NCBI RefSeq assembly: GCF_022347725.1
Contig: NZ_JAKRGB010000011.1
Span: 124,001 to 188,000, forward strand
Direction: 5' to 3'
Length of the DNA: 64,000 nucleotides
Origin: Ruegeria sp. Ofav3-42
GTDB taxonomy: Bacteria; Pseudomonadota; Alphaproteobacteria; Rhodobacterales; Rhodobacteraceae
Under the pieces are notes generated by a model. The model worked only from the letters and a program-made list of their open reading frames with translations. It made no database searches and had not been told where the DNA came from. This document shows, piece after piece, positions 1 through 64,000 of this stretch. Every line of letters starts with the position of its first letter. Positions within the stretch are counted from its first letter, which is position 1. The position numbers were made by a program, and so were the translations under genes.

Positions 1-246
1 CGAAACGCCTTCAGCCTCCAACGCGCGCATCGCGGCCATCGAAGTTGCCATCAGGGCAGGCTGCGCGTTCTGCGTCAGCGTCAGTTCGGCAATGTCACCA
101 TCCCAGATCAGGCTGCTCAGCTTTTCGCCCAACGCTTCGTCGACCTCATCGAAAATGGCCTGAGCGGCCGGATAGGCCTCGGCCATTGCTTTGCCCATAC
201 CGATGGTTTGGGCGCCCTGCCCCGGGAAAACGAACGCGCGTGTCAT
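1..246 (-). CDS. fabD: Malonyl-CoA:ACP transacylase, N-terminal part
   Basis: The first 82 codons of an acyl carrier protein S-malonyltransferase. The gene runs off the left edge, so its 3' end is missing. The protein begins MTRAFVFPGQGAQ, which carries the FPGQGAQ motif found at the start of FabD-type transacylases. FabD moves malonyl groups from CoA to acyl carrier protein in the cytoplasm, supplying extender units for type II fatty acid synthesis. The catalytic GHSLG serine motif would lie outside the window. It is divergent from the cytochrome b561 gene. Confidence 0.9.
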   Translation of the reverse strand, partial: MTRAFVFPGQGAQTIGMGKAMAEAYPAAQAIFDEVDEALGEKLSSLIWDGDIAELTLTQNAQPALMATSMAAMRALEAEGVS

Positions 247-405
247 TGCAACCTCTTGGATGACGTTAGGTTGCGATGGGGTGTAAACCGAGTGAACCAG
301 CGGCACAAGCTTTGCATCCTGACACGCATTCTGTGCGCTAGACGCTATTGTGTCCGCGTTCTGTGCAATTAGGGTGGCACCAGCAAACAGACCGGAGCTT
401 TTTTA

Positions 406-1632
406 ATGTCCCTTGCCAACACCGCCCAAAGTTATGGGGGCGTTACCAAAACCTTTCACTGGCTGACCGCCTTGTTGATTCTGGCGGCCTTCCCGGTAGG
501 TTGGTTCGCAAACCGGCTGGCACATGCCATTGAAGACCCGGCCATTGCCACCACGCCGGAAGACCTGCAGCAAGCCGCGCAGCTATTCTCGCTGCACAAG
601 ACAATCGGTGTTACGGTCTTCATCGTTGCCCTTGCGCGCATTCTGTGGGCGCTGAGCCAACCCAAGCCTGGTCTGCTGAACGCCGAAAACAAACCCGAAG
701 CCTTTGCAGCAGAAACCGTGCATTGGCTGCTTTACGGTTCGCTGGTTCTGGTCCCTCTGACCGGCTGGATTCACCATGCCGCCACCGAAGGATTCGCCCC
801 GATCCTCTGGCCGTTTGGGCAAAACCTGCCCTTCGTTCCCAAATCCCCCGAAGCGGCCGAAGTGACCGGCGGCTTACACAAAGTACTGATGCTGGTTTTG
901 CTGGGTGCCTTGGTGCTGCACATCGCTGGTGCCCTCAAGCACCACGTGATCGACAAAGACAGCACGCTACGCCGCATGCTGCCGGGTCGCATCGAGTTGC
1001 CGGAACCACCGCAGCAATGGCACTCCACCGCCCCTGCATTCGCCGCAATTGTGATCTGGGGCGCGGCGCTGGCCATCGGTTGGTTTGACGGAGCCTATTC
1101 TGCGCACCCCACCGCAGATCACGCGTCAACCGAACTGGAAGCGGTGCAATCCGACTGGCAGGTGCAGGAAGGCACGCTGGGCATCACGATCACTCAGTTG
1201 GGCAGCCCCGTAAATGGCGGATTTTCCGAATGGACCGCCGCAATCACCTTTGACGATCCGGTTGAACCCGGGCCTGCAGGGTCCGTCGACGTGACAGTCG
1301 CAATCGGCTCTCTGAGTATTGGCACTGTGACAGATCAGGCATTGGGAACCGATTTCTTTGACAGCAGTCAGTTCCCCACCGCGCAATTCACAGCCGACCT
1401 TTTCAAGACCGACCTGGCCTATGAGGCGCGCGGCACATTGAACATCCGGGACAAATCCATGGACGTCGTGCTGCCGTTTGAACTGGACCTGCTGGACGGC
1501 ACAGCCAAAATGCAAGGCGAACTCGAGCTGAACCGGCTGGACTTTGACATCGGAAAGTCACAATCGACCGAAGACTCTCTGGCATTTGGCGTCAAAGTAA
1601 CGGTCGCACTTACCGCAACACAGGCAGAGTAA
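406..1632 (+). CDS. Cytochrome b561-YceI fusion protein
   Basis: A 408-residue fusion. Residues 1-185 form a four-helix cytochrome b561 unit with likely haem-ligand histidines at about 18 (FHWL), 64 (LHKT), 106 (VHWL) and near 163 (GLHK). A fifth hydrophobic segment follows at about 212-230. Residues from about 248 to the end form a YceI-type domain that should face the periplasm. Cytochrome b561 proteins pass electrons between quinones and periplasmic partners; YceI domains are lipocalin-like barrels that bind polyisoprenoids or quinone-like molecules. The fusion suggests electron transfer coupled to a bound isoprenoid. It converges on two further YceI genes. Confidence 0.88.
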   Translation: MSLANTAQSYGGVTKTFHWLTALLILAAFPVGWFANRLAHAIEDPAIATTPEDLQQAAQLFSLHKTIGVTVFIVALARILWALSQPKPGLLNAENKPEAFAAETVHWLLYGSLVLVPLTGWIHHAATEGFAPILWPFGQNLPFVPKSPEAAEVTGGLHKVLMLVLLGALVLHIAGALKHHVIDKDSTLRRMLPGRIELPEPPQQWHSTAPAFAAIVIWGAALAIGWFDGAYSAHPTADHASTELEAVQSDWQVQEGTLGITITQLGSPVNGGFSEWTAAITFDDPVEPGPAGSVDVTVAIGSLSIGTVTDQALGTDFFDSSQFPTAQFTADLFKTDLAYEARGTLNIRDKSMDVVLPFELDLLDGTAKMQGELELNRLDFDIGKSQSTEDSLAFGVKVTVALTATQAE

Positions 1633-1647
1633 AGACGACCAAACGAA

Positions 1648-1684
1648 AAAACGCCGGGGATAAATACCCCGGCGTTTTCATTTT
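1648..1684. terminator. Bidirectional intrinsic terminator
   Basis: A GC-rich hairpin, ACGCCGGGG and CCCCGGCGT around a short AT loop, flanked by A-rich and T-rich tracts. It lies between the convergent cytochrome b561-YceI and yceI genes and can serve both. Confidence 0.85.
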
Positions 1685-1704
1685 AATGGTTAGACCTGAC
1701 TTAT

Positions 1705-2289
1705 TCAGCCTGCCGGGCCTTCAGCCTTCTGTGCTTCGATCGAAATCCGAATCTGGACCTCATCGCTAACGAATGGGGCGAACTGGCCCAGATCGAAATC
1801 ACTGCGGATCAGAGTGGTGGTCGCATCGAAACCGGCCCACGGCTTGCCGGCCATGGGGTGCTCGCCAACCTGGTTCAGTTTTGCATCCAGAACGACGGAT
1901 TTGGTCACACCGTTCATGGTCAGATCGCCAGTGATGTTGGCGGTGTTCTCACCAGTCACCTCGATAGCTGTCGACGTGAAAGTCACCAGATCACCTTCTG
2001 TCACACCGAAGAAATCTTCGGTCATGAAGTGATCATCGCGCGGCTTCCAACCAGTGATCATTTCGACCACAGGCATAGACACGGTCACGCTGGATGCGGC
2101 GGGATCTTCCTGATCGAACATGATTTCGCCCTCAAATCCCGAGAACATGCCGGTTGTGGTCGAATAGCCCAGGTGGTTGTAGGTGAAGACAACCTGGCTG
2201 TGGCTGGGGTCCAAAACGTATTTCTCGGCGCTGGCAAATGCCGACGTCGCCGACACGGCAAGAGCAGCAGCAAGAAGAGTGGATTTCAT
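1705..2289 (-). CDS. YceI family periplasmic protein, copy 1
   Basis: A 194-residue YceI-family protein. The start chosen is MKSTLLAAALAVSA, which gives a clean signal peptide ending near AFAS and has GGAG seven bases upstream. The mature part begins YVLDPSHSQVVFTYNHLGYS, a typical YceI opening. YceI proteins are periplasmic lipocalin-like barrels that bind isoprenoid or ubiquinone-like ligands; their physiological role is poorly known. Its upstream region closely resembles that of the next yceI gene, down to the same TTGCGGAGATTGTC before the ATG (GCGGAGATTGTC shared here). It has its own control region, so the two are probably co-regulated rather than simply co-transcribed. Confidence 0.9.
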   Translation of the reverse strand: MKSTLLAAALAVSATSAFASAEKYVLDPSHSQVVFTYNHLGYSTTTGMFSGFEGEIMFDQEDPAASSVTVSMPVVEMITGWKPRDDHFMTEDFFGVTEGDLVTFTSTAIEVTGENTANITGDLTMNGVTKSVVLDAKLNQVGEHPMAGKPWAGFDATTTLIRSDFDLGQFAPFVSDEVQIRISIEAQKAEGPAG

Positions 2290-2317
2290 GACAATCTCCG
2301 CATTGTGTTTGAGTGTG

Positions 2318-2349
2318 CTTATGAGCAACCCGTTTGGTTTGCTCATAAG
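2318..2349 (-). promoter_or_regulatory. Leader inverted repeat of yceI copy 1
   Basis: Perfect 11-bp arms CTTATGAGCAA and TTGCTCATAAG enclose a 10-base loop, ending 28 bases before the yceI start. A different perfect palindrome sits at the matching place before the second yceI gene. This could be an RNA hairpin in the leader or a second protein-binding site. Confidence 0.5.
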
Positions 2350-2397
2350 TAAATGTGCCGTGTGCCTGCAGCACACAAGTCCACTTGAGACACAATC

Positions 2398-2417
2398 TCT
2401 GTTCTTTTTTGAACAGA
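2398..2417. promoter_or_regulatory. Inverted repeat TCTGTTC-N6-GAACAGA, copy 1
   Basis: A perfect inverted repeat with 7-bp arms and a TTTTTT spacer, about 110 bases upstream of the yceI copy 1 start. The same arms and spacing occur upstream of the other yceI gene, which makes a shared operator likely. The regulator is not identifiable from the window. Confidence 0.65.
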
Positions 2418-2523
2418 AGCGTAACTTGGCAATATTGTTGCGCTTTGACTCAATTAGGCACTAACGCGCAACAGGAATCCGCCGAAGATTGAGGCAACAC
2501 AAAAAGACAACTGCCCTCAACGT

Positions 2524-2539
2524 TAAACGAACTCGTTTA
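2524..2539. repeat. Short palindrome TAAACGA-AC-TCGTTTA
   Basis: Perfect 7-bp arms with a 2-base centre, about 47 bases past the stop of yceI copy 2 and upstream of the copy 1 operator. It lacks a T tract, so it is not a standard terminator. It may be another binding site or chance. Confidence 0.3.
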
Positions 2540-2585
2540 GTACTCCGTGAAACATGCCGCACACAGAGGCGAGAACCGGACTCGA

Positions 2586-3176
2586 TTACTGAGCCTTTAG
2601 TTCCGCGTTTATAACAATTTCAAGCTCATCGCCATTGGGAGGAAAGAATGCGCCCATCTCCCAATCCGAGGCTTTGATCATTGTGGTCGCTGTGATCCCC
2701 AGCCACTGCCCCTTGTAGTAATCGAGAAACTGCCCAACCGGATGATCGCCGTATCCATTGACCGTAACTTCGAAAGTTGCCGGTTTCGAAATATCCTTGA
2801 TTGTCAGATCACCAACGACATTAAGCGTATTGTCGCCTGTCTGCTCTACCGAAGTGGAGGCGAACTGAACAATAGGGAAGTTCGCCTCATTGAACAGTGC
2901 CTCGCCCACTATGTCCGAATTGAACTGATCGTTCCCTGTTACAACGCTGCTTACCGGAATGCTGAAATTGGCTTTCGCGTCAGCAACTGCACCTTCCGAA
3001 AATTCCAGTTCACCTTCAACGGCACCAAACTCGATGGATTGCCGTGAAAAACCGGCATGGGAGTAATAAACCCGAACTTCAGTGTGACCCGGATCTACCT
3101 TCCAAGTTTCTGCTGACACCGTTGAAGCCATGGCCGCAGCTGCGAATAGCGTAGTAGCAAGAACTTTAGTTTTCAT
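2586..3176 (-). CDS. YceI family periplasmic protein, copy 2
   Basis: A 196-residue YceI-family protein. The start MKTKVLATTLFAAAAM gives a signal peptide ending at VSAE and has TTGCGGAGATTGTC immediately before the ATG. The mature protein opens TWKVDPGHTEVRVYYSHAGF and keeps the YceI pattern (SIPVSSVVTG, FNEANFPIVQF, GDLTIKD). It is a paralogue of the downstream yceI gene, with clearly diverged sequence, and probably has the same periplasmic isoprenoid- or quinone-binding fold. Function unassigned. Confidence 0.9.
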   Translation of the reverse strand: MKTKVLATTLFAAAAMASTVSAETWKVDPGHTEVRVYYSHAGFSRQSIEFGAVEGELEFSEGAVADAKANFSIPVSSVVTGNDQFNSDIVGEALFNEANFPIVQFASTSVEQTGDNTLNVVGDLTIKDISKPATFEVTVNGYGDHPVGQFLDYYKGQWLGITATTMIKASDWEMGAFFPPNGDELEIVINAELKAQ

Positions 3177-3200
3177 GACAATCTCCGCAATTTTGTAAAT

Positions 3201-3218
3201 GCATTCCAATTGGAATGC
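3201..3218 (-). promoter_or_regulatory. Leader palindrome of yceI copy 2
   Basis: A perfect 18-bp palindrome, GCATTCCAA-TTGGAATGC, ending 24 bases before the yceI start. It takes the place of the 11-bp-arm hairpin found before yceI copy 1, although the base sequence differs. Confidence 0.5.
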
Positions 3219-3275
3219 TCGGTAACGAAAATGTGCCGCCCAAGGGCGGCACACAAGACTTAATCTCTCACATTT

Positions 3276-3295
3276 TCTGTTCTTAAATGAACAGA
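3276..3295. promoter_or_regulatory. Inverted repeat TCTGTTC-N6-GAACAGA, copy 2
   Basis: Same arms and 6-base spacing as the site at 2398-2417, with a TTAAAT spacer and one further T/A pair outside. It lies about 100 bases upstream of yceI copy 2 and immediately past the stop of the membrane protein gene at 3303. Confidence 0.65.
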
Positions 3296-3302
3296 ATGGA
3301 AA

Positions 3303-3821
3303 TCAGGCAAAGATTGTTACACTTCCGCTGAGTTGCCCCTTCAACGCTCGGCTGACATCCGCCGATTCCAGCGGCAGTTTCATCAGCAGGCTGCCATCGA
3401 CGTCGTACAGTTCGACCTGGTCATCCGCAAACCGAGCACCGCCCAGGGTGTCATAGCTGCGACGCAACACCGTCTGAGGGCGTCCGTTTTCATTCTTTTG
3501 CAGTACCCGAACCTCGCGCCGGATCGGATCGAAATAGGCGTCAGGGCGCGGATCCAGAACCTGAATGGTCAGCAGGCTGACGCCAACAAGAAGGAACATG
3601 AGCGACGCGGCCAGCTTGATCGGCCAGACCTCGGTTGCCATCACCGCACCGGACATCAGCCACATCGAGAATGCAACTACGATCAGAAACGCGCCTGCGA
3701 CACGCGCAAGAATAATCCTGGCCGGCCAGTTTGGCGCGAATGCTATAAGAACTGGCACTGATTGTTCATAGGTCCCGGTGGTCGCGGACTTGTCGAAGGT
3801 GTTCGTGTTCATCGCGGTCAT
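3303..3821 (-). CDS. Hypothetical two-helix membrane protein
   Basis: A 172-residue protein that I do not recognise. It has two hydrophobic segments (about residues 37-60 and 68-86) followed by a soluble C-terminal part rich in beta-type sequence (VLDPRPDAYFDPIRREVRVLQ). The start at 3821 is preferred because AGGG lies about nine bases upstream; an in-frame ATG three codons later has no such site. It is divergent from rpsF. A small inner-membrane protein is the most that can be said. Confidence 0.6.
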   Translation of the reverse strand: MTAMNTNTFDKSATTGTYEQSVPVLIAFAPNWPARIILARVAGAFLIVVAFSMWLMSGAVMATEVWPIKLAASLMFLLVGVSLLTIQVLDPRPDAYFDPIRREVRVLQKNENGRPQTVLRRSYDTLGGARFADDQVELYDVDGSLLMKLPLESADVSRALKGQLSGSVTIFA

Positions 3822-4105
3822 TTCACTGTACCCTGTTTCAGGTTGCCGTCTTTGGTTCTGTCTGTCCGGCTAGTCCCCGGTATGCAAAACAACTTTGAGC
3901 CGAAAAGCGTCAGGAATTGGGCGGCGCAGTGGAAATAGCACGACTTCACCAAGGCATATGTGTCGGCCCTTGCTCCCTGCGCGTAATCGTGTATATGGGG
4001 CCATCCTTCGCAAGAGTTATGAATCGCGCAGCCTCTCGTGGCAGGGTCGCGAAGGACCGGACAGCCCCGCCTTTGAAATGCGCCTTGATATAAACAGGAG
4101 TGCAC

Positions 4106-4459
4106 ATGCCACTGTATGAGCATGTAATGATCGCGCGTCAGGACCTGTCCAACGCGCAGGCAGAAAGCCTCGTCGAACATTTCGGCACCGTTCTGGCTGA
4201 CAACGGCGGCAACGTCGTCGAAAGCGAGTACTGGGGCGTCAAGACGATGGCCTACAAGATCAACAAAAACCGCAAAGGCCACTATGCCTTCCTGAAAACC
4301 GACGCCCCCGCTGGCGCCGTTCAGGAAATGGAGCGTCTGATGCGCCTGCATGACGACGTTATGCGCGTTCTGACCATCAAGGTAGACGAGCACAACGAGG
4401 GCCCCTCGGTCCAGATGCAGAAGCGCGACGAGCGCGAAGGCCGCCGCGAGCGCCGCTGA
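4106..4459 (+). CDS. rpsF: 30S ribosomal protein S6
   Basis: A 117-residue S6 protein that binds 16S rRNA with S18 in the small-subunit platform. The sequence MPLYEHVMIARQDLS and EYWGVKTMAYKINKNRKGHY are typical of S6. The ATG at 4106 follows CAGGAG with a 5-base gap and is preferred over a GTG two codons earlier that overlaps that site. First gene of an rpsF-rpsR-rplI operon. The C terminus ends in a run of Arg/Glu, common in alphaproteobacterial S6. Confidence 0.97.
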   Translation: MPLYEHVMIARQDLSNAQAESLVEHFGTVLADNGGNVVESEYWGVKTMAYKINKNRKGHYAFLKTDAPAGAVQEMERLMRLHDDVMRVLTIKVDEHNEGPSVQMQKRDEREGRRERR

Positions 4460-4486
4460 TCAACGCCTGACGAAAGGACATTTACC

Positions 4487-4714
4487 ATGGCCGCAAAACC
4501 ATTTTTCCGCCGCCGCAAGGTTTGCCCGTTCTCGGGCGACAACGCGCCGAAGATCGACTACAAAGACACCCGTCTGCTGCAGCGCTATATCTCTGAGCGT
4601 GGCAAGATCGTTCCTTCGCGCATCACTGCCGTTTCGGCGAAAAAGCAGCGTGAACTGGCCCGTGCTATCAAGCGCGCCCGTTTCCTCGCCCTGCTGCCCT
4701 ATGCCGTGAAGTAA
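4487..4714 (+). CDS. rpsR: 30S ribosomal protein S18
   Basis: A 75-residue S18 protein, partner of S6 on the 30S platform. It shows the family core [20 protein letters not shown] and the ending [15 protein letters not shown]. It starts 27 bases after rpsF with AAAGGA upstream, and rplI follows 12 bases later, so the three genes are one transcription unit. Confidence 0.97.
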
Positions 4715-4726
4715 GGAGAGACTGAC

Positions 4727-5347
4727 ATGCAAGTTATCCTTCTGGAACGCGTTGCGAAACTGGGTCAGATGGGCGACGTCGTTGACGTCAAGCCCGGCTA
4801 CGCCCGCAACTTCCTGCTGCCCCAGGGCAAAGCGCTGAGCGCATCGAGCGCCAACATTGCGTCATTCGAAGCCCAGAAAGCGCAGCTTGAGGCGCGCAAC
4901 CTGGAAACGAAGAAAGAAGCTGAAGCACTGGCTGAAAAGCTGGACGGTCAGCAGTTCGTCGTAATCCGTTCGGCATCGGATGCTGGCGCTCTGTACGGCT
5001 CGGTCACCCCGCGTGACGCCGCAGACGCCGCGACCGAAGCTGGTTTCACCGTCGACAAGAAACAGATCGCCCTGATCGCACCGATCAAGGAACTGGGTCT
5101 GCACTCGCTGGCGGTCAAACTGCACCCCGAGGTCGAAGTCGAGATCAAAATGAACGTTGCCCGTTCGGAAGAAGAAGCCGAACTGCAGGCTTCGGGCAAA
5201 TCGATCCAGGAACTGGCTGCTGAAGAAGAAGCTGCCGCTGAATTCGAAATCGCCGAACTGTTTGACGATATCGGTTCCGCAGCTTCCGACGACGAAGATC
5301 TGGTTGCCGAAGAAGCCCCGGCAGAAGAAGACGAAGCCAAAGCCTGA
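4727..5347 (+). CDS. rplI: 50S ribosomal protein L9 with acidic tail
   Basis: A 206-residue L9. The first 150 residues are standard: [30 protein letters not shown] and a C-terminal rRNA-binding domain ([18 protein letters not shown]). About 50 extra residues follow and are dominated by Glu, Asp and Ala. Most bacterial L9 proteins stop near 150 residues; such tails are seen in Rhodobacterales. L9 sits at the base of the L1 stalk and affects translational fidelity. AAGGAG precedes the start. Confidence 0.96.
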
Positions 5348-5366
5348 TCCGCTTGCTGGAATCAGG

Positions 5367-5397
5367 AAAAGGCCGCGCGTTTCGTGCGGCCTTTTTT
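5367..5397 (+). terminator. Terminator of the rpsF-rpsR-rplI operon
   Basis: Stem GGCCGCGCG with CGTGCGGCC (one G-T pair) and a TTT loop, followed by six Ts. Confidence 0.9.
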
Positions 5398-5498
5398 CAT
5401 GCACGTGCAGAACGGCAAAATTCAGCCAGATTGTTAACGTATGCTTGCAGCCAGATCGTCATTTCCTATCATCGCGGCCTGATACTCGGAGTTCCCTG

Positions 5499-5975
5499 AT
5501 GAAACATCTCTTGCGCCGCGGCTTTATGGTCATGTTGCTTGCCGCACCTCTTGCTGCGTGTGGTGGCCCGGACATTTCCACCGGCGATACATTCAATCCC
5601 CCTCTGTACCCCAATGAGACGCCGGAGCTGCGCGCATCAATCAACAAGTGGGCCGACCACTACGAGTTGCCGCGTGAGTTGGTCCACAAACTGGCCATCC
5701 GCGAAAGCACGCATCGGCCTTGGGCGGTGAACCGCCCTTATTACGGCCTGTTGCAGATCCTTCCGGCAACCGCGCGTTCCATGGGATATAAGGGGAACGC
5801 AAAGGGCTTGCTGGACGCGGACACCAATCTGGAATTCGCCGGAAAATACCTTCGCGGCGCGTGGCTCTTGTCGGATGGCGACCAGCAACGCGCGATCTTT
5901 CTGTATGCCAAGGGCTATTACCCCGAAGCAAAAGCCCGCGGCATGCTGGTTGAAACTGGACTAAGATCGGAGTGA
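5499..5975 (+). CDS. Lytic transglycosylase lipoprotein (SLT domain)
   Basis: A 158-residue lipoprotein with a single SLT-type lytic transglycosylase domain. The signal ends in lipobox LAAC with Cys21 as the lipidated residue. The catalytic Glu is probably Glu69 in AIREST, followed by YYGLLQILPATARSMGY, the usual GLMQI-like segment. It should cut the murein glycan strand in the periplasm. It is short for the family and has no extra substrate domain. The ATG at 5499 is chosen because it begins a classical lipoprotein signal; longer forms would overlap rplI. Confidence 0.88.
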   Translation: MKHLLRRGFMVMLLAAPLAACGGPDISTGDTFNPPLYPNETPELRASINKWADHYELPRELVHKLAIRESTHRPWAVNRPYYGLLQILPATARSMGYKGNAKGLLDADTNLEFAGKYLRGAWLLSDGDQQRAIFLYAKGYYPEAKARGMLVETGLRSE

Positions 5976-6093
5976 CGCTAGGTTAACCTCTGACTTGAAA
6001 AAAGCGGAGAGAACCTAATAATGACTTAGGCATTCGCTCGGGTACTATGTTGCCATAACCACGCAATATGCCTAAGCGTTTTGCACAATTAGC

Positions 6094-6120
6094 TTGCGTC
6101 AGATGATAAAGTTGACGCAA
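6094..6120. promoter_or_regulatory. Inverted repeat upstream of luxR
   Basis: Perfect 8-bp arms TTGCGTCA and TGACGCAA with an 11-base spacer, centred about 83 bases before the luxR start. No gene lies in this 214-base gap. It could be an operator; it does not resemble a classic lux box. Confidence 0.4.
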
Positions 6121-6189
6121 CGTATGCAATGAAATGGACAGATTTGGCACTTCTTTGGGGAAAGATTTGCCGCCGTAAGGGTTGGACAG

Positions 6190-6891
6190 GTGAAACTCAT
6201 AGACTTGGCCGCTATCGACCACGAGGAGAAGTCGGCAGCCGACATTATCAACGCTGTCTGCGAGGAACTCGGCTTTGACTATGCGTCTTATGCCACCTTC
6301 AATCCCGTGAAAGGTGACGTCCAAGGCTATGCAAACTACCCGGACGAATGGAAAATTCACTATGGAAGTCAAGGCTTTCACCATTTCGACCCGACCCTCT
6401 ACCAATCTGTTCTCAGCATCGCTCCGGTTGATTGGGGGCGCTTCAACCACGACGAAAAATTCCACTCGGTTTTCCGGGACGCGCATGATTTTGGCATAAC
6501 TCCGAGGGGTTTGACCGTACCTGTACGCGGCCCCTACGGAGAGTGTGGCCTGCTGAATGTGACACGCGATTGCACGGATTCAGAGTGGGAAAAGCTCAAA
6601 AAACATGTCATGGGGGACCTGCAGATGGCGGCAGTTCAGGCGCATGATACTGTGATGCAGTCTGGCCTGCTGGCCAAGGCGCTGTATCTTCCGGCCCTTT
6701 CGACACGGGAAAAAGAGATCCTGCAATGGGTCGCTGACGGCAAATCTCAGCAAGATATTGGCGACATCCTGTCGATTTCTCACCGAACTGTCGAAGTTCA
6801 CATGCGGTCCGGGCGGGAAAAACTCGGTGCCCTGACCACGCCTCAGGCTATCGGACGGGCCATCGGACTGGGCTTAATTGCCCCAGGATAA
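6190..6891 (+). CDS. LuxR-family quorum-sensing regulator
   Basis: A 233-residue LuxR-type activator. Residues 15-150 form the autoinducer-binding domain and keep the usual invariant residues: Trp54, Tyr58, Asp67-Pro68, Trp82 and Gly107. Residues 170-230 are the LuxR helix-turn-helix (LSTREKEILQWVADGKS, SISHRTVEVHMRSGREKLG). The protein should bind an acyl-homoserine lactone and control transcription. GTG start at 6190, with AAGGG eight bases upstream. The luxI gene lies 96 bases downstream in the same direction, so it is the likely cognate receptor. Confidence 0.93.
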   Translation: MKLIDLAAIDHEEKSAADIINAVCEELGFDYASYATFNPVKGDVQGYANYPDEWKIHYGSQGFHHFDPTLYQSVLSIAPVDWGRFNHDEKFHSVFRDAHDFGITPRGLTVPVRGPYGECGLLNVTRDCTDSEWEKLKKHVMGDLQMAAVQAHDTVMQSGLLAKALYLPALSTREKEILQWVADGKSQQDIGDILSISHRTVEVHMRSGREKLGALTTPQAIGRAIGLGLIAPG

Positions 6892-6957
6892 TCAAAAAAA
6901 ACAAAAAATACGGGAAACCCCCAATAGTCTCAGCTCAAAACTTAGTTAACTTATTCT

Positions 6958-6977
6958 CTACGGTAACCAGACTGTAG
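6958..6977. promoter_or_regulatory. lux-box-like inverted repeat before luxI
   Basis: A 20-bp imperfect dyad with arms CTACGGT and CAGTCTGTAG-like symmetry: CTAC-x-GT pairs with AC-x-GTAG around a 6-base centre. This matches the general shape of a lux box. It ends ten bases before the preferred luxI ATG and touches the ribosome-binding site, an unusual place for an activator site. Confidence 0.4.
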
Positions 6978-6987
6978 GGGGATGGAA

Positions 6988-7839
6988 ATGATCATCGTAA
7001 TTGATGGTATCAACCAACATAAGTTTAATGACGTCTTGGACGAGATGTTCAAACTGCGCGCACGCGTTTTTGGAGACCGTCTTGGCTGGGAAGTCAACAT
7101 CGTTGATGGGCGCGAGCGCGACCATTTTGACGATCTGCATCCTGCACACGTAGTCAGCATCAACGACGAGGGGGACGTTGTTGGGTGCATGAGACTGCTG
7201 CAAACGACTGGACCGCACATGCTGTCCGACGTCTTCCATTCAATACTGGACGATGAACCGCCGATCCGAAGTGCTCAGGTCTGGGAAGCGACCCGGTTCT
7301 GCGTCGACACCAAAAAGCTTGGCCGCGGACGCGGAGAAAACTCGGTATCCTATGTCACCAGCGAGGTTATGATCGGTTCGTTCGAATACGCCAAAACAGC
7401 GGGCGTTTTGGACTCGATCGCCGTGATCGATCCGGTGATGAACCGTGTTCTGCAACGGTCAGGCAACGCGCCGTATGACTATCTTGGATCCGCCAAGCCG
7501 ATGGGCAAGGTGGTCGCGATGGCCGCTCTTATGGACTGCTCGGATGAGAGAATTTCGGGAATTCGGGATTATGCTGGCATTGAGCATGATGTCTTTCTGA
7601 CCGACGAACAGGCTCTGGAGCGCTTCGAAGGCGCGAAGGCAAATCCAAGTGCCGCGAATTACGACCATCAGCCGCTAACGCAGCTGGAAAAATACTTTGT
7701 CGAACAGATGAATTCGGCAACATCGAAGGCCGAAGTAGATTCAGTGTTGAAACTGATCGAAGCGCTTTCGGACCGTTTTACGCCAGAGCAGAAGACCGCT
7801 CTGCTACGCACCCCCCGTGCTTTTGCTCATGAGGCCTGA
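6988..7839 (+). CDS. Acyl-homoserine-lactone synthase (LuxI family) with C-terminal extension
   Basis: A 283-residue LuxI-type synthase that makes acyl-homoserine lactone from S-adenosylmethionine and acyl-ACP in the cytoplasm. It keeps the family's conserved residues: Arg24, Phe28, Trp34, Asp45, Asp48, Arg69, Glu100 and Arg103. Most LuxI proteins are about 190-230 residues; this one carries roughly 70 more that are predicted helical and of unknown role. The ATG at 6988 is preferred over one two codons earlier, since AGGGGG at 6976-6981 is well spaced only for the later ATG. It pairs with the luxR gene upstream. Confidence 0.93.
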   Translation: MIIVIDGINQHKFNDVLDEMFKLRARVFGDRLGWEVNIVDGRERDHFDDLHPAHVVSINDEGDVVGCMRLLQTTGPHMLSDVFHSILDDEPPIRSAQVWEATRFCVDTKKLGRGRGENSVSYVTSEVMIGSFEYAKTAGVLDSIAVIDPVMNRVLQRSGNAPYDYLGSAKPMGKVVAMAALMDCSDERISGIRDYAGIEHDVFLTDEQALERFEGAKANPSAANYDHQPLTQLEKYFVEQMNSATSKAEVDSVLKLIEALSDRFTPEQKTALLRTPRAFAHEA

Positions 7840-7870
7840 CCCCCTCACCTCATAAGTTGAAGCCACCCAC

Positions 7871-7907
7871 ACGGAGCCGTCTAATTTCAGACGGCTCCGT
7901 TTTTTTT
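7871..7907 (+). terminator. Terminator after luxI
   Basis: Perfect 11-bp stem CGGAGCCGTCT / AGACGGCTCCG with a short loop, followed by eight Ts. Confidence 0.92.
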
Positions 7908-7932
7908 GCCCATGGGGATGGGCGGAAGAGGA

Positions 7933-9264
7933 TTACTCCTCTTCCAGTGCCTCTACGGCTTTCTGCAGGTCGTCCTTGCTGACTTCTTTGTCCGCAACCT
8001 GCGCCAGTTCGAATACGTAGTCGACGACCTTGTCTTCGAAGATCGGCGCACGTAGCTGCTGCTGCATCTGCGCGTTCTGCTGAACGAACTCAAAGAACTG
8101 ACGTTCCTGACCCGGGTACTGACGCGCCTGGTTCATGATCGCTTGTGTCATCTCAGAGTCGGTCACTTCGACCTCGGCCTTCTGACCCAGCTCAGCCAGC
8201 AGCAGGCCCAGACGCACGCGGCGTTCGGCCAGCTTGTTGTGCTCGTCGGTGGGCTCGATCTCGGCGTGGTCGTGGCCTTCCACTTCCGGGTTTTCCTCGT
8301 GCCACAGCTGGTGTGCGATCTGCTTGGCTTCGGCTTCAACCAGCGACGGCGGCAGGTCGAACGACACTTTCTCGTCCAGCGCATCCAGCAGGCCACGCTT
8401 CATGACAGCGCGCGACGCACCGGCATATTCCGCTTCCAGACGCTCAGCGATCTGACCCTTCAGCGCTTCCAGGTCTTCCGCACCGAACTTGGTGGCCAGC
8501 TCGTCATTGACCTCGGCAGCAACAGGCTCTTTGACTTCTTTGACGGTGCAGGTGAAGACAGCGTCTTTACCGGCCAGATGCTCGGCGCCGTATTCCTCGG
8601 GGAACTTCACCTCGACGTCTTTTACCTCTTCGGCTTTCACGCCAACCAGCTGCTCTTCGAAGCCGGGGATGAAGCTGTTCGAGCCCAGAACCAACGGATA
8701 GTCTTCGGCGGAACCGCCTTCGAACTCTTCGCCGTCCACTTTACCAACGAAGTCGATCACAACCTGATCGCCATCCTTGGCTTTCGAACCCTTGCGGCGC
8801 GCTTTGAAGTCCTGAGCGGTTTCGGCCAGATTGTTCAGCGCTTCTTCGATGGCCGCGTCGTCTGCTTTGACAACCAGCTTTTCCAGTTCAACCGATTTCA
8901 AGTCAACTTCTGGGATCTCGGGCAGCGCCTCATAGGACATTGCGACTTCTACATCGTCGCCCTCTTTCCAGTCCTCATTGGTCATTTTGACCTCGGGCTG
9001 CAGCGCAGGGCGCTCGCCACTGTCTTCAAAGTGCTGGTTCATTGCGCCGTCGATGCTTTCCTGCATCGCTTCGCCCAACAGGCGCTGGCCGAACTGCTTT
9101 TTCAGCAGCGCCATCGGCACTTTGCCTTTGCGGAAACCCTTCATCTCGATTTCCGGCTGCGCTTCGACCAGTTTCTCGTTCACTTTGTCGTCCAGCTCAG
9201 CCGCGGATACGACGATGTTGTAACCGCGTTTCAGACCTTCGTTCAGCGTCTCGGTAACCTGCAT
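7933..9264 (-). CDS. tig: Trigger factor
   Basis: A 443-residue trigger factor, the ribosome-bound chaperone and peptidyl-prolyl isomerase. The N-terminal ribosome-binding domain starts [16 protein letters not shown] and has the [17 protein letters not shown] signature. The FKBP-like isomerase domain is near residues 160-245 ([31 protein letters not shown]). The remainder is the arm and chaperone domain. The start at 9264 is set by the family's usual N terminus and a GGGGAC upstream. It converges on luxI. Confidence 0.97.
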
Positions 9265-9394
9265 TATGGTAGTCCCCATAGGATTCGGGGCGCGCAAAAC
9301 GGCGCGCCGGGCAAATTTGACGCCTTCTATTTGCCCTGCCGCCCGCGTGCAAGGGGCAATGCCCAAGTCAGCCTTGTTTTGCCGCCGATTTGAA

Positions 9395-9426
9395 CAAAAA
9401 AACGCCCCGAACCAAGTCGGGGCGCG
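9395..9426 (-). terminator. Terminator of the porin gene
   Basis: On the minus strand, stem CGCCCCGA / TCGGGGCG with a short loop is followed by seven Ts. Confidence 0.88.
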
Positions 9427-9447
9427 TCCAGTTCACGGGGAAGGTCG

Positions 9448-10572
9448 TCAGAACTTCCAGAGCGCACCCAGCACCCAGGCTTCGTTCTTGTCAAAGTCGA
9501 CCGTATCGTCGAAATCGTGGTTACGGTATTTCAGGTAGGCATCCGTGTTGATCGCATCGATCCGCTGAACAACTGCGATACCCCAGGACTTGGTGCTGGA
9601 CCCCTGATTTTCGAAATCCGAACCGTCGAAATAGTCGATACCAACACCGGTTTTACCCCACGACACCCAATCGCCTTCGTAGGCAAGCTTGGTGTACCAG
9701 TAGTCCGGATCGCTTGCCCCGGCCGAGGTATCGTCCCGCGTCCCCAGAGCCGCGGTGAAGCTAAAGCCGCTTGGCAACAAGACCGAGGCCGACCCGATAG
9801 TATCCTTGCGCTCACCGGGTTGGCCGTCGAAATCGCGCACCGCGTAGGCGATACTCGCGGCAAACTCGACGCCGTTTGTAAAGGTGTTCCGGTACCGGAC
9901 CGCGATGTCGTAGTAATCGTCATCATCGCTGCTGGACAGGATGTTCTGGCCGTAAGCGATCGCGGCAGAGAAACCGTTAAAATCAGGCGTATCGTAGCGC
10001 ACCCTACCCCGGCGAGCTCCATCAAAGTTGCTGGCCGAGTCACCAACGGTGATGTCACTTAGAATTCCATCGGGTGCACGGTAGAAGAATGCGCCGTTTT
10101 CGTCGTTCGTGAACGAATACAATGCGGTCCCGACGTAAGACAGATCCGTTTCGGCGGCTCCGTCCGACGCCATGCTTCCCTGACCGGCGGAAAACTTGCC
10201 GTATCCACCCTTGAGCGAGAAATCGACGTGGCGAATGTCCTCGCGGGTCCAACCGTTGGTGTTGGTGCCGTCCTGGTTGGCCGTCCCGGTACTTGGCAGA
10301 CCCAGACCCGTCTCGAAGCGGAACATGAACTCGTTGCTGCCATAAGGCTGCATCACGCGCAGGCCCACGCGGCTGTTGGACAGGTCATTGTCCAGCAATC
10401 GGGTCTCGGTCTCCTGGCCGTCATCGACCGACACGATCACCGGGTCAAACTGGCCATACAGCAGCACATAACCGCCACTGTTGTTGTCGTACTTCAACTC
10501 GGCTGCGGCGGGAATTGCCGTGGTAACGGCCAGAACTCCGGCAATTGAAAGGATGCTTAATTTCACTGTCAT
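9448..10572 (-). CDS. Outer-membrane porin
   Basis: A 374-residue porin of the alphaproteobacterial general type. A signal peptide (MTVKLSILSIAGVLAVTTA, cleavage near AAAE) precedes a beta-barrel sequence with alternating aromatic and polar residues. The last residue is Phe, as expected for BAM-assembled barrels. It should form a diffusion channel for small solutes. A second possible start lies four codons upstream at 10584; neither has a strong ribosome-binding site. Its own terminator lies directly downstream. Confidence 0.88.
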   Translation of the reverse strand: MTVKLSILSIAGVLAVTTAIPAAAELKYDNNSGGYVLLYGQFDPVIVSVDDGQETETRLLDNDLSNSRVGLRVMQPYGSNEFMFRFETGLGLPSTGTANQDGTNTNGWTREDIRHVDFSLKGGYGKFSAGQGSMASDGAAETDLSYVGTALYSFTNDENGAFFYRAPDGILSDITVGDSASNFDGARRGRVRYDTPDFNGFSAAIAYGQNILSSSDDDDYYDIAVRYRNTFTNGVEFAASIAYAVRDFDGQPGERKDTIGSASVLLPSGFSFTAALGTRDDTSAGASDPDYWYTKLAYEGDWVSWGKTGVGIDYFDGSDFENQGSSTKSWGIAVVQRIDAINTDAYLKYRNHDFDDTVDFDKNEAWVLGALWKF

Positions 10573-10874
10573 TTCTTTCACCATGAACGTTTATTTTCTG
10601 GATACTGCCTGTGGGCTAATCTCATGTGACAGATCCATCACGCGTAGAACCGGCTTTTCTGACTCTGAGGTTCCGCCTTACGGCTCTAAATCGGCAGAAA
10701 CTAAATGGCAAATATATCAACATGTTGTTCGCGCACCCTCAAGAAGTTCAGGGCTCCTGTGTCAAGTCTGCCACTCCGCCACCCGTCTTTCAAAAGAATG
10801 ACATGCAATGATGCAGATGCTTGCGGCCAATTCTTGCCGAAAGCCGCGGAAAGCGGCCAGATTCCGCGCATGCG
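10573..10874. other. Intergenic stretch between porin and nnr
   Basis: About 300 bases with no supported gene. It must hold the porin promoter and leader. I see no convincing operator, RNA gene or repeat in it. Confidence 0.5.
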
Positions 10875-12428
10875 TCAACTGGACATTTGCTGAAACACCT
10901 GAGGCAACTGCTCGGGCAAATCCTCGGCGATCAGACCCGGACCGAAAGAGCGCGCGCATTCCACATGTAGCCAAGCCGCAGTTTCCGCAGCCGGCATGGG
11001 ATCAAAGCCCCGCGCCATCAAGCCGGTGATGAACCCCGCCAAAACATCGCCGGAACCCGCCGTTGCCAGCCACGGTGCGGAACGTTCGTAATGGGCCGAG
11101 TTGACTGCGCAGCGCCCATCCGGCGCGGCAATCACCGTATTCGGCCCCTTGAACAGCACGACGCACCCTGCTCTTTTGGCAGCATCACGGGTCGCGTCGA
11201 CCTTTGAATAGGCCGGGCCCTTGATCAGAACAGCTTTCAGCTTTTCAGAGATATCCGGAAATAGTCTTGCGAACTCACCCCCATGGGGTGTCAAAACGCA
11301 ATTCTCGTGCAGCATGTCAAACAGCACCGATGGATCGTCTGCAAAAGCCGTCAGCGCGTCCGCATCCAGCACGGTTGACCGACCAACGGCCAGAGCAACC
11401 GGCACCAGATCACGCGCTCTGTCCAACCCTAAACCGGGGCCAAGACATAGGGCATTCAAACGCTCATCCTTAAGGGTTTCCGTCAGTACGTCACCATCCT
11501 CAAGCCGCCGCAACATGATGGCTGTGACTTCCGTCGCAGCTTCCAGCTGGGCCGCCGGAGGAACGCCGAGCGTCACCAACCCTGCCCCGATGCGCAAAGC
11601 GCCCCGGGCAGCCAAACGCGCTGCTCCGGTCTTGCCCGAGCCCCCCGACAAGATCAGCGCGTGTCCGTGAGAGTACTTGTGATCCATCGTGGCCTTGGTC
11701 CACGGAACAACTCTATCGGAAACAAGCTGAACCACTTCTTTTGATGTTTGACGTTGAAGCCCGATTGGCTTGGTTCGAACCAGTCCGCAGGTTTCGGGGC
11801 CAACGCCAATCAAATGACCGACCTTTTGGCCATGAAACGTAACCGTTAGATCAGCCGTTATCACATTCCCAAGAACTCGGCCGCTATCGGCGCATAAGCC
11901 GCTGGGAACATCGATTGCCACGACACGCGCGCCGTGTTGCCGCATCAGGCACCTTGCATCTTCAGACGCCAAGAGTGTGAATATCCCTTGGAAAGGACGC
12001 GTCAGCCCAGTTCCGAACAACCCATCAATAAGAAGGTCAAATTTTGGCGGAAACTTAAGGTAGTCATCGACCAACGGAGGTGGATTGATCTTAAGAACAT
12101 TGACTTCGTATTTCCCCTTCCATCGCTCATAGTTCGTTCGCGCGTCAGGCGGCAGTTTTTTCGGGTCGCCATACAAGTATACCTCAACCTCCCAACCCCA
12201 CTCCTTCAGCAACCGCGCGACGACAAACCCGTCACCGCCATTGTTGCCGGGGCCGCACAAAACCACGGCCGTTCCGGACGTTTTTGACAGTTCGGGCCAC
12301 TCCTCGAAAACGGCCTCGACGACCCCTCGACCGGCGCGCTCCATCAGCTCCAGGCCGGTGACCTGACCGGACTCGATGGCGGCCTGTTCTACCGCCCGCA
12401 TTTGCGCCGCTGTCAGTAATTCTGCCAT
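10875..12428 (-). CDS. nnr: Bifunctional NAD(P)H-hydrate repair enzyme
   Basis: A 517-residue fusion of NAD(P)HX epimerase (YjeF_N, about residues 1-215) and ADP-dependent NAD(P)HX dehydratase (C-terminal, about 235-510). The N-terminal part has LCGPGNNGGDGFVVARLL. The C-terminal part has TPHGGEFARLF and TAGSGDVLAGFITG, the ribokinase-like nucleotide motif. Together they repair damaged NADH and NADPH hydrates. The gene is divergent from glnB. Confidence 0.96.
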   Translation of the reverse strand: MAELLTAAQMRAVEQAAIESGQVTGLELMERAGRGVVEAVFEEWPELSKTSGTAVVLCGPGNNGGDGFVVARLLKEWGWEVEVYLYGDPKKLPPDARTNYERWKGKYEVNVLKINPPPLVDDYLKFPPKFDLLIDGLFGTGLTRPFQGIFTLLASEDARCLMRQHGARVVAIDVPSGLCADSGRVLGNVITADLTVTFHGQKVGHLIGVGPETCGLVRTKPIGLQRQTSKEVVQLVSDRVVPWTKATMDHKYSHGHALILSGGSGKTGAARLAARGALRIGAGLVTLGVPPAAQLEAATEVTAIMLRRLEDGDVLTETLKDERLNALCLGPGLGLDRARDLVPVALAVGRSTVLDADALTAFADDPSVLFDMLHENCVLTPHGGEFARLFPDISEKLKAVLIKGPAYSKVDATRDAAKRAGCVVLFKGPNTVIAAPDGRCAVNSAHYERSAPWLATAGSGDVLAGFITGLMARGFDPMPAAETAAWLHVECARSFGPGLIAEDLPEQLPQVFQQMSS

Positions 12429-12585
12429 CTCAAATCCCCTGACGATTCAATTTCGATTACTTTTTGTGCAAGTCGATCAAAAAATGACCTGCCGCCTGAT
12501 TTATCAGCGCCCAACCCGGACCATTTTCGCAATCACATTGCCGACCGATTTTAGACGTGGTCAGTGCCTCAGTGACAAGAGTTAA

Positions 12586-12936
<351 letters not shown>

Positions 12937-12969
12937 CAGAACAATCTCAAAGCAGAGGAATAATAAGCT

Positions 12970-14376
12970 ATGAGCAAGGACGCAGTTCTTCAGCTGATCA
13001 AGGACGAGGACGCCGAATACGTCGACGTTCGCTTTACCGACCCGCGCGGCAAACTTCAGCACGTGACGCTGATGGCAGATCAGGTTGACGAAGACTTTCT
13101 GGAAGAAGGCTTCATGTTCGACGGTTCGTCCATCGCGGGCTGGAAGTCGATCGAAGCATCGGACATGAAGCTGATGGTCGACACCGAAAGCGCTTATGTC
13201 GATCCGTTCTACGCGGAAAAAACCATCTGCGTGCACTGCTCGGTTGTCGAGCCCGACACCGGCGAAGCCTACGAGCGTGACCCGCGTGGCACTGCCCAGA
13301 AGGCCGAGGCCTACCTGAAAGCATCGGGTATCGGCGATGTTGCCTATATGGGCCCCGAAGCCGAATTCTTCCTGTTTGACGATGTTCGTTTCTCAAACAG
13401 TATCAACAAGGTATCGTACGAAGTTGATGCAACTGACGCGTCGTGGAACACCGACACCGAGTACGAGATGGGCAACATGGGCCACCGTCCGGGTGTCAAG
13501 GGCGGTTACTTCCCGGTGAACCCGATCGACGAAGCGCAGGACCTGCGTTCGGAAATGCTGTCGACCATGAAGCGTCTGGGCATGAAGGTCGACAAGCACC
13601 ACCACGAGGTTGCGTCGTGCCAGCACGAGCTGGGCCTGATCTTTGACAGCCTGACCAAGCAGGCGGACGAGCTGCAGAAGTACAAGTACGTCATCCACAA
13701 CGTTGCACACGCTTACGGCAAATCGGCCACTTTCATGCCGAAGCCGATCGCAGGTGACAACGGCACCGGTATGCACGTGAACATGTCGATCTGGAAAGAC
13801 GGCAAGCCGCTGTTCGCGGGCGACAAATACGCCGACCTGTCAGACGAGGCCCTGTGGTTCATCGGCGGTGTTCTGAAGCACGCCAAGACTCTGAACGCCT
13901 TCACCAACCCGTCGACCAACAGCTACAAGCGCCTGATTCCAGGCTTTGAAGCACCTGTTCTGCGCGCCTATTCGGCACGTAACCGCTCGGGTTGTGTTCG
14001 TATTCCTTGGACCGAAAGCCCGAAAGCCAAGCGCGTCGAGGCCCGTTTCCCCGATCCGGCCGCAAACCCGTACCTGGCGTTTGCCGCCTTGTTGATGGCC
14101 GGTCTGGACGGCATCAAGAACAAGATCGATCCGGGCGAAGCCATGGACAAGAACCTGTACGACTTGCCCGCCGAAGAACTGGCCGACATCCCGACCGTCT
14201 GCGGCAGCCTGCGTGAAGCTCTGGAAGCTCTGGCATCCGATCACGACTTCCTGCTGCAGGGCGACGTGTTCACCAAAGACCAGATCGACGGCTACATCGC
14301 ACTGAAGATGGAAGAGGTGGAAACCTACGAGCACACTCCGCATCCGGTTGAATACGGCATGTACTACAGCTGCTAA
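12970..14376 (+). CDS. glnA: Type I glutamine synthetase
   Basis: A 468-residue type I glutamine synthetase that makes glutamine from glutamate, ammonia and ATP as a dodecamer. The sequence contains [14 protein letters not shown] near the N terminus, [13 protein letters not shown] and NGTGMHVN in the active site, and Tyr397 in NLYDLP, the adenylylation site, so the classical GlnE/PII cascade should apply. AGAGGAA lies before the start. Confidence 0.98.
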
Positions 14377-14401
14377 ACCAAGGGTTAGCGGAACGACTAA
14401 A

Positions 14402-14432
14402 CAAAAGGGCGCCTGTTAGGCGCCCTTTTGTC
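14402..14432 (+). terminator. Terminator of glnB-glnA
   Basis: Stem ACAAAAGGGCGCC / GGCGCCCTTTTGT with a TGTTA-type loop. It is nearly symmetric, so it could act on both strands. Confidence 0.88.
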
Positions 14433-14526
14433 ATTCCGGACATCCGCATCACAAGCGTCTTGACTGACAGTTGGTATCGTCAGAGCCTGCTCTGAAGTAT
14501 TGGCTTAATCACTTTGGGAGGAAACG

Positions 14527-14805
14527 ATGCGCCTGATGTTGAAGTTCACGATACCTGTTGAGAAAGGTAATCAGGCCGAGCGGGACGGCACACTTGGAGC
14601 AGCGATTGACGCTCTGGTAAAAGAAGTGAACGCAGAGGCCGCATATTTCGCGCTGGAGCACGGCAAACGGATGGGGATCGTCATATTTGAGGAAACCGAT
14701 CAGGCCCGCATGCCCGCGATCAACGAACCGCTGTTTGCGGCGCTGAATGCCAACATAGAAATCCAACCCGTCTTGACCTCCGAAGACCTGCAGCGTGCGC
14801 TGTAA
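14527..14805 (+). CDS. Small hypothetical protein
   Basis: A 92-residue soluble protein with no signal peptide, preceded by GGGAGG at good spacing. The pattern of strands and helices (MLKFTIPV, AIDALVKEV, AAYFAL, RMGIVIFEE, LFAALNANIEIQPVLT) suggests a small ferredoxin-like alpha/beta fold of the kind found in monooxygenase-like or GYD-like families. I cannot name the family. It is followed by the lytic transglycosylase gene about 45 bases later. Confidence 0.7.
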   Translation: MRLMLKFTIPVEKGNQAERDGTLGAAIDALVKEVNAEAAYFALEHGKRMGIVIFEETDQARMPAINEPLFAALNANIEIQPVLTSEDLQRAL

Positions 14806-14850
14806 ATGATCGCAACTGCTTAGATTGAACCGATTGAGGGAATGAAAACC

Positions 14851-15645
14851 ATGCGGCGCCTCGCCATTTTGATTGCTTTCACAGTATCCATGCCCGCGCT
14901 GGCGGCAGCCGCCCCCTGCGGCAATACTGGCAGTGGATTTGAGGCGTGGAAAAGTGACTTTGCCAGACAGGCCAAACGCGCCGGCGTGAAAAAGAAGGGT
15001 CTGCAAGCACTGGCGCAGTCGCAATATGCCACGCGCACAATCGCGGCGGATCGTAATCAAAAGAGCTTTAAGTACTCCCTGGAAAAGTTCATGCGCGTGC
15101 GCGGCGCGGACACCATCGTAGCACAGGGCCGCAAACGCAAAGCGCGAAACCCGCAATTCTACGCGGCACTTGAGCGCCAATATGGCGTGCCCGCCGGCGT
15201 CTTGATCGCCATACACGGCATGGAAACAGGCTTTGGCAATTTCATGGGTGACAGTCAGGTTGTTTCCGCGATCACAACACTGGCCTACGATTGTCGCCGG
15301 TCCGAGTTCTTCATCCCTCACGCCATCGGGGCACTGAAACTGGTCGATCAAGGCAGCATTACGACGGCCACAAAGGGCGCGAAACATGGTGAACTTGGGC
15401 ACACTCAATTCCTGCCCGGCAATGCCATGACATACGGTGTCGATGCCACCGGCGATGGTCGCGTTGATTTCTACAATATGACGGATGCACTGGCCTCAAC
15501 CGCCAATTTTCTACGTAAGAAAGGATGGAGACCGGGGCGCGGCTATCAGCAGGGCCAGCCAAATTTTGCGGTCATTCAACAGTGGAACGCCGCTTCGGTA
15601 TACCAGCAGTCCATTGCGATCATGGCCGCCCGAATCGACGGCTGA
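14851..15645 (+). CDS. Lytic murein transglycosylase (MltB-like)
   Basis: A 264-residue periplasmic lytic transglycosylase of the MltB group. A signal peptide MRRLAILIAFTVSMPALAAAA is followed by the domain, with the likely catalytic Glu125 in IHGMETGFG and the later GAKHGELGHTQFLPG segment. It cleaves the glycan backbone of murein. The ATG at 14851 is preferred because GAGGG lies ten bases upstream; an ATG at 14842 is only one base from that site. No peptidoglycan-binding domain follows. Confidence 0.88.
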   Translation: MRRLAILIAFTVSMPALAAAAPCGNTGSGFEAWKSDFARQAKRAGVKKKGLQALAQSQYATRTIAADRNQKSFKYSLEKFMRVRGADTIVAQGRKRKARNPQFYAALERQYGVPAGVLIAIHGMETGFGNFMGDSQVVSAITTLAYDCRRSEFFIPHAIGALKLVDQGSITTATKGAKHGELGHTQFLPGNAMTYGVDATGDGRVDFYNMTDALASTANFLRKKGWRPGRGYQQGQPNFAVIQQWNAASVYQQSIAIMAARIDG

Positions 15646-15844
15646 ATGTGGTCGGGAATTCGGACCAATGCACCAAATTTCAGCCACATTATCGCCACAG
15701 AAATGAAACGGCCCTTAAAATGCCTAGGTTTCCATAGCGTAATCAATCCACGCGATTTTTCATTTTTTTCCATTTTCGCCCAAATCTGCCCCAGATCGCT
15801 TGCTAGATTGTTTCCAACGACAGGATGCGACAAAGGACAGCGCA

Positions 15845-16759
15845 GTGACTCCGAAGCACAGCTATCACGGTGGTCTGCAATTCAACGGTAAGGCCGAAGG
15901 CGCGATTGAGCGGTTTGGAAAAATCGTTGCGACGACGCTTCAGGACTATGGTCACCTGGTCGAACGCAGGGCCCTTCTGAGCGCCACCGAAGCCAGTATT
16001 GTTTCCAGCCAGTACCTGGTGCGCCTGACTCTGGACACTCAGGCGGCCGAGACTGAAGACCGGTTCGGGCGTCTGGACCGCGCAGCAGGTCTGAAAACAA
16101 TTCCCAGACCGATTGTGAGCAAGCCGCAAAACCGGCTGACAATCTCGGTTTCCCCGGTTTCGCCGCTGCTGGACGACAGCGAAGTTTCCGAGCTGATGCT
16201 GGTGGTGATCCTTTACAGGATGGTCGACATCTGCGCGACGCAGAGGATTGAATGGCTATCCCCCAATACCGTTCTGACGCTCGAACAATTCATGAGCGCG
16301 TTTGACTCCCTGACCCCCGGAAAAACGCGGAACAGAAAGCAGATATTCGAGGCAGTAACAGGCCCGTTTGCAGGGCTGAACATTCCTGACGCAGAAGACC
16401 TGGATGAGCCAGAAAAATCGGCGCTGAAACCAGCAGCCCGGCCGATCCAGCTGTCCGATGAGCAGTTGCTCAGCATCGCTTTTCGGACAGAAGAACCTAT
16501 CGAGCAGCCTACCGATCGGGACGACACGCCCCCCCTCGACCACGAAAAACCCAGCGATATCCTGCGACTGACCAGTTGGGGATTGACGGGTGCCGTGGCA
16601 AGCGTGTCGGTCCCGATTGCGGCCTCATTGGCCGCTGTAAACCTGATCAAGGGCGAAGACTTTCGCCTTAATACTCAGGTGCTGGCCTATTCCGTTGCGA
16701 TCTCCGCTCTCAGCACAAGCGGTGCATTCGCGGGCGTAGCCAGCGCGTTGGGCATGTAG
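15845..16759 (+). CDS. Hypothetical protein with C-terminal membrane segments
   Basis: A 304-residue protein that I do not recognise. GTG start at 15845 with AAAGGA seven bases upstream. The first 240 residues look soluble and partly charged; the last 65 contain two hydrophobic stretches (about residues 243-262 and 275-300), so the protein is probably anchored by its C terminus with the large part in the cytoplasm. No enzymatic motif is visible. A terminator follows closely. Confidence 0.7.
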   Translation: MTPKHSYHGGLQFNGKAEGAIERFGKIVATTLQDYGHLVERRALLSATEASIVSSQYLVRLTLDTQAAETEDRFGRLDRAAGLKTIPRPIVSKPQNRLTISVSPVSPLLDDSEVSELMLVVILYRMVDICATQRIEWLSPNTVLTLEQFMSAFDSLTPGKTRNRKQIFEAVTGPFAGLNIPDAEDLDEPEKSALKPAARPIQLSDEQLLSIAFRTEEPIEQPTDRDDTPPLDHEKPSDILRLTSWGLTGAVASVSVPIAASLAAVNLIKGEDFRLNTQVLAYSVAISALSTSGAFAGVASALGM

Positions 16760-16787
16760 TCCAGCATCAAGTGACCCTCCTTGGAGG

Positions 16788-16810
16788 CCCCGCCATTAGG
16801 CGGGGTTTTC
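16788..16810 (+). terminator. Terminator after the gene at 15845
   Basis: Stem CCCCGCC / GGCGGGG with ATTA loop, then TTTT. It overlaps the last codons of the convergent DUF3445 gene. Confidence 0.75.
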
Positions 16811-17539
16811 CATTTTGGCCACCTGATGCGCCGCAAGCACATATGTATGGATCGAGAAGATGACGGCCCGCGTTTCCGGCAGGCGCAAAAGTGTCTGCCG
16901 TTCACTTCGCAGGAAACTTGCTGATCCCGGATCCGTTATGTCACGGGGCTCGCCTGCGCTGCGGGGTTGATGAAGCTCGGCGTCCTCATACCACAGCGCG
17001 TTGAACCGCCACAGCGGGCGCCCCGGCTGTATCCCGTCGAACAATCGCTGAACGCGACGGGCGACGTTTTCGTCATAGCTGTCCACAGGAACATGAATGC
17101 CGACGAGGGGACGCATGAATTTCTCGGACAACCGCCAACTGGCGGGAAAGCACAGGATAGCTCCGGTCAGAACGTGTTCATCCCCTTGCTTTTGCAGAAT
17201 GCAGAAATCTTCCTGCACCAACTGGCATAGCGTGTCCAATGGACGATCCCGATCAACCTGCACCCCCTGCCCGTCGGGCCGGATCACATGGTCCGTGCTT
17301 CCCGGATGGGTATATTGCACAACCAGCTCCAGCAATTCCTGTGCGGCAGGCATCGCGGCCGGGTCCAGCGCAAGCACATCCGAGCGCCGTTCCGCCAACA
17401 GCGTTGCTCGTCTTTTCATTTGGGCCGCGAACGCGTCATCGCAGTGCAACCAGTCATCCATGCTGGCTGGCTGAATACCCGGCAAGGGACGTTGGTCCAG
17501 CGGATTGTATGGGATAGAAGTTTGAAGAATGGTCGTCAT
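16796..17539 (-). CDS. DUF3445 / haem-dependent oxidative N-demethylase-like protein
   Basis: A 247-residue DUF3445 protein. Recognised from the opening IPYNPLDQRPLPGIQP, the FCILQK segment, CFPASWRLSEKF and HVPVD with the RLFDGIQPGRPLWRFNA stretch. Members of this family have been described as haem-dependent oxidative N-demethylases acting on methylated amines such as dimethylamine; the exact substrate here is unknown. It is divergent from dddP with 123 bases between them, so shared control is possible. It is shorter than some family members. Confidence 0.82.
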   Translation of the reverse strand: MTTILQTSIPYNPLDQRPLPGIQPASMDDWLHCDDAFAAQMKRRATLLAERRSDVLALDPAAMPAAQELLELVVQYTHPGSTDHVIRPDGQGVQVDRDRPLDTLCQLVQEDFCILQKQGDEHVLTGAILCFPASWRLSEKFMRPLVGIHVPVDSYDENVARRVQRLFDGIQPGRPLWRFNALWYEDAELHQPRSAGEPRDITDPGSASFLRSERQTLLRLPETRAVIFSIHTYVLAAHQVAKMENPA

Positions 17540-17581
17540 GGTTCTGACCTACCATCGGAATTTTCGCTTGTCGGTCAAAAA

Positions 17582-17600
17582 GCGACGAACGCGCCGTCGC
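17582..17600. promoter_or_regulatory. Inverted repeat between dddP and DUF3445 genes
   Basis: Arms GCGACG and CGTCGC with a 7-base spacer, flanked by A/T-rich runs, near the middle of the 123-base divergent gap. A candidate operator for one or both genes. Confidence 0.35.
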
Positions 17601-17662
17601 AAATTTTCAAGACGCTGGACGATTGATTCTTCACGTTCGAAAAATAGGCAGGGAGACCCACC

Positions 17663-19006
17663 ATGAATCAGCACTATCGCGACAACCGCAAGATCGACCC
17701 GACCAAAGGTGCGACCCTTGGTGATGGCACCCCGAACGAGAATGACCGGATCGAAATCGGCCCGACGCAGCTTGCATTCTCGGAATGGGAACAGGCCGGC
17801 CTTGTTCTGCCCGACCTGACCCGGATGCGGGAACACCGGTGGAAGCGTTTGACCCAAGCCATCGTCGATCGAGGCTATGGTGGGCTGTTGATGTTCGACC
17901 CGCTCAACATCCGCTATGCCACCGACAGCACCAATATGCAGTTGTGGAACACCCATAACCCCTTCCGGGCCGTTCTGTTGTGCGCCGATGGGTATATGGT
18001 GATCTGGGACTACAAGAACTCTCCCTTCCTTTCGACGTTCAACCCGCTTGTGCGTGAGCAACGATCCGGTGCGGATCTGTTCTATTTCGACCGGGGCGAC
18101 AAGGTGGATGTGGCCGCAGACGTGTTTTCGAATGAGGTGCGCGTTCTGATCGACGAGCATGGCGGCGGCAACAAGCGCCTGGCCGTGGACAAGATCATGC
18201 TACACGGCCTGCGCGCGCTTGAGGCGCAAGGTTTCGAAATCATGGAAGGTGAGGAAGTCACCGAAAAAACCCGCGCCATCAAGGGCCCGGACGAAATCCT
18301 TGCCATGCGCTGTGCCAACAACGCCTGCGAAACGGCCGTGGCCGAGATGGAGAAATTCGCGCGCGCCAATGTAGGCAATGGCAAAACCTCGGAAGATGAC
18401 ATCTGGGCGGTCCTACATGCCGAAAACATCCGGCGCGGTGGCGAGTGGATCGAAACCCGTCTGCTGGCCTCGGGTCAGCGCACCAATCCGTGGTTTCAGG
18501 AATGCGGCCCGCGGATCACCCAAAAGAACGAGATTATCGCTTTTGATACTGACTTAATCGGCTCGTACGGCATCTGCATCGACATCTCGCGCACATGGTG
18601 GATCGGGGACGAAAAACCCCGTCCCGACATGGTTTATGCCATGCAGCACGCGCATGAGCACATCATGACCAATATGGAGATGCTGAAACCCGGTGTGATG
18701 ATCCCGGAACTGACCGCCAATGCGCATAAGCTGGACGACAAGTTTCAGGCGCAGAAATACGGCTGTCTGATGCATGGCGTCGGCTTGTGTGATGAATGGC
18801 CGCTGGTCGCTTACCCGGATAAGGCGGTGGCGGGCTCGTACGACTATCCGCTCGAGCCCGGCATGGTGTTGTGCGTTGAAGCAGCTGTTGGCGAGGTCGG
18901 TGGCGATTTCTCGATCAAGCTGGAGGATCAGGTTCTGATCACCGAAGACGGGTATGAGAACCTGACCACCTATCCCTTTGATCCTCAGCTGATGGGTCTG
19001 AGCTAA
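17663..19006 (+). CDS. dddP: Dimethylsulfoniopropionate lyase DddP
   Basis: A 447-residue DMSP lyase that cleaves dimethylsulfoniopropionate to dimethyl sulfide and acrylate. DddP belongs to the M24 metallopeptidase-like fold but acts as a lyase. All six residues known to bind the metal pair are present at their usual numbers: Asp295, Asp297 and Asp307 (AFDTDLIG, CIDISRTWW), His371 (MHGVGLCDEWP), Glu406 (CVEAAVG) and Glu421 (KLEDQV). The opening MNQHYRDNRKIDP and the length match known roseobacter DddP. AGGGAG precedes the ATG. It is divergent from a DUF3445 gene. Confidence 0.97.
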   Translation: MNQHYRDNRKIDPTKGATLGDGTPNENDRIEIGPTQLAFSEWEQAGLVLPDLTRMREHRWKRLTQAIVDRGYGGLLMFDPLNIRYATDSTNMQLWNTHNPFRAVLLCADGYMVIWDYKNSPFLSTFNPLVREQRSGADLFYFDRGDKVDVAADVFSNEVRVLIDEHGGGNKRLAVDKIMLHGLRALEAQGFEIMEGEEVTEKTRAIKGPDEILAMRCANNACETAVAEMEKFARANVGNGKTSEDDIWAVLHAENIRRGGEWIETRLLASGQRTNPWFQECGPRITQKNEIIAFDTDLIGSYGICIDISRTWWIGDEKPRPDMVYAMQHAHEHIMTNMEMLKPGVMIPELTANAHKLDDKFQAQKYGCLMHGVGLCDEWPLVAYPDKAVAGSYDYPLEPGMVLCVEAAVGEVGGDFSIKLEDQVLITEDGYENLTTYPFDPQLMGLS

Positions 19007-19010
19007 GGCC

Positions 19011-19205
19011 TCAGTTCGACCAGTAAGACCGCCTGACATTGCCGTGCCAGTCTTCTGTGACGGGTGCGGCAGTTTCCATTGTGCCCGAAGAAACCAGCGG
19101 CCAATTCTGACCGAGTGAAAAACCGATCACACCGGTCAGTGCGATCACTATCACAATATCCGGGCGCAATATCACGCCACTGGATTCAGATACGCTATGT
19201 GCCAT
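19011..19205 (-). CDS. Small single-span membrane protein
   Basis: A 64-residue protein with one hydrophobic segment (about residues 17-34, DIVIVIALTGVIGFSLG). AGGAGG lies just upstream of the chosen start MAHSVSES, which is why longer forms are rejected. Function unknown. It converges on dddP with a 4-base gap and is divergent from the hydrolase-OsmC gene. Confidence 0.72.
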   Translation of the reverse strand: MAHSVSESSGVILRPDIVIVIALTGVIGFSLGQNWPLVSSGTMETAAPVTEDWHGNVRRSYWSN

Positions 19206-19289
19206 TTGAGCCTCCTGAGCTGAAAAGTTCTGTGACCGCAACATGGGGGCGTTAAATAAATTATTAAAACGAATATTTTTTACCTTAAG

Positions 19290-19306
19290 TATCACGTATC
19301 GTGATA
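19290..19306. promoter_or_regulatory. Palindrome TATCACG-TAT-CGTGATA
   Basis: Perfect 7-bp arms with a 3-base centre in an AT-rich divergent region between the small membrane protein and the hydrolase-OsmC gene. Its length and place suit a dimeric repressor. Confidence 0.5.
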
Positions 19307-19439
19307 AATAAAAATTCTCGAGGGCTTCGGTGCAAACCTGTATCCAAACCTCACCTTCCCGTGACGCGTCTTACAATGGGGTTGAGCGGCCTGATGGAAG
19401 CACACACTATTGGTTCATCCCGACACACAAGGAACTGCC

Positions 19440-20654
19440 ATGCCCACCGAACGCATTACCTTTGCCGGTCACGACGGCAACCAATTGGCCGCGCGCCTTG
19501 ATCTGCCAGACGGGCCGGTCCTGGCAACGGCGCTGTTTGCACATTGTTTTACCTGCTCAAAAGACATCCCTGCTGCACGCCGAATTGCGGCGCGACTTGC
19601 GGCGATGGGTATTGCCGTTCTGCGTTTCGACTTCACCGGGCTGGGACATTCCGGCGGAGAATTCGCCAATACGACCTTCACCTCGAATGTCGAAGACCTG
19701 ATCGCTGCTTCGCACTACCTCGCCGGTCGCAACATGGCGCCAGCGCTCCTGATTGGCCATTCGCTGGGCGGAGCCGCGGTCCTGCGCGCACGTTCGGGCA
19801 TTCCCAGCGTCAAAGCCGTGGTCACGCTGGGTGCACCCGCTGATCCGGGCCATGTCGCTCATCACTTTGAAGACGCTTTACCGGAGATCACGCGGGAAGG
19901 TGCGGCTGACGTGATGTTGGGTGGGCGCCCTTTCCGCATTGGCAAGGCATTCGTTGACGACATCTCTGAGACTGCCCTTCTGCCAGCAGTTGCCGACCTG
20001 AAAGCCGCGTTGTTAGTCTTGCACGCACCACGGGACGAAACCGTAAGCATCGACAATGCGAGCACAATTTTCCTTGCGGCCAAACACCCCAAAAGCTTTG
20101 TGACCCTCGATGATGCTGACCATCTGATCACACGTGCAGCGGACGCGGAGTACGCAGCGGACGTAATCGCCGCATGGGTGACGCGCTATGTCAAACTCTG
20201 CCCGCCTGCTCCGCCTCCGGGTGCGCCCGAAGGTGTTGTGCGCGTAACCGAGGCCGACCCGTCCGGGTTTCTGCAGGATATCCAATCCGGCCCCCGACAC
20301 CACGCGGTTGCAGACGAACCGGCCTCATACGGCGGCACCGACAGGGGGATGTCCCCCTATGGGTTCGTGTCGTCCGGTTTGGGGGCATGCACATCGATGA
20401 CCATCCGCATGTACGCCCGCCGTAAACGCTGGCCGCTGAACGGCGTCACGGTCGATGTCTGCCACAACAAGGTGCACGCTCAGGACGCGGGCTTGGCCAA
20501 CGAAGGGAAGGTCGACCAGTTCCGACGTAAAATCCGCCTGGAAGGTCCGTTAACGCTAGAGCAGCGCGCCCGTTTGATGGAAATCGCGGACAAGTGCCCG
20601 GTGCACAGAACGCTGGAAGGGTCAGCCCAGATCACGACGGAATTGCTGGACTGA
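19440..20654 (+). CDS. Alpha/beta hydrolase-OsmC fusion protein
   Basis: A 404-residue two-domain protein. Residues 1-250 form an alpha/beta hydrolase with nucleophile motif GHSLGG and catalytic His in DDADHLIT. Residues 265-404 form an OsmC/Ohr-type domain with its two cysteines, in GLGACTSMTIRMYARR and ADKCPVHRTLEG. OsmC proteins reduce organic hydroperoxides through these thiols. The fusion is known in proteobacteria, with unknown substrate; an esterified peroxide substrate would be consistent. AAGGA precedes the ATG. Confidence 0.9.
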   Translation: MPTERITFAGHDGNQLAARLDLPDGPVLATALFAHCFTCSKDIPAARRIAARLAAMGIAVLRFDFTGLGHSGGEFANTTFTSNVEDLIAASHYLAGRNMAPALLIGHSLGGAAVLRARSGIPSVKAVVTLGAPADPGHVAHHFEDALPEITREGAADVMLGGRPFRIGKAFVDDISETALLPAVADLKAALLVLHAPRDETVSIDNASTIFLAAKHPKSFVTLDDADHLITRAADAEYAADVIAAWVTRYVKLCPPAPPPGAPEGVVRVTEADPSGFLQDIQSGPRHHAVADEPASYGGTDRGMSPYGFVSSGLGACTSMTIRMYARRKRWPLNGVTVDVCHNKVHAQDAGLANEGKVDQFRRKIRLEGPLTLEQRARLMEIADKCPVHRTLEGSAQITTELLD

Positions 20655-20663
20655 CCCGATGCG

Positions 20664-21014
20664 TTATCGCCGCCCTGCGGGGCGGTGAATGGGCGGTCGG
20701 GCGGCTGGAGGACGCGCGGCGGGTGGACGCGGCCTGTTTGGCGGTCGCGACACCGGCGGTCTGTTCGGCGGCTTGGCGATGGGTGGAACCGGGCGCGCCG
20801 GGGGGCGCGTCCCCGGACGCCCCGGTCGATCCGGCCGGTCGATATCAATATCCACGTCAACGTCGTGGTAGTAGTCATTCCACAGCATCGAGTCATAAAA
20901 CGGATCGTATCCATATCCGACGCCTACGGTCACACCGTCACAGGCCGACAGGGTCAGGCTTGCTACGCCCATCCCCAAGGCGAGGGTTACGCGTTTGATC
21001 AGTTTGCGGGTCAT
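20664..21014 (-). CDS. Small lipoprotein with Pro/Arg-rich tail
   Basis: A 116-residue lipoprotein. Signal ends at the lipobox LSAC; then a short Asp/Tyr-rich part (FYDSMLWNDYYHDVDVDIDID) and about 55 residues made almost only of Pro and Arg with Ala, in repeats such as RPPNRP and ARPPAARPP. Such a basic, proline-rich tail could extend across the periplasm or contact murein or membrane phosphates; this is inference. GAGGAGG precedes the start. The gene upstream ends 10 bases earlier, so they form an operon. Confidence 0.72.
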   Translation of the reverse strand: MTRKLIKRVTLALGMGVASLTLSACDGVTVGVGYGYDPFYDSMLWNDYYHDVDVDIDIDRPDRPGRPGTRPPARPVPPIAKPPNRPPVSRPPNRPRPPAARPPAARPPIHRPAGRR

Positions 21015-21024
21015 CGGCGCCTCC

Positions 21025-21582
21025 TCACTGCTCAGACTTGAACGACGCGAAAACGGCGTTCAGGTCGTCAACATAGGCCGGGTCGGCGCCATTGCGCAGG
21101 ATCGCCACAACAACTGCAACCCGATCCTGCGGCAGGTCGATAACGGTCGCGGTAAAATTCACGCCGCGCCCGTCGCGGTTACCGGTCCCCCGAATAATGC
21201 GCGCTGGCAACCCACCGATGCGCGTCGAGGTGGTCTCGGACACAGTTGGGTCCTTGACCAAAAACTTGTCGATGTCCTCAAGGTATCGAAGACCACCGTC
21301 GATTGAGGCAACTCCCGACGGTGAAACAAACCCTATCCAGACATTATCATCCGTGACCGGTCGCAATCCCATGACACGCGCTACCGCTCGGGTATCACCC
21401 AGCTCGGTATCCTCAATCTCGCGCGGGCCACCCGTACGCAGCGCCCAGTAATCGGGGACCGAGAAGCTGAATAGCGCTCGACCGTTGTCAGTATAGGTGA
21501 CGGGGGTATCAGCCGAAGCGGTTCCCCCACTCAGCCAAAGTGCAGCGCAAACGGCGAGTGTCGAGGCAAATTGAATACGCAT
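21025..21582 (-). CDS. Hypothetical secreted protein
   Basis: A 185-residue protein with a signal peptide (MRIQFASTLAVCAALWLSG, cleavage near ASAD). The mature part (TYTDNGRALFSFSVPDYWALRTGG, RIGGLPARIIRGTG, DLPQDRVAVVVAILRNG) looks like a small periplasmic domain similar in style to PsbP/Mog1-type proteins, but I cannot place it firmly. It sits directly upstream of the Pro/Arg-rich lipoprotein. Confidence 0.72.
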   Translation of the reverse strand: MRIQFASTLAVCAALWLSGGTASADTPVTYTDNGRALFSFSVPDYWALRTGGPREIEDTELGDTRAVARVMGLRPVTDDNVWIGFVSPSGVASIDGGLRYLEDIDKFLVKDPTVSETTSTRIGGLPARIIRGTGNRDGRGVNFTATVIDLPQDRVAVVVAILRNGADPAYVDDLNAVFASFKSEQ

Positions 21583-21664
21583 ATCTCAATAACCTGATGA
21601 TTTCGTTGAACGCAGAATGACCGGCAGGGACACGTTTTGTCCAGCATCACATTGTGCCGGAAAG

Positions 21665-21698
21665 AAAAAACCGCGCCGGGATACCTCCGGGCGCGGTT
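21665..21698 (-). terminator. Terminator of the bioY operon
   Basis: On the minus strand, a CG-rich stem (GGCGCGG pairing with CCGCGCC) is followed by six Ts, 25 bases past the bioY stop. Confidence 0.82.
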
Positions 21699-21722
21699 CC
21701 GTAAAGGCGATTTCGGTGGAGA

Positions 21723-22310
21723 TCAGGTGCGGGCGTCGCCCACCAGTTTCCACAGGCCGGGGATCAGTACTGCAGCCAGCACCAGCTTGATCGCATCACC
21801 CACCAGGAAGGGCGTCAGGCCCCATTCCAGAATCGGCTTGTCCCAGCCGTACAGTTGACCCAGCCACAACAGGCCCGGCGCGTAAATCACGACATTGGCC
21901 AGAACCAGCGCCAGTGCCATCTTGCCAAACGAGCGATCCCAGCCGCGCGCGGCCAGAGCACCCAGCAGAACAGTTGCCAGCAGGTAACCAACCAGATAGC
22001 CGCCTGTGCCACCCATCATGTAGGTCAGACCGTACTTCTCGGCCGAAGAACTCGCGAAGACGTCAAAGCCGAGCGCTCCGACCAGCAGGTAGCCCAGCAT
22101 GGTGATCAGGCCCAATCGGGTTCCATAGGCGGTGCCGATGGTCAGCACAGCAAAGGTGCCCATGGTGATCGGAACAGGCCACATCGGGACTTTGATTTTG
22201 GCGGCAATCGCTAGCGCAAGGATGCCCAGCGCGACCAGAGCAACCTGTTTGACACGCAGCGCTGTCCCTTCACGTGGGCCAATCGCATTGGCCAGAACAT
22301 TCGCATTCAT
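21723..22310 (-). CDS. bioY: Biotin transporter BioY
   Basis: A 195-residue membrane protein, the substrate-binding S component of an ECF-type biotin importer. It has about six hydrophobic segments and the family signatures IKVPMWPVPITMGTFAVLTIG and GTGGYLVGYLLA. No adjacent bioM or bioN is seen, so it may use a shared ECF module or work alone. ATG at 22310 chosen because GGAG lies eight bases upstream. It is last in a three-gene minus-strand set. Confidence 0.93.
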   Translation of the reverse strand: MNANVLANAIGPREGTALRVKQVALVALGILALAIAAKIKVPMWPVPITMGTFAVLTIGTAYGTRLGLITMLGYLLVGALGFDVFASSSAEKYGLTYMMGGTGGYLVGYLLATVLLGALAARGWDRSFGKMALALVLANVVIYAPGLLWLGQLYGWDKPILEWGLTPFLVGDAIKLVLAAVLIPGLWKLVGDART

Positions 22311-22386
22311 TTTCATATCTCCACATTCGGACTTATATGCAGGCGCAGCATTGCCTGGTCTACAGGCTGGCCGCAAGATGATTACG

Positions 22387-22809
22387 CTATCTTATCTGAT
22401 ATTTGGTGTTCATTTCATAGGATTTTCGCGGACCATTCACGATCCAGCGGACAGACCAGCGCGGCCAGTCAAAAAAATCGTACTCGGCGTCGTAACTGTC
22501 GGGTGGGCAATCGTGGTGGTCGTTGGCTCGTGCAGTGCCAAATTTCAGTGTGTGGAAATACCGCCCGTCATCGAAGTGTACCGACACGCCCTGCCCGCTA
22601 TTACGCCAAAGGTATTTGCGCGTCCCTTTCATCCCGGGTTGGCCGGGGAGATGCAGCGTGACTTCTTCATCATAGATCAAACCGTCCGCAACCCGGTGCA
22701 AGTTTGCCTGTCCATCCGCCTGCACGATCTGGGCAGCCCGCGCGTCCCGGATCGTTCGGGTCAAATCCCAGCAGCCTTCAAAGTCGGACAGGCTTGTCGG
22801 CAAGTTCAT
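22387..22809 (-). CDS. DUF6314 family protein
   Basis: A 140-residue soluble protein. The opening LSDFEGCWDLTRTIRD, DGRYFHTLKFG and the ending WSVRWIVNGPRKSY fit DUF6314, a calycin-like small family without a known function. Its start overlaps the stop of the upstream gene by 4 bases, indicating translational coupling. bioY follows 76 bases downstream. Confidence 0.75.
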   Translation of the reverse strand: MNLPTSLSDFEGCWDLTRTIRDARAAQIVQADGQANLHRVADGLIYDEEVTLHLPGQPGMKGTRKYLWRNSGQGVSVHFDDGRYFHTLKFGTARANDHHDCPPDSYDAEYDFFDWPRWSVRWIVNGPRKSYEMNTKYQIR

Positions 22810-23138
22810 TCGGCGAAGGTCCCCTCCGTCGTGCCGCCGTTGTCGTCCACGAACCGGATGACCCTGCCGCTTTTCTGAACGTCATAGCAGGCCCACAGAT
22901 CCGACGGCGGCCAGAGCGAGCAATACCGATCCTCACGCACCGCCCAGCGCCCCGAGCTGGGTCCGCCTGAAAAGTACTGTGTCAGCATCGTATCGTCGAA
23001 AGTCTGCCAGATACCTTGCCCGTAATCGAGCTTGTGCCCTGTCAGCGCCGTCAGAATCTCATCCCCGTTCAAAGTCCGAAACTCTTCCGCCTGCAGCAAA
23101 CCGGGCCAAAGGGCCAAAATCAGGGCAAACCGTCTCAT
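22806..23138 (-). CDS. Small secreted hypothetical protein
   Basis: A 110-residue protein with a signal peptide (MRRFALILALWPGLLQAEE). The mature part has two cysteines in DRYCSLWPPSDLWACYDV that could form a disulfide. Family not recognised. First gene of the minus-strand set ending with bioY, and divergent from purB. Confidence 0.72.
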   Translation of the reverse strand: MRRFALILALWPGLLQAEEFRTLNGDEILTALTGHKLDYGQGIWQTFDDTMLTQYFSGGPSSGRWAVREDRYCSLWPPSDLWACYDVQKSGRVIRFVDDNGGTTEGTFAE

Positions 23139-23227
23139 TTATGCACTCGCGCCTTGTTCCTTTGCCTGCACGGGTTTAAACCCCGCCGCATCGCCTCCTG
23201 CCAAATCACAATAAGGTGCCGCTGCCA

Positions 23228-24532
23228 ATGATTCCACGCTATTCCCGCCCCGACATGGTCGCCATCTGGTCGCCCGAAACCAAGTTCCGTATCTGGTATG
23301 AGATTGAGGCACATGCCTGCGACGCCATGGCGGATCTGGGGGTCATCCCGCGCGAGAATGCCGAGGCGGTGTGGAAAGCCAAGGATGTGGAATTCGACGT
23401 GGCCCGTATTGATGAGATCGAGGCCGTAACCAAGCACGACGTCATCGCGTTCCTGACTCATTTGGCCGAGCATGTTGGCAGCGAAGAAGCGCGTTTTGTG
23501 CATCAGGGCATGACCAGCTCGGACGTGCTGGACACCTGCCTCAATGTGCAGCTTACCCGTGCCGCAGACCTGTTGATTGCTGACCTCGAAGGTCTTCTGG
23601 CCGCTCTGAAGCGCCGTGCCATCGAACACAAGAATACCGTCCGCATCGGTCGCAGCCACGGCATCCACGCCGAACCGACGACGATGGGTCTGACTTTTGC
23701 CCGTTTCTATGCCGAGATGGATCGCAACCTGTCGCGGATGCGCGATGCCCGCGCAGAAATCGCAACCGGCGCGATCAGCGGTGCGGTCGGCACCTTCGCT
23801 AATATCGACCCGCGCGTCGAAGAGCATGTCTGCGACAAGCTGGGTCTGGTCCCGGAACCGATCAGCACTCAAGTCATCCCGCGCGACCGCCATGCGGCGT
23901 TCTTCGCGACACTTGGTGTGATTGCCAGCAGCATCGAAAACATCGCAATCGAAATCCGCCACATGCAACGGACCGAGGTGCTGGAAGGTGCCGAGTTCTT
24001 TTCGATGGGTCAAAAAGGCTCCTCGGCCATGCCGCACAAGAAAAACCCGGTGCTGACCGAGAACCTGACTGGTCTGGCGCGCATGGTGCGCGCGGCCGTG
24101 ATCCCGGCGATGGAGAACGTTGCGCTCTGGCACGAGCGCGATATCTCGCATTCCTCGGTCGAACGCATGATCGGACCGGACGCCACAATCACACTGGATT
24201 TCGCATTGGCGCGACTGACTGGCGTAATCGACAAGATGCTGATCTTCCCCGAGAACATGCTTGAGAACATGAACAAGTTCCCCGGCCTGGTGATGAGCCA
24301 GCGGGTTCTGCTGGCGCTGACCCAGGCCGGCGTCAGCCGTGAGGATGCCTATGCCATGGTTCAGCGCAATGCGCTGAAAGTCTGGGAACACCGCACCGAT
24401 TTCAAGGAAGAACTGCTGGCAGACCCCGACGTCACCGCCGCGCTGAGCCCCGAAGAAATCGAAGAGAAATTTGACCTCGGCTATCACACCAAGCACGTGG
24501 ACACGATTTTCGCCCGCGTATTCGGCGAATAA
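23228..24532 (+). CDS. purB: Adenylosuccinate lyase
   Basis: A 434-residue adenylosuccinate lyase, which acts twice in purine synthesis by releasing fumarate from SAICAR and adenylosuccinate. The fumarase/aspartase-superfamily signature GSSAMPHKKNP is present, as are TSSDVLDTCLNVQ and the SHGIHAEPTTMG catalytic His region. The start MIPRYSRPDMV is the usual one for the family. Confidence 0.97.
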   Translation: MIPRYSRPDMVAIWSPETKFRIWYEIEAHACDAMADLGVIPRENAEAVWKAKDVEFDVARIDEIEAVTKHDVIAFLTHLAEHVGSEEARFVHQGMTSSDVLDTCLNVQLTRAADLLIADLEGLLAALKRRAIEHKNTVRIGRSHGIHAEPTTMGLTFARFYAEMDRNLSRMRDARAEIATGAISGAVGTFANIDPRVEEHVCDKLGLVPEPISTQVIPRDRHAAFFATLGVIASSIENIAIEIRHMQRTEVLEGAEFFSMGQKGSSAMPHKKNPVLTENLTGLARMVRAAVIPAMENVALWHERDISHSSVERMIGPDATITLDFALARLTGVIDKMLIFPENMLENMNKFPGLVMSQRVLLALTQAGVSREDAYAMVQRNALKVWEHRTDFKEELLADPDVTAALSPEEIEEKFDLGYHTKHVDTIFARVFGE

Positions 24533-24554
24533 TCCAAGCCGATCAAGCAGTTCA

Positions 24555-24592
24555 AAAGGCCCGGTTCGCACGATGCGAGCCGGGCTTTGTTC
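24555..24592 (+). terminator. Terminator of purB
   Basis: Stem GCCCGGTTCGCA / TGCGAGCCGGGC (one wobble pair) with CGA loop, followed by a weak T stretch. Confidence 0.78.
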
Positions 24593-24650
24593 CTTTGCCA
24601 GACGGCATCAAATCGGTTATCCTAAGCGCGTATTTCCGAACAGGAGAAAC

Positions 24651-24806
24651 ATGATGGTCCGAACTCTTATCTGCGCTTTGATCCTAAGTTGTTCAGCGTC
24701 TGTCGCACTGGCTTGCAGTGGTCATTCCAAGCAAACCCAGTCTTGCGCGCCGGGGACATTTTGGGATTCCGAAGCCCAAACTTGCGCCAAAATTGTGAAC
24801 AGCTGA
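24651..24806 (+). CDS. 51-residue secreted Cys-motif protein
   Basis: A very short gene preceded by CAGGAG. It has a signal peptide (MMVRTLICALILSCSASVALA) and a 30-residue mature part, CSGHSKQTQSCAPGTFWDSE and AQTCAKIVNS. The pattern Cys-x2-Gly-x2-(Trp/Tyr)-Asp-x5-Cys recurs in the next gene. It may be a tiny chitin-binding-like or adhesive knot; function unknown. Conventional annotation could miss it. Confidence 0.72.
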   Translation: MMVRTLICALILSCSASVALACSGHSKQTQSCAPGTFWDSEAQTCAKIVNS

Positions 24807-24910
24807 GAAAAAATTTTCCTACTCGTGAATAAATGCGAGCCTTGGGTTGTTAGCTTTTTTGAAGATCGCACTATGCTTTCTCAAAGCAGCCCTGACAACG
24901 GAGTAGGAAA

Positions 24911-25450
24911 ATGCGCCTTGTATTAGCTTCAGCCATCGCCCTTCAGGCCTTTGCATTCGCACCGGTTGCGCTTGCTGCGGGCGGTGACAGCAGTCCGCCA
25001 AAGCCGACCAATACGACCAAGAAATGCCTGTTTGGCCGCGTTTACGACAAGGACGCCGGGCGCTGCGTGAAGCCGAACAAAAGTAATTTCACAGACGACC
25101 AACTTTACGATGCCGTGCGCGAACTGGCCTATGACGGACAGTTCGAGAATGCTCAGGACATCCTGCGCATCATGGATCAGAACGATGATCGCGTCCTGAC
25201 CTACTGGGGTTTTACCTATCGCAAAATGGGCGAGCGTGAGCTGGCAAATGCCTTCTACAACAACGCTATTGAGGCCAACCCCGACAACATTCTGGCCCGC
25301 AGCTATATGGGTCAGGGATTTGTGGCCGAAGGAAAAACCGATCTGGCCATCCAGCAGTGGCGCGAAATCAAGGCGCGCGGTGGTGAAGGCACATGGGCCG
25401 AAGCGTCGCTGCGCGAGGCGATCCGCACCGGGCTGACATATAGCTACTAG
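24911..25450 (+). CDS. Secreted TPR protein
   Basis: A 179-residue periplasmic protein. Signal peptide to about ALAAGG, then a short Cys motif (KKCLFGRVYDKDAGRCVKP), then two to three tetratricopeptide repeats (for example VLTYWGFTYRKMGERELANAFYNNAI in two overlapping halves, and ILARSYMGQGFVAEGKTDLA). TPR units scaffold protein contacts. The Cys motif resembles the one in the 51-residue neighbour. Confidence 0.85.
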   Translation: MRLVLASAIALQAFAFAPVALAAGGDSSPPKPTNTTKKCLFGRVYDKDAGRCVKPNKSNFTDDQLYDAVRELAYDGQFENAQDILRIMDQNDDRVLTYWGFTYRKMGERELANAFYNNAIEANPDNILARSYMGQGFVAEGKTDLAIQQWREIKARGGEGTWAEASLREAIRTGLTYSY

Positions 25451-25518
25451 GCTTCAGCCTTTCTTTACCCGACTCTCCGTAATCTGCCTGTGGAACAGAA
25501 TTTTGGCACCGCAGGCAG

Positions 25519-26610
25519 ATGCAGGATACAAACTCTTTGGTACAAGTGGCGCCGGGGGCCTCAACACCCGTCACAAACGCTCAGGACGACGCGCCCCGTG
25601 TTGTGCCCAGGGCGCTGAGCAGTCGGCAGAAAGCTGCGGTCGTGGTGCGGCTTTTGCTGAATGAGGGTGCAGACATCCCGCTCGAAGAGCTTCCCGATGA
25701 TCTACAGGAAAAGCTGACGCATCAGTTGGGGCAGATGGGGCTTGTGGACCGGGTCACTCTGGACTCCGTCGCGCAAGAGTTTGCAGAGGCGCTGGATGGT
25801 ATCGGCCTGTCTTTTCCGCATGGGTTGGCGGGTGCTTTGGACGCAGTCAGCGACAAGATCGCCCCGGCAACCGCAGCCCGATTGCGAAAAGAAGCCGGGG
25901 TGCGTCAGGTCGGCGACCCGTGGCAAAGACTTCGCGAAATCCCGACCGAAGATCTGGCAGAAATGGCGCAGGCCGAAAGCACCGAGATTGCAGCCGTCAT
26001 GCTGTCCAAGCTTGAAACACCAAAGGCCGCGCAGCTTTTGGGGCACCTGCCCGGCCCGGTCGCTCGGCGCATCACTTACGCCGTGTCGAAGACAGCAAAT
26101 GTCACGCCCGAGGCGGTCGAGCGGATCGGCTGGTCGCTGGCCGCCCAGTTGGATCGGCGTCCAGCAACAGCCTTCTCGGACGGTCCTGGGGCCAGGGTCG
26201 GCGCAATTCTGAACCAGTCAGCTGCGTCAACGCGCGACGGCCTATTGACTGCTCTGGACGAAGAGGACACCGATTTCGCAGCCATCGTACGTCAGTCGAT
26301 TTTCACCTTCGCCCATATCCCGGCCCGCATTCTTCCTCGCGATGTGCCCGCAATTCTGCGCAGCGTGGATCAGGCAGACCTCGTCACCGCTCTGGCGGGC
26401 GCTGCGGGTGACGATGACAAGGCCGCGGTCACGTTCCTGTTGTCAAACATGTCGACTCGCATGGCCGACAACCTGCGCGATGAAGTAGGCGAGCGGGGCA
26501 AGGTGAAGCTACCCGAAACCGAAGAAGCCATGACACAGATCGTTGGCGCAATTCGCGCCCTGGTCGACGAAGGGGCAATATCCTTGATCGAAGAAGATAG
26601 CGAAGAGTGA
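25519..26610 (+). CDS. fliG: Divergent FliG-like flagellar switch protein
   Basis: A 363-residue protein with the three-part layout of FliG. The C-terminal third (ILPRDVPAILRSVDQADLVTAL, FLLSNMSTRMADNLRDEV, EEAMTQIVGAIRALVDEGAI) matches the FliG C-terminal torque domain well. The middle part has QAESTEIAAVMLSKLE where FliG normally carries EHPQ, so that motif is changed. FliG joins the MS ring to FliM and interacts with the stator. No other flagellar gene is nearby, so it is an orphan locus. A FliG-like protein with another job is possible. Confidence 0.72.
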   Translation: MQDTNSLVQVAPGASTPVTNAQDDAPRVVPRALSSRQKAAVVVRLLLNEGADIPLEELPDDLQEKLTHQLGQMGLVDRVTLDSVAQEFAEALDGIGLSFPHGLAGALDAVSDKIAPATAARLRKEAGVRQVGDPWQRLREIPTEDLAEMAQAESTEIAAVMLSKLETPKAAQLLGHLPGPVARRITYAVSKTANVTPEAVERIGWSLAAQLDRRPATAFSDGPGARVGAILNQSAASTRDGLLTALDEEDTDFAAIVRQSIFTFAHIPARILPRDVPAILRSVDQADLVTALAGAAGDDDKAAVTFLLSNMSTRMADNLRDEVGERGKVKLPETEEAMTQIVGAIRALVDEGAISLIEEDSEE

Positions 26611-26726
26611 CAGACAAGCGCATTCCGGCGTGCCGGTACAAAGGGTTGTTTTGCAACGCTTGTGGTTGCGGTTTCTGCCTTGTATGTCTTGCCCGGCAAA
26701 TCGCAACAAGCCGGTGAGACTTCACT

Positions 26727-27650
26727 ATGCCCGTCGAAAAGTCGGAATTAAGCCGCGGAGAGCTTAGAAAATACTATTTCACCGGACTGTTCATGAAAGG
26801 TGTCATCGGGGCCATGCGTTTGCTGCCCTATGAAACCCGTCTGGCCACCATGGCTGCGCTCTCGCGCGGCCTGTCTCCGTTGATTGGATTTACCAATCGG
26901 GTGCGCAGCAATCTGAGACTGACTTGCCCGGACCTGCCCGAGGACGAGGTCAAACAGATTTGCCGCGCGGTTCCCGACAATGCCGGTCGCGCGATCATGG
27001 AGCATTTTTCGCCCGAGGGGTTCACCGAGCGTCAACGCAACGCCAAGGTCAGCGGTTCCGGTGTGGCCGCCTTTGACGCCGCCGTGGCCGAGGGTCGCCC
27101 GATCATGATGATCACCGCTCATTTCGGCCACTACCTGGCTGCCCGCATCGCCCTGCAAGAGCGCAGCGGTCAACCGATCGGATGCCTGTACCGTCGCATG
27201 GCGAACCCGTATTTCAATGAAATGTATGTCGAAGCGTTCTACAAAACCGGCGCGCCGATGTTCGAGCAGGGGCGTCGCGGGATGGTCGAGATGGTCCGCT
27301 CTCTCAAAAAAAGCGGGATCATCGCGATCGTGTCCGACTTGCACGCCCATGGCGGGGAGGAGCTTACATTTTTTGGCAAGCCCGCGGTGACCTCGGTGCT
27401 GAATGCGGAACTGGCGATGAAGTACAACGCCGTTCTGATCCCCTGCTATGCGGTCCGTCAGCCCAACGGCATCGATTTCGAGATCGTTCTGCACGACCCG
27501 GTGCCGCACACTGATCCCAAGACCATGACTCAGTTTACCAATGATGATCTTGAGGCGATGGTTAAGAAACACATGGGGCAGTGGTTCTGGATTCACCGGC
27601 GCTGGAAAACATGGAACGGTCTTGGCGTTCAACCCGAGGATATGCCCTGA
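26727..27650 (+). CDS. LpxL-like lysophospholipid acyltransferase
   Basis: A 307-residue member of the LpxL/HtrB lipid A acyltransferase family. The N-terminal region, ITAHFGHYLAARIAL, the GCLYRRMANPYFN stretch and SDLHAHGGEELTFFGKPAV fit. LpxL enzymes use an HX4D/E catalytic motif; here the fifth position after the His is Leu, so the acid seems to be missing. It may acylate another lipid, such as an ornithine or amino lipid, or be a poor enzyme. It converges on the DUF1223 gene with no gap. Confidence 0.8.
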   Translation: MPVEKSELSRGELRKYYFTGLFMKGVIGAMRLLPYETRLATMAALSRGLSPLIGFTNRVRSNLRLTCPDLPEDEVKQICRAVPDNAGRAIMEHFSPEGFTERQRNAKVSGSGVAAFDAAVAEGRPIMMITAHFGHYLAARIALQERSGQPIGCLYRRMANPYFNEMYVEAFYKTGAPMFEQGRRGMVEMVRSLKKSGIIAIVSDLHAHGGEELTFFGKPAVTSVLNAELAMKYNAVLIPCYAVRQPNGIDFEIVLHDPVPHTDPKTMTQFTNDDLEAMVKKHMGQWFWIHRRWKTWNGLGVQPEDMP

Positions 27651-28352
27651 TTACTTGACCCGCGTCGCCGCAACGATCGGTCCGTGCCCTGCTCTTTGGA
27701 TCAGCACTACGGCGGGCAGGTCCGAGTTCAGGGGTACGGAAAACTCCTGAGGCGAGGTGCCATCCCACTGACCGGCCAAATGCCAGGAATCGACGACGTT
27801 TGCGTAGTCCAGCTCATGTCCAGCCAGTTCGCCACGTCGGATCGAAGCATGCCGCATGGGGGCGTACTGGATGACACGCACGTCATAGGTTTCTCCGGCA
27901 GGAAGCTCGACGGGCGTTACATCAACCGTTACGTCATCGCCGGACCGGGTTGCCGTCACCGAAGCTTCGGGCGCAGCCTTGAGGTGCGCATTGATCAAAC
28001 GGTCCAATTCCCTCGACTGCGCGCCGACAACATCTTGCTGGCCATTTACCACCATCTGAGGCGTATAGATCATTGATCGCCCACCCTGACGCGCATAAGA
28101 ACGCTGCCGCAGCGTGTGATCTGGATCCGCATACTCATCCTTCCACCCGATGTAGTCCCAGTAATCCACATGCAGCGCGAGGCCGATGACATCATCGCGT
28201 TTGGCCAGATCGTGCATGATCCGATCTGCGGGCGGGCAGGACGAACACCCTTGCGACGTAAACAATTCGACCACGACCGGGTCACTTTCGGCCACGGCTG
28301 CCGTGGCCAGGAACAAGGAAACAAGTGCGGTTGCACGAACTGATCTGAACAT
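27651..28352 (-). CDS. DUF1223 thioredoxin-like secreted protein
   Basis: A 233-residue protein with a signal peptide (MFRSVRATALVSLFLATAAVA). The mature part begins VVVELFTSQGCSSCPPADRIM, the thioredoxin-like Cys-x2-Cys motif of DUF1223, and contains the family's HVDYWDYIGWKDE. A periplasmic redox or metal-linked role is likely but not proven. Its stop codon directly abuts the stop of the convergent acyltransferase gene. Confidence 0.9.
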   Translation of the reverse strand: MFRSVRATALVSLFLATAAVAESDPVVVELFTSQGCSSCPPADRIMHDLAKRDDVIGLALHVDYWDYIGWKDEYADPDHTLRQRSYARQGGRSMIYTPQMVVNGQQDVVGAQSRELDRLINAHLKAAPEASVTATRSGDDVTVDVTPVELPAGETYDVRVIQYAPMRHASIRRGELAGHELDYANVVDSWHLAGQWDGTSPQEFSVPLNSDLPAVVLIQRAGHGPIVAATRVK

Positions 28353-28583
28353 TTTGGATCTCGGACTTCTTTCGGGGTGCCCAGCCGGTTTTAAACGGAA
28401 CTTCGCTCAACCTCCAATCAACGTTTCTTGAGAGTTACGACCGCCTGGGCCCTTAAATTCAGTGTGCAATGGTATACATTTCATGGTGCCCCCATCGCCT
28501 AAGTCCTTGAACCGAAGGCTTTGGTGATGCAGATAACTATTAGCGAATCCCGAGACCTAAGTCATTTCAGAGGGAGGCCACAG

Positions 28584-31274
28584 ATGCCCATCAAAGTTGG
28601 ACAGGATACCGCCAAGACACGCCGCAGCCTGAGCGTGAATGGTAAATCCATTTCTTTTTATTCGATCCCCGCCGCGCAAGAGGCCGGTCTGGGTGATTTT
28701 TCAAAACTGCCCGCCGCGCTGAAGGTTGTTCTGGAGAACATGCTGCGGTTCGAGGATGATGGTTTTTCGGTCTCGGTCGATGACATCAAAGCCTTCGGAG
28801 AATGGGCCACCAACGGCGGCAAGAACCCGCGCGAGATCGCCTACCGCCCTGCCCGCGTTCTGATGCAGGACTTTACGGGTGTTCCCGCCGTGGTCGATCT
28901 GGCCGCGATGCGCGACGGCATCAAAGCGCTGGGTGGTGACGCGCAAAAGATCAACCCGCTGAACCCGGTTGATCTGGTCATCGACCACTCGGTCATGATT
29001 GATGAATTCGGCAACCCGCGTGCGTTCCAGATGAACGTAGACCGCGAATATGAACGGAATATGGAACGGTATCAGTTCCTGAAATGGGGCCAGTCGGCTT
29101 TTAACAATTTCCGCGTGGTGCCACCCGGAACCGGCATCTGCCATCAAGTGAACCTTGAATATCTGGCGCAGACCGTCTGGACAGACACCGACCAAAACGG
29201 GGAAGAGGTCGCATACCCCGACACACTGGTCGGCACCGACAGCCACACCACCATGGTCAACGGCATGGCCGTTCTGGGCTGGGGTGTTGGCGGGATCGAG
29301 GCCGAGGCTGCAATGCTGGGTCAGCCGATCTCGATGCTGATCCCCGAAGTCATCGGGTTTGAACTGACAGGCGAACTGGTCGAAGGCACGACCGGCACCG
29401 ATCTGGTTCTGAAAGTGGTCGAGATGCTTCGCGAAAAGGGTGTGGTCGGCAAATTTGTCGAGTTTTTCGGCGAAGGCCTGGACCGTCTACCGCTGGCCGA
29501 CCGCGCCACCATCGCTAACATGGCCCCCGAGTACGGCGCGACCTGCGGCTTCTTCCCGATCGACAACGAGACGCTGCGCTACATGCGCAATACCGGTCGT
29601 GACGAGGACCGTCTGGCGCTGGTCGAAGCCTACGCCAAGGAAAACGGTTTCTGGCGTGACGAGAATTACGCCCCGATCTACACCGACACCCTGTCTCTGG
29701 ATATGGGCACGATCGTTCCCGCGATCTCGGGCCCGAAACGCCCCCAGGACTATGTCGCGCTGACTGATGCCAAAGCCGCATTCACCCGGGAAATGGCCGA
29801 AACCTTCAAACGCCCGATGGGCAAACAGGTCGAGGTCAAAGGTGAAGAATACGGCATGGAGTCTGGCAAGGTCGTGATCGCCTCGATCACCTCCTGCACG
29901 AACACTTCGAATCCTTACGTGATGATCGGCGCCGGTCTGGTGGCGAAAAAGGCGCATGAGTTGGGCCTGAATCGCAAGCCCTGGGTCAAAACCTCGCTGG
30001 CCCCCGGTTCGCAGGTTGTGTCGGAGTACCTTGAGGCCGCCGGTCTGCAAGAGCATCTGGACGCCATCGGTTTCAATCTTGTCGGCTATGGCTGCACCAC
30101 CTGCATCGGCAACTCGGGACCGATCCGAAGGGAAATCTCTGAGGCGATCTCCGAAGGTGATCTGGTGGCCACATCGGTGCTATCAGGGAACCGGAACTTC
30201 GAAGGCCGGATTTCACCCGACGTGCGCGCCAACTATCTGGCCTCTCCGCCGCTGGTTGTCGTCTATGCACTGGCCGGGACGATGGACATTGACCTGACAT
30301 CCGAGCCGATTGGACAGGACAAGGACGGCAATGACGTCTTCATGAAAGATCTCTGGCCGACCCAGCATGAAATTGCGGAACTGGTTCAGCAGACGGTCAC
30401 GCGCGAGGCGTTCCAGTCCAAATACGCGGACGTGTTCAAGGGCGATGAAAAATGGCAATCAGTCGAGGTTCCACAACAGGAAACCTATGACTGGCCCCCA
30501 ACCTCGACCTACATCCAGAACCCGCCCTATTTCCTGGGTATGAGCCCCGAACCCGGCACGATCTCGAATATCGATGGTGCAAAGGTTCTGCTGATCCTGG
30601 GCGACATGATCACCACTGACCACATCTCGCCCGCCGGGTCCTTCGCTACGACAACTCCGGCCGGCAAGTATCTGACCGACCGACAGGTTCAACCGCGCGA
30701 ATTTAACTCCTACGGCTCGCGCCGCGGCAACCACGAGGTCATGATGCGCGGCACTTTTGCCAATATTCGCGTCAAAAACGAGATGCTGGACGGCGTCGAA
30801 GGCGGCTACACCAAGGGTCCGGACGGTCAGCAAACTTCGGTTTACGAGGCGTCGATGGCCTATCAGGCCGAAGGCGTCCCATTGGTCGTGTTCGGTGGCG
30901 AGCAATACGGCGCCGGGTCTTCGCGCGACTGGGCCGCGAAGGGCACCGCTCTGCTGGGCGTCAAGGCCGTTGTCGCCGAAAGCTTCGAGCGTATCCACCG
31001 CTCAAATCTGGTTGGCATGGGCGTCATCCCGTTCGAATTCACCGGCGGTGATAACCGCAAATCGCTGGGTCTGAAGGGGGATGAAACCGTCTCGATCGAT
31101 GGGTTGGAAAACATCGAACCGTTGCAAGAAGTGCCCTGCACTATCGTCTATGGCGACGGAACCGAGAAAACCATTACCCTGAAATGCCGTATCGATACCG
31201 CACCCGAGATCGAATACATCGAAAACGGTGGCGTTCTGCAATATGTTCTGCGGAACCTGGCGAAAGCCGGCTAA
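28584..31274 (+). CDS. acnA: Aconitate hydratase A
   Basis: An 896-residue aconitase that converts citrate to isocitrate through cis-aconitate. The 4Fe-4S cluster cysteines lie in ITSCTNTSNP and YGCTTCIGNSGP; the C-terminal swivel domain has GAGSSRDWAAKG. The start MPIKVGQDTAKTRRSL is chosen since GAGGGAGG lies six bases upstream and it matches the usual AcnA N terminus; a longer form would add 21 unlikely residues. Confidence 0.97.
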   Translation: MPIKVGQDTAKTRRSLSVNGKSISFYSIPAAQEAGLGDFSKLPAALKVVLENMLRFEDDGFSVSVDDIKAFGEWATNGGKNPREIAYRPARVLMQDFTGVPAVVDLAAMRDGIKALGGDAQKINPLNPVDLVIDHSVMIDEFGNPRAFQMNVDREYERNMERYQFLKWGQSAFNNFRVVPPGTGICHQVNLEYLAQTVWTDTDQNGEEVAYPDTLVGTDSHTTMVNGMAVLGWGVGGIEAEAAMLGQPISMLIPEVIGFELTGELVEGTTGTDLVLKVVEMLREKGVVGKFVEFFGEGLDRLPLADRATIANMAPEYGATCGFFPIDNETLRYMRNTGRDEDRLALVEAYAKENGFWRDENYAPIYTDTLSLDMGTIVPAISGPKRPQDYVALTDAKAAFTREMAETFKRPMGKQVEVKGEEYGMESGKVVIASITSCTNTSNPYVMIGAGLVAKKAHELGLNRKPWVKTSLAPGSQVVSEYLEAAGLQEHLDAIGFNLVGYGCTTCIGNSGPIRREISEAISEGDLVATSVLSGNRNFEGRISPDVRANYLASPPLVVVYALAGTMDIDLTSEPIGQDKDGNDVFMKDLWPTQHEIAELVQQTVTREAFQSKYADVFKGDEKWQSVEVPQQETYDWPPTSTYIQNPPYFLGMSPEPGTISNIDGAKVLLILGDMITTDHISPAGSFATTTPAGKYLTDRQVQPREFNSYGSRRGNHEVMMRGTFANIRVKNEMLDGVEGGYTKGPDGQQTSVYEASMAYQAEGVPLVVFGGEQYGAGSSRDWAAKGTALLGVKAVVAESFERIHRSNLVGMGVIPFEFTGGDNRKSLGLKGDETVSIDGLENIEPLQEVPCTIVYGDGTEKTITLKCRIDTAPEIEYIENGGVLQYVLRNLAKAG

Positions 31275-31280
31275 AACAGC

Positions 31281-31314
31281 AAAGCCCCGGACAATGGCCG
31301 GGGCTTTCATTTTT
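31281..31314 (+). terminator. Terminator of acnA
   Basis: Stem AAAGCCCCGG / CCGGGGCTTT with a 6-base loop, then TTTTT after a short gap. It could also serve the minus-strand ccm operon. Confidence 0.85.
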
Positions 31315-31390
31315 CAGGCGTCGCAGCCGCAGGCACCCAAAAAGGATAGAGCGCGTGCCGCAGGCACGCTCCGTTTCGCAGAAGCCCGAA

Positions 31391-31927
31391 TTACTGGCTG
31401 GCTTTTTCCAATGCAGGACGAATCCTGCTTTCGATCACGCGCTGAGTAATCGGCCCGGCAAAGCGCAGGATGATCGTCCCCTCGCCATCGATCACATAGG
31501 TTTCCGGTACACCATACAAGCCCCAGTCCAGCGCCATACGCCCCTGTTCATCTCGTCCGATGGCCGCGTATGGATCGCCCAACTCGGCCAAGAAGGCCTC
31601 TGCATTTCCTAACTGATCCTTGTAGTTGATGCCGTAGACCGGAATACCTTCTTCGGACAGCGCCTCAAGGTTCGGGTGCTCTGCACGACAGGGCGCACAC
31701 CAGCTGGCCCAGTAATTCACCAGCTTGACCTCGCCGTCACGCAGCGTAGCGTCGTCAAAAATCTGTTTGCCCGGAAACTCGGTCAGGACAACCGGTGGTG
31801 CGGGCTGGCCTTCACGGGCCGAGGGCAGCGCATTTGGGTCCTCACGGAACATTCCGATCCCCGCCAGAACGGCAAAAGCGCCGAAAATCAGGGGCGGCGC
31901 GATCATCAGGGGCGAGATTTTAGCCAT
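31391..31927 (-). CDS. ccmG: Thiol:disulfide interchange protein CcmG/DsbE
   Basis: A 178-residue membrane-anchored periplasmic thioredoxin-like protein. An N-terminal helix (PPLIFGAFAVLAGIGMF) is followed by the active site WASWCAPCRAEHP. CcmG reduces the apocytochrome c or CcmH thiols before haem attachment. Last gene of the ccmABCDG set; its start overlaps the ccmD stop by 8 bases. Confidence 0.95.
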   Translation of the reverse strand: MAKISPLMIAPPLIFGAFAVLAGIGMFREDPNALPSAREGQPAPPVVLTEFPGKQIFDDATLRDGEVKLVNYWASWCAPCRAEHPNLEALSEEGIPVYGINYKDQLGNAEAFLAELGDPYAAIGRDEQGRMALDWGLYGVPETYVIDGEGTIILRFAGPITQRVIESRIRPALEKASQ

Positions 31928-32078
31928 TGCGCGTCATCCTGTTCTCGACTTTCTCCATCTCCGCCCGAACTTTGCGTCCGCGCATCACGCTGACGACAAT
32001 CAGAGCGGCGAGCAAACCCAACGAGGCCGCATAGGACCACAAGACAGTATCGGCGTATTTTCCAAGATCAGGGATCAT
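31920..32078 (-). CDS. ccmD: Haem exporter protein CcmD
   Basis: A 52-residue single-span protein (MIPDLGKYADTVLWSYAASL, then a hydrophobic stretch and a basic C-terminal tail). CcmD helps CcmC release haem-loaded CcmE. Its start overlaps the ccmC stop by 4 bases (ATGA) and its stop overlaps the ccmG start, the usual tight ccm arrangement. Confidence 0.93.
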   Translation of the reverse strand: MIPDLGKYADTVLWSYAASLGLLAALIVVSVMRGRKVRAEMEKVENRMTRNG

Positions 32079-32848
32079 CCGTTTACCCTCTCTCGCGCCA
32101 GCAGTGCCTTGATCCGGCGCGCGCGAATTTCCGTGCCCGTGCGATACAGCACCAAAGCAATGAACAGCAGCACAAACCCGATGATGCACAGTAGCAGCGG
32201 ATAGAAATAGATATTGCTGACTTTTTCTTCGGTATCCGCACCGGTCACGGCGGCCGCACGCATCACCGACGCCCCCTGATGAAGCCCCTGGTTCCAGAAG
32301 TTCACCGCATAGCGGCTAAGAATCGCAAAAACCGAGCCCACAAGACACAGGACCGAAGTCAGATCAGCCGCAGTATCGGGGTCCTCGATAGCCTCCCACA
32401 GGGCGACGTAGCCCAGGTAGAACAGGAACAGGATCAGGAATGATGTCAGACGCGGATCCCAGGCCCACCACGTGCCCCACATCGGTTGACCCCAGATCGC
32501 TCCGGTCGCCAACGCGATCAGGGTCATCACGATCCCGATCGGAGCCGCAGCACGTGCGGCCAATGCGCTGACGTGGTGCCGCCGAACCAGCCATACCAGC
32601 GACGTCGCCAACATCATCAGCCAACAATTGATCGCCATCAGCGCCGCAGGCACGTGCAGGTAGATGATCTTGACGGTCGACCCCTGCTTGTAGTCGTCCG
32701 GCGTGAAAAAGAATCCCCAGGTCAGCCCGACGACCAGGCAGACGGCGGACGTAATCCAGAAAAACGGCAGAACCCGCTCGCTGGTCGCGAGGAACTTGCG
32801 CGGGTTGGCGTATTCCCAAAGGGCGTTGGCTTTGGCTGCGATAGACAT
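32075..32848 (-). CDS. ccmC: Haem transporter CcmC
   Basis: A 257-residue six-helix membrane protein that attaches haem to CcmE. The WWD motif is seen in MWGTWWAWDPRLTS and the flanking histidines in IYLHVPAA and NFWNQGLHQGAS. It follows ccmB with a 61-base gap. Confidence 0.97.
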   Translation of the reverse strand: MSIAAKANALWEYANPRKFLATSERVLPFFWITSAVCLVVGLTWGFFFTPDDYKQGSTVKIIYLHVPAALMAINCWLMMLATSLVWLVRRHHVSALAARAAAPIGIVMTLIALATGAIWGQPMWGTWWAWDPRLTSFLILFLFYLGYVALWEAIEDPDTAADLTSVLCLVGSVFAILSRYAVNFWNQGLHQGASVMRAAAVTGADTEEKVSNIYFYPLLLCIIGFVLLFIALVLYRTGTEIRARRIKALLARERVNG

Positions 32849-32909
32849 GGGCCTTATCTAGTCCGAGTCGGGGTGGTACTCAATTGACATCGGTCAAAGT
32901 GCGACCGTG

Positions 32910-33566
32910 TCACCGAAGGTTGATGCGCAGCACCGCAGAGCTGGCAAAGGGTAGCAGGGCGATTGTGGCCGCAGTCACGCCGGCCAACATCAGCAGTGGT
33001 GTCTGGGTTTCCATTCCTGTTGCTCCGCGACGGGCGACCTCTGCGCCGAAGATCAGGGTCGGGACATACAGCGGCAGGACCAACAGCGACAACAGCAATC
33101 CGCCACGTTTCAGACCCACCGTCAAAGCGGCACCGAACGTGCCGATGACACTCATGGCCGGGGTTCCGATCAGCAGTGAGATCACCAGCCAGGAAAAGCC
33201 GGGTGTCGGCAGGTTCAGCAACACACCCAGAAACGGCGCCGCCAGAACCAGTGGCAACCCGGTGGTCAGCCAGTGGGCCAGCGCCTTGATCGACACGACC
33301 GCTTCAAGCGGCAAGGGTGCGGTGGCGAGCAGATCGAGCGAGCCATCTTCCCAATCCAGCGCCAACAGCCGGTCCAGCGACAACAGGCAGGCCAGAAGCG
33401 CGCCCAGCCACAGCACACCCGGCGCAATGGTCGACAGCAAAGAGGATTGCGGGCCGACCGAAAAAGGCACCAGAACGGTTACGATCAGGAAGAACGCAAG
33501 GCCAAGGCCAAAGCCTCCACCCGCGCGGAAGGCCAGTTTCAGGTCGCGCAGAAGCAGGGCGATCAC
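32910..33566 (-). CDS. ccmB: Haem exporter permease CcmB
   Basis: A 218-residue integral membrane protein with about six hydrophobic segments. The opening [18 protein letters not shown] and [23 protein letters not shown] are typical. It forms the CcmAB ABC transporter used to release holo-CcmE. Its start overlaps ccmA by 4 bases. Confidence 0.96.
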
Positions 33567-34177
33567 AGGAAGCCTCCGTCAAAGTCATCAATGGGTTTTG
33601 GCTTGGCTTTATTGGGGCCGACGTCCAGCACCTCTCCGTCCAGACCGAGGTCGATATGGGTCGCGATCAGGGCCGAGCCCCCCTGCCCCAGATGCGCCCG
33701 CACCGCATCGGCAAACATCTGAACAGCGTTGCGGTCCAGCGAAACGGTTGGTTCATCCAGCATCCAGATTGGTCGCCCGGTCACAAGCATCCGCGCCAGT
33801 CCCAGCCGCCGTTTCTGTCCGGCGGACAGGTTGCCTGCGTGCCGGTCGGACAGTTCGTTCAGCGCAAAAGCGTCCAGAGCGGACTGGATATCATCTGTGC
33901 CAAAGACCGAGGCCCAGAAGTTCAGGTTTTCCAGTACCGTCAGAGTCGGCTTCAATCCATCCGAATGCGAGGCATAGGCGATCTGATCCTCAGCACCGTC
34001 GATACGACCAGACAATGGTGGCTGAAGCCCGGCAAGCGTGCGCAGCAACGTGGTCTTGCCGATCCCGTTCGGGCCGCGCAGGATCAGGGCCCGTCCGGGC
34101 GGTAGTGAAAAATTCAGCCCTTCCAGCACGGGAATCCCCCCGCGGGTAATGGCAAGATCGGTTACGGTCAAAGTCAT
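33563..34177 (-). CDS. ccmA: Haem exporter ATPase CcmA
   Basis: A 204-residue ABC ATPase. Walker [10 protein letters not shown], signature LSAGQKRR and Walker B IWMLDEP are all visible. It powers the CcmAB complex in cytochrome c maturation system I. First gene of the five-gene ccmABCDG set. ccmE, ccmF and ccmH are not in the window. Confidence 0.96.
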
Positions 34178-34265
34178 GAAACCCCGCTTAGCCCATTGCG
34201 GTCAGGGGCAAAAGGCGGGATTTGCCGCAGGGTGCCGACCCGCCCGTTAGCGGGGGATCGTCGAA

Positions 34266-34313
34266 GCGAGGGGCCAGCCCCTCGCGCTCCCCGAGATATT
34301 TTTGGCCAGATGA
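34266..34313. repeat. REP-like intergenic element
   Basis: A perfect hairpin GCGAGGGGC-CA-GCCCCTCGC followed by CTCCCCGAGATATTTTTGG and CCAGATGA. I recognise this combination of GC hairpin plus ATATTTTTGGCCAGATGA tail as a frequent intergenic element in Rhodobacterales genomes (from memory, not searched). It lies between the mth938-like gene and ccmA and may act as a terminator or processing site. Confidence 0.55.
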
Positions 34314-34324
34314 ATGGGATCCCG

Positions 34325-34678
34325 TCAGGTCGGGAGCAAAGCCAGCGCGACGCGGCGGCCTTCGGACAGGAGAATATTGTAGGTGCGGCACGCGGCGGGT
34401 GAGTTCATGATCTCAACCCCCAAACCTGCTTGTTCAAGCGAGGCGCGCAGATCGGCGGGAATATGGGCAAGTTCCGCCCCTGTTCCGATCAACAGGACAT
34501 CTACGTGTTCGGATAGCGCAAGCAAGGGCGACTGGTCCGAGTAGCCCCCCCAACCGGCGGTTCCACCCGGTCCGGTCAGAATGGCGTCTTCAAAGACCTG
34601 ACCACCAACGCGAAAGAAACCGGGCCCGTAGCCGTCTACGGGCGTCGCATTGTTATATGTGATCTCATTCAACCGCAT
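34325..34678 (-). CDS. Mth938-like domain protein
   Basis: A 117-residue protein of the Mth938/DUF498 family (GPGFFRVGGQVFEDAILTGP, VDVLLIGTGAEL, LGVEIMNSPAACRTYNILLSEGR). The family includes NDUFAF3, a mitochondrial complex I assembly factor; the bacterial role is not established. It overlaps the upstream tauE-like gene by 14 bases. It is found next to sec genes in many alphaproteobacteria. Confidence 0.9.
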   Translation of the reverse strand: MRLNEITYNNATPVDGYGPGFFRVGGQVFEDAILTGPGGTAGWGGYSDQSPLLALSEHVDVLLIGTGAELAHIPADLRASLEQAGLGVEIMNSPAACRTYNILLSEGRRVALALLPT

Positions 34679-35441
34679 GGGCGTCTTCTATGCCCCAAAG
34701 TGGCAATCCCGACAAGGCGGCAAGCGCAATCGCGACGTATGCGGCTGTACGATACAGCTTTTCCCGCTCGGGGTGGAACAGCCAGCCCCCCAGCCAATTT
34801 CCCAAAAGATTGGGTATCGACAGCGCCAGCCCCAGAATGACGGAATCAAATGTCACACGTCCCATGCCGGACAGGAATCCGAAGATGAGGAAATCGAAGC
34901 CAAACAGAAACAGCAGGATCGTGGCTCGTATGACCTCAACCGGCAGGGGGCGGGACATGTAGAACAGGATCACCGCAGGGCCCGGCAGGCCCGCAACGCC
35001 GCCCAGAAATCCCGCAGCACCGCCGATCGCGGCCACCATCGCGCGCCGAACCCGTCCCTGATACCGCAACCCCAGAATCAGGATCGCGAGCATGAACAGG
35101 GCCAGGAAACTGACGGCGTATCGGAAGACCTTTGGGTCGACCTGCGTCAGGACCCACAAGCCGACAGGCAGAACCAGCGCACAGCCCAGCAGCAGACGTG
35201 CCAGATCGCCCCGATCCACAACGCGCCATGCGCGGCGCAGGTTGGGTAGCGGTCCGAAGATATCCATGATCGTCAGACCGATCAGTGCCCCAAACGGACC
35301 CAGGAACGGGGTTGCCAAAGGCAGAAAGACCAGCGCGGTTCCAAAGCCGGAAAACCCGCGTACGATCCCGCCCAGAGTGGCTGCAAAAAAGATAACGGCC
35401 AGTCCCGTTGGGGACTGGCCGAACAGATCAGGCATCCACAT
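34665..35441 (-). CDS. TauE/SafE family sulfite exporter-like permease
   Basis: A 258-residue membrane protein with about eight hydrophobic segments, including FFAATLGGIVRGFSGFGTAL and GGAAGFLGGVAGLPGPAVILF, the two repeats of the TauE/SafE family. These permeases are linked to export of sulfite, sulfoacetate or related organic acids. It overlaps secF by 14 bases at the 5' end (8 if the second Met is used), so it belongs to the sec operon. Confidence 0.88.
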   Translation of the reverse strand: MWMPDLFGQSPTGLAVIFFAATLGGIVRGFSGFGTALVFLPLATPFLGPFGALIGLTIMDIFGPLPNLRRAWRVVDRGDLARLLLGCALVLPVGLWVLTQVDPKVFRYAVSFLALFMLAILILGLRYQGRVRRAMVAAIGGAAGFLGGVAGLPGPAVILFYMSRPLPVEVIRATILLFLFGFDFLIFGFLSGMGRVTFDSVILGLALSIPNLLGNWLGGWLFHPEREKLYRTAAYVAIALAALSGLPLWGIEDAHAVE

Positions 35442-36396
35442 TTGCGAACTGGTTACCCGCGTTGTTCGACGGTTTCGACCAGTCGCGTTTTACACCCAGC
35501 CACAGCAAAATTGTCGAGGCCACAAAGACCGAGGAGTACGTCCCGATGATAACGCCCCAGATCATCGCGAAGACAAAGCCGCGGATCACGTCTCCGCCCA
35601 GCACATAGAGCGAGATCAGAGCCAACAGAGTGGTGACCGAGGTCATCACCGTCCTGCTGAGCGTTTCGTTGATCGAGATGTTCAGGACTTCTTTCAGATC
35701 CTTCTTCTTGTACTTCCGCAGGTTCTCGCGCACGCGGTCGAACACGACCACGGTGTCGTTCAACGAATACCCGACTATGGTCAGAAGCGCCGCGATGATG
35801 GCCAGATCGAACCGAATCTGCAGTTCCGAGAAGATACCGATGGTCAGGATCACGTCATGAACTAGTGCGGCCACAGCACCCAAAGCAAACTGCCATTCGA
35901 AGCGCAACCAGATGTAGACAAGCACCGCGCCGATGGCCAAGGCCACCGCGATAACGGCGGTCTGGATCAGCTCGCCCGAAACTTTGGGTCCGACGGATTC
36001 GACGGAGACAAACTGAATGTCCGGTGCGGCGGTTTTCAGGGCCTCTTGAACCGCTGTGACAGTCGCGGCCGATACGGCCTCGGCCTCGGCCTGCGCCTGA
36101 ATGCGGATCATCGCGACGTTTTCATCGTCAGCAAACGTGGGATCGAAAATCTCGGTGATCGTCACATCGCCCAATTCCAGCGGAGCAATAGCCCCACGGT
36201 AAGCCCCCACATCCACAACTTCTGCGCTTTGGGTCCGGATCGTGGTCCCTCCGCGGAAGTCGATACCGAAATTCAGCCCCTGCAGCAGGAAGGAGGTGAA
36301 CGCTACAATCATCATCAGGGCCGAGATGCCCAGCCAGATTTTCCAACGGCTGAAGAAATCGAACGAGGTGTTCTGGGGTACGAGTTTAAGTCTCAT
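35428..36396 (-). CDS. secF: Protein translocase subunit SecF
   Basis: A 322-residue SecF, six-helix RND-like subunit that with SecD uses the proton gradient to draw secreted proteins across the membrane. GIDFRGGTTIRTQ and FIVLFASTILLW-type ends (here VFVASTILLWLG) are present, and ALIHDVILTIG-like ALVHDVILTIG. It starts one base after the secD stop. Confidence 0.96.
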   Translation of the reverse strand: MRLKLVPQNTSFDFFSRWKIWLGISALMMIVAFTSFLLQGLNFGIDFRGGTTIRTQSAEVVDVGAYRGAIAPLELGDVTITEIFDPTFADDENVAMIRIQAQAEAEAVSAATVTAVQEALKTAAPDIQFVSVESVGPKVSGELIQTAVIAVALAIGAVLVYIWLRFEWQFALGAVAALVHDVILTIGIFSELQIRFDLAIIAALLTIVGYSLNDTVVVFDRVRENLRKYKKKDLKEVLNISINETLSRTVMTSVTTLLALISLYVLGGDVIRGFVFAMIWGVIIGTYSSVFVASTILLWLGVKRDWSKPSNNAGNQFANVDA

Positions 36397-36397
36397 G

Positions 36398-38059
36398 TCA
36401 AACCTCGATCATTTTCGGACGGCGGCGTTCGAACCAGGTGACGATCATCAGACGCGTCACGAAGATCGCAGTGAAGACCGAGGTCAGGATGCCCAGGCCG
36501 AGAGTAATTGCGAAACCGCGTACCGGACCGCTGCCCATCGCAAACAGGATGGTCGCTGTGATGAATGTGGTGACGTTCGCGTCCAGAATGGCCGAAAGCG
36601 CCTTTTCATAGCCAAGCTCGATGGCACGCGCCGGACCTCTGGCCGATTTCAGTTCCTCTCGGATGCGTTCGAAGATCAGCACGTTGGCATCCACCGCCAT
36701 ACCGACGGTCAACACGATGCCAGCGATACCCGGCAGGGTCAGCGTCGCCCCGATCAGCGACAGCAAGCCGAAAAGAAGCCCGACGTTGATGATCAGCGCG
36801 ATGTTGGCGAAGATTCCAAACAGACCATAGCTGAGCGCCATGAAGGTCAGAACTGCGACGAAGGCCACGATGGTCGCCACCTTACCGGCGTCGATGCTGT
36901 CTTGACCCAACTCGGGGCCAATGGTGCGTTCTTCAAGGAATTCCAGCCCGGCAGGCAGCGCACCTGCGCGCAGAAGAACGGCAAGGTTCGTGCTTTCCTC
37001 AACAGTAAAGTTACCAGTGATGATACCAGAACCGCCCGGAATATGGCTTTGGATCACGGGGGCCGAGATCACTTCGTCATCCAGAACGATGGCAAAGGGC
37101 TGGCCGATATTTTCCAGTGTGTAGTCGCCGAACTTACGAGCGCCTGACGTGTTGAACCGGAAGCTCACCGCAGGACGTCCATTCTGGTCGAAGGACGGTT
37201 GTGCATCCACCAGCTCTTCACCGGTTACGACCGGTGCCGCTTCGACTGTGTAGAAAATGCCGTTTTCGTCGATGGATGGAATGATCTTTTCGCCGATTCC
37301 CGGAACCGCATCCGGGTTGGTGCCGCGCCCCACTACAGGGTTGAAGGTCAACTGTGCAGTCGTGCCGATGATGTCCTTCAACTCTCCCGCACTACCGATA
37401 CCCGGCACCTGGATCAGGATACGGTCAGCACCCTGGCGCTGGATAGTCGGCTCACGTGTGCCAACCTCGTCGATCCGGCGGCGCACAATCTCAAGCGACT
37501 GGCGAACCGTGCGGTCGTCAGAGGCCAGCTTTTCCGCTTCGGACAGTTGAACGACAATCGTGTCGCCATCCGCCCGCGCTTCGATATCCGTAGCACCTAC
37601 CCCTGTCAGCGTCTGCACCTGACGGGCCAGTCCGCGCACAACCTCAAGCGCGCGGGGCATGCCCTCGGGCTGGCTGATCTTTACGCGGATCTCGTCCGGG
37701 GCCGAATCCTGTTTGCGGATAGTACCCACGGTGGCGCGCTCATCCCGCAGAGCGTCACGGATTTCCGGCCACATCGCCTCCATCCGGGATTCGTAGACAT
37801 CGTCGACCTGAACTTCGGCCAGCAGATGCGCCCCGCCGCGCAGATCCAGGCCCAGATTGACCAGAGACGACGGCAGCCAGTTTGGCCACTGCGCCGCTTC
37901 GGCCTGCATTTCGGGGGTGTCAATGCCAAGCTCAATAGCGGCTTTGGCATCGTTCGATTGCTCGACGCGCGTGTAGAACGCATTCGGCAGGGCCATCAGC
38001 AAGCCGATCACGCAGACCGACCAGATCAGAACCCGCTTCCAGGTATCAATTTGCAGCAT
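36398..38059 (-). CDS. secD: Protein translocase subunit SecD
   Basis: A 553-residue SecD with an N-terminal helix, the DLRGGAHLLAEV motif, a large periplasmic domain, and a C-terminal RND-like six-helix region (VGMAVDANVLIFERIREEL). Partner of SecF. It lies 33 bases downstream of yajC. Confidence 0.97.
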   Translation of the reverse strand: MLQIDTWKRVLIWSVCVIGLLMALPNAFYTRVEQSNDAKAAIELGIDTPEMQAEAAQWPNWLPSSLVNLGLDLRGGAHLLAEVQVDDVYESRMEAMWPEIRDALRDERATVGTIRKQDSAPDEIRVKISQPEGMPRALEVVRGLARQVQTLTGVGATDIEARADGDTIVVQLSEAEKLASDDRTVRQSLEIVRRRIDEVGTREPTIQRQGADRILIQVPGIGSAGELKDIIGTTAQLTFNPVVGRGTNPDAVPGIGEKIIPSIDENGIFYTVEAAPVVTGEELVDAQPSFDQNGRPAVSFRFNTSGARKFGDYTLENIGQPFAIVLDDEVISAPVIQSHIPGGSGIITGNFTVEESTNLAVLLRAGALPAGLEFLEERTIGPELGQDSIDAGKVATIVAFVAVLTFMALSYGLFGIFANIALIINVGLLFGLLSLIGATLTLPGIAGIVLTVGMAVDANVLIFERIREELKSARGPARAIELGYEKALSAILDANVTTFITATILFAMGSGPVRGFAITLGLGILTSVFTAIFVTRLMIVTWFERRRPKMIEV

Positions 38060-38092
38060 TACCCTGCCTTTTCAAGGAATTGTCGCGCGAAT

Positions 38093-38380
38093 TTACTTCG
38101 CAGGCTCGGTCTTGTTCAGAACCTGCGCAATAGTCGATTTGACTACGCGAACCTTGACGTTTTCGGCGATTTCGACCTCAATCTCGTTGTCGCCTTCCTT
38201 GACCTTCGAAACCTTGCCGATCAGACCACCTTGGGTGACGACTTGATCGCCGCGGCGCACAGCCTCGACCATGGCCTGATGTTGCTTCATCTTTTTCTGC
38301 TGCGGGCGGATCAGCAGGAAATACATGATCGCGAAGATCAGGATCAGCGGGAGAAACTGGGCGATTGCGCCACCTTCCAT
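38093..38380 (-). CDS. yajC: Preprotein translocase subunit YajC
   Basis: A 95-residue YajC: one N-terminal helix, FLPLILIFAIMYFLLIRPQQKK, in parts QFLPLILIFAIMYF and LLIRPQQKK, then a small soluble domain. It accompanies SecDF. The ATG at 38380 follows AGGA at suitable spacing; a longer frame upstream is not plausible. First gene of yajC-secD-secF-tauE-mth938. Confidence 0.95.
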   Translation of the reverse strand: MEGGAIAQFLPLILIFAIMYFLLIRPQQKKMKQHQAMVEAVRRGDQVVTQGGLIGKVSKVKEGDNEIEVEIAENVKVRVVKSTIAQVLNKTEPAK

Positions 38381-38583
38381 GGGATATTCCTTTGTTTTTG
38401 GTGTTGCGGAAACGCTCCGCAAATTTGGCGAGAACCTATTCTTTGAAATGCCTGTTTGCAAGGAAAGGTCGTACAGGTTTTTTCAAGGATTGGCTCATAA
38501 TGAACACAGTCCCGGCCAGAAGGTGCGGATATGCCCTAGGAACCACCGCCGGCTTGGATATAGTCAGGTGTCAGGAGGGGGCA

Positions 38584-40248
38584 ATGACGCAAATTATCCA
38601 AGCTCTTGGCATACTTAGCCGTCTGATGCTGGCAGCACTCTGGATTGCCCTGTGCGCCCCGTCCGTTTTGGCGCAAGAATCGCCTATTGAACCTCAGGAT
38701 TCCGAAACGACGGAATCCGAGATTTTCAAAGCGCCCGTGATCGTCGACGGTGACACGCTGTTCTTCCTGCGCGGTTCCAGCGCTTTACCGGCACCGGAAC
38801 GCGCCGAGCGCGTTCAGAACAGCATTATCGAGGTCGCCGAAGCCTCGGAAAGCCCGACCGTTGATATCGCGTTCGAGGAAACCGAACTTGGGATTCGCAT
38901 CCGGGCCGATGGTGTCATCATTTCGATTGTCACCGTGGCCGACGCTGAGCTGGACCAGATGGAGCTTGACGTTCTGAGTTTCCTGCATGGCGATGCAATC
39001 GAAGAAGCGATCATCACCTACCGCGCCAACCGAACCGAACAGGCGCGCGTGTCAGGTGCGATTGAGGCGGTGGCTTGGACCTTTGGTTTTGCCGTCTTCA
39101 TTGTCGCAATCCTGTGGCTGCACCGCCGGATCAGGCGGCGCACCCTGGCGTTTGTGCAGGGTTATCTGGAGGACGTCGAGACCGCCACAGCCAAAAGCGT
39201 TCAGGCCGAAGCGATAGCAGCGCTGGTGCGATATGGCTTGAACTTCATCCTTTTGGTCATCTTCTTTCTGGGGTTCTACTATTACCTATCGTTTGTTCTG
39301 CTGGCCTTTGCTGAAACCCGGTACTTTGCGCAGCTTCTGCTGACTTATCTAACCGAACCGGTGCTGCTGATCTTCAAGGGGATCATCAGCTATATCCCCA
39401 ACCTGATCATGCTGGCCCTGATTTCATGGGTCACCATGTACATCATCAAGGGTATGCGTGTGTTCTTTGACGCGGTCGAGGCTGGCACCTTCGACATGGG
39501 GGATTTTGAAAAGCACTGGGTCAACCCGACCTTCAATATTGCCCGCGTCGTGGTGATCCTGATCGCTCTGGTCTTTGCCGTCCCCTATATCCCCGGCTCG
39601 GACTCGGCCGCGTTTCAGGGACTGACAATCCTTGTCGGTGCGATGCTTTCGCTGGGTGCAAATTCCGTGGTCAGCAATATGCTGGCCGGTCTGTTCGTGA
39701 TCTATCGCCGCTCGACCTCAATCGGGGATCGAATTCAGATTGGCGACCACATCGGTGACGTGGTGCAGATCAAGCTGATGGAGACGCATCTGAAATCCAT
39801 CAAGAACGAGCTGATCTCGATCCCCAATGCGCAGCTAATGAACTCGGACGTCGTGAATTTCTCAAAAAAAACCGACGGCAGCGGGTTGTTGCTGCACACC
39901 ACGGTTGGCATCGGATACGAAGAGCCGCCAGAAAAAATCGAAGCGATGCTGATTGAGGCTGCCAATCGCACCAAAGGGATCAAGGCCAAGCCCGAACCCT
40001 TTGTTTTGTGGACGGCATTGGCGGATTACGCGATCAACTATCAGATCAACGGGTATTCGACGCGCGGCAGCATAATCCCAAAAATCAAATCGGATCTGCA
40101 CCGCAACATCGTGGCTGTGTTCAATGAGAACAACGTCCAGATCATGACGCCTTCCTACATGGCCGATCCGCCCGAACCGAAGATCCCTGCCGAGCATTGG
40201 GATGGCCATCTGGCGCATGAAACACACGAGGACGCGGATAAGTCGTAA
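38584..40248 (+). CDS. MscS-family mechanosensitive channel
   Basis: A 554-residue channel. A signal peptide (to VLAQE) and a periplasmic part of about 120 residues come first. About five membrane segments follow, and the MscS core begins near LTILVGAMLSLGANSVVSNM and LAGLFVIYRRSTSIGDRIQIGD, then the cytoplasmic cage. It should open under membrane tension in hypo-osmotic shock. ATG at 38584 chosen because AGGAGGGGG lies just upstream. It is divergent from yajC. Confidence 0.93.
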   Translation: MTQIIQALGILSRLMLAALWIALCAPSVLAQESPIEPQDSETTESEIFKAPVIVDGDTLFFLRGSSALPAPERAERVQNSIIEVAEASESPTVDIAFEETELGIRIRADGVIISIVTVADAELDQMELDVLSFLHGDAIEEAIITYRANRTEQARVSGAIEAVAWTFGFAVFIVAILWLHRRIRRRTLAFVQGYLEDVETATAKSVQAEAIAALVRYGLNFILLVIFFLGFYYYLSFVLLAFAETRYFAQLLLTYLTEPVLLIFKGIISYIPNLIMLALISWVTMYIIKGMRVFFDAVEAGTFDMGDFEKHWVNPTFNIARVVVILIALVFAVPYIPGSDSAAFQGLTILVGAMLSLGANSVVSNMLAGLFVIYRRSTSIGDRIQIGDHIGDVVQIKLMETHLKSIKNELISIPNAQLMNSDVVNFSKKTDGSGLLLHTTVGIGYEEPPEKIEAMLIEAANRTKGIKAKPEPFVLWTALADYAINYQINGYSTRGSIIPKIKSDLHRNIVAVFNENNVQIMTPSYMADPPEPKIPAEHWDGHLAHETHEDADKS

Positions 40249-40320
40249 CCGGCGCTACACCCCGCCTTTCAGATGGTGCATAAGCGGTTTCAGTGATTCA
40301 CGCATTTAAGGATCTGAACC

Positions 40321-41613
40321 ATGCACGACATCCGCGCCATTCGCGAAAACCCAGCCGCCTTCGACGCCGCTCTTGCGCGCCGTGGGGACGCGCCGGTGTC
40401 GTCAGATTTGCTGAGGCTGGACGAAAGCCGCCGCGCCAAGATTCTCGCCGCTGAAACCGCGCAGGCCGAACAGAACAAGGCCAGCAAAGAAGTCGGTGCT
40501 GCCAAGGCACGAGGCGACGAGGATGAGTTCCAGCGCCTGCGCGCTCTGGTCTCTGAAAAGAAAGCCGAGATTGCCCAGATGCAGACTGAGGCAAAAGACT
40601 TGGACGCCCTGCTGACCGACCAACTGATCCGCATCGCAAACCTTCCGGCCGAGGACGTGCCTGAAGGGGCTGATGAGAACGACAATGTTGAGGTCAACCG
40701 CTGGGGCACTCCGCGCGCGTTGGATTTTGCGCCGAAAGAGCATTTCGAAATCGAAGCTGTTCAGACCGGCATGGATTTCGAAACGGCTGCAAAACTCTCC
40801 GGCTCGCGTTTCGTGCTGCTGTCCGGCAGTGTCGCCCGCATTCACCGTGCGCTGGCACAGTTCATGCTGGACACGCACATCAACGAGAACGAACTGACCG
40901 AGGTGAACGCCCCGGTTCTGGTTCTATCCGAAATGATGCAGGGCACTGGCCAATTGCCGAAATTCGGCGAAGACAGCTATCAGACTCGCGAAGGTTGGTG
41001 GCTGATCCCGACGTCCGAGGTTTCGCTGACCAACATCGTCAACGACACAATGATCGAAGAGAGCTACCTGCCGCGTCGCTACACGGCACATTCGCTGTGC
41101 TTCCGCTCCGAGGCCGGATCGGCGGGCAAGGACACCCGTGGCATGCTGCGCCAGCACCAGTTCGAAAAAGTCGAGATGGTCTCGGTCACGCATCCGGACA
41201 AATCGGATGACGAACAAAAGCGCATGTTGCGCTGCGCCGAGGGTATTCTGGAAAAACTGGGCATCCCCTATCGCACTGTAATCCTGTGCACCGGCGACAT
41301 GGGTTTTGGCGCGCGCCGAACCTTTGACATCGAAGCGTGGCTGCCCGGTCAGGATACCTATCGCGAGATCAGCTCGGTTTCGACCTGTGGTGACTTCCAG
41401 GCGCGCCGTATGAACGCGCGGTTCCGCCCCGAAGTTGGCGGCAAACCGGAATACGTTCATACCCTGAATGGATCTGGTCTGGCCGTCGGACGTTGCTTGA
41501 TTGCCGTGCTGGAAAACGGCCAGAACGCAGACGGCACCGTCACTTTGCCCGAGGTTCTGGCCCCTTATCTGGGCGGCAAACTGACGCTGCAGCTGGACGG
41601 CACACTGGCGTAA
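40321..41613 (+). CDS. serS: Seryl-tRNA synthetase
   Basis: A 430-residue class II synthetase that charges tRNA-Ser and tRNA-Sec. The N-terminal coiled coil (about residues 28-105) binds the tRNA; the catalytic core shows [28 protein letters not shown] (motif 2, seen in parts) and [18 protein letters not shown] (motif 3). Its stop codon TAA lies in the A-tract that is the terminator tail of the convergent gene. Confidence 0.97.
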
Positions 41614-41641
41614 AAAAAAACGGCGCCGAAAATCGGCGCCG
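41612..41641 (-). terminator. Terminator of the H1-like gene
   Basis: On the minus strand, stem GGCGCCGA / TCGGCGCC with a TTT loop is followed by nine Ts. The T tract overlaps the serS stop codon. Confidence 0.9.
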
Positions 41642-41669
41642 GGTTCGAAAGACAGAAAGGTGAAGAAGG

Positions 41670-42323
41670 TTACTTCTTCGCCTTTTTCTTATCCTTCTTC
41701 TTGTCTTTCTTTTTGTCGGCTTTTTTCTTGTCGTCTTTTTTGTCAGACTTTTTCTTGTCGTCCTTCTTGGACTTTTTGTCTTTCTTTGCCTTGGCCTTCA
41801 CCTTGTCCTTGGCCTTGGTGAACACGGCCTCCATCTCTTGCAGCTTTTTGGCGGCTTTCTGAGCTTTGGCCTTGGCCTTTGCCTTCTTCCTGGCTTTCGC
41901 CTCTGCCAACTCGGCTGCAGCCTTTTCTTCGGCCGCTTTACGCGCTGCCTCTTCGGCCCGCTTTTCAGCAGCGGCGGCTGCAACGGTTTTGCGGGCTGCC
42001 GTTCGTCGCGTCGCTGGCTTTCTGGCAGGAGCCCGGCGTGCAGCTGGTTTGGCGGTGGTACGTTTAGCTGCGGCTGGTTTCGCAGCAGCGCGTTTCGGTG
42101 CGGCTGTTTTCGCCGCAGCCCGCTTTGCGGTCGCTGGTTTTGCGGCAATGGCTTCTTTTGCAGCGGCGATCAAAACGGCCGCGCGGGCTTCACCTATTCG
42201 GGGAACTTTGACCAGATCGGCGGGGGTTGCCTTGGCAATGGCTTCTGCGGTCTTGAAACCGTTGGCAGCCAAAGACTTTCCAAGCGTCTCACCTACACCT
42301 TTTACATCGGTCACTGCGGTCAT
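41670..42323 (-). CDS. HhH protein with histone H1-like lysine-rich tail
   Basis: A 217-residue protein in two parts. Residues 1-60 (VKGVGETLGKSLAANGFKT, VPRIGEARAAVLIAAAKEA) form a helix-hairpin-helix module, a non-specific DNA contact. The remainder is low-complexity: repeats of KPA/KRAAAK/RT, then an Ala/Glu/Lys helix, then an almost pure Lys/Asp/Lys tail ending KKDKKKAKK. This layout resembles bacterial H1-like nucleoid proteins. AAGGA precedes the start MTAVTDVKG. Repetitive sequence makes annotation and assembly error-prone here. Confidence 0.82.
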   Translation of the reverse strand: MTAVTDVKGVGETLGKSLAANGFKTAEAIAKATPADLVKVPRIGEARAAVLIAAAKEAIAAKPATAKRAAAKTAAPKRAAAKPAAAKRTTAKPAARRAPARKPATRRTAARKTVAAAAAEKRAEEAARKAAEEKAAAELAEAKARKKAKAKAKAQKAAKKLQEMEAVFTKAKDKVKAKAKKDKKSKKDDKKKSDKKDDKKKADKKKDKKKDKKKAKK

Positions 42324-42414
42324 TATCTGTCCTTTCTGTTTCTCCCTGCACTCCCGTATATACACTGGATATACAGGCCCGCAAGTCTATGTCCGGGCCA
42401 GCAGGTTATTTGTG

Positions 42415-43401
42415 TCAGTTATTGTGCGCCAGATCGCCAGATCGATCCTTTCCGGGAAATGGAACGAGGCGCTTTGCGTCTTCGTCCCAGAGTTTCAGGT
42501 TCAGAGCAGCGACGGCTTCGGGAAACTTGATCCGGCGCGGAGTGTATTCGGGCGGCAAGTTGTAATGGCACGCCCGCAGCCGATACGACGGTATCCGCGC
42601 GTTGAAGTGATGGATATCGTGCAGCGTAATGCAGGCCACCGCGTTATCGAACCACCAGCCGAAATCCAGCGCCGACGACCCCTGCAGGGCCGCCAGCTTG
42701 GGATCAAGATCCGGGCGCCGATCCCAATATGTATCCTCGAAATTGTGCTGCAGATAGACAAGGAATACTCCCAACATTCCACCCAGCAATGAGAACACCA
42801 GCCAGACGAGAATACCCGTTATCCCGGCGATCAGGTAAAGAAGTCCAAGGAACACAACAATCGACAAATTGTGCAAAACCACACCGGTTACACCGAACCG
42901 AACGGTGTTCTTTGGCCAACGGTAGCGGATGAAGTAGGTGAACAACGCGCCAACGGGCACCAGGATGAACGGATTACGATAGAGGCGATAGAACTGGCGA
43001 GCTTTCCAATCGGCTCTGTTCCATTCCCGCAGGGTCATCGTATGAATTTCGCCGGTCTCGCGATGCTCAAGATTGCCGATGCCCGCGTGATGCAGGTTGT
43101 GGTTTTGTTTCATCACCTCGAATGGCGCGAAGGTAAATGGTGACAGCCCGTGCCCGGCCCATTCATTTTGCGTGCGGGTTTCAAACAGCGAGTGATGCCC
43201 GCAATCGTGCTGAAGCACGTAAAGGCGCACCGCCGAAAAGGCAAAAACGATCCCGGCCGGGATCATGACATACCACCGATCCACGTAGACAATCGCCAGC
43301 GCCAGCGATGTGAAATACACCGCGAAAGTTCCAAAGTAGCTCAATGCGGCCAATCTATTGTCCTGAACCGCGTATTGCCTTGTATATTCCCTCAGATCCA
43401 T
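42415..43401 (-). CDS. Fatty acid desaturase family protein
   Basis: A 328-residue membrane desaturase. Three histidine boxes bind the di-iron centre: HDCGHH, HNLHH and HDIHHF. Four or more hydrophobic segments lie between them. It introduces double bonds into fatty acyl chains; the substrate (phospholipid, carotenoid or other lipid) cannot be told. The start MDLREYTRQYAV has GGGAG seven bases upstream; a longer frame adds 46 residues with no membrane character. Confidence 0.9.
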   Translation of the reverse strand: MDLREYTRQYAVQDNRLAALSYFGTFAVYFTSLALAIVYVDRWYVMIPAGIVFAFSAVRLYVLQHDCGHHSLFETRTQNEWAGHGLSPFTFAPFEVMKQNHNLHHAGIGNLEHRETGEIHTMTLREWNRADWKARQFYRLYRNPFILVPVGALFTYFIRYRWPKNTVRFGVTGVVLHNLSIVVFLGLLYLIAGITGILVWLVFSLLGGMLGVFLVYLQHNFEDTYWDRRPDLDPKLAALQGSSALDFGWWFDNAVACITLHDIHHFNARIPSYRLRACHYNLPPEYTPRRIKFPEAVAALNLKLWDEDAKRLVPFPGKDRSGDLAHNN

Positions 43402-43564
43402 CCAGCCGCTCCCCACGATGGTCAGGTCCAATGGTGTTTCAAAAACTGGTGCGGAAATTCCGCATGAAAAAGCGCGTGCAAGAACAGATGCACGCAAACG
43501 AATGCTAGCGCGGGGAAACGGGACTGTCACGCCCCTCAACCAAAAATGCTGAAAATTGGCGCAG

Positions 43565-45028
43565 TTACGCGCGACCCTTGAGATGTTTGGCCAAAGCGCC
43601 CGCGTTTTTCTTGCGGCGTCCCTTGTACGGGTTCTTGTCGCCCTGCCCGCGCAATGTCAGGCGGATCGGAGTACCCGGCATGTCAAAATCTTCGCGCAGA
43701 CCATTGACCAGATACCGGGTATAGCTGGCAGGCATTTTGTCCGGGTGCGAGCACATGACCACGAAGCCCGGCGGGCGGGTTTTAGCCTGAGTCATGTAGC
43801 GCAGTTTGATCCGGCGGCCCTGCGGCGCTGGTGGCGGGTGCTGTTCCAGCATAGCTGTCAACCAGCGGTTAAGAGCGGCCGTCGGTACGCGGCGGTTCCA
43901 GATGTCATGGGCACGCAGGATGGCGGCGCGCAAACGCTCAAGCCCCCGCCCCGTTTTGGCGGACACCGTGATCAAAGGCGCGCCCCGCAATTGCGGCAGC
44001 ATGCGTTCAAACGACTCTTTCAACTCGCGCAGCTTGTCCTGCTTGTCCTCTTCGATGTCCCATTTGTTCACGGCAACGACAACAGCGCGGCCTTCGCGCT
44101 CGGCCAGATCGGCGATGCGCAGGTCCTGTTGCTCAAAAGGAATTGCGGCGTCCAAAAGAACAACCACGACCTCGGCGAACTTTACTGCACGCAGCCCGTC
44201 AGAAACCGAAAGCTTCTCGAGCTTCTCCTGCACCTTGGCCTTTTTGCGCATACCGGCCGTATCAAAGATACGCATGGGCGTGCTGTCCCCGCCCGGGTCG
44301 GCCCAGTCGATCCGCAGGCTGATGGCATCGCGGGTAATTCCGGCTTCGGGGCCCGTCAGCAAGCGATCCTCACCGATGATCTTGTTGATCAGCGTGGACT
44401 TTCCGGCATTCGGACGACCCACGACCGCAACCTGCAACGGCTTGGCAGCGGTGATCAGAGGGGTTTCGCCCTCGCCATCCTCATCCAGTTCGATATCCGT
44501 CTCGGGCGCGTCGTCCGCAGCCTTATCTTCGGCGGCGTCAGCCAACGGCATCAGCTGAGTATAGAGGTCAGTCATCCCTTCACCATGTTCGCCAGACAAG
44601 CGAACCGGCTCGCCAAGACCCAGGTTATATGCCTCCAGTACACCCGCATCCGCGGCGCTGCCCTCGGCCTTGTTGGCGGCCAGGATCACGTGCTTCGACC
44701 GTTTGCGTAGAATCTCGGCGAACATTTCGTCGGTTGGGGTAATACCCACACGAGCATCGATCATGAACAGGCAGACGTCGGCCATATCCACGGCGCGCTC
44801 GGTCAGGCGGCGCATCCGGCCCTGCAGGCTGTCGTCGGTTGCGTCCTCAAGACCTGCAGTATCGATCACGGTAAAACGCAAATCACCCAGACGCCCTTCG
44901 CCTTCGCGCAGGTCGCGCGTCACGCCGGGCTGGTCGTCGACCAGAGCCAGACGTTTGCCCACAAGGCGGTTGAACAGGGTGGACTTGCCCACATTCGGGC
45001 GCCCCACGATGGCGAGGGTCAGCGACAT
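43565..45028 (-). CDS. der: GTPase Der
   Basis: A 487-residue GTPase with two tandem G domains ([14 protein letters not shown] and [14 protein letters not shown]) and a C-terminal KH-like domain. It is needed for 50S subunit assembly. The start ATG at 45028 begins [16 protein letters not shown]; a TTG three codons earlier is less likely. Neighbours bamB and yfgM keep the order known from many proteobacteria. Confidence 0.97.
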
Positions 45029-45076
45029 GATACTCAACTTTCAAGACTCAGACGCGCCCTTTAGCGCATCTTGCGG

Positions 45077-46399
45077 TCAACGGAAAGCGTGCAAATCACC
45101 TTTGGTGGACACGACATACAGTGTCTGCCCCGCCACAACCGGCGCTGTCGTAGCGCCGCCCGGCACTTCGACGCGATTCACCAGCGTCCCATCGACAGGG
45201 TTGAAGAAGCGAATGTAGCCGTCATTCGAGGCGATAACGATGCGTCCCCCCGCTAAGATCGGGCCGTAATGCGCATAGATCGGACCACGGCGACCTGGCT
45301 TGTCCTTGACAAAACCCGGCAGGTCCTGCGCCCAGACGATCGCTCCGGTGGCTGTGTCCAACCGGACGAGTTGGCTGCGGTCACTGATCAGGAAAATACT
45401 GTTCCCAGCAGGCCAGACCGTATCGACGGCGCCCTCGTCTGCAGTCCAGATCCGATCACCCGAGTTGGCGTCAAACGCAACGGTCCGACCAGAATGGTTA
45501 CCGATATAGATCGTGTCACCCACGACCATCGGCCCACCGGTGACATCAACAATCTGCGCTGCGGCCCGTCCGCGACGCCCGCCTGCGACGGATGCGTTCC
45601 AGCGGCGAATACCACCCCGACGGAAAGCCGCCGCGATATCACCCGAGCCAAAGGCAAAGACGGCAAAGTCCGAAGCGATCACCGGCGCAGGTGCGCCCAG
45701 AACGTTACCAACACTGGGCGTGCCCTGAACCTGCCAGGCAATCCGCCCATCCTTGGTATTGACGGCCCACCCGGTTTCATCTCCGGCAACAAGATAAAGA
45801 ATCCCGTTGCTGACCAGAGGTGCCCCGCTGCCTGTCGCGTTCAATCGCTTCTGCCAGCGGACGCTACCGGACCTGGCATCCAGTGCCGTCAAGCGGCCAT
45901 AACCGGACGAAACGTACAGCACGCCGTTGTCATAGGCCAAACCGCCACCAGTAGCGTCGGAATCGCCATCATTCGGCGGGATGAGGTTGGTGTTCCACAC
46001 GACCTGCCCCTGTGGCGACAACGCGGATACCGTCGCGCCCGCATCGAGCGTGTAGATCAACCCGCCCGCGACTACGGGCTCAGCCGTGATCCGCTGCTTG
46101 CGCGAGTCCCCTTGGCCGATCGAGGTGGACCAGATCCTTTGCGGAGTGGCGCGCAACTGGGCGTTTGTTGTACGAAACGCAGCTGTGCCAGCACTTTGTG
46201 GCCAGCTGGCATTGGCTTTTTGCGACGGCAGGCTGATCGGCTTCGAACCGCGGGTTACCACCGTTTCGGTATCGGACGCAGGCCGGATATCTTCGCGCGG
46301 ACCGGGCAGAATGACTTCGGGTTCCTGACAGGCGGCGACCATGGTCAGGGAAAGGGCTGCCACCGGCAATCCAATACGAGAAAATAGACTTGCTACCAT
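45077..46399 (-). CDS. bamB: BamB-like PQQ-repeat outer-membrane lipoprotein
   Basis: A 440-residue lipoprotein with lipobox VAAC. Its body is a beta-propeller of PQQ-type repeats (for example VLYVSSGYGRLTALDARSGSVRW in two pieces, DTIYIGNHSGRTVAFDA). BamB is part of the BAM machine that inserts outer-membrane proteins. The order yfgM-bamB-der supports the assignment. Confidence 0.9.
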   Translation of the reverse strand: MVASLFSRIGLPVAALSLTMVAACQEPEVILPGPREDIRPASDTETVVTRGSKPISLPSQKANASWPQSAGTAAFRTTNAQLRATPQRIWSTSIGQGDSRKQRITAEPVVAGGLIYTLDAGATVSALSPQGQVVWNTNLIPPNDGDSDATGGGLAYDNGVLYVSSGYGRLTALDARSGSVRWQKRLNATGSGAPLVSNGILYLVAGDETGWAVNTKDGRIAWQVQGTPSVGNVLGAPAPVIASDFAVFAFGSGDIAAAFRRGGIRRWNASVAGGRRGRAAAQIVDVTGGPMVVGDTIYIGNHSGRTVAFDANSGDRIWTADEGAVDTVWPAGNSIFLISDRSQLVRLDTATGAIVWAQDLPGFVKDKPGRRGPIYAHYGPILAGGRIVIASNDGYIRFFNPVDGTLVNRVEVPGGATTAPVVAGQTLYVVSTKGDLHAFR

Positions 46400-46441
46400 G
46401 ATCTTCTGAACTCGCCTGTGATTTTTCGTTCCGCCACCGGA

Positions 46442-47113
46442 TCAGCCCTGTCGGGCGACCAGAGGTTCTGGTTCTCCGCCCAACGCAACAATCAGTTGGG
46501 CCGCGCGCTGCTGTAAGTCCACGCCGACTTCCGCGTCCTGGCGCAGCGTTTCCAACCGCGCAATGGCTGCATCGACATTTCCCTCCGACACGTCAATTAG
46601 AGCCAGTTGCTCTTCGGCCAGCAAACGCAGCGGAGCACCCGGTGCGGCCAGCGCCTCGAACTGAAGGCGGCGATCGGTTGCCGGCAACGTCTCGGACTGC
46701 AGCAGCAACGCCTTGAAGGTTGCGATCGCACGATAGATTTCCGGAAGATCACCCTGGGATGCAATGGCATTCAGACTGCTGACCGCGTCCTGTTCCGAGC
46801 CGGCTTCAACCTGAGAGGCAGACAAAAGCATGTTGAGAATCGCGTCTCCACCGGGCGACTGGGCCTCAACAGCAGCGAGGCTAGTCGCCCGCTGTTCCGA
46901 TTGATTCTGCGACAGCGCCGCCAGAATTGAGTCGCCCAGATTCTCCGCCTGACTGGTCGCACGGGATTTGCGGATCTCATTGAAAGCGGCACCGCCCACG
47001 ATCAGAACAACCGCCAGCACACCGATCCAACCCCACCTGCGCAGCAATAGGAACAGGCGGTCTCGGCGGACCTCTTCGGTCACCTCATCAATAAAACTGT
47101 CGACGTCGCTCAT
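46442..47113 (-). CDS. YfgM-like membrane-anchored TPR protein
   Basis: A 223-residue protein with one N-terminal helix (WGWIGVLAVVLIVGGAAF) preceded by a short cytoplasmic part MSDVDSFIDEVTEEVRRD. The periplasmic part is helical and TPR-like. YfgM relatives (UPF0070) connect SecYEG with periplasmic chaperones. GGAGGG precedes the start. It lies 42 bases upstream of bamB. Confidence 0.88.
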   Translation of the reverse strand: MSDVDSFIDEVTEEVRRDRLFLLLRRWGWIGVLAVVLIVGGAAFNEIRKSRATSQAENLGDSILAALSQNQSEQRATSLAAVEAQSPGGDAILNMLLSASQVEAGSEQDAVSSLNAIASQGDLPEIYRAIATFKALLLQSETLPATDRRLQFEALAAPGAPLRLLAEEQLALIDVSEGNVDAAIARLETLRQDAEVGVDLQQRAAQLIVALGGEPEPLVARQG

Positions 47114-47339
47114 CCCTGCCCTCCGGGGCTGCATCCTTGGTGTATGGCGCCATGTCATACCCCGGCGCCATCGCCAAGCCAAGAGCCCGATTTCGCTCAA
47201 TCCCAAGGGGGTCCGGCGCTCTTGTACAAAAAAATAAACCGAACTATTCAGTTTAGTGTGGAAAAGGTACATAATCGTCCCCACTTTCTAGCATGACCGC
47301 CAAAAAAAACTCGGCAAAGAATTCTGGGAGTAACCCTGT

Positions 47340-48572
47340 ATGCGATTGATTTCACTGGCAAACGCCGCCTTGGTGATTGTTGTTCTGTTTCTATTGGTAT
47401 TTGAAAGAGACACTCTGTTTGCCTTTGCCGGGCGGGCGGAAGCTGACGCTGGCACCGAGGCCAGCACCGATTCCGGCGACGGAACAGCCGTGGATCAAGC
47501 GACCATCGGCGTAGTTGCCGTGAGGTCAACCGCACGCGAAATTGACAGCGCGGTGCTGTTGCGCGGTCAGACGAAGGCAAATCGCCAGGTTGAAGTTCTG
47601 GCCGAAACCACGTCGACCGTCATCTCGGAACCCAAGCGCAAGGGGACTTTTGTCGAAGCGGGCGACCTGCTGTGCGAACTGGACCCGGGCACCCGTCCCG
47701 CCAGTCTGGCCGAGGCGATGGCAGGTAAACTCGAAGCGGAAAGCCGCATCCCCGAGGCCGAGGCCCGTCTGGAAGAAGCCCACGCGTTGGTCGCCGAGGC
47801 TCAGATCAACCTGACCGCCGCGAACAAGCTGTCCGAAACCGGATTTGGTTCTGAAACTCGCAGAATCTCGAGCGAGGCCGCCATGCGGACGGCTGAGGCA
47901 GGGATCAAGACCGCCGAAGCCGGGCTTGAGGCCACGCGCGCAGGAATCGAAGCCGCTACAGCCGAAGTCGAAGCCGCCAAACGCGAGATCGACCGCCAGA
48001 CAATCGAAGCTCCCTTCAAGGGTCTGCTGGAGAGCGACACAGCCGAACTTGGCAGCCTGATGCAACCCGGCTCTCTGTGTGCGACGGTCATTCAGTTGGA
48101 CCCCATCAAACTGGTCGGGTTTGTCCCGGAAACCGAGGTTAACCGTATCCTCGTCGGCTCTGAGGCGACAGCGCAGCTGGTCACCGGCCTGCAGGTCGCC
48201 GGTCGTGTGACATTCCTCAGCCGTTCGGCGGATGAAACGACCCGCACCTTTGAGGTCGAAATCACGGTTCCGAACCCGGAGCTTGCCATTCGGGACGGCC
48301 AGACCGCCGATATCCGTATCTCGGCCGATGGCGCCAAGGCACATTTCCTGCCGCAATCGGCATTGACCCTGAACAACGAAGGTCAGGTCGGTGTCCGCAC
48401 GGTTGGTCAGGGCAATGTGGTCGATTTCCAATCCATCGTCCTGTTGCGTGACACGGCAGAAGGCGTCTGGGTCGGCGGCCTCCCGGAAACAGTGGATATC
48501 ATCGTCGTCGGGCAGGAATTTGTGACCCGTGGCGTTACCGTTGAGCCCACATATCGGGAAGCTGCGAAATGA
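47340..48572 (+). CDS. RND efflux periplasmic adaptor (membrane fusion protein)
   Basis: A 410-residue adaptor anchored by an N-terminal helix (LISLANAALVIVVLFLL). It has the usual lipoyl and beta-barrel parts around a long coiled hairpin (EAESRIPEAEARLEEAHALV). It joins an RND pump to an outer-membrane channel. The pump gene overlaps it by 4 bases. Confidence 0.92.
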   Translation: MRLISLANAALVIVVLFLLVFERDTLFAFAGRAEADAGTEASTDSGDGTAVDQATIGVVAVRSTAREIDSAVLLRGQTKANRQVEVLAETTSTVISEPKRKGTFVEAGDLLCELDPGTRPASLAEAMAGKLEAESRIPEAEARLEEAHALVAEAQINLTAANKLSETGFGSETRRISSEAAMRTAEAGIKTAEAGLEATRAGIEAATAEVEAAKREIDRQTIEAPFKGLLESDTAELGSLMQPGSLCATVIQLDPIKLVGFVPETEVNRILVGSEATAQLVTGLQVAGRVTFLSRSADETTRTFEVEITVPNPELAIRDGQTADIRISADGAKAHFLPQSALTLNNEGQVGVRTVGQGNVVDFQSIVLLRDTAEGVWVGGLPETVDIIVVGQEFVTRGVTVEPTYREAAK

Positions 48573-51500
48573 CCGGAATAGTCAGTTGGGCCGCCGACCG
48601 GGCCAGAATGGTTCTGGCCTTCATCGCCATCTCGCTGGTGATCGGCGGATTTGCCTATGTGAGCCTGCCGAAGGAAGGCGAACCGGACATTGATATCCCG
48701 ATGCTGTTCGTATCGGTTCAATTCCCCGGTATTTCGGCTGAGGACAGCGAAAGCCTTCTGATCAAGCCGATGGAAACCGAGATGGCCGATCTCGACGGGC
48801 TGGACAAGATGACAGCAACCGCCGCCGAGGGCTACGCTGGTATTCTGATGGAGTTCGAGTTCGGCTGGGATAAGTCCGCCACCATCGCCGATGTACGCGA
48901 TGCGATGAACACAGCGCAGAGCAAGTTTCCTGACGGAGCCGAGCAATACACGATCACCGAGGTCAATTTCTCGGAATTCCCCATCGTCATCGTCAACCTG
49001 ACCGGGGCGGTTCCCGAGCGCACAATGGCGCGCGTCGCCAAAGACTTGCAGGATGATCTGGAGGCAATGGATTCCGTTCTGGAAGCGGGAATCGCGGGCA
49101 ATCGGGATGAGTTGCTGGAGGTTGTTATCGACCCTCTGCGGCTTGAGGCGTACAACGTCACAGCGGCGGAACTCATCGACGTCGTCCGCAACAACAACCA
49201 GTTGATCGCGGCCGGTGAGGTTGAAACCGAACAAGGTACCTTTTCGGTAAAGATCCCGTCGTCCTTCAAAACCGCGCAGGATGTGTATGACCTGCCGGTC
49301 AAGGTCAACGGTGACCGGGTTGTTACACTGGGCGAGCTGGCGCAGGTTAACTACACTTTTGAAGATCGTGAGGGCACGGCCCGTTTCAACGGTGAACAGA
49401 CCGTCGCGTTGCAGGTGGTCAAGCGCAAGGGCTTTAACCTGATCGACACGGTCGAAGGGGTGAAAGAGACCATTGCCGCCGCGCAGGCGAAATGGCCGCC
49501 CGAGATGCAGGCCGCCATCCAGCTTGGCACCTCGAACGACCAAAGCCGCATAGTCGATTCAATGGTCAGACAGCTCGAAGGCTCGGTTTTGACCGCGATC
49601 GCTCTGGTTATGATCGTTGTTCTGGCTGCGCTCGGCACCCGCGCGGCACTGCTGGTGGGTTTTGCAATCCCAACGTCATTCCTGCTGTGTTTCGCCTTTC
49701 TGGCGATGATTGGGGTCACAATCTCGAACATGGTGATGTTCGGGCTGATCCTGGCCGTGGGGATGCTGGTCGATGGGGCCATTGTTGTTGTGGAATATGC
49801 CGACAAACGCATCAAGGAAGGCGTCGGCCCGATGCATGCCTATGTAGAGGCAGCACAGCGGATGTTCTGGCCCATCGTGTCGTCGACCGCCACAACGCTT
49901 TGTGCCTTCCTGCCCATGCTGTTCTGGCCCGGCGTTCCGGGCGAGTTCATGAAGATGCTGCCGATCACGCTGATCTTTGTACTGTCGGCGTCGCTGGTTG
50001 TGGCTCTGATCTATCTGCCAGTTGTGGGCGGTGTTTCGGGGCGGGTAAGCCGGGTGTTTGACCGCATCTCTGACTGGTTGCGCGCCAAAACCGCATGGTG
50101 GGTGCGCGCCATTATGATCCCGCCGGTACTGTATATGATGTTCCTGGGCGCGATGCAGATGGTGAACCCCGATTACCTGATGCCCGGATCGTCCGCTGGC
50201 GGTGTGCTGCTCGGTGCCTTGTTGCTGATGTTCGGGGCCTTTGGCGGATCGATCACGCTGAGCGCGGCCAAAATTCAGCGCGCGCCCGATAACCATGTGC
50301 ACACTGCCCGCGAACATACCAACTTTGGCTATGTGATGAAGTTCTTGGTCGGCAATCCGATCATGCCAATTGTGTCTATCGTCGCGATCGGTTTCGCCGT
50401 TGTCGCGGTGATGACTGCCTTTGGAAACAACAATCGCGGTGTCGAGTTTTTTGTGGAAACCGAGCCGGAACAGGCCACGGCCTATGTCCGCGCGCGGGGC
50501 AACCTCTCACTGACGGAAAAGGACGCGATGGTTCTGGCCGCTGAAGAGATCATCAGCGCGCATCCTGCGGTCGTCAACGTCTTTGCCTTTGCTGGCGAAG
50601 GCGGGTTGAACCAGAACACCGGCGGTGCAGAGGCACCGGCTGATACAGTGGGTCGTGTTCAGTTCGAGATCATCCCGTGGGAGGACCGGCCCAATCTGTC
50701 CGAACCGATTTTGGGCGGCTTGCTGGATCGCGAAACCATTGCGCCGGAATATGATGGAAACGTAGTTCTGGACGATTTGACTGCTGATCTGGCCAACCTG
50801 CCGGGCTTCATCGTTGATATCCAACCGCTGGAACAGGGTCCGGCCTCGGCCAAACCGGTTCACCTTCGCATCAGGGCGGACGGCTGGGAAGACCTGACCT
50901 CGGCCACCGTAGCAGCGAGAGAAGTGTTCGATGAGACCCCGGGTCTGATCAAGATCGAAGACTCACTCCCCCTGCCCGGTATCGACTGGCAGATTGACGT
51001 GGATGTCGCCAAGGCTGGCCGTTTCGGCGCGGACGTGGCGACCGTCGGCGCGATGGTTCAATTGGTCACACGCGGGCTGTTGTTGGGTGAAATGCGCCCT
51101 GAAAGTGTGGACGAGGAAATCGAAATCCGTGTCCGCCTGCCCGATGAGGATCGGGTTCTGTCCACGCTCGATACGCTCAAAGTGCGCACGCCCGATGGTC
51201 TGGTGCCTTTGTCGAACTTTGTTACGCGCAAGCCTGTGGCCAAGCTGGCCGAGATCAACCGGATCAATCAGCAGCGTTACTACGATGTGAAAGCGGACGT
51301 TGAACCGGGCCTGAGCAAGGTTGTGACCGACAATCCGGACGGAACCGAACAGCGCCTGGCCGTTGTGCGCGAGGTCGTCGAAGGGGTCGAACCTGTCGGA
51401 TCAACCATCGCAGGCCCGACGGGCAAAACCTTTGAACTGGTTACGCTGACGGGTGCAGACAGCGTCGATGCCGTGCGCGCTGACCTCGACTCCAGTGACG

Positions 51501-52366
51501 CTCGGATCAGTCTGATCAACCCCAACGAACGCATTGCGGTGCTGACCGAGTGGCTGGAAACCGATCCTTTCGGCAACGCCGTCAGCTGGGAATGGACCGG
51601 GGATCAGGAAGAACAGGCGGAATCGGGTGCCTTCCTATCCAGCGCGTTTCTTGCCGCGCTGGGGCTGATGTTTGTGATCCTGCTGGCCCAGTTCAACTCG
51701 TTCTACAACTCGGTTCTGGTTCTGCTGGCTGTGGTTTTGTCGACCACCGGTGTTCTGATCGGTATGATGGTCATGCAGCAGCCCTTCTCGATCATCATGA
51801 CCGGGACTGGTATTGTGGCTCTGGCGGGGATCGTGGTGAACAACAACATTGTTCTGATCGACACCTATCAGGAATACAGCCGCTATATGCCCCGGATCGA
51901 GGCGATTATCCGCACGGCCGAGGCGCGTATCCGCCCGGTTCTGTTGACCACGTTGACGACGATGGCCGGTCTGACACCGATGATGTTCGGCTTGTCGCTG
52001 GACTTCATCAACGGCGGCTATTCCATCGACAGCCCGACCGCGCTGTGGTGGAAGCAGCTGGCAACTGCTGTCGTGTTCGGTTTGGGCATCGCGACGGTTC
52101 TGACCCTGATCGTGACGCCATCGTTCCTGGCCTTGCGTGTCTGGGTCACGACCTATGCGATCTGGACTGGCAAAGCACTGGCACGTGTCACAGCCGGTCG
52201 GTCCAGCCAGGTCGCTCAGGACATGGCCGTTGGCCGCGCCGCTATGCAGGCTCAGGCCACGGAAGTTGTTTGGGATGATGAAGCCGTCGCTGCGGCAGAC
52301 CCGGATGCCCGGAAGGATGATCGCCCCGATCACCCGCCCACGACGCCTCTCAAGGCGGCTGAGTAA
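48569..52366 (+). CDS. RND efflux pump permease, extended form
   Basis: A 1265-residue inner-membrane pump of the AcrB family. It keeps the twelve-helix plan and two periplasmic domains. It is about 200 residues longer than typical (1030-1050), with an insert in the central region near TM6-7 (GSSAGGVLLGALLLMFGAFG) and a charged C-terminal tail of about 75 residues. The TM4 motif reads LVDGAIVVVEY, so the second Asp of the AcrB proton relay is Gly; the TM10 motif reads VVNNNIVLID, with Asn in place of Lys. The substrate is unknown. No outer-membrane channel gene is adjacent. Confidence 0.93.
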   Translation: MTGIVSWAADRARMVLAFIAISLVIGGFAYVSLPKEGEPDIDIPMLFVSVQFPGISAEDSESLLIKPMETEMADLDGLDKMTATAAEGYAGILMEFEFGWDKSATIADVRDAMNTAQSKFPDGAEQYTITEVNFSEFPIVIVNLTGAVPERTMARVAKDLQDDLEAMDSVLEAGIAGNRDELLEVVIDPLRLEAYNVTAAELIDVVRNNNQLIAAGEVETEQGTFSVKIPSSFKTAQDVYDLPVKVNGDRVVTLGELAQVNYTFEDREGTARFNGEQTVALQVVKRKGFNLIDTVEGVKETIAAAQAKWPPEMQAAIQLGTSNDQSRIVDSMVRQLEGSVLTAIALVMIVVLAALGTRAALLVGFAIPTSFLLCFAFLAMIGVTISNMVMFGLILAVGMLVDGAIVVVEYADKRIKEGVGPMHAYVEAAQRMFWPIVSSTATTLCAFLPMLFWPGVPGEFMKMLPITLIFVLSASLVVALIYLPVVGGVSGRVSRVFDRISDWLRAKTAWWVRAIMIPPVLYMMFLGAMQMVNPDYLMPGSSAGGVLLGALLLMFGAFGGSITLSAAKIQRAPDNHVHTAREHTNFGYVMKFLVGNPIMPIVSIVAIGFAVVAVMTAFGNNNRGVEFFVETEPEQATAYVRARGNLSLTEKDAMVLAAEEIISAHPAVVNVFAFAGEGGLNQNTGGAEAPADTVGRVQFEIIPWEDRPNLSEPILGGLLDRETIAPEYDGNVVLDDLTADLANLPGFIVDIQPLEQGPASAKPVHLRIRADGWEDLTSATVAAREVFDETPGLIKIEDSLPLPGIDWQIDVDVAKAGRFGADVATVGAMVQLVTRGLLLGEMRPESVDEEIEIRVRLPDEDRVLSTLDTLKVRTPDGLVPLSNFVTRKPVAKLAEINRINQQRYYDVKADVEPGLSKVVTDNPDGTEQRLAVVREVVEGVEPVGSTIAGPTGKTFELVTLTGADSVDAVRADLDSSDARISLINPNERIAVLTEWLETDPFGNAVSWEWTGDQEEQAESGAFLSSAFLAALGLMFVILLAQFNSFYNSVLVLLAVVLSTTGVLIGMMVMQQPFSIIMTGTGIVALAGIVVNNNIVLIDTYQEYSRYMPRIEAIIRTAEARIRPVLLTTLTTMAGLTPMMFGLSLDFINGGYSIDSPTALWWKQLATAVVFGLGIATVLTLIVTPSFLALRVWVTTYAIWTGKALARVTAGRSSQVAQDMAVGRAAMQAQATEVVWDDEAVAAADPDARKDDRPDHPPTTPLKAAE

Positions 52367-52369
52367 CGG

Positions 52370-52402
52370 AAATGGCGAACCCCGGGGTTCGCCATTTTTC
52401 TT
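52370..52402 (+). terminator. Terminator of the RND operon
   Basis: A perfect 26-bp palindrome (AATGGCGAACCCC with its complement) followed by TTTTTC. Confidence 0.9.
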
Positions 52403-52411
52403 TGCGCCGGA

Positions 52412-52735
52412 TTAATCGGTGAACACGTATTCACCCAGATCGCACAGGTCCAGGCCAAAGTCTTCGACCGACGAACCGTCGTGGAACGCACCACGAATGT
52501 CGTAGATGCATGTGCTCAACCCGTCCGCAATAACAACGTCAGCTTCGTAGTCGGGGGCGAGGTAGCCGCCGCGCAGCAGATTGCCCTCCCAATCACTGGA
52601 CGACGCGGGCGAGACATTGAACTCGACCAGATCCGCACTGGAGTCATTTACCACCAGAAACTCAAGATCATCGGCAAGTGCCGAAGTCGCCATAAATACA
52701 GTTGCGGTCAACGCTGCTGCTGCACGCATTTTCAT
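52412..52735 (-). CDS. Small secreted protein
   Basis: A 107-residue protein with a signal peptide (MKMRAAAALTATVFMATSALA). The mature part is acidic with two cysteines (STCIYDIRG, DLCDLGEYV) that may pair. AGGA lies seven bases upstream of the ATG. No family recognised. Confidence 0.75.
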   Translation of the reverse strand: MKMRAAAALTATVFMATSALADDLEFLVVNDSSADLVEFNVSPASSSDWEGNLLRGGYLAPDYEADVVIADGLSTCIYDIRGAFHDGSSVEDFGLDLCDLGEYVFTD

Positions 52736-52893
52736 CAGATATTCCTTTGTTTAGGGATCGGCCAAAGCACCAAGCACTATGCCTGTCGATAAAATGTCAT
52801 CAACGAAAAAAATCGTCAAATTAAACGTGGATAAATGAACGTGTTATCAAAGCGCCGTTCAGCGTTAAATCCGCCATAACCCTCGTGACTGAA

Positions 52894-54714
52894 TCAGGCG
52901 GCGTCAGCTTGCTGACGGCTCCACAATTGCGCGTACCGACCTTCGCGTCTCAAAAGTTGGTCATGGGTCCCCTGCTCCAGGATCTCACCCTGTTCCAGCA
53001 CCACGATCCGATCCGCTTCGGCAATAGTGCTGAGGCGATGGGCGATAGTCAGCACTGTACGCCCCTCGCCTGCCCGCGCCAGAGCGTCCTTGATGTCCTG
53101 TTCGGTGTCCGTGTCCAGCGCCGAGGTCGCCTCATCCAGCAACAGGATCGGCGGGTTCTTCAGCAACGTGCGCGCGATCCCAACGCGTTGCTTTTCACCG
53201 CCTGACAGCTTCAGCCCACGTTCACCAACTTTGGTGTCGTAACCTTCGGGCAGCGTAACAATGAAATCATGGATCTGAGCGGCCTTGGCGGCGGCTTCAA
53301 CATCTTCCTGAGTGGCGCCGTCGCGGCCATAGGCGATGTTATAGCGGATGGTATCATTGAACAGCACTGTGTCCTGCGGCACCACACCGATGGCAGCATG
53401 CAGGCTGTTCAGGGTGACGTCGCGCACATCATGCCCGTCGATCTTCAGAGCCCCTCCGGTGACATCGTAGAAGCGGAACAGCAGACGCCCGATGGTGGAT
53501 TTGCCCGACCCGGTAGCCCCGACAATCGCAACAGTCTGACCAGCCGGAACGGTCAGCGACACACCTTTGAGTATTTCGCGATCCGCATCGTAGCCAAAGC
53601 GGACGTTATCCAATGTCACTTCGCCGCCATTAACGACCAGTTCCGGCGCGCCTGGCTTGTCCGAGACTTCGGCGGGTTGTTCCAGCAGATCAAACATCTG
53701 TCCCATATCCACCAGAGACTGACGGATTTCACGATACACGGTGCCCAAAAAGTTCAGCGGCACGGTGATCTGGATCATGTAGGCATTGACCATGACAAAA
53801 TCGCCGACGGTAAGCGTGCCCTGCTGCACTCCGATGGCCGCCAGAACCATCACGCCAATCAGACCGCAGGTAATAAGAAAAGACTGGCCGAAATTCAGGA
53901 ACGCCAGCGAATACGCCGTCTTGAGCGCCGCCCCTGCATAGGCTTTCATTGAGACGTCGTACCGTTCAGCTTCGCGCCGTTCGGCATTGAAATACTTGAC
54001 AGTTTCGAAGTTCAGCAGGCTGTCGATGGCGCGCTGGTTAGCCTCGGTATCCTGATCGTTCATCTCGCGCCGCAGTTTCACGCGCCACTCCGTCACCGCG
54101 AAGGTGAACCAGATATACAGCGCGATAGTGACCGCGACGACGACCAGATACCAGACATCGAACAGCCACATCAGGATGATCGCAACCAGCAACAGTTCGA
54201 GGATCAGCGGCCCGATGGAAAACAGCAGGAAGCGCAGCAGGAACTCCACGCCCTTAACGCCGCGCTCGATGATCCGGCTCAGCCCGCCGGTCCGGCGCGT
54301 CACATGGTATCGCATGGACAGCTGGTGAATGTGCTGGAACGTCTCAAGCGCCAGCGCACGCAGCGCCCGTTGCCCTACCGGAGCAAAGGCCGCGTCGCGC
54401 AGTTGCTGAAAACCAACAGTCATCATTCGCGCGACGCCATAGGCGACGGTCAGGCCCACGGCACCCAGCGCCAGCGGCGGAACACCCTCGCCCGCCAGAC
54501 CGTCGACCGCGCCTTTGTAAAGGATAGGCGTATAAACCGCGATCAGCTTTGCCAGCACCAACATCCCCATGGCCAGCACGACGCGTCGTTTTACCCACGG
54601 TTCGTCTGCGGGCCACATATAAGGAGCTACCTTGCGGATCGTGCGCCAACCAGAGCGTCGTTCGTCGGGCGTGGGCATATCGGCTGAGGTCATCGGCGCT
54701 GTTCGTCTCATCAC
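52894..54714 (-). CDS. Atm1-type ABC exporter
   Basis: A 606-residue half transporter with six membrane helices and an ATPase domain (Walker A GATGSGKST, signature LSGGEKQRVGIART, Walker B LLLDEATSALD). It is close to the mitochondrial Atm1/ABCB7 group (TGGLSRIIERGVKGVEFLLRF, FETVKYFNAERREAERYD), which exports glutathione-related or iron-sulfur-related compounds and aids metal tolerance. Works as a homodimer. Confidence 0.9.
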   Translation of the reverse strand: MMRRTAPMTSADMPTPDERRSGWRTIRKVAPYMWPADEPWVKRRVVLAMGMLVLAKLIAVYTPILYKGAVDGLAGEGVPPLALGAVGLTVAYGVARMMTVGFQQLRDAAFAPVGQRALRALALETFQHIHQLSMRYHVTRRTGGLSRIIERGVKGVEFLLRFLLFSIGPLILELLLVAIILMWLFDVWYLVVVAVTIALYIWFTFAVTEWRVKLRREMNDQDTEANQRAIDSLLNFETVKYFNAERREAERYDVSMKAYAGAALKTAYSLAFLNFGQSFLITCGLIGVMVLAAIGVQQGTLTVGDFVMVNAYMIQITVPLNFLGTVYREIRQSLVDMGQMFDLLEQPAEVSDKPGAPELVVNGGEVTLDNVRFGYDADREILKGVSLTVPAGQTVAIVGATGSGKSTIGRLLFRFYDVTGGALKIDGHDVRDVTLNSLHAAIGVVPQDTVLFNDTIRYNIAYGRDGATQEDVEAAAKAAQIHDFIVTLPEGYDTKVGERGLKLSGGEKQRVGIARTLLKNPPILLLDEATSALDTDTEQDIKDALARAGEGRTVLTIAHRLSTIAEADRIVVLEQGEILEQGTHDQLLRREGRYAQLWSRQQADAA

Positions 54715-54770
54715 TACCTGATCTGCGGTCAGAGATAGGCCCTGGGCCCCGCAAGGGCCAGAGGCAAAGT

Positions 54771-56123
54771 TTATTCCGGGATTGTGAAAATCTGCCCTGG
54801 ATAGATCAGATCAGGGTCACGGATCGAATCCCGGTTGGCCTCGAACAGCCTGACATACAGGATGCCATCTCCGAAACGGTCACGGGAAATGGCCCATAGC
54901 GTATCGCCTTCCTGTACGGTAACCGAACGGATCGGGGGTGTCTTCTGCTCGGCCTCAGGCGCATCTGTTCCCTCAGCGGCGCGCAGAACCTCAAGCGGCT
55001 CGCGTTTGAACGGGGTTTCCAATCGACTGGCGACGGTGCCATCCGACGCAACCTCATCCACACGCAGGGTGTAAACGCCCGGGTCGATCCCTTCGAGTTC
55101 GCTGCGCCACTTGCCGTCATCAACCGGGGACAGATCGGCGACCAGTTGATTGTCCAGATACAGCCGCACCGCAGACCCGTCCGGCACCCGACCGGTAAGT
55201 TCAACGTCGCCAGCGTCCGAATACCCGATCGTGTCCAAAGCAACTTCGTCCGATGCGCCTTGCTCTGACGGGGGCTGTACCAGCTCGACCCCGTCTTCAC
55301 CTGAACGCAGGATGGCAACCTGTTGGTTCTGTTCGGCTTCCTCTGCAACCTCATCAGTTGTTTGCTCTGCCTGATCTTCGCTCGGCTCTGGCGTTGCTTC
55401 CGCCGTCTCGACCTCAGTCTCGGGCAACGCGGTCGCGTCAGCTGTGGTTTCCTGTGCGGACGTCCCTTCATCACTCGCTTCAGGCGCGTCAGCGGAAGGC
55501 GCAGTTTCAGTCGCTTCTGCGCTCGCGACCTCCTGAGCGTCCGGCTGCGGATCAGGCAGGGCGGCAATCAGGTAATCGTCCGAACGCACGGGCTGATCCT
55601 CGCCAGCTGTCTCAAGCGTCAGTCCACGCGCGTCTTCCGAAAACGGGATAGAAAGGAATTCTGCGAACTGACCCGTATCGTCGACGGTAAAGCTGTGAAC
55701 CTGCTCCCCGTCCAGCAAGACGCGAACATCCGCGCCGGGCTCAGCGTTGCCGGATAAAACCGTATTGCCATCTGGCTCAACAAAGATCTGGTCCAGCGTC
55801 GGCGGCGTTGTCCCAGGATCGACCTCAGCCGTTTGTTCTGCCGCCGGTGCAGGTTCGGCGCTGTCCTGATCGCTCGCTGTTTCGGTGGTTTCTGGTTCGG
55901 CGTCCGGCTGCGCCTGATCCTCAGCCGCCGGAGAACTGGTCGGAGCCGGGCTGGCCTCTTCCGTGGTCTGAACTGCCACATCCGGCTGAGGCGTCGCGTC
56001 TTGTGAGTTGTTCCCGAAGATGCCGGACAGGTACAATCCACCTGCCCCAACCAATGCAACGATGCCGGCGATCACCCCCCAGGTGAAAGTTCCGGAGCTT
56101 TCGCTTCCCGACTTGGAGTTCAT
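54771..56123 (-). CDS. LysM peptidoglycan-binding protein with acidic low-complexity region
   Basis: A 450-residue protein. An N-terminal helix (FTWGVIAGIVALVGAGGLYL) anchors it. Then come about 120 residues rich in Ala, Glu, Thr and Pro, an Ig-like repeat, another acidic low-complexity part, a second Ig-like repeat (VELTGRVPDGSAVRLYLDN), and a C-terminal LysM domain (TVQEGDTLWAISRDRFGDG). LysM binds murein. AAAGGAA precedes the start MNSKSGSES. Such proteins are common in Rhodobacterales, with unknown role. Confidence 0.88.
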   Translation of the reverse strand: MNSKSGSESSGTFTWGVIAGIVALVGAGGLYLSGIFGNNSQDATPQPDVAVQTTEEASPAPTSSPAAEDQAQPDAEPETTETASDQDSAEPAPAAEQTAEVDPGTTPPTLDQIFVEPDGNTVLSGNAEPGADVRVLLDGEQVHSFTVDDTGQFAEFLSIPFSEDARGLTLETAGEDQPVRSDDYLIAALPDPQPDAQEVASAEATETAPSADAPEASDEGTSAQETTADATALPETEVETAEATPEPSEDQAEQTTDEVAEEAEQNQQVAILRSGEDGVELVQPPSEQGASDEVALDTIGYSDAGDVELTGRVPDGSAVRLYLDNQLVADLSPVDDGKWRSELEGIDPGVYTLRVDEVASDGTVASRLETPFKREPLEVLRAAEGTDAPEAEQKTPPIRSVTVQEGDTLWAISRDRFGDGILYVRLFEANRDSIRDPDLIYPGQIFTIPE

Positions 56124-56249
56124 TCTTTTCCTTTCGCTCCGCAGCGCAAGTGCTTTGAGTATAACACATTCTGCCTGACGGTTGAGCCAATCTATCAATC
56201 CCGCTATCACGGGTCAAAAGCCCAGACACAAGCCCGGAGAAGCCATCCT

Positions 56250-56801
56250 ATGTCTCAGAAATCTGTCTGTGTGTATTGCGGGTCACGAAATGGCGCGAAT
56301 TCCGCGTATTCCGAAGCCGCGCGCACGTTCGGGGAGTTGCTGGCCAACGAAGGTTGGCGGCTGGTCTATGGTGCCGGGGATGTGGGCCTGATGGGCGAAG
56401 TTGCGCGATCGGCGCAGGCTGCTGGCGGGGAAACCTTTGGCGTGATCCCGGTTCACCTTGTGAAGCGAGAGGTCGGCAAAACGGACCTGACCCATTTCGT
56501 CATTACCGAAACGATGCACGAACGCAAAAAGGTTATGATCATGAATGCCGACGCCGTCGTTGTGTTGCCCGGCGGCCCCGGATCGCTGGACGAGTTGTTC
56601 GAGGCGCTGACATGGCGGCAACTGGGTCTGCATGACAAACCCATTTTGGTCATGAATGTGGATGGCTATTGGGACGCGCTGCATGACCTGCTGCAGCAGG
56701 TCATCGGTCAGGGATTTGCGGAACAATCGCTGTCAGAATTCATCACGTGGGTCGAAGATCCAAACACCGCAATGTCCACGCTGAGACAGGTTTTGACGTA
56801 A
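56250..56801 (+). CDS. LOG-family (TIGR00730) nucleoside-phosphate hydrolase
   Basis: A 183-residue Lonely-Guy-type protein. It has VYCGSRNG at the start and PGGPGSLDELFEALTW, equal to the PGGxGTxxE motif with Ser for Thr. LOG enzymes release the base from cytokinin- or AMP-type nucleoside 5'-phosphates; many bacterial members have uncertain substrates. CCGGAG precedes the ATG. A terminator follows. Confidence 0.9.
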   Translation: MSQKSVCVYCGSRNGANSAYSEAARTFGELLANEGWRLVYGAGDVGLMGEVARSAQAAGGETFGVIPVHLVKREVGKTDLTHFVITETMHERKKVMIMNADAVVVLPGGPGSLDELFEALTWRQLGLHDKPILVMNVDGYWDALHDLLQQVIGQGFAEQSLSEFITWVEDPNTAMSTLRQVLT

Positions 56802-56813
56802 TCAGGCAGAACA

Positions 56814-56842
56814 ACGGGCGGTCAGAGCCGCCCGTCTTTTTT
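56814..56842 (+). terminator. Terminator of the LOG gene
   Basis: Stem ACGGGCGG / CCGCCCGT with a short loop, followed by six Ts. Confidence 0.9.
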
Positions 56843-56850
56843 GGCAAAAC

Positions 56851-57303
56851 TTAAGTTGCGGGTGCCAGACGGTTTCTCAGCACCTGCTCGACTTTGTGCA
56901 GTGGGTGGTTGGTCAGGGTTTTGTCGACTTCGGCGATAACTTTGCCAAGCACTTCGCTGTGCAGCCGCCGACGCAAAAGCCCCAGAACATGCGGGCTGGC
57001 CACCAGAACCAGCCGGTCATAAGCGCCTTTCAATCCCTTGCGGTTCAGGAGATTGGCAACATCCTGAACAAACAGGGACTTCGCATGGGTTTTCCATTTG
57101 TTTTCTTCGACCGCAGATTTCTGATTTGGTGCCGTGTCGAAACGGCGGCCTGCCCGGTCTGAAGGCTTGGCGTTTGGTCCGTCGCTCTCTTCCACCGATA
57201 CGACAACCAGATTTGGGTCTTCGGCATCGGTGACGTTCTCCATGAACAGTGCCTTTTCCCCGTCGGCAATAACAACCCATGTTCCCTGTGCAAGTTCGAC
57301 CAT
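56851..57303 (-). CDS. Host attachment family protein
   Basis: A 150-residue protein of the family named after an Agrobacterium attachment protein. It has TWVVIADGEKALFMENV, the acidic linker with GRRFDTAP, KSLFVQDVANLLNRK and LVLVASPHVLGLLRR, a fold like translation release factor eRF1. Actual function in bacteria is unclear. GGGAG lies six bases before the start MVELAQG. Confidence 0.85.
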   Translation of the reverse strand: MVELAQGTWVVIADGEKALFMENVTDAEDPNLVVVSVEESDGPNAKPSDRAGRRFDTAPNQKSAVEENKWKTHAKSLFVQDVANLLNRKGLKGAYDRLVLVASPHVLGLLRRRLHSEVLGKVIAEVDKTLTNHPLHKVEQVLRNRLAPAT

Positions 57304-57661
57304 TGTGATCTCCCGTTGTGGCCATTCCTCAAGTGCCAGGCACATCTCTACTGATACACGCCCGCTGGTAGCCGGCGCGTTGCCTGACGGTTTTCTTAGT
57401 GGTTTGCGGTTCTCTCCCTCCGCCTAACTTAGCTAGGAACTGCGGAGCGCTCGTACAATAAGTCTCAATTCGAAAGTTGACGTATCGGCAGGTTTCCACC
57501 TGTCGTTGCGACGGCGACCAACTGTAAATACTGGCATGGTCCTGACCTAAGCCATGCTCTGGTAACAAATTAAGTCGTTACAGCTACGTCATAAAGTTCA
57601 CTCAGCGCTCTAATGACTATCCGGCTTAAAGTCTGCTGTGCGGACAATCCCGCCGTTGCCC
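57304..57661. other. Intergenic stretch at the start of an AT-rich region
   Basis: About 360 bases with no supported gene, RNA or clear hairpin terminator. Short open frames here have no ribosome-binding site or family likeness. It marks the left border of the accessory-looking segment. Confidence 0.5.
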
Positions 57662-58249
57662 CTAGTCTTCAAGATTGAAGAAAGCATTTCCCCCATTTGC
57701 ATATACAGGCATGCTTGGAGGGACCAACAAAACATTGTTGAAGTGGATATGCAGAGGCGTTGGCGCGGAACCGACCCTTTCAATTAGGGAACTAGGTACA
57801 AGGTTAGGCATCGAATAGTAAACAAACTCCCCAAACCCCAAAAGCAGCCACGTTTCAAAACTGAACTCATGGTAAGGATGAAACCTGTTTGGAAGACCTG
57901 GTCCCGTACAAAGTTCAAAAAAGTTATGGTGATCTTCAGTAGACCAACCGGAGAACAAGAAAGCTGGATTTGATTCAACACTTTGCTCCCAAATACTTTT
58001 TTCCACCTCGTCAGGTAGTTCCAAATCTGGATTGTGAATTATGAACTCGGCGACAGCTCTCTCGGGGCACAATAAGACCAAGCCAGGATGTTCACCACTC
58101 CCACCACCCAGCACTAGTTGGTTGGGAAGGCACCGAAAGTCACCATCGTTCGGGTCAAGCGATCCGGGTATTTCTTGAAGGGGACGATAGACCGGAAGGT
58201 GGCCGAACAGACCAACCAATTCATGTTTATAACAATCTATGTAGCTCAT
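57662..58249 (-). CDS. Hypothetical protein in accessory region
   Basis: A 195-residue soluble protein that I do not recognise. It is rich in aromatic residues (NPAFLFSGWSTEDHHNFFEL, SFETWLLLGFGEFVYYSMPN) and has no signal peptide or membrane segment. Codon use is AT-richer than in the flanking core genes, which suggests transfer. It is divergent from the DUF4272 gene. The size and place recall immunity or accessory proteins, but nothing proves that. Confidence 0.6.
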   Translation of the reverse strand: MSYIDCYKHELVGLFGHLPVYRPLQEIPGSLDPNDGDFRCLPNQLVLGGGSGEHPGLVLLCPERAVAEFIIHNPDLELPDEVEKSIWEQSVESNPAFLFSGWSTEDHHNFFELCTGPGLPNRFHPYHEFSFETWLLLGFGEFVYYSMPNLVPSSLIERVGSAPTPLHIHFNNVLLVPPSMPVYANGGNAFFNLED

Positions 58250-58524
58250 CAGCTCGGTGCCTCTGCAATTTTCTAAGAGCTATCAGTTGACGATTTTCAC
58301 GTCAAAAGAGAGAGCAGACAGGTGTAGCTTTGGGCTCACTCGTAGATTTCTCCACATTTTGCACGAACTGCTGCTTAGACAAGAAACTGCTTAAAGGGGT
58401 CTTTTCAGGTTCAGTACAAAATGACACCTTTATCGAGTTCTAGAGCACTCAGTTCAGGCGAATTGGGAAATGTCTGCTTAGTTGATAGCGGTATCGCCAA
58501 CCGGAAAAACTAGGAGAATCTTAC

Positions 58525-59157
58525 GTGGTCAGTTTTTCAAATATAAGAAAGGAGACGGCTCGGGTTCTAGGTACTAGGCATGTATCCGTTAACCCGCACC
58601 TTCCTTTTTTGGATATTCAGGGCCTCAAGAAACCTGTTGAAATTTGCGAGAGAATCAACGCTTTGCATGCGCTGGTAGGCTTGACGGGTGTCGAGGGACT
58701 TCGACTAAAAAAGTGGTTGTTAGAGGCGAACACCTGGAGACACCTCTCTCTGGGCGAGCAAGCTTTGTTTGAAAAAAGCGAACTGGATACCGAAACGATG
58801 AATCGGCTGTCTTGGATGCAGGAGTCTGTATATGTTTTGTGTTGGGCAGGTAATTTGGTTCCTGACATCAACGGGCCAGAGAGCGAGTCCGACATGTCCG
58901 ATATCTATCCTCAAATTCCTCCCGCCAGCGATTTTCAGGATTTACTCGTTTCGTTCAGGTTGAGATCTGAAGCTGAGATATGCCAGAAATTGGATATATA
59001 TTATTGTTTACATGCTAGCACGCGACATCCAGAGCTTTGGCAAGAGCCAGTCGATCTTGAGAACGTGAAGATAGCTGCCGTTCTTGAGCGAAGGCATGCA
59101 CTCGAATGGCTTTGCGGAGGTAGTGATGAGTGGGATGAGGTCAGTCTTGATACTTAG
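58525..59157 (+). CDS. DUF4272 protein
   Basis: A 210-residue protein of DUF4272. The recognisable parts are the N-terminal ICERINALHALVGLTGV and the C-terminal VLERRHALEWLCGGSDEWDEVSLDT, in two halves, plus WMQESVYVLCWAGN. Function of DUF4272 is unknown. GTG start at 58525 with AGGAG seven bases upstream. AT-rich codon use, like its divergent neighbour. Confidence 0.72.
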   Translation: MVSFSNIRKETARVLGTRHVSVNPHLPFLDIQGLKKPVEICERINALHALVGLTGVEGLRLKKWLLEANTWRHLSLGEQALFEKSELDTETMNRLSWMQESVYVLCWAGNLVPDINGPESESDMSDIYPQIPPASDFQDLLVSFRLRSEAEICQKLDIYYCLHASTRHPELWQEPVDLENVKIAAVLERRHALEWLCGGSDEWDEVSLDT

Positions 59158-59495
59158 TGGGCGATAGCGACCCACGGAAATAGAGGCTCTATCTGTGTGT
59201 GCGGAGATCGAACATCGGCGATCAGGATGTCCAGCACGCCACGGTTCTTCAGTTCAGTCATCACCAACATCCAGAACTTGGCTCCCTCATTGTCGGCGAT
59301 CCAAAGCGCCAGGACCTCGCGGACGCCGTCGCGTGAGACGCCAAAGGCCACGTAGACGGCGTTCGCCATTGTGCTTGAACCAATGGCGCATCAATGGCTC
59401 ACTCTTGACCATGCGGCTATCGGCATCCCGAATCTTCACCCGAAGGGCGTCGAAAATAACGATGGGGTAAAGGACTGCGTATTTGAGATTTAATC
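59154..59495 (-). pseudogene. IS256-family transposase remnant
   Basis: Two pieces of a mutator-type (IS256) transposase in different frames. The upstream piece reads YPIVIFDALRVKIRD; the downstream piece reads AVYVAFGVSRDGVREVLALW and IADNEGAKFWMLVMTELKNRGV. Between them is a frame change and about 34 extra bases that contain an 8-bp inverted repeat (CGCCATTG at 59364, CAATGGCG at 59381). The downstream piece leaves the family sequence after ILIAD. No intact transposase or ends are present, so the element is dead. Confidence 0.85.
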
Positions 59496-59517
59496 AAAAA
59501 GCAGTCACCCAACCTAA

Positions 59518-59562
59518 GCGCAGCATCGGTTACGTTGGGCTCACAGTAGACATTCGAAAGTT
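59518..59562. repeat. Degenerate intergenic repeat, copy A
   Basis: Shares CGCAGCATCGGT, GGGCTC and CATTCGA in the same order with the segment at 62861-62900. It lies just beyond the transposase remnant. Confidence 0.4.
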
Positions 59563-59698
59563 AACAATGAGGAGCGACTGATGTCTACTCTGCGGGAGCT
59601 TGCGGTCATTCGGTGTCAGAGCTGAGTTGTCCGCTTTAGGGAAACAAGCGCCGGTTTCAACTGTGTATTCGCAAGGCTGGGTATGCTAACCCACTCAC

Positions 59699-60502
59699 AT
59701 GACTGATATTCCATACACGCAATCGAATTTATTTCATGATCTTAAGGCTCTTGGCATTCAGGAAGGCGATGGCCTGTTCGTCCACGCATCATTGGGGTCT
59801 ATCGGCCCTGTCATTGGCGGGCCTCGGGTCGTTGTTCAGACGCTAATGAACGCAGTTGGTGAAACCGGGTTGCTTGGAATGCCCGGTTTTTCTTCTGATG
59901 CTTACTTTCCGGCTGACCTCGATAAATCGAGTCTAGGTGAGGAACAGGTTGCACATGTTGAGGATGCAGTTCCTGGTTTTGACCAACATAGATCATCATG
60001 CGCAGAAATGGGGATTATTGCAGAAACATTCAGAACGTGGCCAGGGACAGTGCGAAGCGATCATCCTGCGGTTTCGATCTGCCTCAACGGATTAGATTCT
60101 GACAAGTATCTGGCCGAGCATAGTTTGGCTTGGGCCACCGGAGAAGCCACACCACTCGGCAAGCTGCGTTTCCGCCATTCAATGAAAATTCTGCTCATAG
60201 GAGTGGGGTGGAATCGATGCTCTGCGCTTCACACTGCCGAAACCCTTGCGGAGCATCGACGGCAGAAGATTCGCCGGTTCAAAAACGGTGGCGCAACAGG
60301 TGAATGGATTGAAACACCCGATGTTGCGGATGACATGAACCGTTTGTTTCCAGATGCTGGCGAAGCGTTCGAGCAAACGGGCGTGGTGACTTTCGGAAAA
60401 CTTGGCGCGTCAGGATGTAAAGTCTGTGACTATTCGAGGCTGGTGGATTTCGCCAGCCATTGGATCAGCGAAGCCAATCTCAAGAGTGGAGACCGTGAAT
60501 AA
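59699..60502 (+). CDS. AAC(3)-family N-acetyltransferase
   Basis: A 267-residue member of the antibiotic NAT family (AAC(3)-type). Visible motifs are GLFVHASLGSIG, the SDHPAVSI segment and ATPLGKL with the conserved LIGVGWNRCSALHTAE. The family transfers acetyl from acetyl-CoA to an amino group; some members inactivate aminoglycosides and others act in natural-product paths. The true substrate is unknown here. It sits in the accessory region ahead of a VOC gene and a ureohydrolase gene. Confidence 0.85.
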   Translation: MTDIPYTQSNLFHDLKALGIQEGDGLFVHASLGSIGPVIGGPRVVVQTLMNAVGETGLLGMPGFSSDAYFPADLDKSSLGEEQVAHVEDAVPGFDQHRSSCAEMGIIAETFRTWPGTVRSDHPAVSICLNGLDSDKYLAEHSLAWATGEATPLGKLRFRHSMKILLIGVGWNRCSALHTAETLAEHRRQKIRRFKNGGATGEWIETPDVADDMNRLFPDAGEAFEQTGVVTFGKLGASGCKVCDYSRLVDFASHWISEANLKSGDRE

Positions 60503-60590
60503 GGTAGCTGTTATGAATAACCAAATGTGCATCTTGTCGATCCAGAAAACACGCTATGGGATTTAGTGCAGCGCAAACAGAAAGTTAGTC

Positions 60591-61016
60591 ATGCAGGTTG
60601 AGCAAATAGATCACGTTCACGTTGAGGTATCTGACAGGGAAGTTGCGGCGGATTGGTACGACCGTGTCTTGGGTCTGAAAAGACACGTGGGGCTGTCACG
60701 TTGGGCTGATGACCCGATGGGACCTCTCATTCTTCAAGGGGGAGATGGAAACCCCACTCTGTCACTATTCGCGCGTAGCTGCGAAGCCTTGTCTCGGGAT
60801 AACACGGTTGCTTTTCGAGTGGATGGAGAAAGCTTTCTTAAATTTTGTGGTGATCTCGAAGTACTGCAACTGACTACAAAATCTGGACAAATACTTAGCC
60901 GTACAGATGTGGTTGACCATCAATTCTCGTGGTCACTGTACTTTTTGGATCCCGACCAAAACCGCCTTGAGCTTACAACCTACGATTATGAGGCCATACG
61001 ACACTCCTTATCATGA
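60591..61016 (+). CDS. VOC (glyoxalase/bleomycin-resistance fold) protein
   Basis: A 141-residue single-domain VOC protein. It begins QIDHVHVEVSDREVAADWYD and ends FLDPDQNRLELTTYDYE, with likely metal ligands His in the first part and Glu in NRLELT. VOC proteins include lactoylglutathione lyases, dioxygenases and resistance proteins. The member type is not clear. Same strand as its two neighbours. Confidence 0.82.
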   Translation: MQVEQIDHVHVEVSDREVAADWYDRVLGLKRHVGLSRWADDPMGPLILQGGDGNPTLSLFARSCEALSRDNTVAFRVDGESFLKFCGDLEVLQLTTKSGQILSRTDVVDHQFSWSLYFLDPDQNRLELTTYDYEAIRHSLS

Positions 61017-61280
61017 GCGGACGTTGTTTTAGTCGCGGCGGAGGTGTCAAAAGAGCCCGTCTTAACCGACGCTGCCATAGCAGACATTCAGAAAAAGGTC
61101 CGATACCTACACCATACGACTAACCGGATACATGCTGCGGTTGCTTCAATATCCGCTTTTCCAGTCATCGCATCTCGCACCGGAGACAAACTTTAGATTG
61201 ACATACTATTGACAGCCAGTCTCCAACTTCGGACTTTCGATTATGTCTTTGATGCGAGTGAATTCAGGTAAGTGACTTTC

Positions 61281-62195
61281 ATGGAAATAGGTAGCAAATC
61301 GCGGTTCGTTCTGATCGGCGCACCAATAGACTGCGAGGGAACTCCGGGCGGATGTAGTCTTGCCCCCCTGATCCTCCGGCGCTTGGGATTGCGTGAAGCG
61401 CTGGGTGCGAGACGTGATCTGAATGACATGCCGGTGCGCATACTGGATACCACGCGTGATCCAGCTACCGGAATTATTGATTACGCTTCTGTGGAGCACC
61501 TAACACGGGAAACTCGTAATCAAATCGCGAAAATCACAAAAGCAGGTGACATCCCAGTGGTTCAGGGCGGGTGCTGCTCGATGGTAATCGGGGCAGTGGC
61601 TGGAGCGAAGGACACTCACGACAATGTTGCCGTCGTATACGTAGATGGGCACATGGACTTGTACACTGGGGAAACGTCTCCAGAGGGTCTTTGTGCCGAT
61701 ATGCCCGCAGCAATTTTGCTTGGCTACGGGCCACCGCAACTGGCCGAGGCTATGGGTACAGATGCTTTGCTTGAACCCGAAGAACTTGTTCTTCTGGCAT
61801 ATAGGGACGAAGACCTGGCTAGGGCCGACGGCTCCCTGATGCCAAGTGATTTTTGCGGGCGACTGAAGCACTGCAATATCTATGATCTGCGCGACAACGG
61901 GGCAGCGCATGTGGCCAAAGAAACGCTAAGCTATCTTAAACATACGCAGAAGAAGTTCTGGTTACACATCGATTGGGATGTGATGGATGAGAACGTACTT
62001 CCTTCCGCTGACTATCTGATGCCACACGGCTTGACTTGGATCGAATTCGAAGCATTGGTCACGCCATTTGTTCAGGACAATTCGCTAGTCGGAATTTCGA
62101 TGTCAGATTATAACCCCGACAACGATTCCGATCTGGTCGATGGGCAAAAAATCATTGAAACAGTTCAACGGGTGTTTGCAAAATCGCATAGTTAA
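61281..62195 (+). CDS. Atypical ureohydrolase (arginase-family) protein
   Basis: A 304-residue arginase/agmatinase-fold protein. Four metal-site positions are intact: YVDGHMDLY (Asp, His, Asp) and HIDWDVMDENVLPS (Asp, Asp). The first site, normally GGDHS, reads GGCCS, so the Asp-His pair is Cys-Cys. The loop normally LHGMP, which carries the arginase substrate-side His, reads CADMP. The enzyme may therefore hold a changed metal centre or act on a different guanidino or amidino substrate. ATG at 61281 is used; a GTG three codons earlier is also possible. Confidence 0.82.
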   Translation: MEIGSKSRFVLIGAPIDCEGTPGGCSLAPLILRRLGLREALGARRDLNDMPVRILDTTRDPATGIIDYASVEHLTRETRNQIAKITKAGDIPVVQGGCCSMVIGAVAGAKDTHDNVAVVYVDGHMDLYTGETSPEGLCADMPAAILLGYGPPQLAEAMGTDALLEPEELVLLAYRDEDLARADGSLMPSDFCGRLKHCNIYDLRDNGAAHVAKETLSYLKHTQKKFWLHIDWDVMDENVLPSADYLMPHGLTWIEFEALVTPFVQDNSLVGISMSDYNPDNDSDLVDGQKIIETVQRVFAKSHS

Positions 62196-62222
62196 AGATG
62201 GCAAATGTTGGCCAGGTAGTAC

Positions 62223-62585
62223 TTAAGGTGCATCGGATAACGCGCTTTGCCGGAGTTCAGTCAAAGCCGTTATTGCTGCATCACTGTCTTTTTCATTGAC
62301 CTGAATATGATCGTAGATCAGCGCACATTGTGGAACTATCGATAGCCCGGCGTTCGCCAAGCAGTTAACGACTGGCTGAAGGTAGCCCGCAACTTCGATA
62401 TCGAGTGGCACGTCGAAAGTCAGGCAGACGAGTGGCCCGAAGCTGTCACGACAAACTGCTGATACGTCACAATGCTTCCAGACCTTTTCGGGCAAGATAA
62501 CAGCCACTTCATGTTGATCGCAAATCAATGACACATAATGCTCGGCGGATGGGCTTATCTGCTCAGCTTCTTTCGATGTTCCCAC
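62223..62585 (-). CDS. ACT-domain protein, possibly a fragment
   Basis: Up to 120 residues. The part from YVSLICDQHEVAVILPEKVW to LSIVPQCALIYDHIQVNEKD follows the pattern of the C-terminal half of small ACT-domain proteins (ligand-binding regulatory domain). The usual first half is not seen. The start is doubtful: GTG at 62585 overlaps the 3' end of the truncated kinase in another frame, and a GTG at 62534 would give a shorter form. Confidence 0.6.
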   Translation of the reverse strand: MGTSKEAEQISPSAEHYVSLICDQHEVAVILPEKVWKHCDVSAVCRDSFGPLVCLTFDVPLDIEVAGYLQPVVNCLANAGLSIVPQCALIYDHIQVNEKDSDAAITALTELRQSALSDAP

Positions 62586-62728
62586 GAAGGGACACCATGG
62601 CGCTCGTACAGCTCTTCAAGAAAATCATCTTTGTCCAGAAAAACCAAACCCAAACGCTTTGCTATTTCACGCGCGACTGTCGTTTTGCCACTTGCTGGCA
62701 GCCCGGTTACGACAATGCCGAGTTTCAT
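62555..62728 (-). pseudogene. Truncated P-loop kinase
   Basis: A 57-codon frame starting MKLGIVVTGLPASGKTTVAR with a perfect Walker A (GLPASGKTT) and DKDDFLEELYE, then ending abruptly at HRKKLSR. Intact relatives of this AAA/shikimate-kinase-like family are roughly 170-190 residues, so this is only the first third. The ACT frame takes over in a different frame. Confidence 0.72.
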
Positions 62729-62860
62729 AGTTCATCAATCATCTTCGAAAAAGTATTCTGTCTTGTTTTACAACAGAGTTGCCACATAGAGGCGAGTCAG
62801 TGATTTAACCAAATTCTAATGTTTGCTCACCCAAACCGGTAGCTGACATTCATGTAAGAC

Positions 62861-62900
62861 GCAGCATCGGTCGTTTCGGGCTCGAACCAGTCATTCGATC
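62861..62900. repeat. Degenerate intergenic repeat, copy B
   Basis: Shares CGCAGCATCGGT, GGGCTC and CATTCGA in order with 59518-59562. Together the two copies bracket the AAC(3)-VOC-ureohydrolase-ACT genes. Confidence 0.4.
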
Positions 62901-62948
62901 ACGATGCAAAACGCCGAAAAGACTTTGGAAACAGCCACCTCAAACAAG

Positions 62949-62979
62949 AAAAAACCTGCCAGCGTCGCCGCCAGCAGGC
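62949..62979 (-). terminator. Terminator of sodB
   Basis: On the minus strand, stem CCTGCTGGCG / CGCTGGCAGG with a GCGA-type loop is followed by six Ts. Confidence 0.88.
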
Positions 62980-63007
62980 CCTTGGAAAACCCATGTCGGG
63001 TTAACGA

Positions 63008-63607
63008 TCACATCCGCGATGCAACGTTTTCCCAGTTCACCAGGTTGTCGAGGAAGTTCGACAGGTAAGCCGGACGCTTGTTGCGGAAGTCGATGTAGTA
63101 CGAGTGCTCCCACACATCACATCCCAGCAGCGCGGTCTGACCAAAGCACAGCGGGTTCACGCCGTTCTCTGTCTTGGTCACGGCCAGCGAACCGTCGGCG
63201 TTCTTGACCAGCCACGCCCAGCCCGAGCCGAACTGACCGGCACCAGCGGCGCTGAACTGCGACTTGAATTCGTCAACCGAGCCAAAGCTCTCGGTCAGAG
63301 CCTTTTCCAGCTCACCCGGCATGGCATTGTCGCCAGGGCCCATCATTTCCCAGAACTGGTTGTGGTTCCACAGCTGGCTGATGTTGTTGAAGATGCCGTT
63401 TTGCGCAACAGCGTTTGCGTCATAGGTGCCAACGATGATCTCTTCCAGCGACTTACCGTCCCACTCGGTGCCGGCGATCAGCTTGTTGCCGTTGTCGACA
63501 TAGGCCTTGTGGTGCAGGTCGTGGTGATATTCCAACGTTTCCGCGGACATACCCTTGGCTGCCAGCGCGTCATGTGCATAAGGAAGATCAGGAAGTTCAA
63601 AAGCCAT
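63008..63607 (-). CDS. sodB: Iron superoxide dismutase
   Basis: A 199-residue Fe/Mn-type superoxide dismutase that converts superoxide to peroxide and oxygen. Metal ligands are His in LEYHHD, His in QLWNHNQFW, and Asp and His in DVWEHSYY. The Gln in NNISQLWNH is typical of iron enzymes, where manganese enzymes carry Gly at the matching place. Start MAFELPDLPY is the usual one for the family. Confidence 0.96.
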   Translation of the reverse strand: MAFELPDLPYAHDALAAKGMSAETLEYHHDLHHKAYVDNGNKLIAGTEWDGKSLEEIIVGTYDANAVAQNGIFNNISQLWNHNQFWEMMGPGDNAMPGELEKALTESFGSVDEFKSQFSAAGAGQFGSGWAWLVKNADGSLAVTKTENGVNPLCFGQTALLGCDVWEHSYYIDFRNKRPAYLSNFLDNLVNWENVASRM

Positions 63608-63707
63608 GTCGGCCCCCTGTTAAATGTAAGTTGCGGTTCCCAAGGGTTAAATGCTTTGGCAACCGCCGCAGGTCAAGAGCCGAGACAAGAAAACCCGGAG
63701 GCAGGCG

Positions 63708-64000
63708 ATGCTGACCAAGGCGCGCAAGATGTTTTACCGCGCCCGCGGATACTATGCGGGCAACCTGAATGGCGAGCCATTCCGCCTTGACCCCTACCAT
63801 TCGAAATTCTGGCGCAAAGCGTCTGCGGGCAATTGGGAACCCGAAACCTTCGCGGTTCTGGACAAATTCCTGTCGCCTGACTGCGACTATCTGGATATCG
63901 GTGCATGGGTCGGCCCCACTGTTTTGTACGGAGCCCGCAAGGCCCGGCATGTGTGGTGTTTTGAACCGGACCCGACGGCGTATCGGCATCTGGCATGGAA
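63708..64000 (+). CDS. FkbM-family methyltransferase, N-terminal part
   Basis: The first 97 codons of a gene running off the right edge. It reads MLTKARKMFYRARGYYAG and YLDIGAWVGPTVLYGARKA, with WCFEPDPTAYRHL, the SAM-binding start of FkbM-type methyltransferases (DIGAxxG, then FEPxP). FkbM enzymes O-methylate sugars or other small molecules, often in surface polysaccharide paths. CCGGAGG lies upstream of the ATG. It is divergent from sodB. Confidence 0.82.
   Translation, partial: MLTKARKMFYRARGYYAGNLNGEPFRLDPYHSKFWRKASAGNWEPETFAVLDKFLSPDCDYLDIGAWVGPTVLYGARKARHVWCFEPDPTAYRHLAW

Follow-up and report, generated by a model that had tools for sequence, protein, structure and literature searches.

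The DNA analysed here, referred to as the window, is a stretch of 64,000 nucleotides from Ruegeria sp. Ofav3-42 (contig NZ_JAKRGB010000011.1, positions 124,001 to 188,000). It harbours two yceI genes, designated here as Y1 and Y2, each of which is preceded by a perfect copy of the palindrome TCTGTTC-N6-GAACAGA. The features of this locus are as follows:

1705 to 2289, minus strand: yceI gene Y1, 194 aa, with a putative signal peptide (PF04264, E=4.5e-41), whose orthologues carry the element across the family
2290 to 2301, minus strand: GCGGAGATTGTC, 12 bases before the Y1 ATG, common to Y2
2323 to 2344, minus strand: leader hairpin GAGCAAACC-AAAC-GGGTTGCTC before Y1, from sequence and alignment
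2353 to 2376, minus strand: terminator-like inverted repeat before Y1; most Ruegeria have a more regular one
2376 to 2378, minus strand: TTG of a −35-like element before Y1, at offset 37, as in 43 of 44 Ruegeria loci
2392 to 2415, minus strand: core TGTTC-N6-GAACA-N5-TGT before Y1, from the core search (G000:C2:126392-126415)
2398 to 2417, no strand assigned: perfect palindrome TCTGTTC-N6-GAACAGA, copy 1, exact match
2586 to 3176, minus strand: yceI gene Y2, 196 aa, of the other YceI clade (PF04264, E=1.4e-31), found in 2 of 54 genus genomes
3177 to 3188, minus strand: GCGGAGATTGTC before the Y2 ATG
3201 to 3218, minus strand: leader hairpin GCATTCC-AATT-GGAATGC before Y2
3231 to 3254, minus strand: terminator-like hairpin GTGTGCCGCC-CTTG-GGCGGCACAT followed by TTT, before Y2
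3254 to 3256, minus strand: TTG of a −35-like element before Y2, at the same offset in the sequence
3270 to 3293, minus strand: core before Y2, from the core search (G000:C2:127270-127293)
3276 to 3295, no strand assigned: perfect palindrome, copy 2, directly after the upstream gene, as in other Ruegeria
3303 to 3821, minus strand: upstream gene, 172 aa, with hydrophobic stretches by eye; 7 bases separate its stop codon from the palindrome

The original prediction, which described an identical palindrome and shared flanking bases in front of two yceI genes, was borne out at this level by a sequence check of the window. Both 2398-2417 and 3276-3295 are exact TCTGTTC-N6-GAACAGA sites, both loci have the stretch CTTGTGTGC...GGCACATTT as well as, in front of the ATG, the 12 bases GCGGAGATTGTC, and both downstream genes encode YceI proteins. 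The distance from palindrome to ATG is 108 bases for Y1 (ATG at 2289) and 99 bases for Y2 (ATG at 3176). PF04264 was matched above cut-off by Y1 and Y2, and also by the C-terminal part of the protein encoded at 406-1632. This protein is a cytochrome b561-YceI fusion, encoded convergently with yceI and beside it in most of the listed loci. The neighbourhood is widely kept, comprising genes for ribosomal proteins S6, S18 and L9, a gene resembling 3303-3821, yceI and the convergent cytochrome b561-YceI gene. In Escherichia coli, YceI is periplasmic.

The whole Ruegeria genome (5,136,578 bases, 56 contigs) was shown to contain these two exact copies and no third. When up to two mismatches were allowed, 29 sites were found across the genome, compared with 13 for a reversed-pattern control. 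A sequence-only model (42 rows) assigned E values of 1.1e-5 and 0.02 to the window sites and 0.7 to the next site in the genome, with 150 of 1268 first-look candidates being scored in this search. Within the window (1-64000), nine palindrome matches with at most three mismatches were observed against 2.35 expected, a number reached in 0 of 100 shuffles; seven of these nine are located far from yceI.

Across the genus, the exact palindrome was identified in 45 of 54 genomes, usually as a single copy, and the reversed control in none of the 54. All 30 loci fetched from the exact-palindrome search carry it upstream of a Y1 orthologue, and in one of them (L016) a second copy precedes a Y2 orthologue. 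The core TGTTC-N8-ACAG-N4-TGT is present in every one of the 54 genomes, on the strand of the Y1 orthologue and starting 109-126 bases before the aligned Y1 start; it is still kept in the nine genomes without a perfect palindrome. Six of these nine (L063, L067, L071, L073, L075 and L078, rows assigned to their genomes by sequence) exhibit changes in the right arm only, while in G026, G029 and G037 the outer two bases of the left arm differ as well. Of 95 core matches in the genus, 56 are at yceI (a single match in each genome and, in two genomes, an additional one before Y2), and the remaining 39 elsewhere equal the 39 obtained for the reversed-pattern control (sums made by hand). A model search of 13 genomes placed the best match at yceI in all nine genus genomes included, with matches away from yceI appearing from E=0.045. 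The closest named relatives of Y1 are from Ruegeria. The genome scan that had been suggested alongside the original prediction places the core before the Y1 orthologue in 54 of 54 genus genomes; the description of a symmetric, probably protein-bound site tied to yceI stands, other targets not exceeding background at the stringency used.

Among 394 sampled Rhodobacteraceae genomes, the exact palindrome was found in nine, two of which are Ruegeria, and the reversed control in one. None of the seven non-Ruegeria occurrences has a YceI gene within 1.5 kb on either side, and as candidate yceI sites these seven were set aside as chance matches. The perfect palindrome beside yceI is therefore characteristic of the genus, the version kept across the family being looser. 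A strict core, TGT[TG]C-N8-[AG]CA-N5-TGT, matches 76 of the 80 named loci from which it was derived (all except L092, L106, L122 and L126) and 22 of 39 loci from outside the genus (L158 and 38 that were fetched later). A relaxed element, TGTKC-N6-GMACA-N5-TGT with at most two mismatches, composed after both locus sets had been inspected, occurs at 69 of 74 out-of-genus Y1 loci (67 of 72 when two doubled loci are removed), compared with 0.4 of 74 in shuffled sequences; the loci lacking it are L198, L205, L217, L223 and L224. These final out-of-genus counts leave out L093, which equals G037 and belongs to the genus, and the locus collections overlap elsewhere (L050=G010, L104=G091 and L096=G084). 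Beyond the family, the strict form was found at 0 of 26 YceI loci from other alphaproteobacterial families, for which start codons were set roughly. A paired change between TGTTC/GAACA and TGTGC/GCACA appeared promising by eye; this was discarded when Fisher's test returned p=0.78, and then p=0.58 with L093 removed. Because base 4 and its partner in the arms do not vary jointly, dyad symmetry outside Ruegeria is only partial. The palindrome is thus the Ruegeria form of a looser element that is kept before Y1-type yceI genes across the family.

The two genes had been described as twins belonging to a regulated YceI set, and neither description survived closer comparison. Y1 and Y2 are ~34% identical, and a tree of 25 YceI rows places Y2 among other paralogues (support 100/99), apart from the Y1 clade (100/99); half of the inner branches of this tree (11 of 22) are unresolved, and the domain fused to the cytochrome sits on a very long branch. 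A close Y2 orthologue (93%) is encoded by G010 only, so that Y2 is present in just 2 of 54 genus genomes. A pattern search around the paralogues on contigs C11, C44 and C8 of the host genome revealed no core, nor is one present upstream of the C11 paralogue; the paralogue stretches in the tree gave no good element match on either strand (3-4 mismatches). L264 groups with the Y1 clade, and a match with 2 mismatches lies within the gene. The yceI paralogue on C11 of the same genome (L265, G000:C11:172300-173800) belongs to the Y2 clade and is without the element.

It is the control region, not the gene, that was copied; the regions before Y1 and Y2 align along their length. To the Y1 regions of 44 other Ruegeria loci, the region before Y2 is the closer of the two, with a median of 0.78 and a best value of 0.88 (L085), the region before Y1 giving a median of 0.71 and a best value of 0.84 (L050, which is G010). 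It is likely that Y2 arrived behind the ancestral control region and that Y1 kept a copy.

The position of the element relative to a putative promoter was shown to be nearly constant. Counted from the first T of the core, a TTG occurs at offset 37 in 43 and at offset 38 in one of 44 Ruegeria loci, and among 67 distinct out-of-genus sequences at offset 38 in 49, at 37 in four and at neither in 14, with a chance rate per offset of ~1. The distance from core to ATG, on the other hand, varies outside the genus from 96 to 157. A simple sigma-70-like promoter scan of 1600-4100 found no match, and the promoter would therefore be weak. If the TTG represents the −35 element, the centre of TGT-N10-ACA is estimated to lie near −65, which does not coincide with the best-known Crp class I positions, −61.5 and −71.5. 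An activator needs a fixed phase upstream of the −35 element, whereas a repressor usually overlaps the promoter. Since the distance between element and TTG is near-fixed while that between element and ATG varies, the arrangement would favour an upstream activator site over a repressor operator, although not decisively.

This bears directly on the original prediction, which had regarded the palindrome as the operator of a dedicated repressor. In this reading, a dimer on the palindrome would block yceI until an inducer is present. Such an operator would be in keeping with the perfect symmetry retained in 45 of 54 genus genomes and with the lack of any further site above background. Nevertheless, the site lies upstream of the −35-like TTG rather than over it, its spacing to the TTG is near-fixed across genera, and no regulator gene adjoins the locus among the neighbours scanned; we therefore consider repression by a dedicated protein unlikely. 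The upstream protein encoded by 3303-3821, which by eye looks membrane-type, has no Pfam or NCBIfam match, and none of 20 unlabelled upstream neighbours taken from other genera carries a DNA-binding domain (17 lack a Pfam match and three contain OmpA/BON, Band_7 and HpiC1-like domains; the gene calls for these neighbours are rough). Among the upstream neighbour in the window and these 20, then, none can be linked to the locus as a dedicated regulator.

Other candidate regulators were also considered. A LuxR-LuxI type pair, identified by Pfam, is located at 6190-7839, ~3 kb from the yceI genes, and its LuxR is 85-96% or just 54-59% identical among the listed Ruegeria loci, as if exchanged. The pair was rejected as the regulator, a LuxR match being present within ~3.5 kb at only 4 of 35 named out-of-genus loci (two contigs end early); moreover, the palindrome reads CTG-N12-CAG, unlike the CTG-N10-CAG spacing of a lux box. 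The host genome encodes 15 HTH_Crp_2 matches, eight of them over cut-off, and no perfect TGTKC-N6-GMACA was found in the stretches around these 15. One Crp-like protein, encoded at locus L245, has a relative of at least 49% identity in 7 of the 24 genomes examined. Of 11 genomes that bear the element, 6 encode an orthologue and five (G119, G066, G095, G064 and G092) do not, G092 carrying a perfect element; the protein is therefore excluded as the general regulator.

Both window sites conform to the 16-bp dyad TGT-N10-ACA of the Crp/Fnr type, as does the family-wide element with mismatches, and its geometry resembles that of Crp/Fnr sites. The E. coli Crp site, TGTGA-N6-TCACA, is alike in geometry and differs in its fifth base, which is C here. 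A second point of comparison is CceR, a LacI-family protein that we take to be RSP_1663 of Rhodobacter sphaeroides, a species of the same bacterial family as Ruegeria. The motif reported for RSP_1663 is an inverted repeat, [A/G/T]GTT-N6-8-AAC[A/C/T], with central carbon genes as predicted targets (PMC4344238). The window sites contain such a GTT-N6-8-AAC repeat, which is broken by the TGTGC variants; base 4 is T or G here, the following C is constant, and the target is yceI rather than central carbon genes. PpsR/CrtJ sites of the same species are also TGT...ACA repeats, but with the spacing TGT-N12-ACA as opposed to TGT-N10-ACA (PMC4344238). Of the described sites compared here, the one that comes closest is the Clr box of Sinorhizobium meliloti, bound by a Crp-Fnr superfamily protein responding to cAMP/cGMP and first given as the 16-bp palindrome TGTT-N8-AACA (PMC5498481, PMC10127613). 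It shares the TGT-N10-ACA layout with the window sites, yet its core, GTNNCNNNNGNNAC, has C at the fifth and G at the tenth base (consensus in PMC10127613), whereas the window sites have A at both, giving two mismatches per site. For Clr, tens of sites have been verified within one genome, against one or two for the element described here.

These likenesses raise the question of whether a known global regulator, for instance a Clr-like or CceR-like protein, has many degenerate sites to which the element belongs, the yceI copy alone being strong enough to stand out. The identity of TGTT-N8-AACA with the first Clr box and the fit of GTT-N8-AAC to the motif predicted for RSP_1663 are consistent with this. 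We regard it as doubtful, given that both window sites miss the Clr core at two positions, that TGTGC variants break the GTT, and that no excess over control was found at the stringency used, which addresses strong sites, so that weaker ones may exist.

Two further inverted repeats lie between the palindrome (repeat 1) and the ATG, as analysed in an alignment of 44 Ruegeria rows that does not include L093. The left arm of repeat 1 is invariant and its right arm is changed in six rows. Repeat 2, CTTGTGTGC...GGCACATTT, had been noted as a shared downstream stretch; it represents a separate terminator-like hairpin rather than part of the operator, a stem followed by a T run that is found at 43 of 44 Ruegeria loci. 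At one pair of its columns, 29 C-G, 13 U-A, 2 U-G and 0 C-A combinations were observed, which may reflect few events, and three other pairs depart solely via unpaired cells. Both 2353-2376 and 3231-3254, as distinct from the palindrome, show the intrinsic-terminator pattern of a G+C-rich stem and a T run and are putative terminators. The repeat is regular before Y2, now beside the 3303-3821 gene, and less regular before Y1 in the host genome; the hairpin at 3231-3254 probably serves the 3303-3821 gene as its terminator, having been compressed into the yceI promoter. In other genera, a terminator-like stem precedes the element at 8 of 36 and 5 of 34 loci (counts that include L093 as out-of-genus), and a shift of the terminator into the promoter in Ruegeria is no more than suggested by this. 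Repeat 3, situated before the ribosome site, is a leader hairpin with 84.7% of cells paired and arms that change across Ruegeria. An Rfam search of 2000-4000 gave no match at gathering level.

That the palindrome acts as a transcript stem, either as terminator of the upstream gene or as an attenuator together with the next hairpin, is very improbable. In its favour, the copy before Y2 begins 7 bases past the upstream stop codon, the copy before Y1 was listed as terminator-like, and two more inverted repeats come next, with good folding of both stretches (z=−5.2 and −5.3). Against it, of the six altered arms in 44 Ruegeria rows four break a pair and two give U-G, pairing outside the genus is often lost while TGT..ACA..TGT is kept, the second hairpin by contrast shows the pair variation given above, and the element is also kept where a terminator-like stem precedes it (in other genera, at 8 of 36 and 5 of 34 loci). 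The changes in the arms are mostly pair-breaking, which fits a protein site and not an RNA stem.

Taken together, these observations probably reflect a transcription factor site, the palindrome being its Ruegeria form in the promoter of Y1-type yceI genes and serving activation. The family-wide site would read TGT(T/G)C-N6-G(A/C)ACA over 16 bp, with a further TGT 5 bases on. Its binder would be a dimeric helix-turn-helix protein, possibly of a Crp/Fnr-like class, encoded elsewhere in the genome and placed ~65 bp before the presumed transcription start. Once bound, it would most likely aid RNA polymerase at a weak promoter, the TTG following at a near-fixed distance. Y1 would be the sole strong target seen, in line with the computed restriction of the site to Y1-type genes (plus Y2) at the stringency used, and in the lineage of the window the control region appears to have been duplicated, so as now also to precede Y2, a different YceI protein whose separate ancestry was computed directly. 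More tentatively, it is possible that a previously undescribed regulator, kept across the family, serves one gene, the Y1-type yceI, at high affinity, and that in one Ruegeria lineage a YceI of another clade came under identical control through a copy of the entire control region.

In the open-access literature searched, no described site or regulator was found for Y1-type yceI genes. A YceI-like protein was reported to be down 3.23-fold under a light regimen in exponentially growing Roseobacter litoralis (PMC4103551), and another was identified in an exoproteome study of Ruegeria pomeroyi (PMC2953401); the accessible parts of these two papers name no regulator for it. PMC3870299, as far as its accessible part indicates, concerns a Bacillus gene of the same name. 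The element described here is real and conserved, and it is an orphan.

Little is known about what YceI proteins, which are common, do in the cell or how they are regulated. A site that is near-unique in the genome and conserved across the family represents a clean bait for finding the regulator, and the signal sensed by that regulator would reveal under which circumstances YceI is required. Y2, with its copied control region, represents in turn a small case of a gene coming under the regulation of another.
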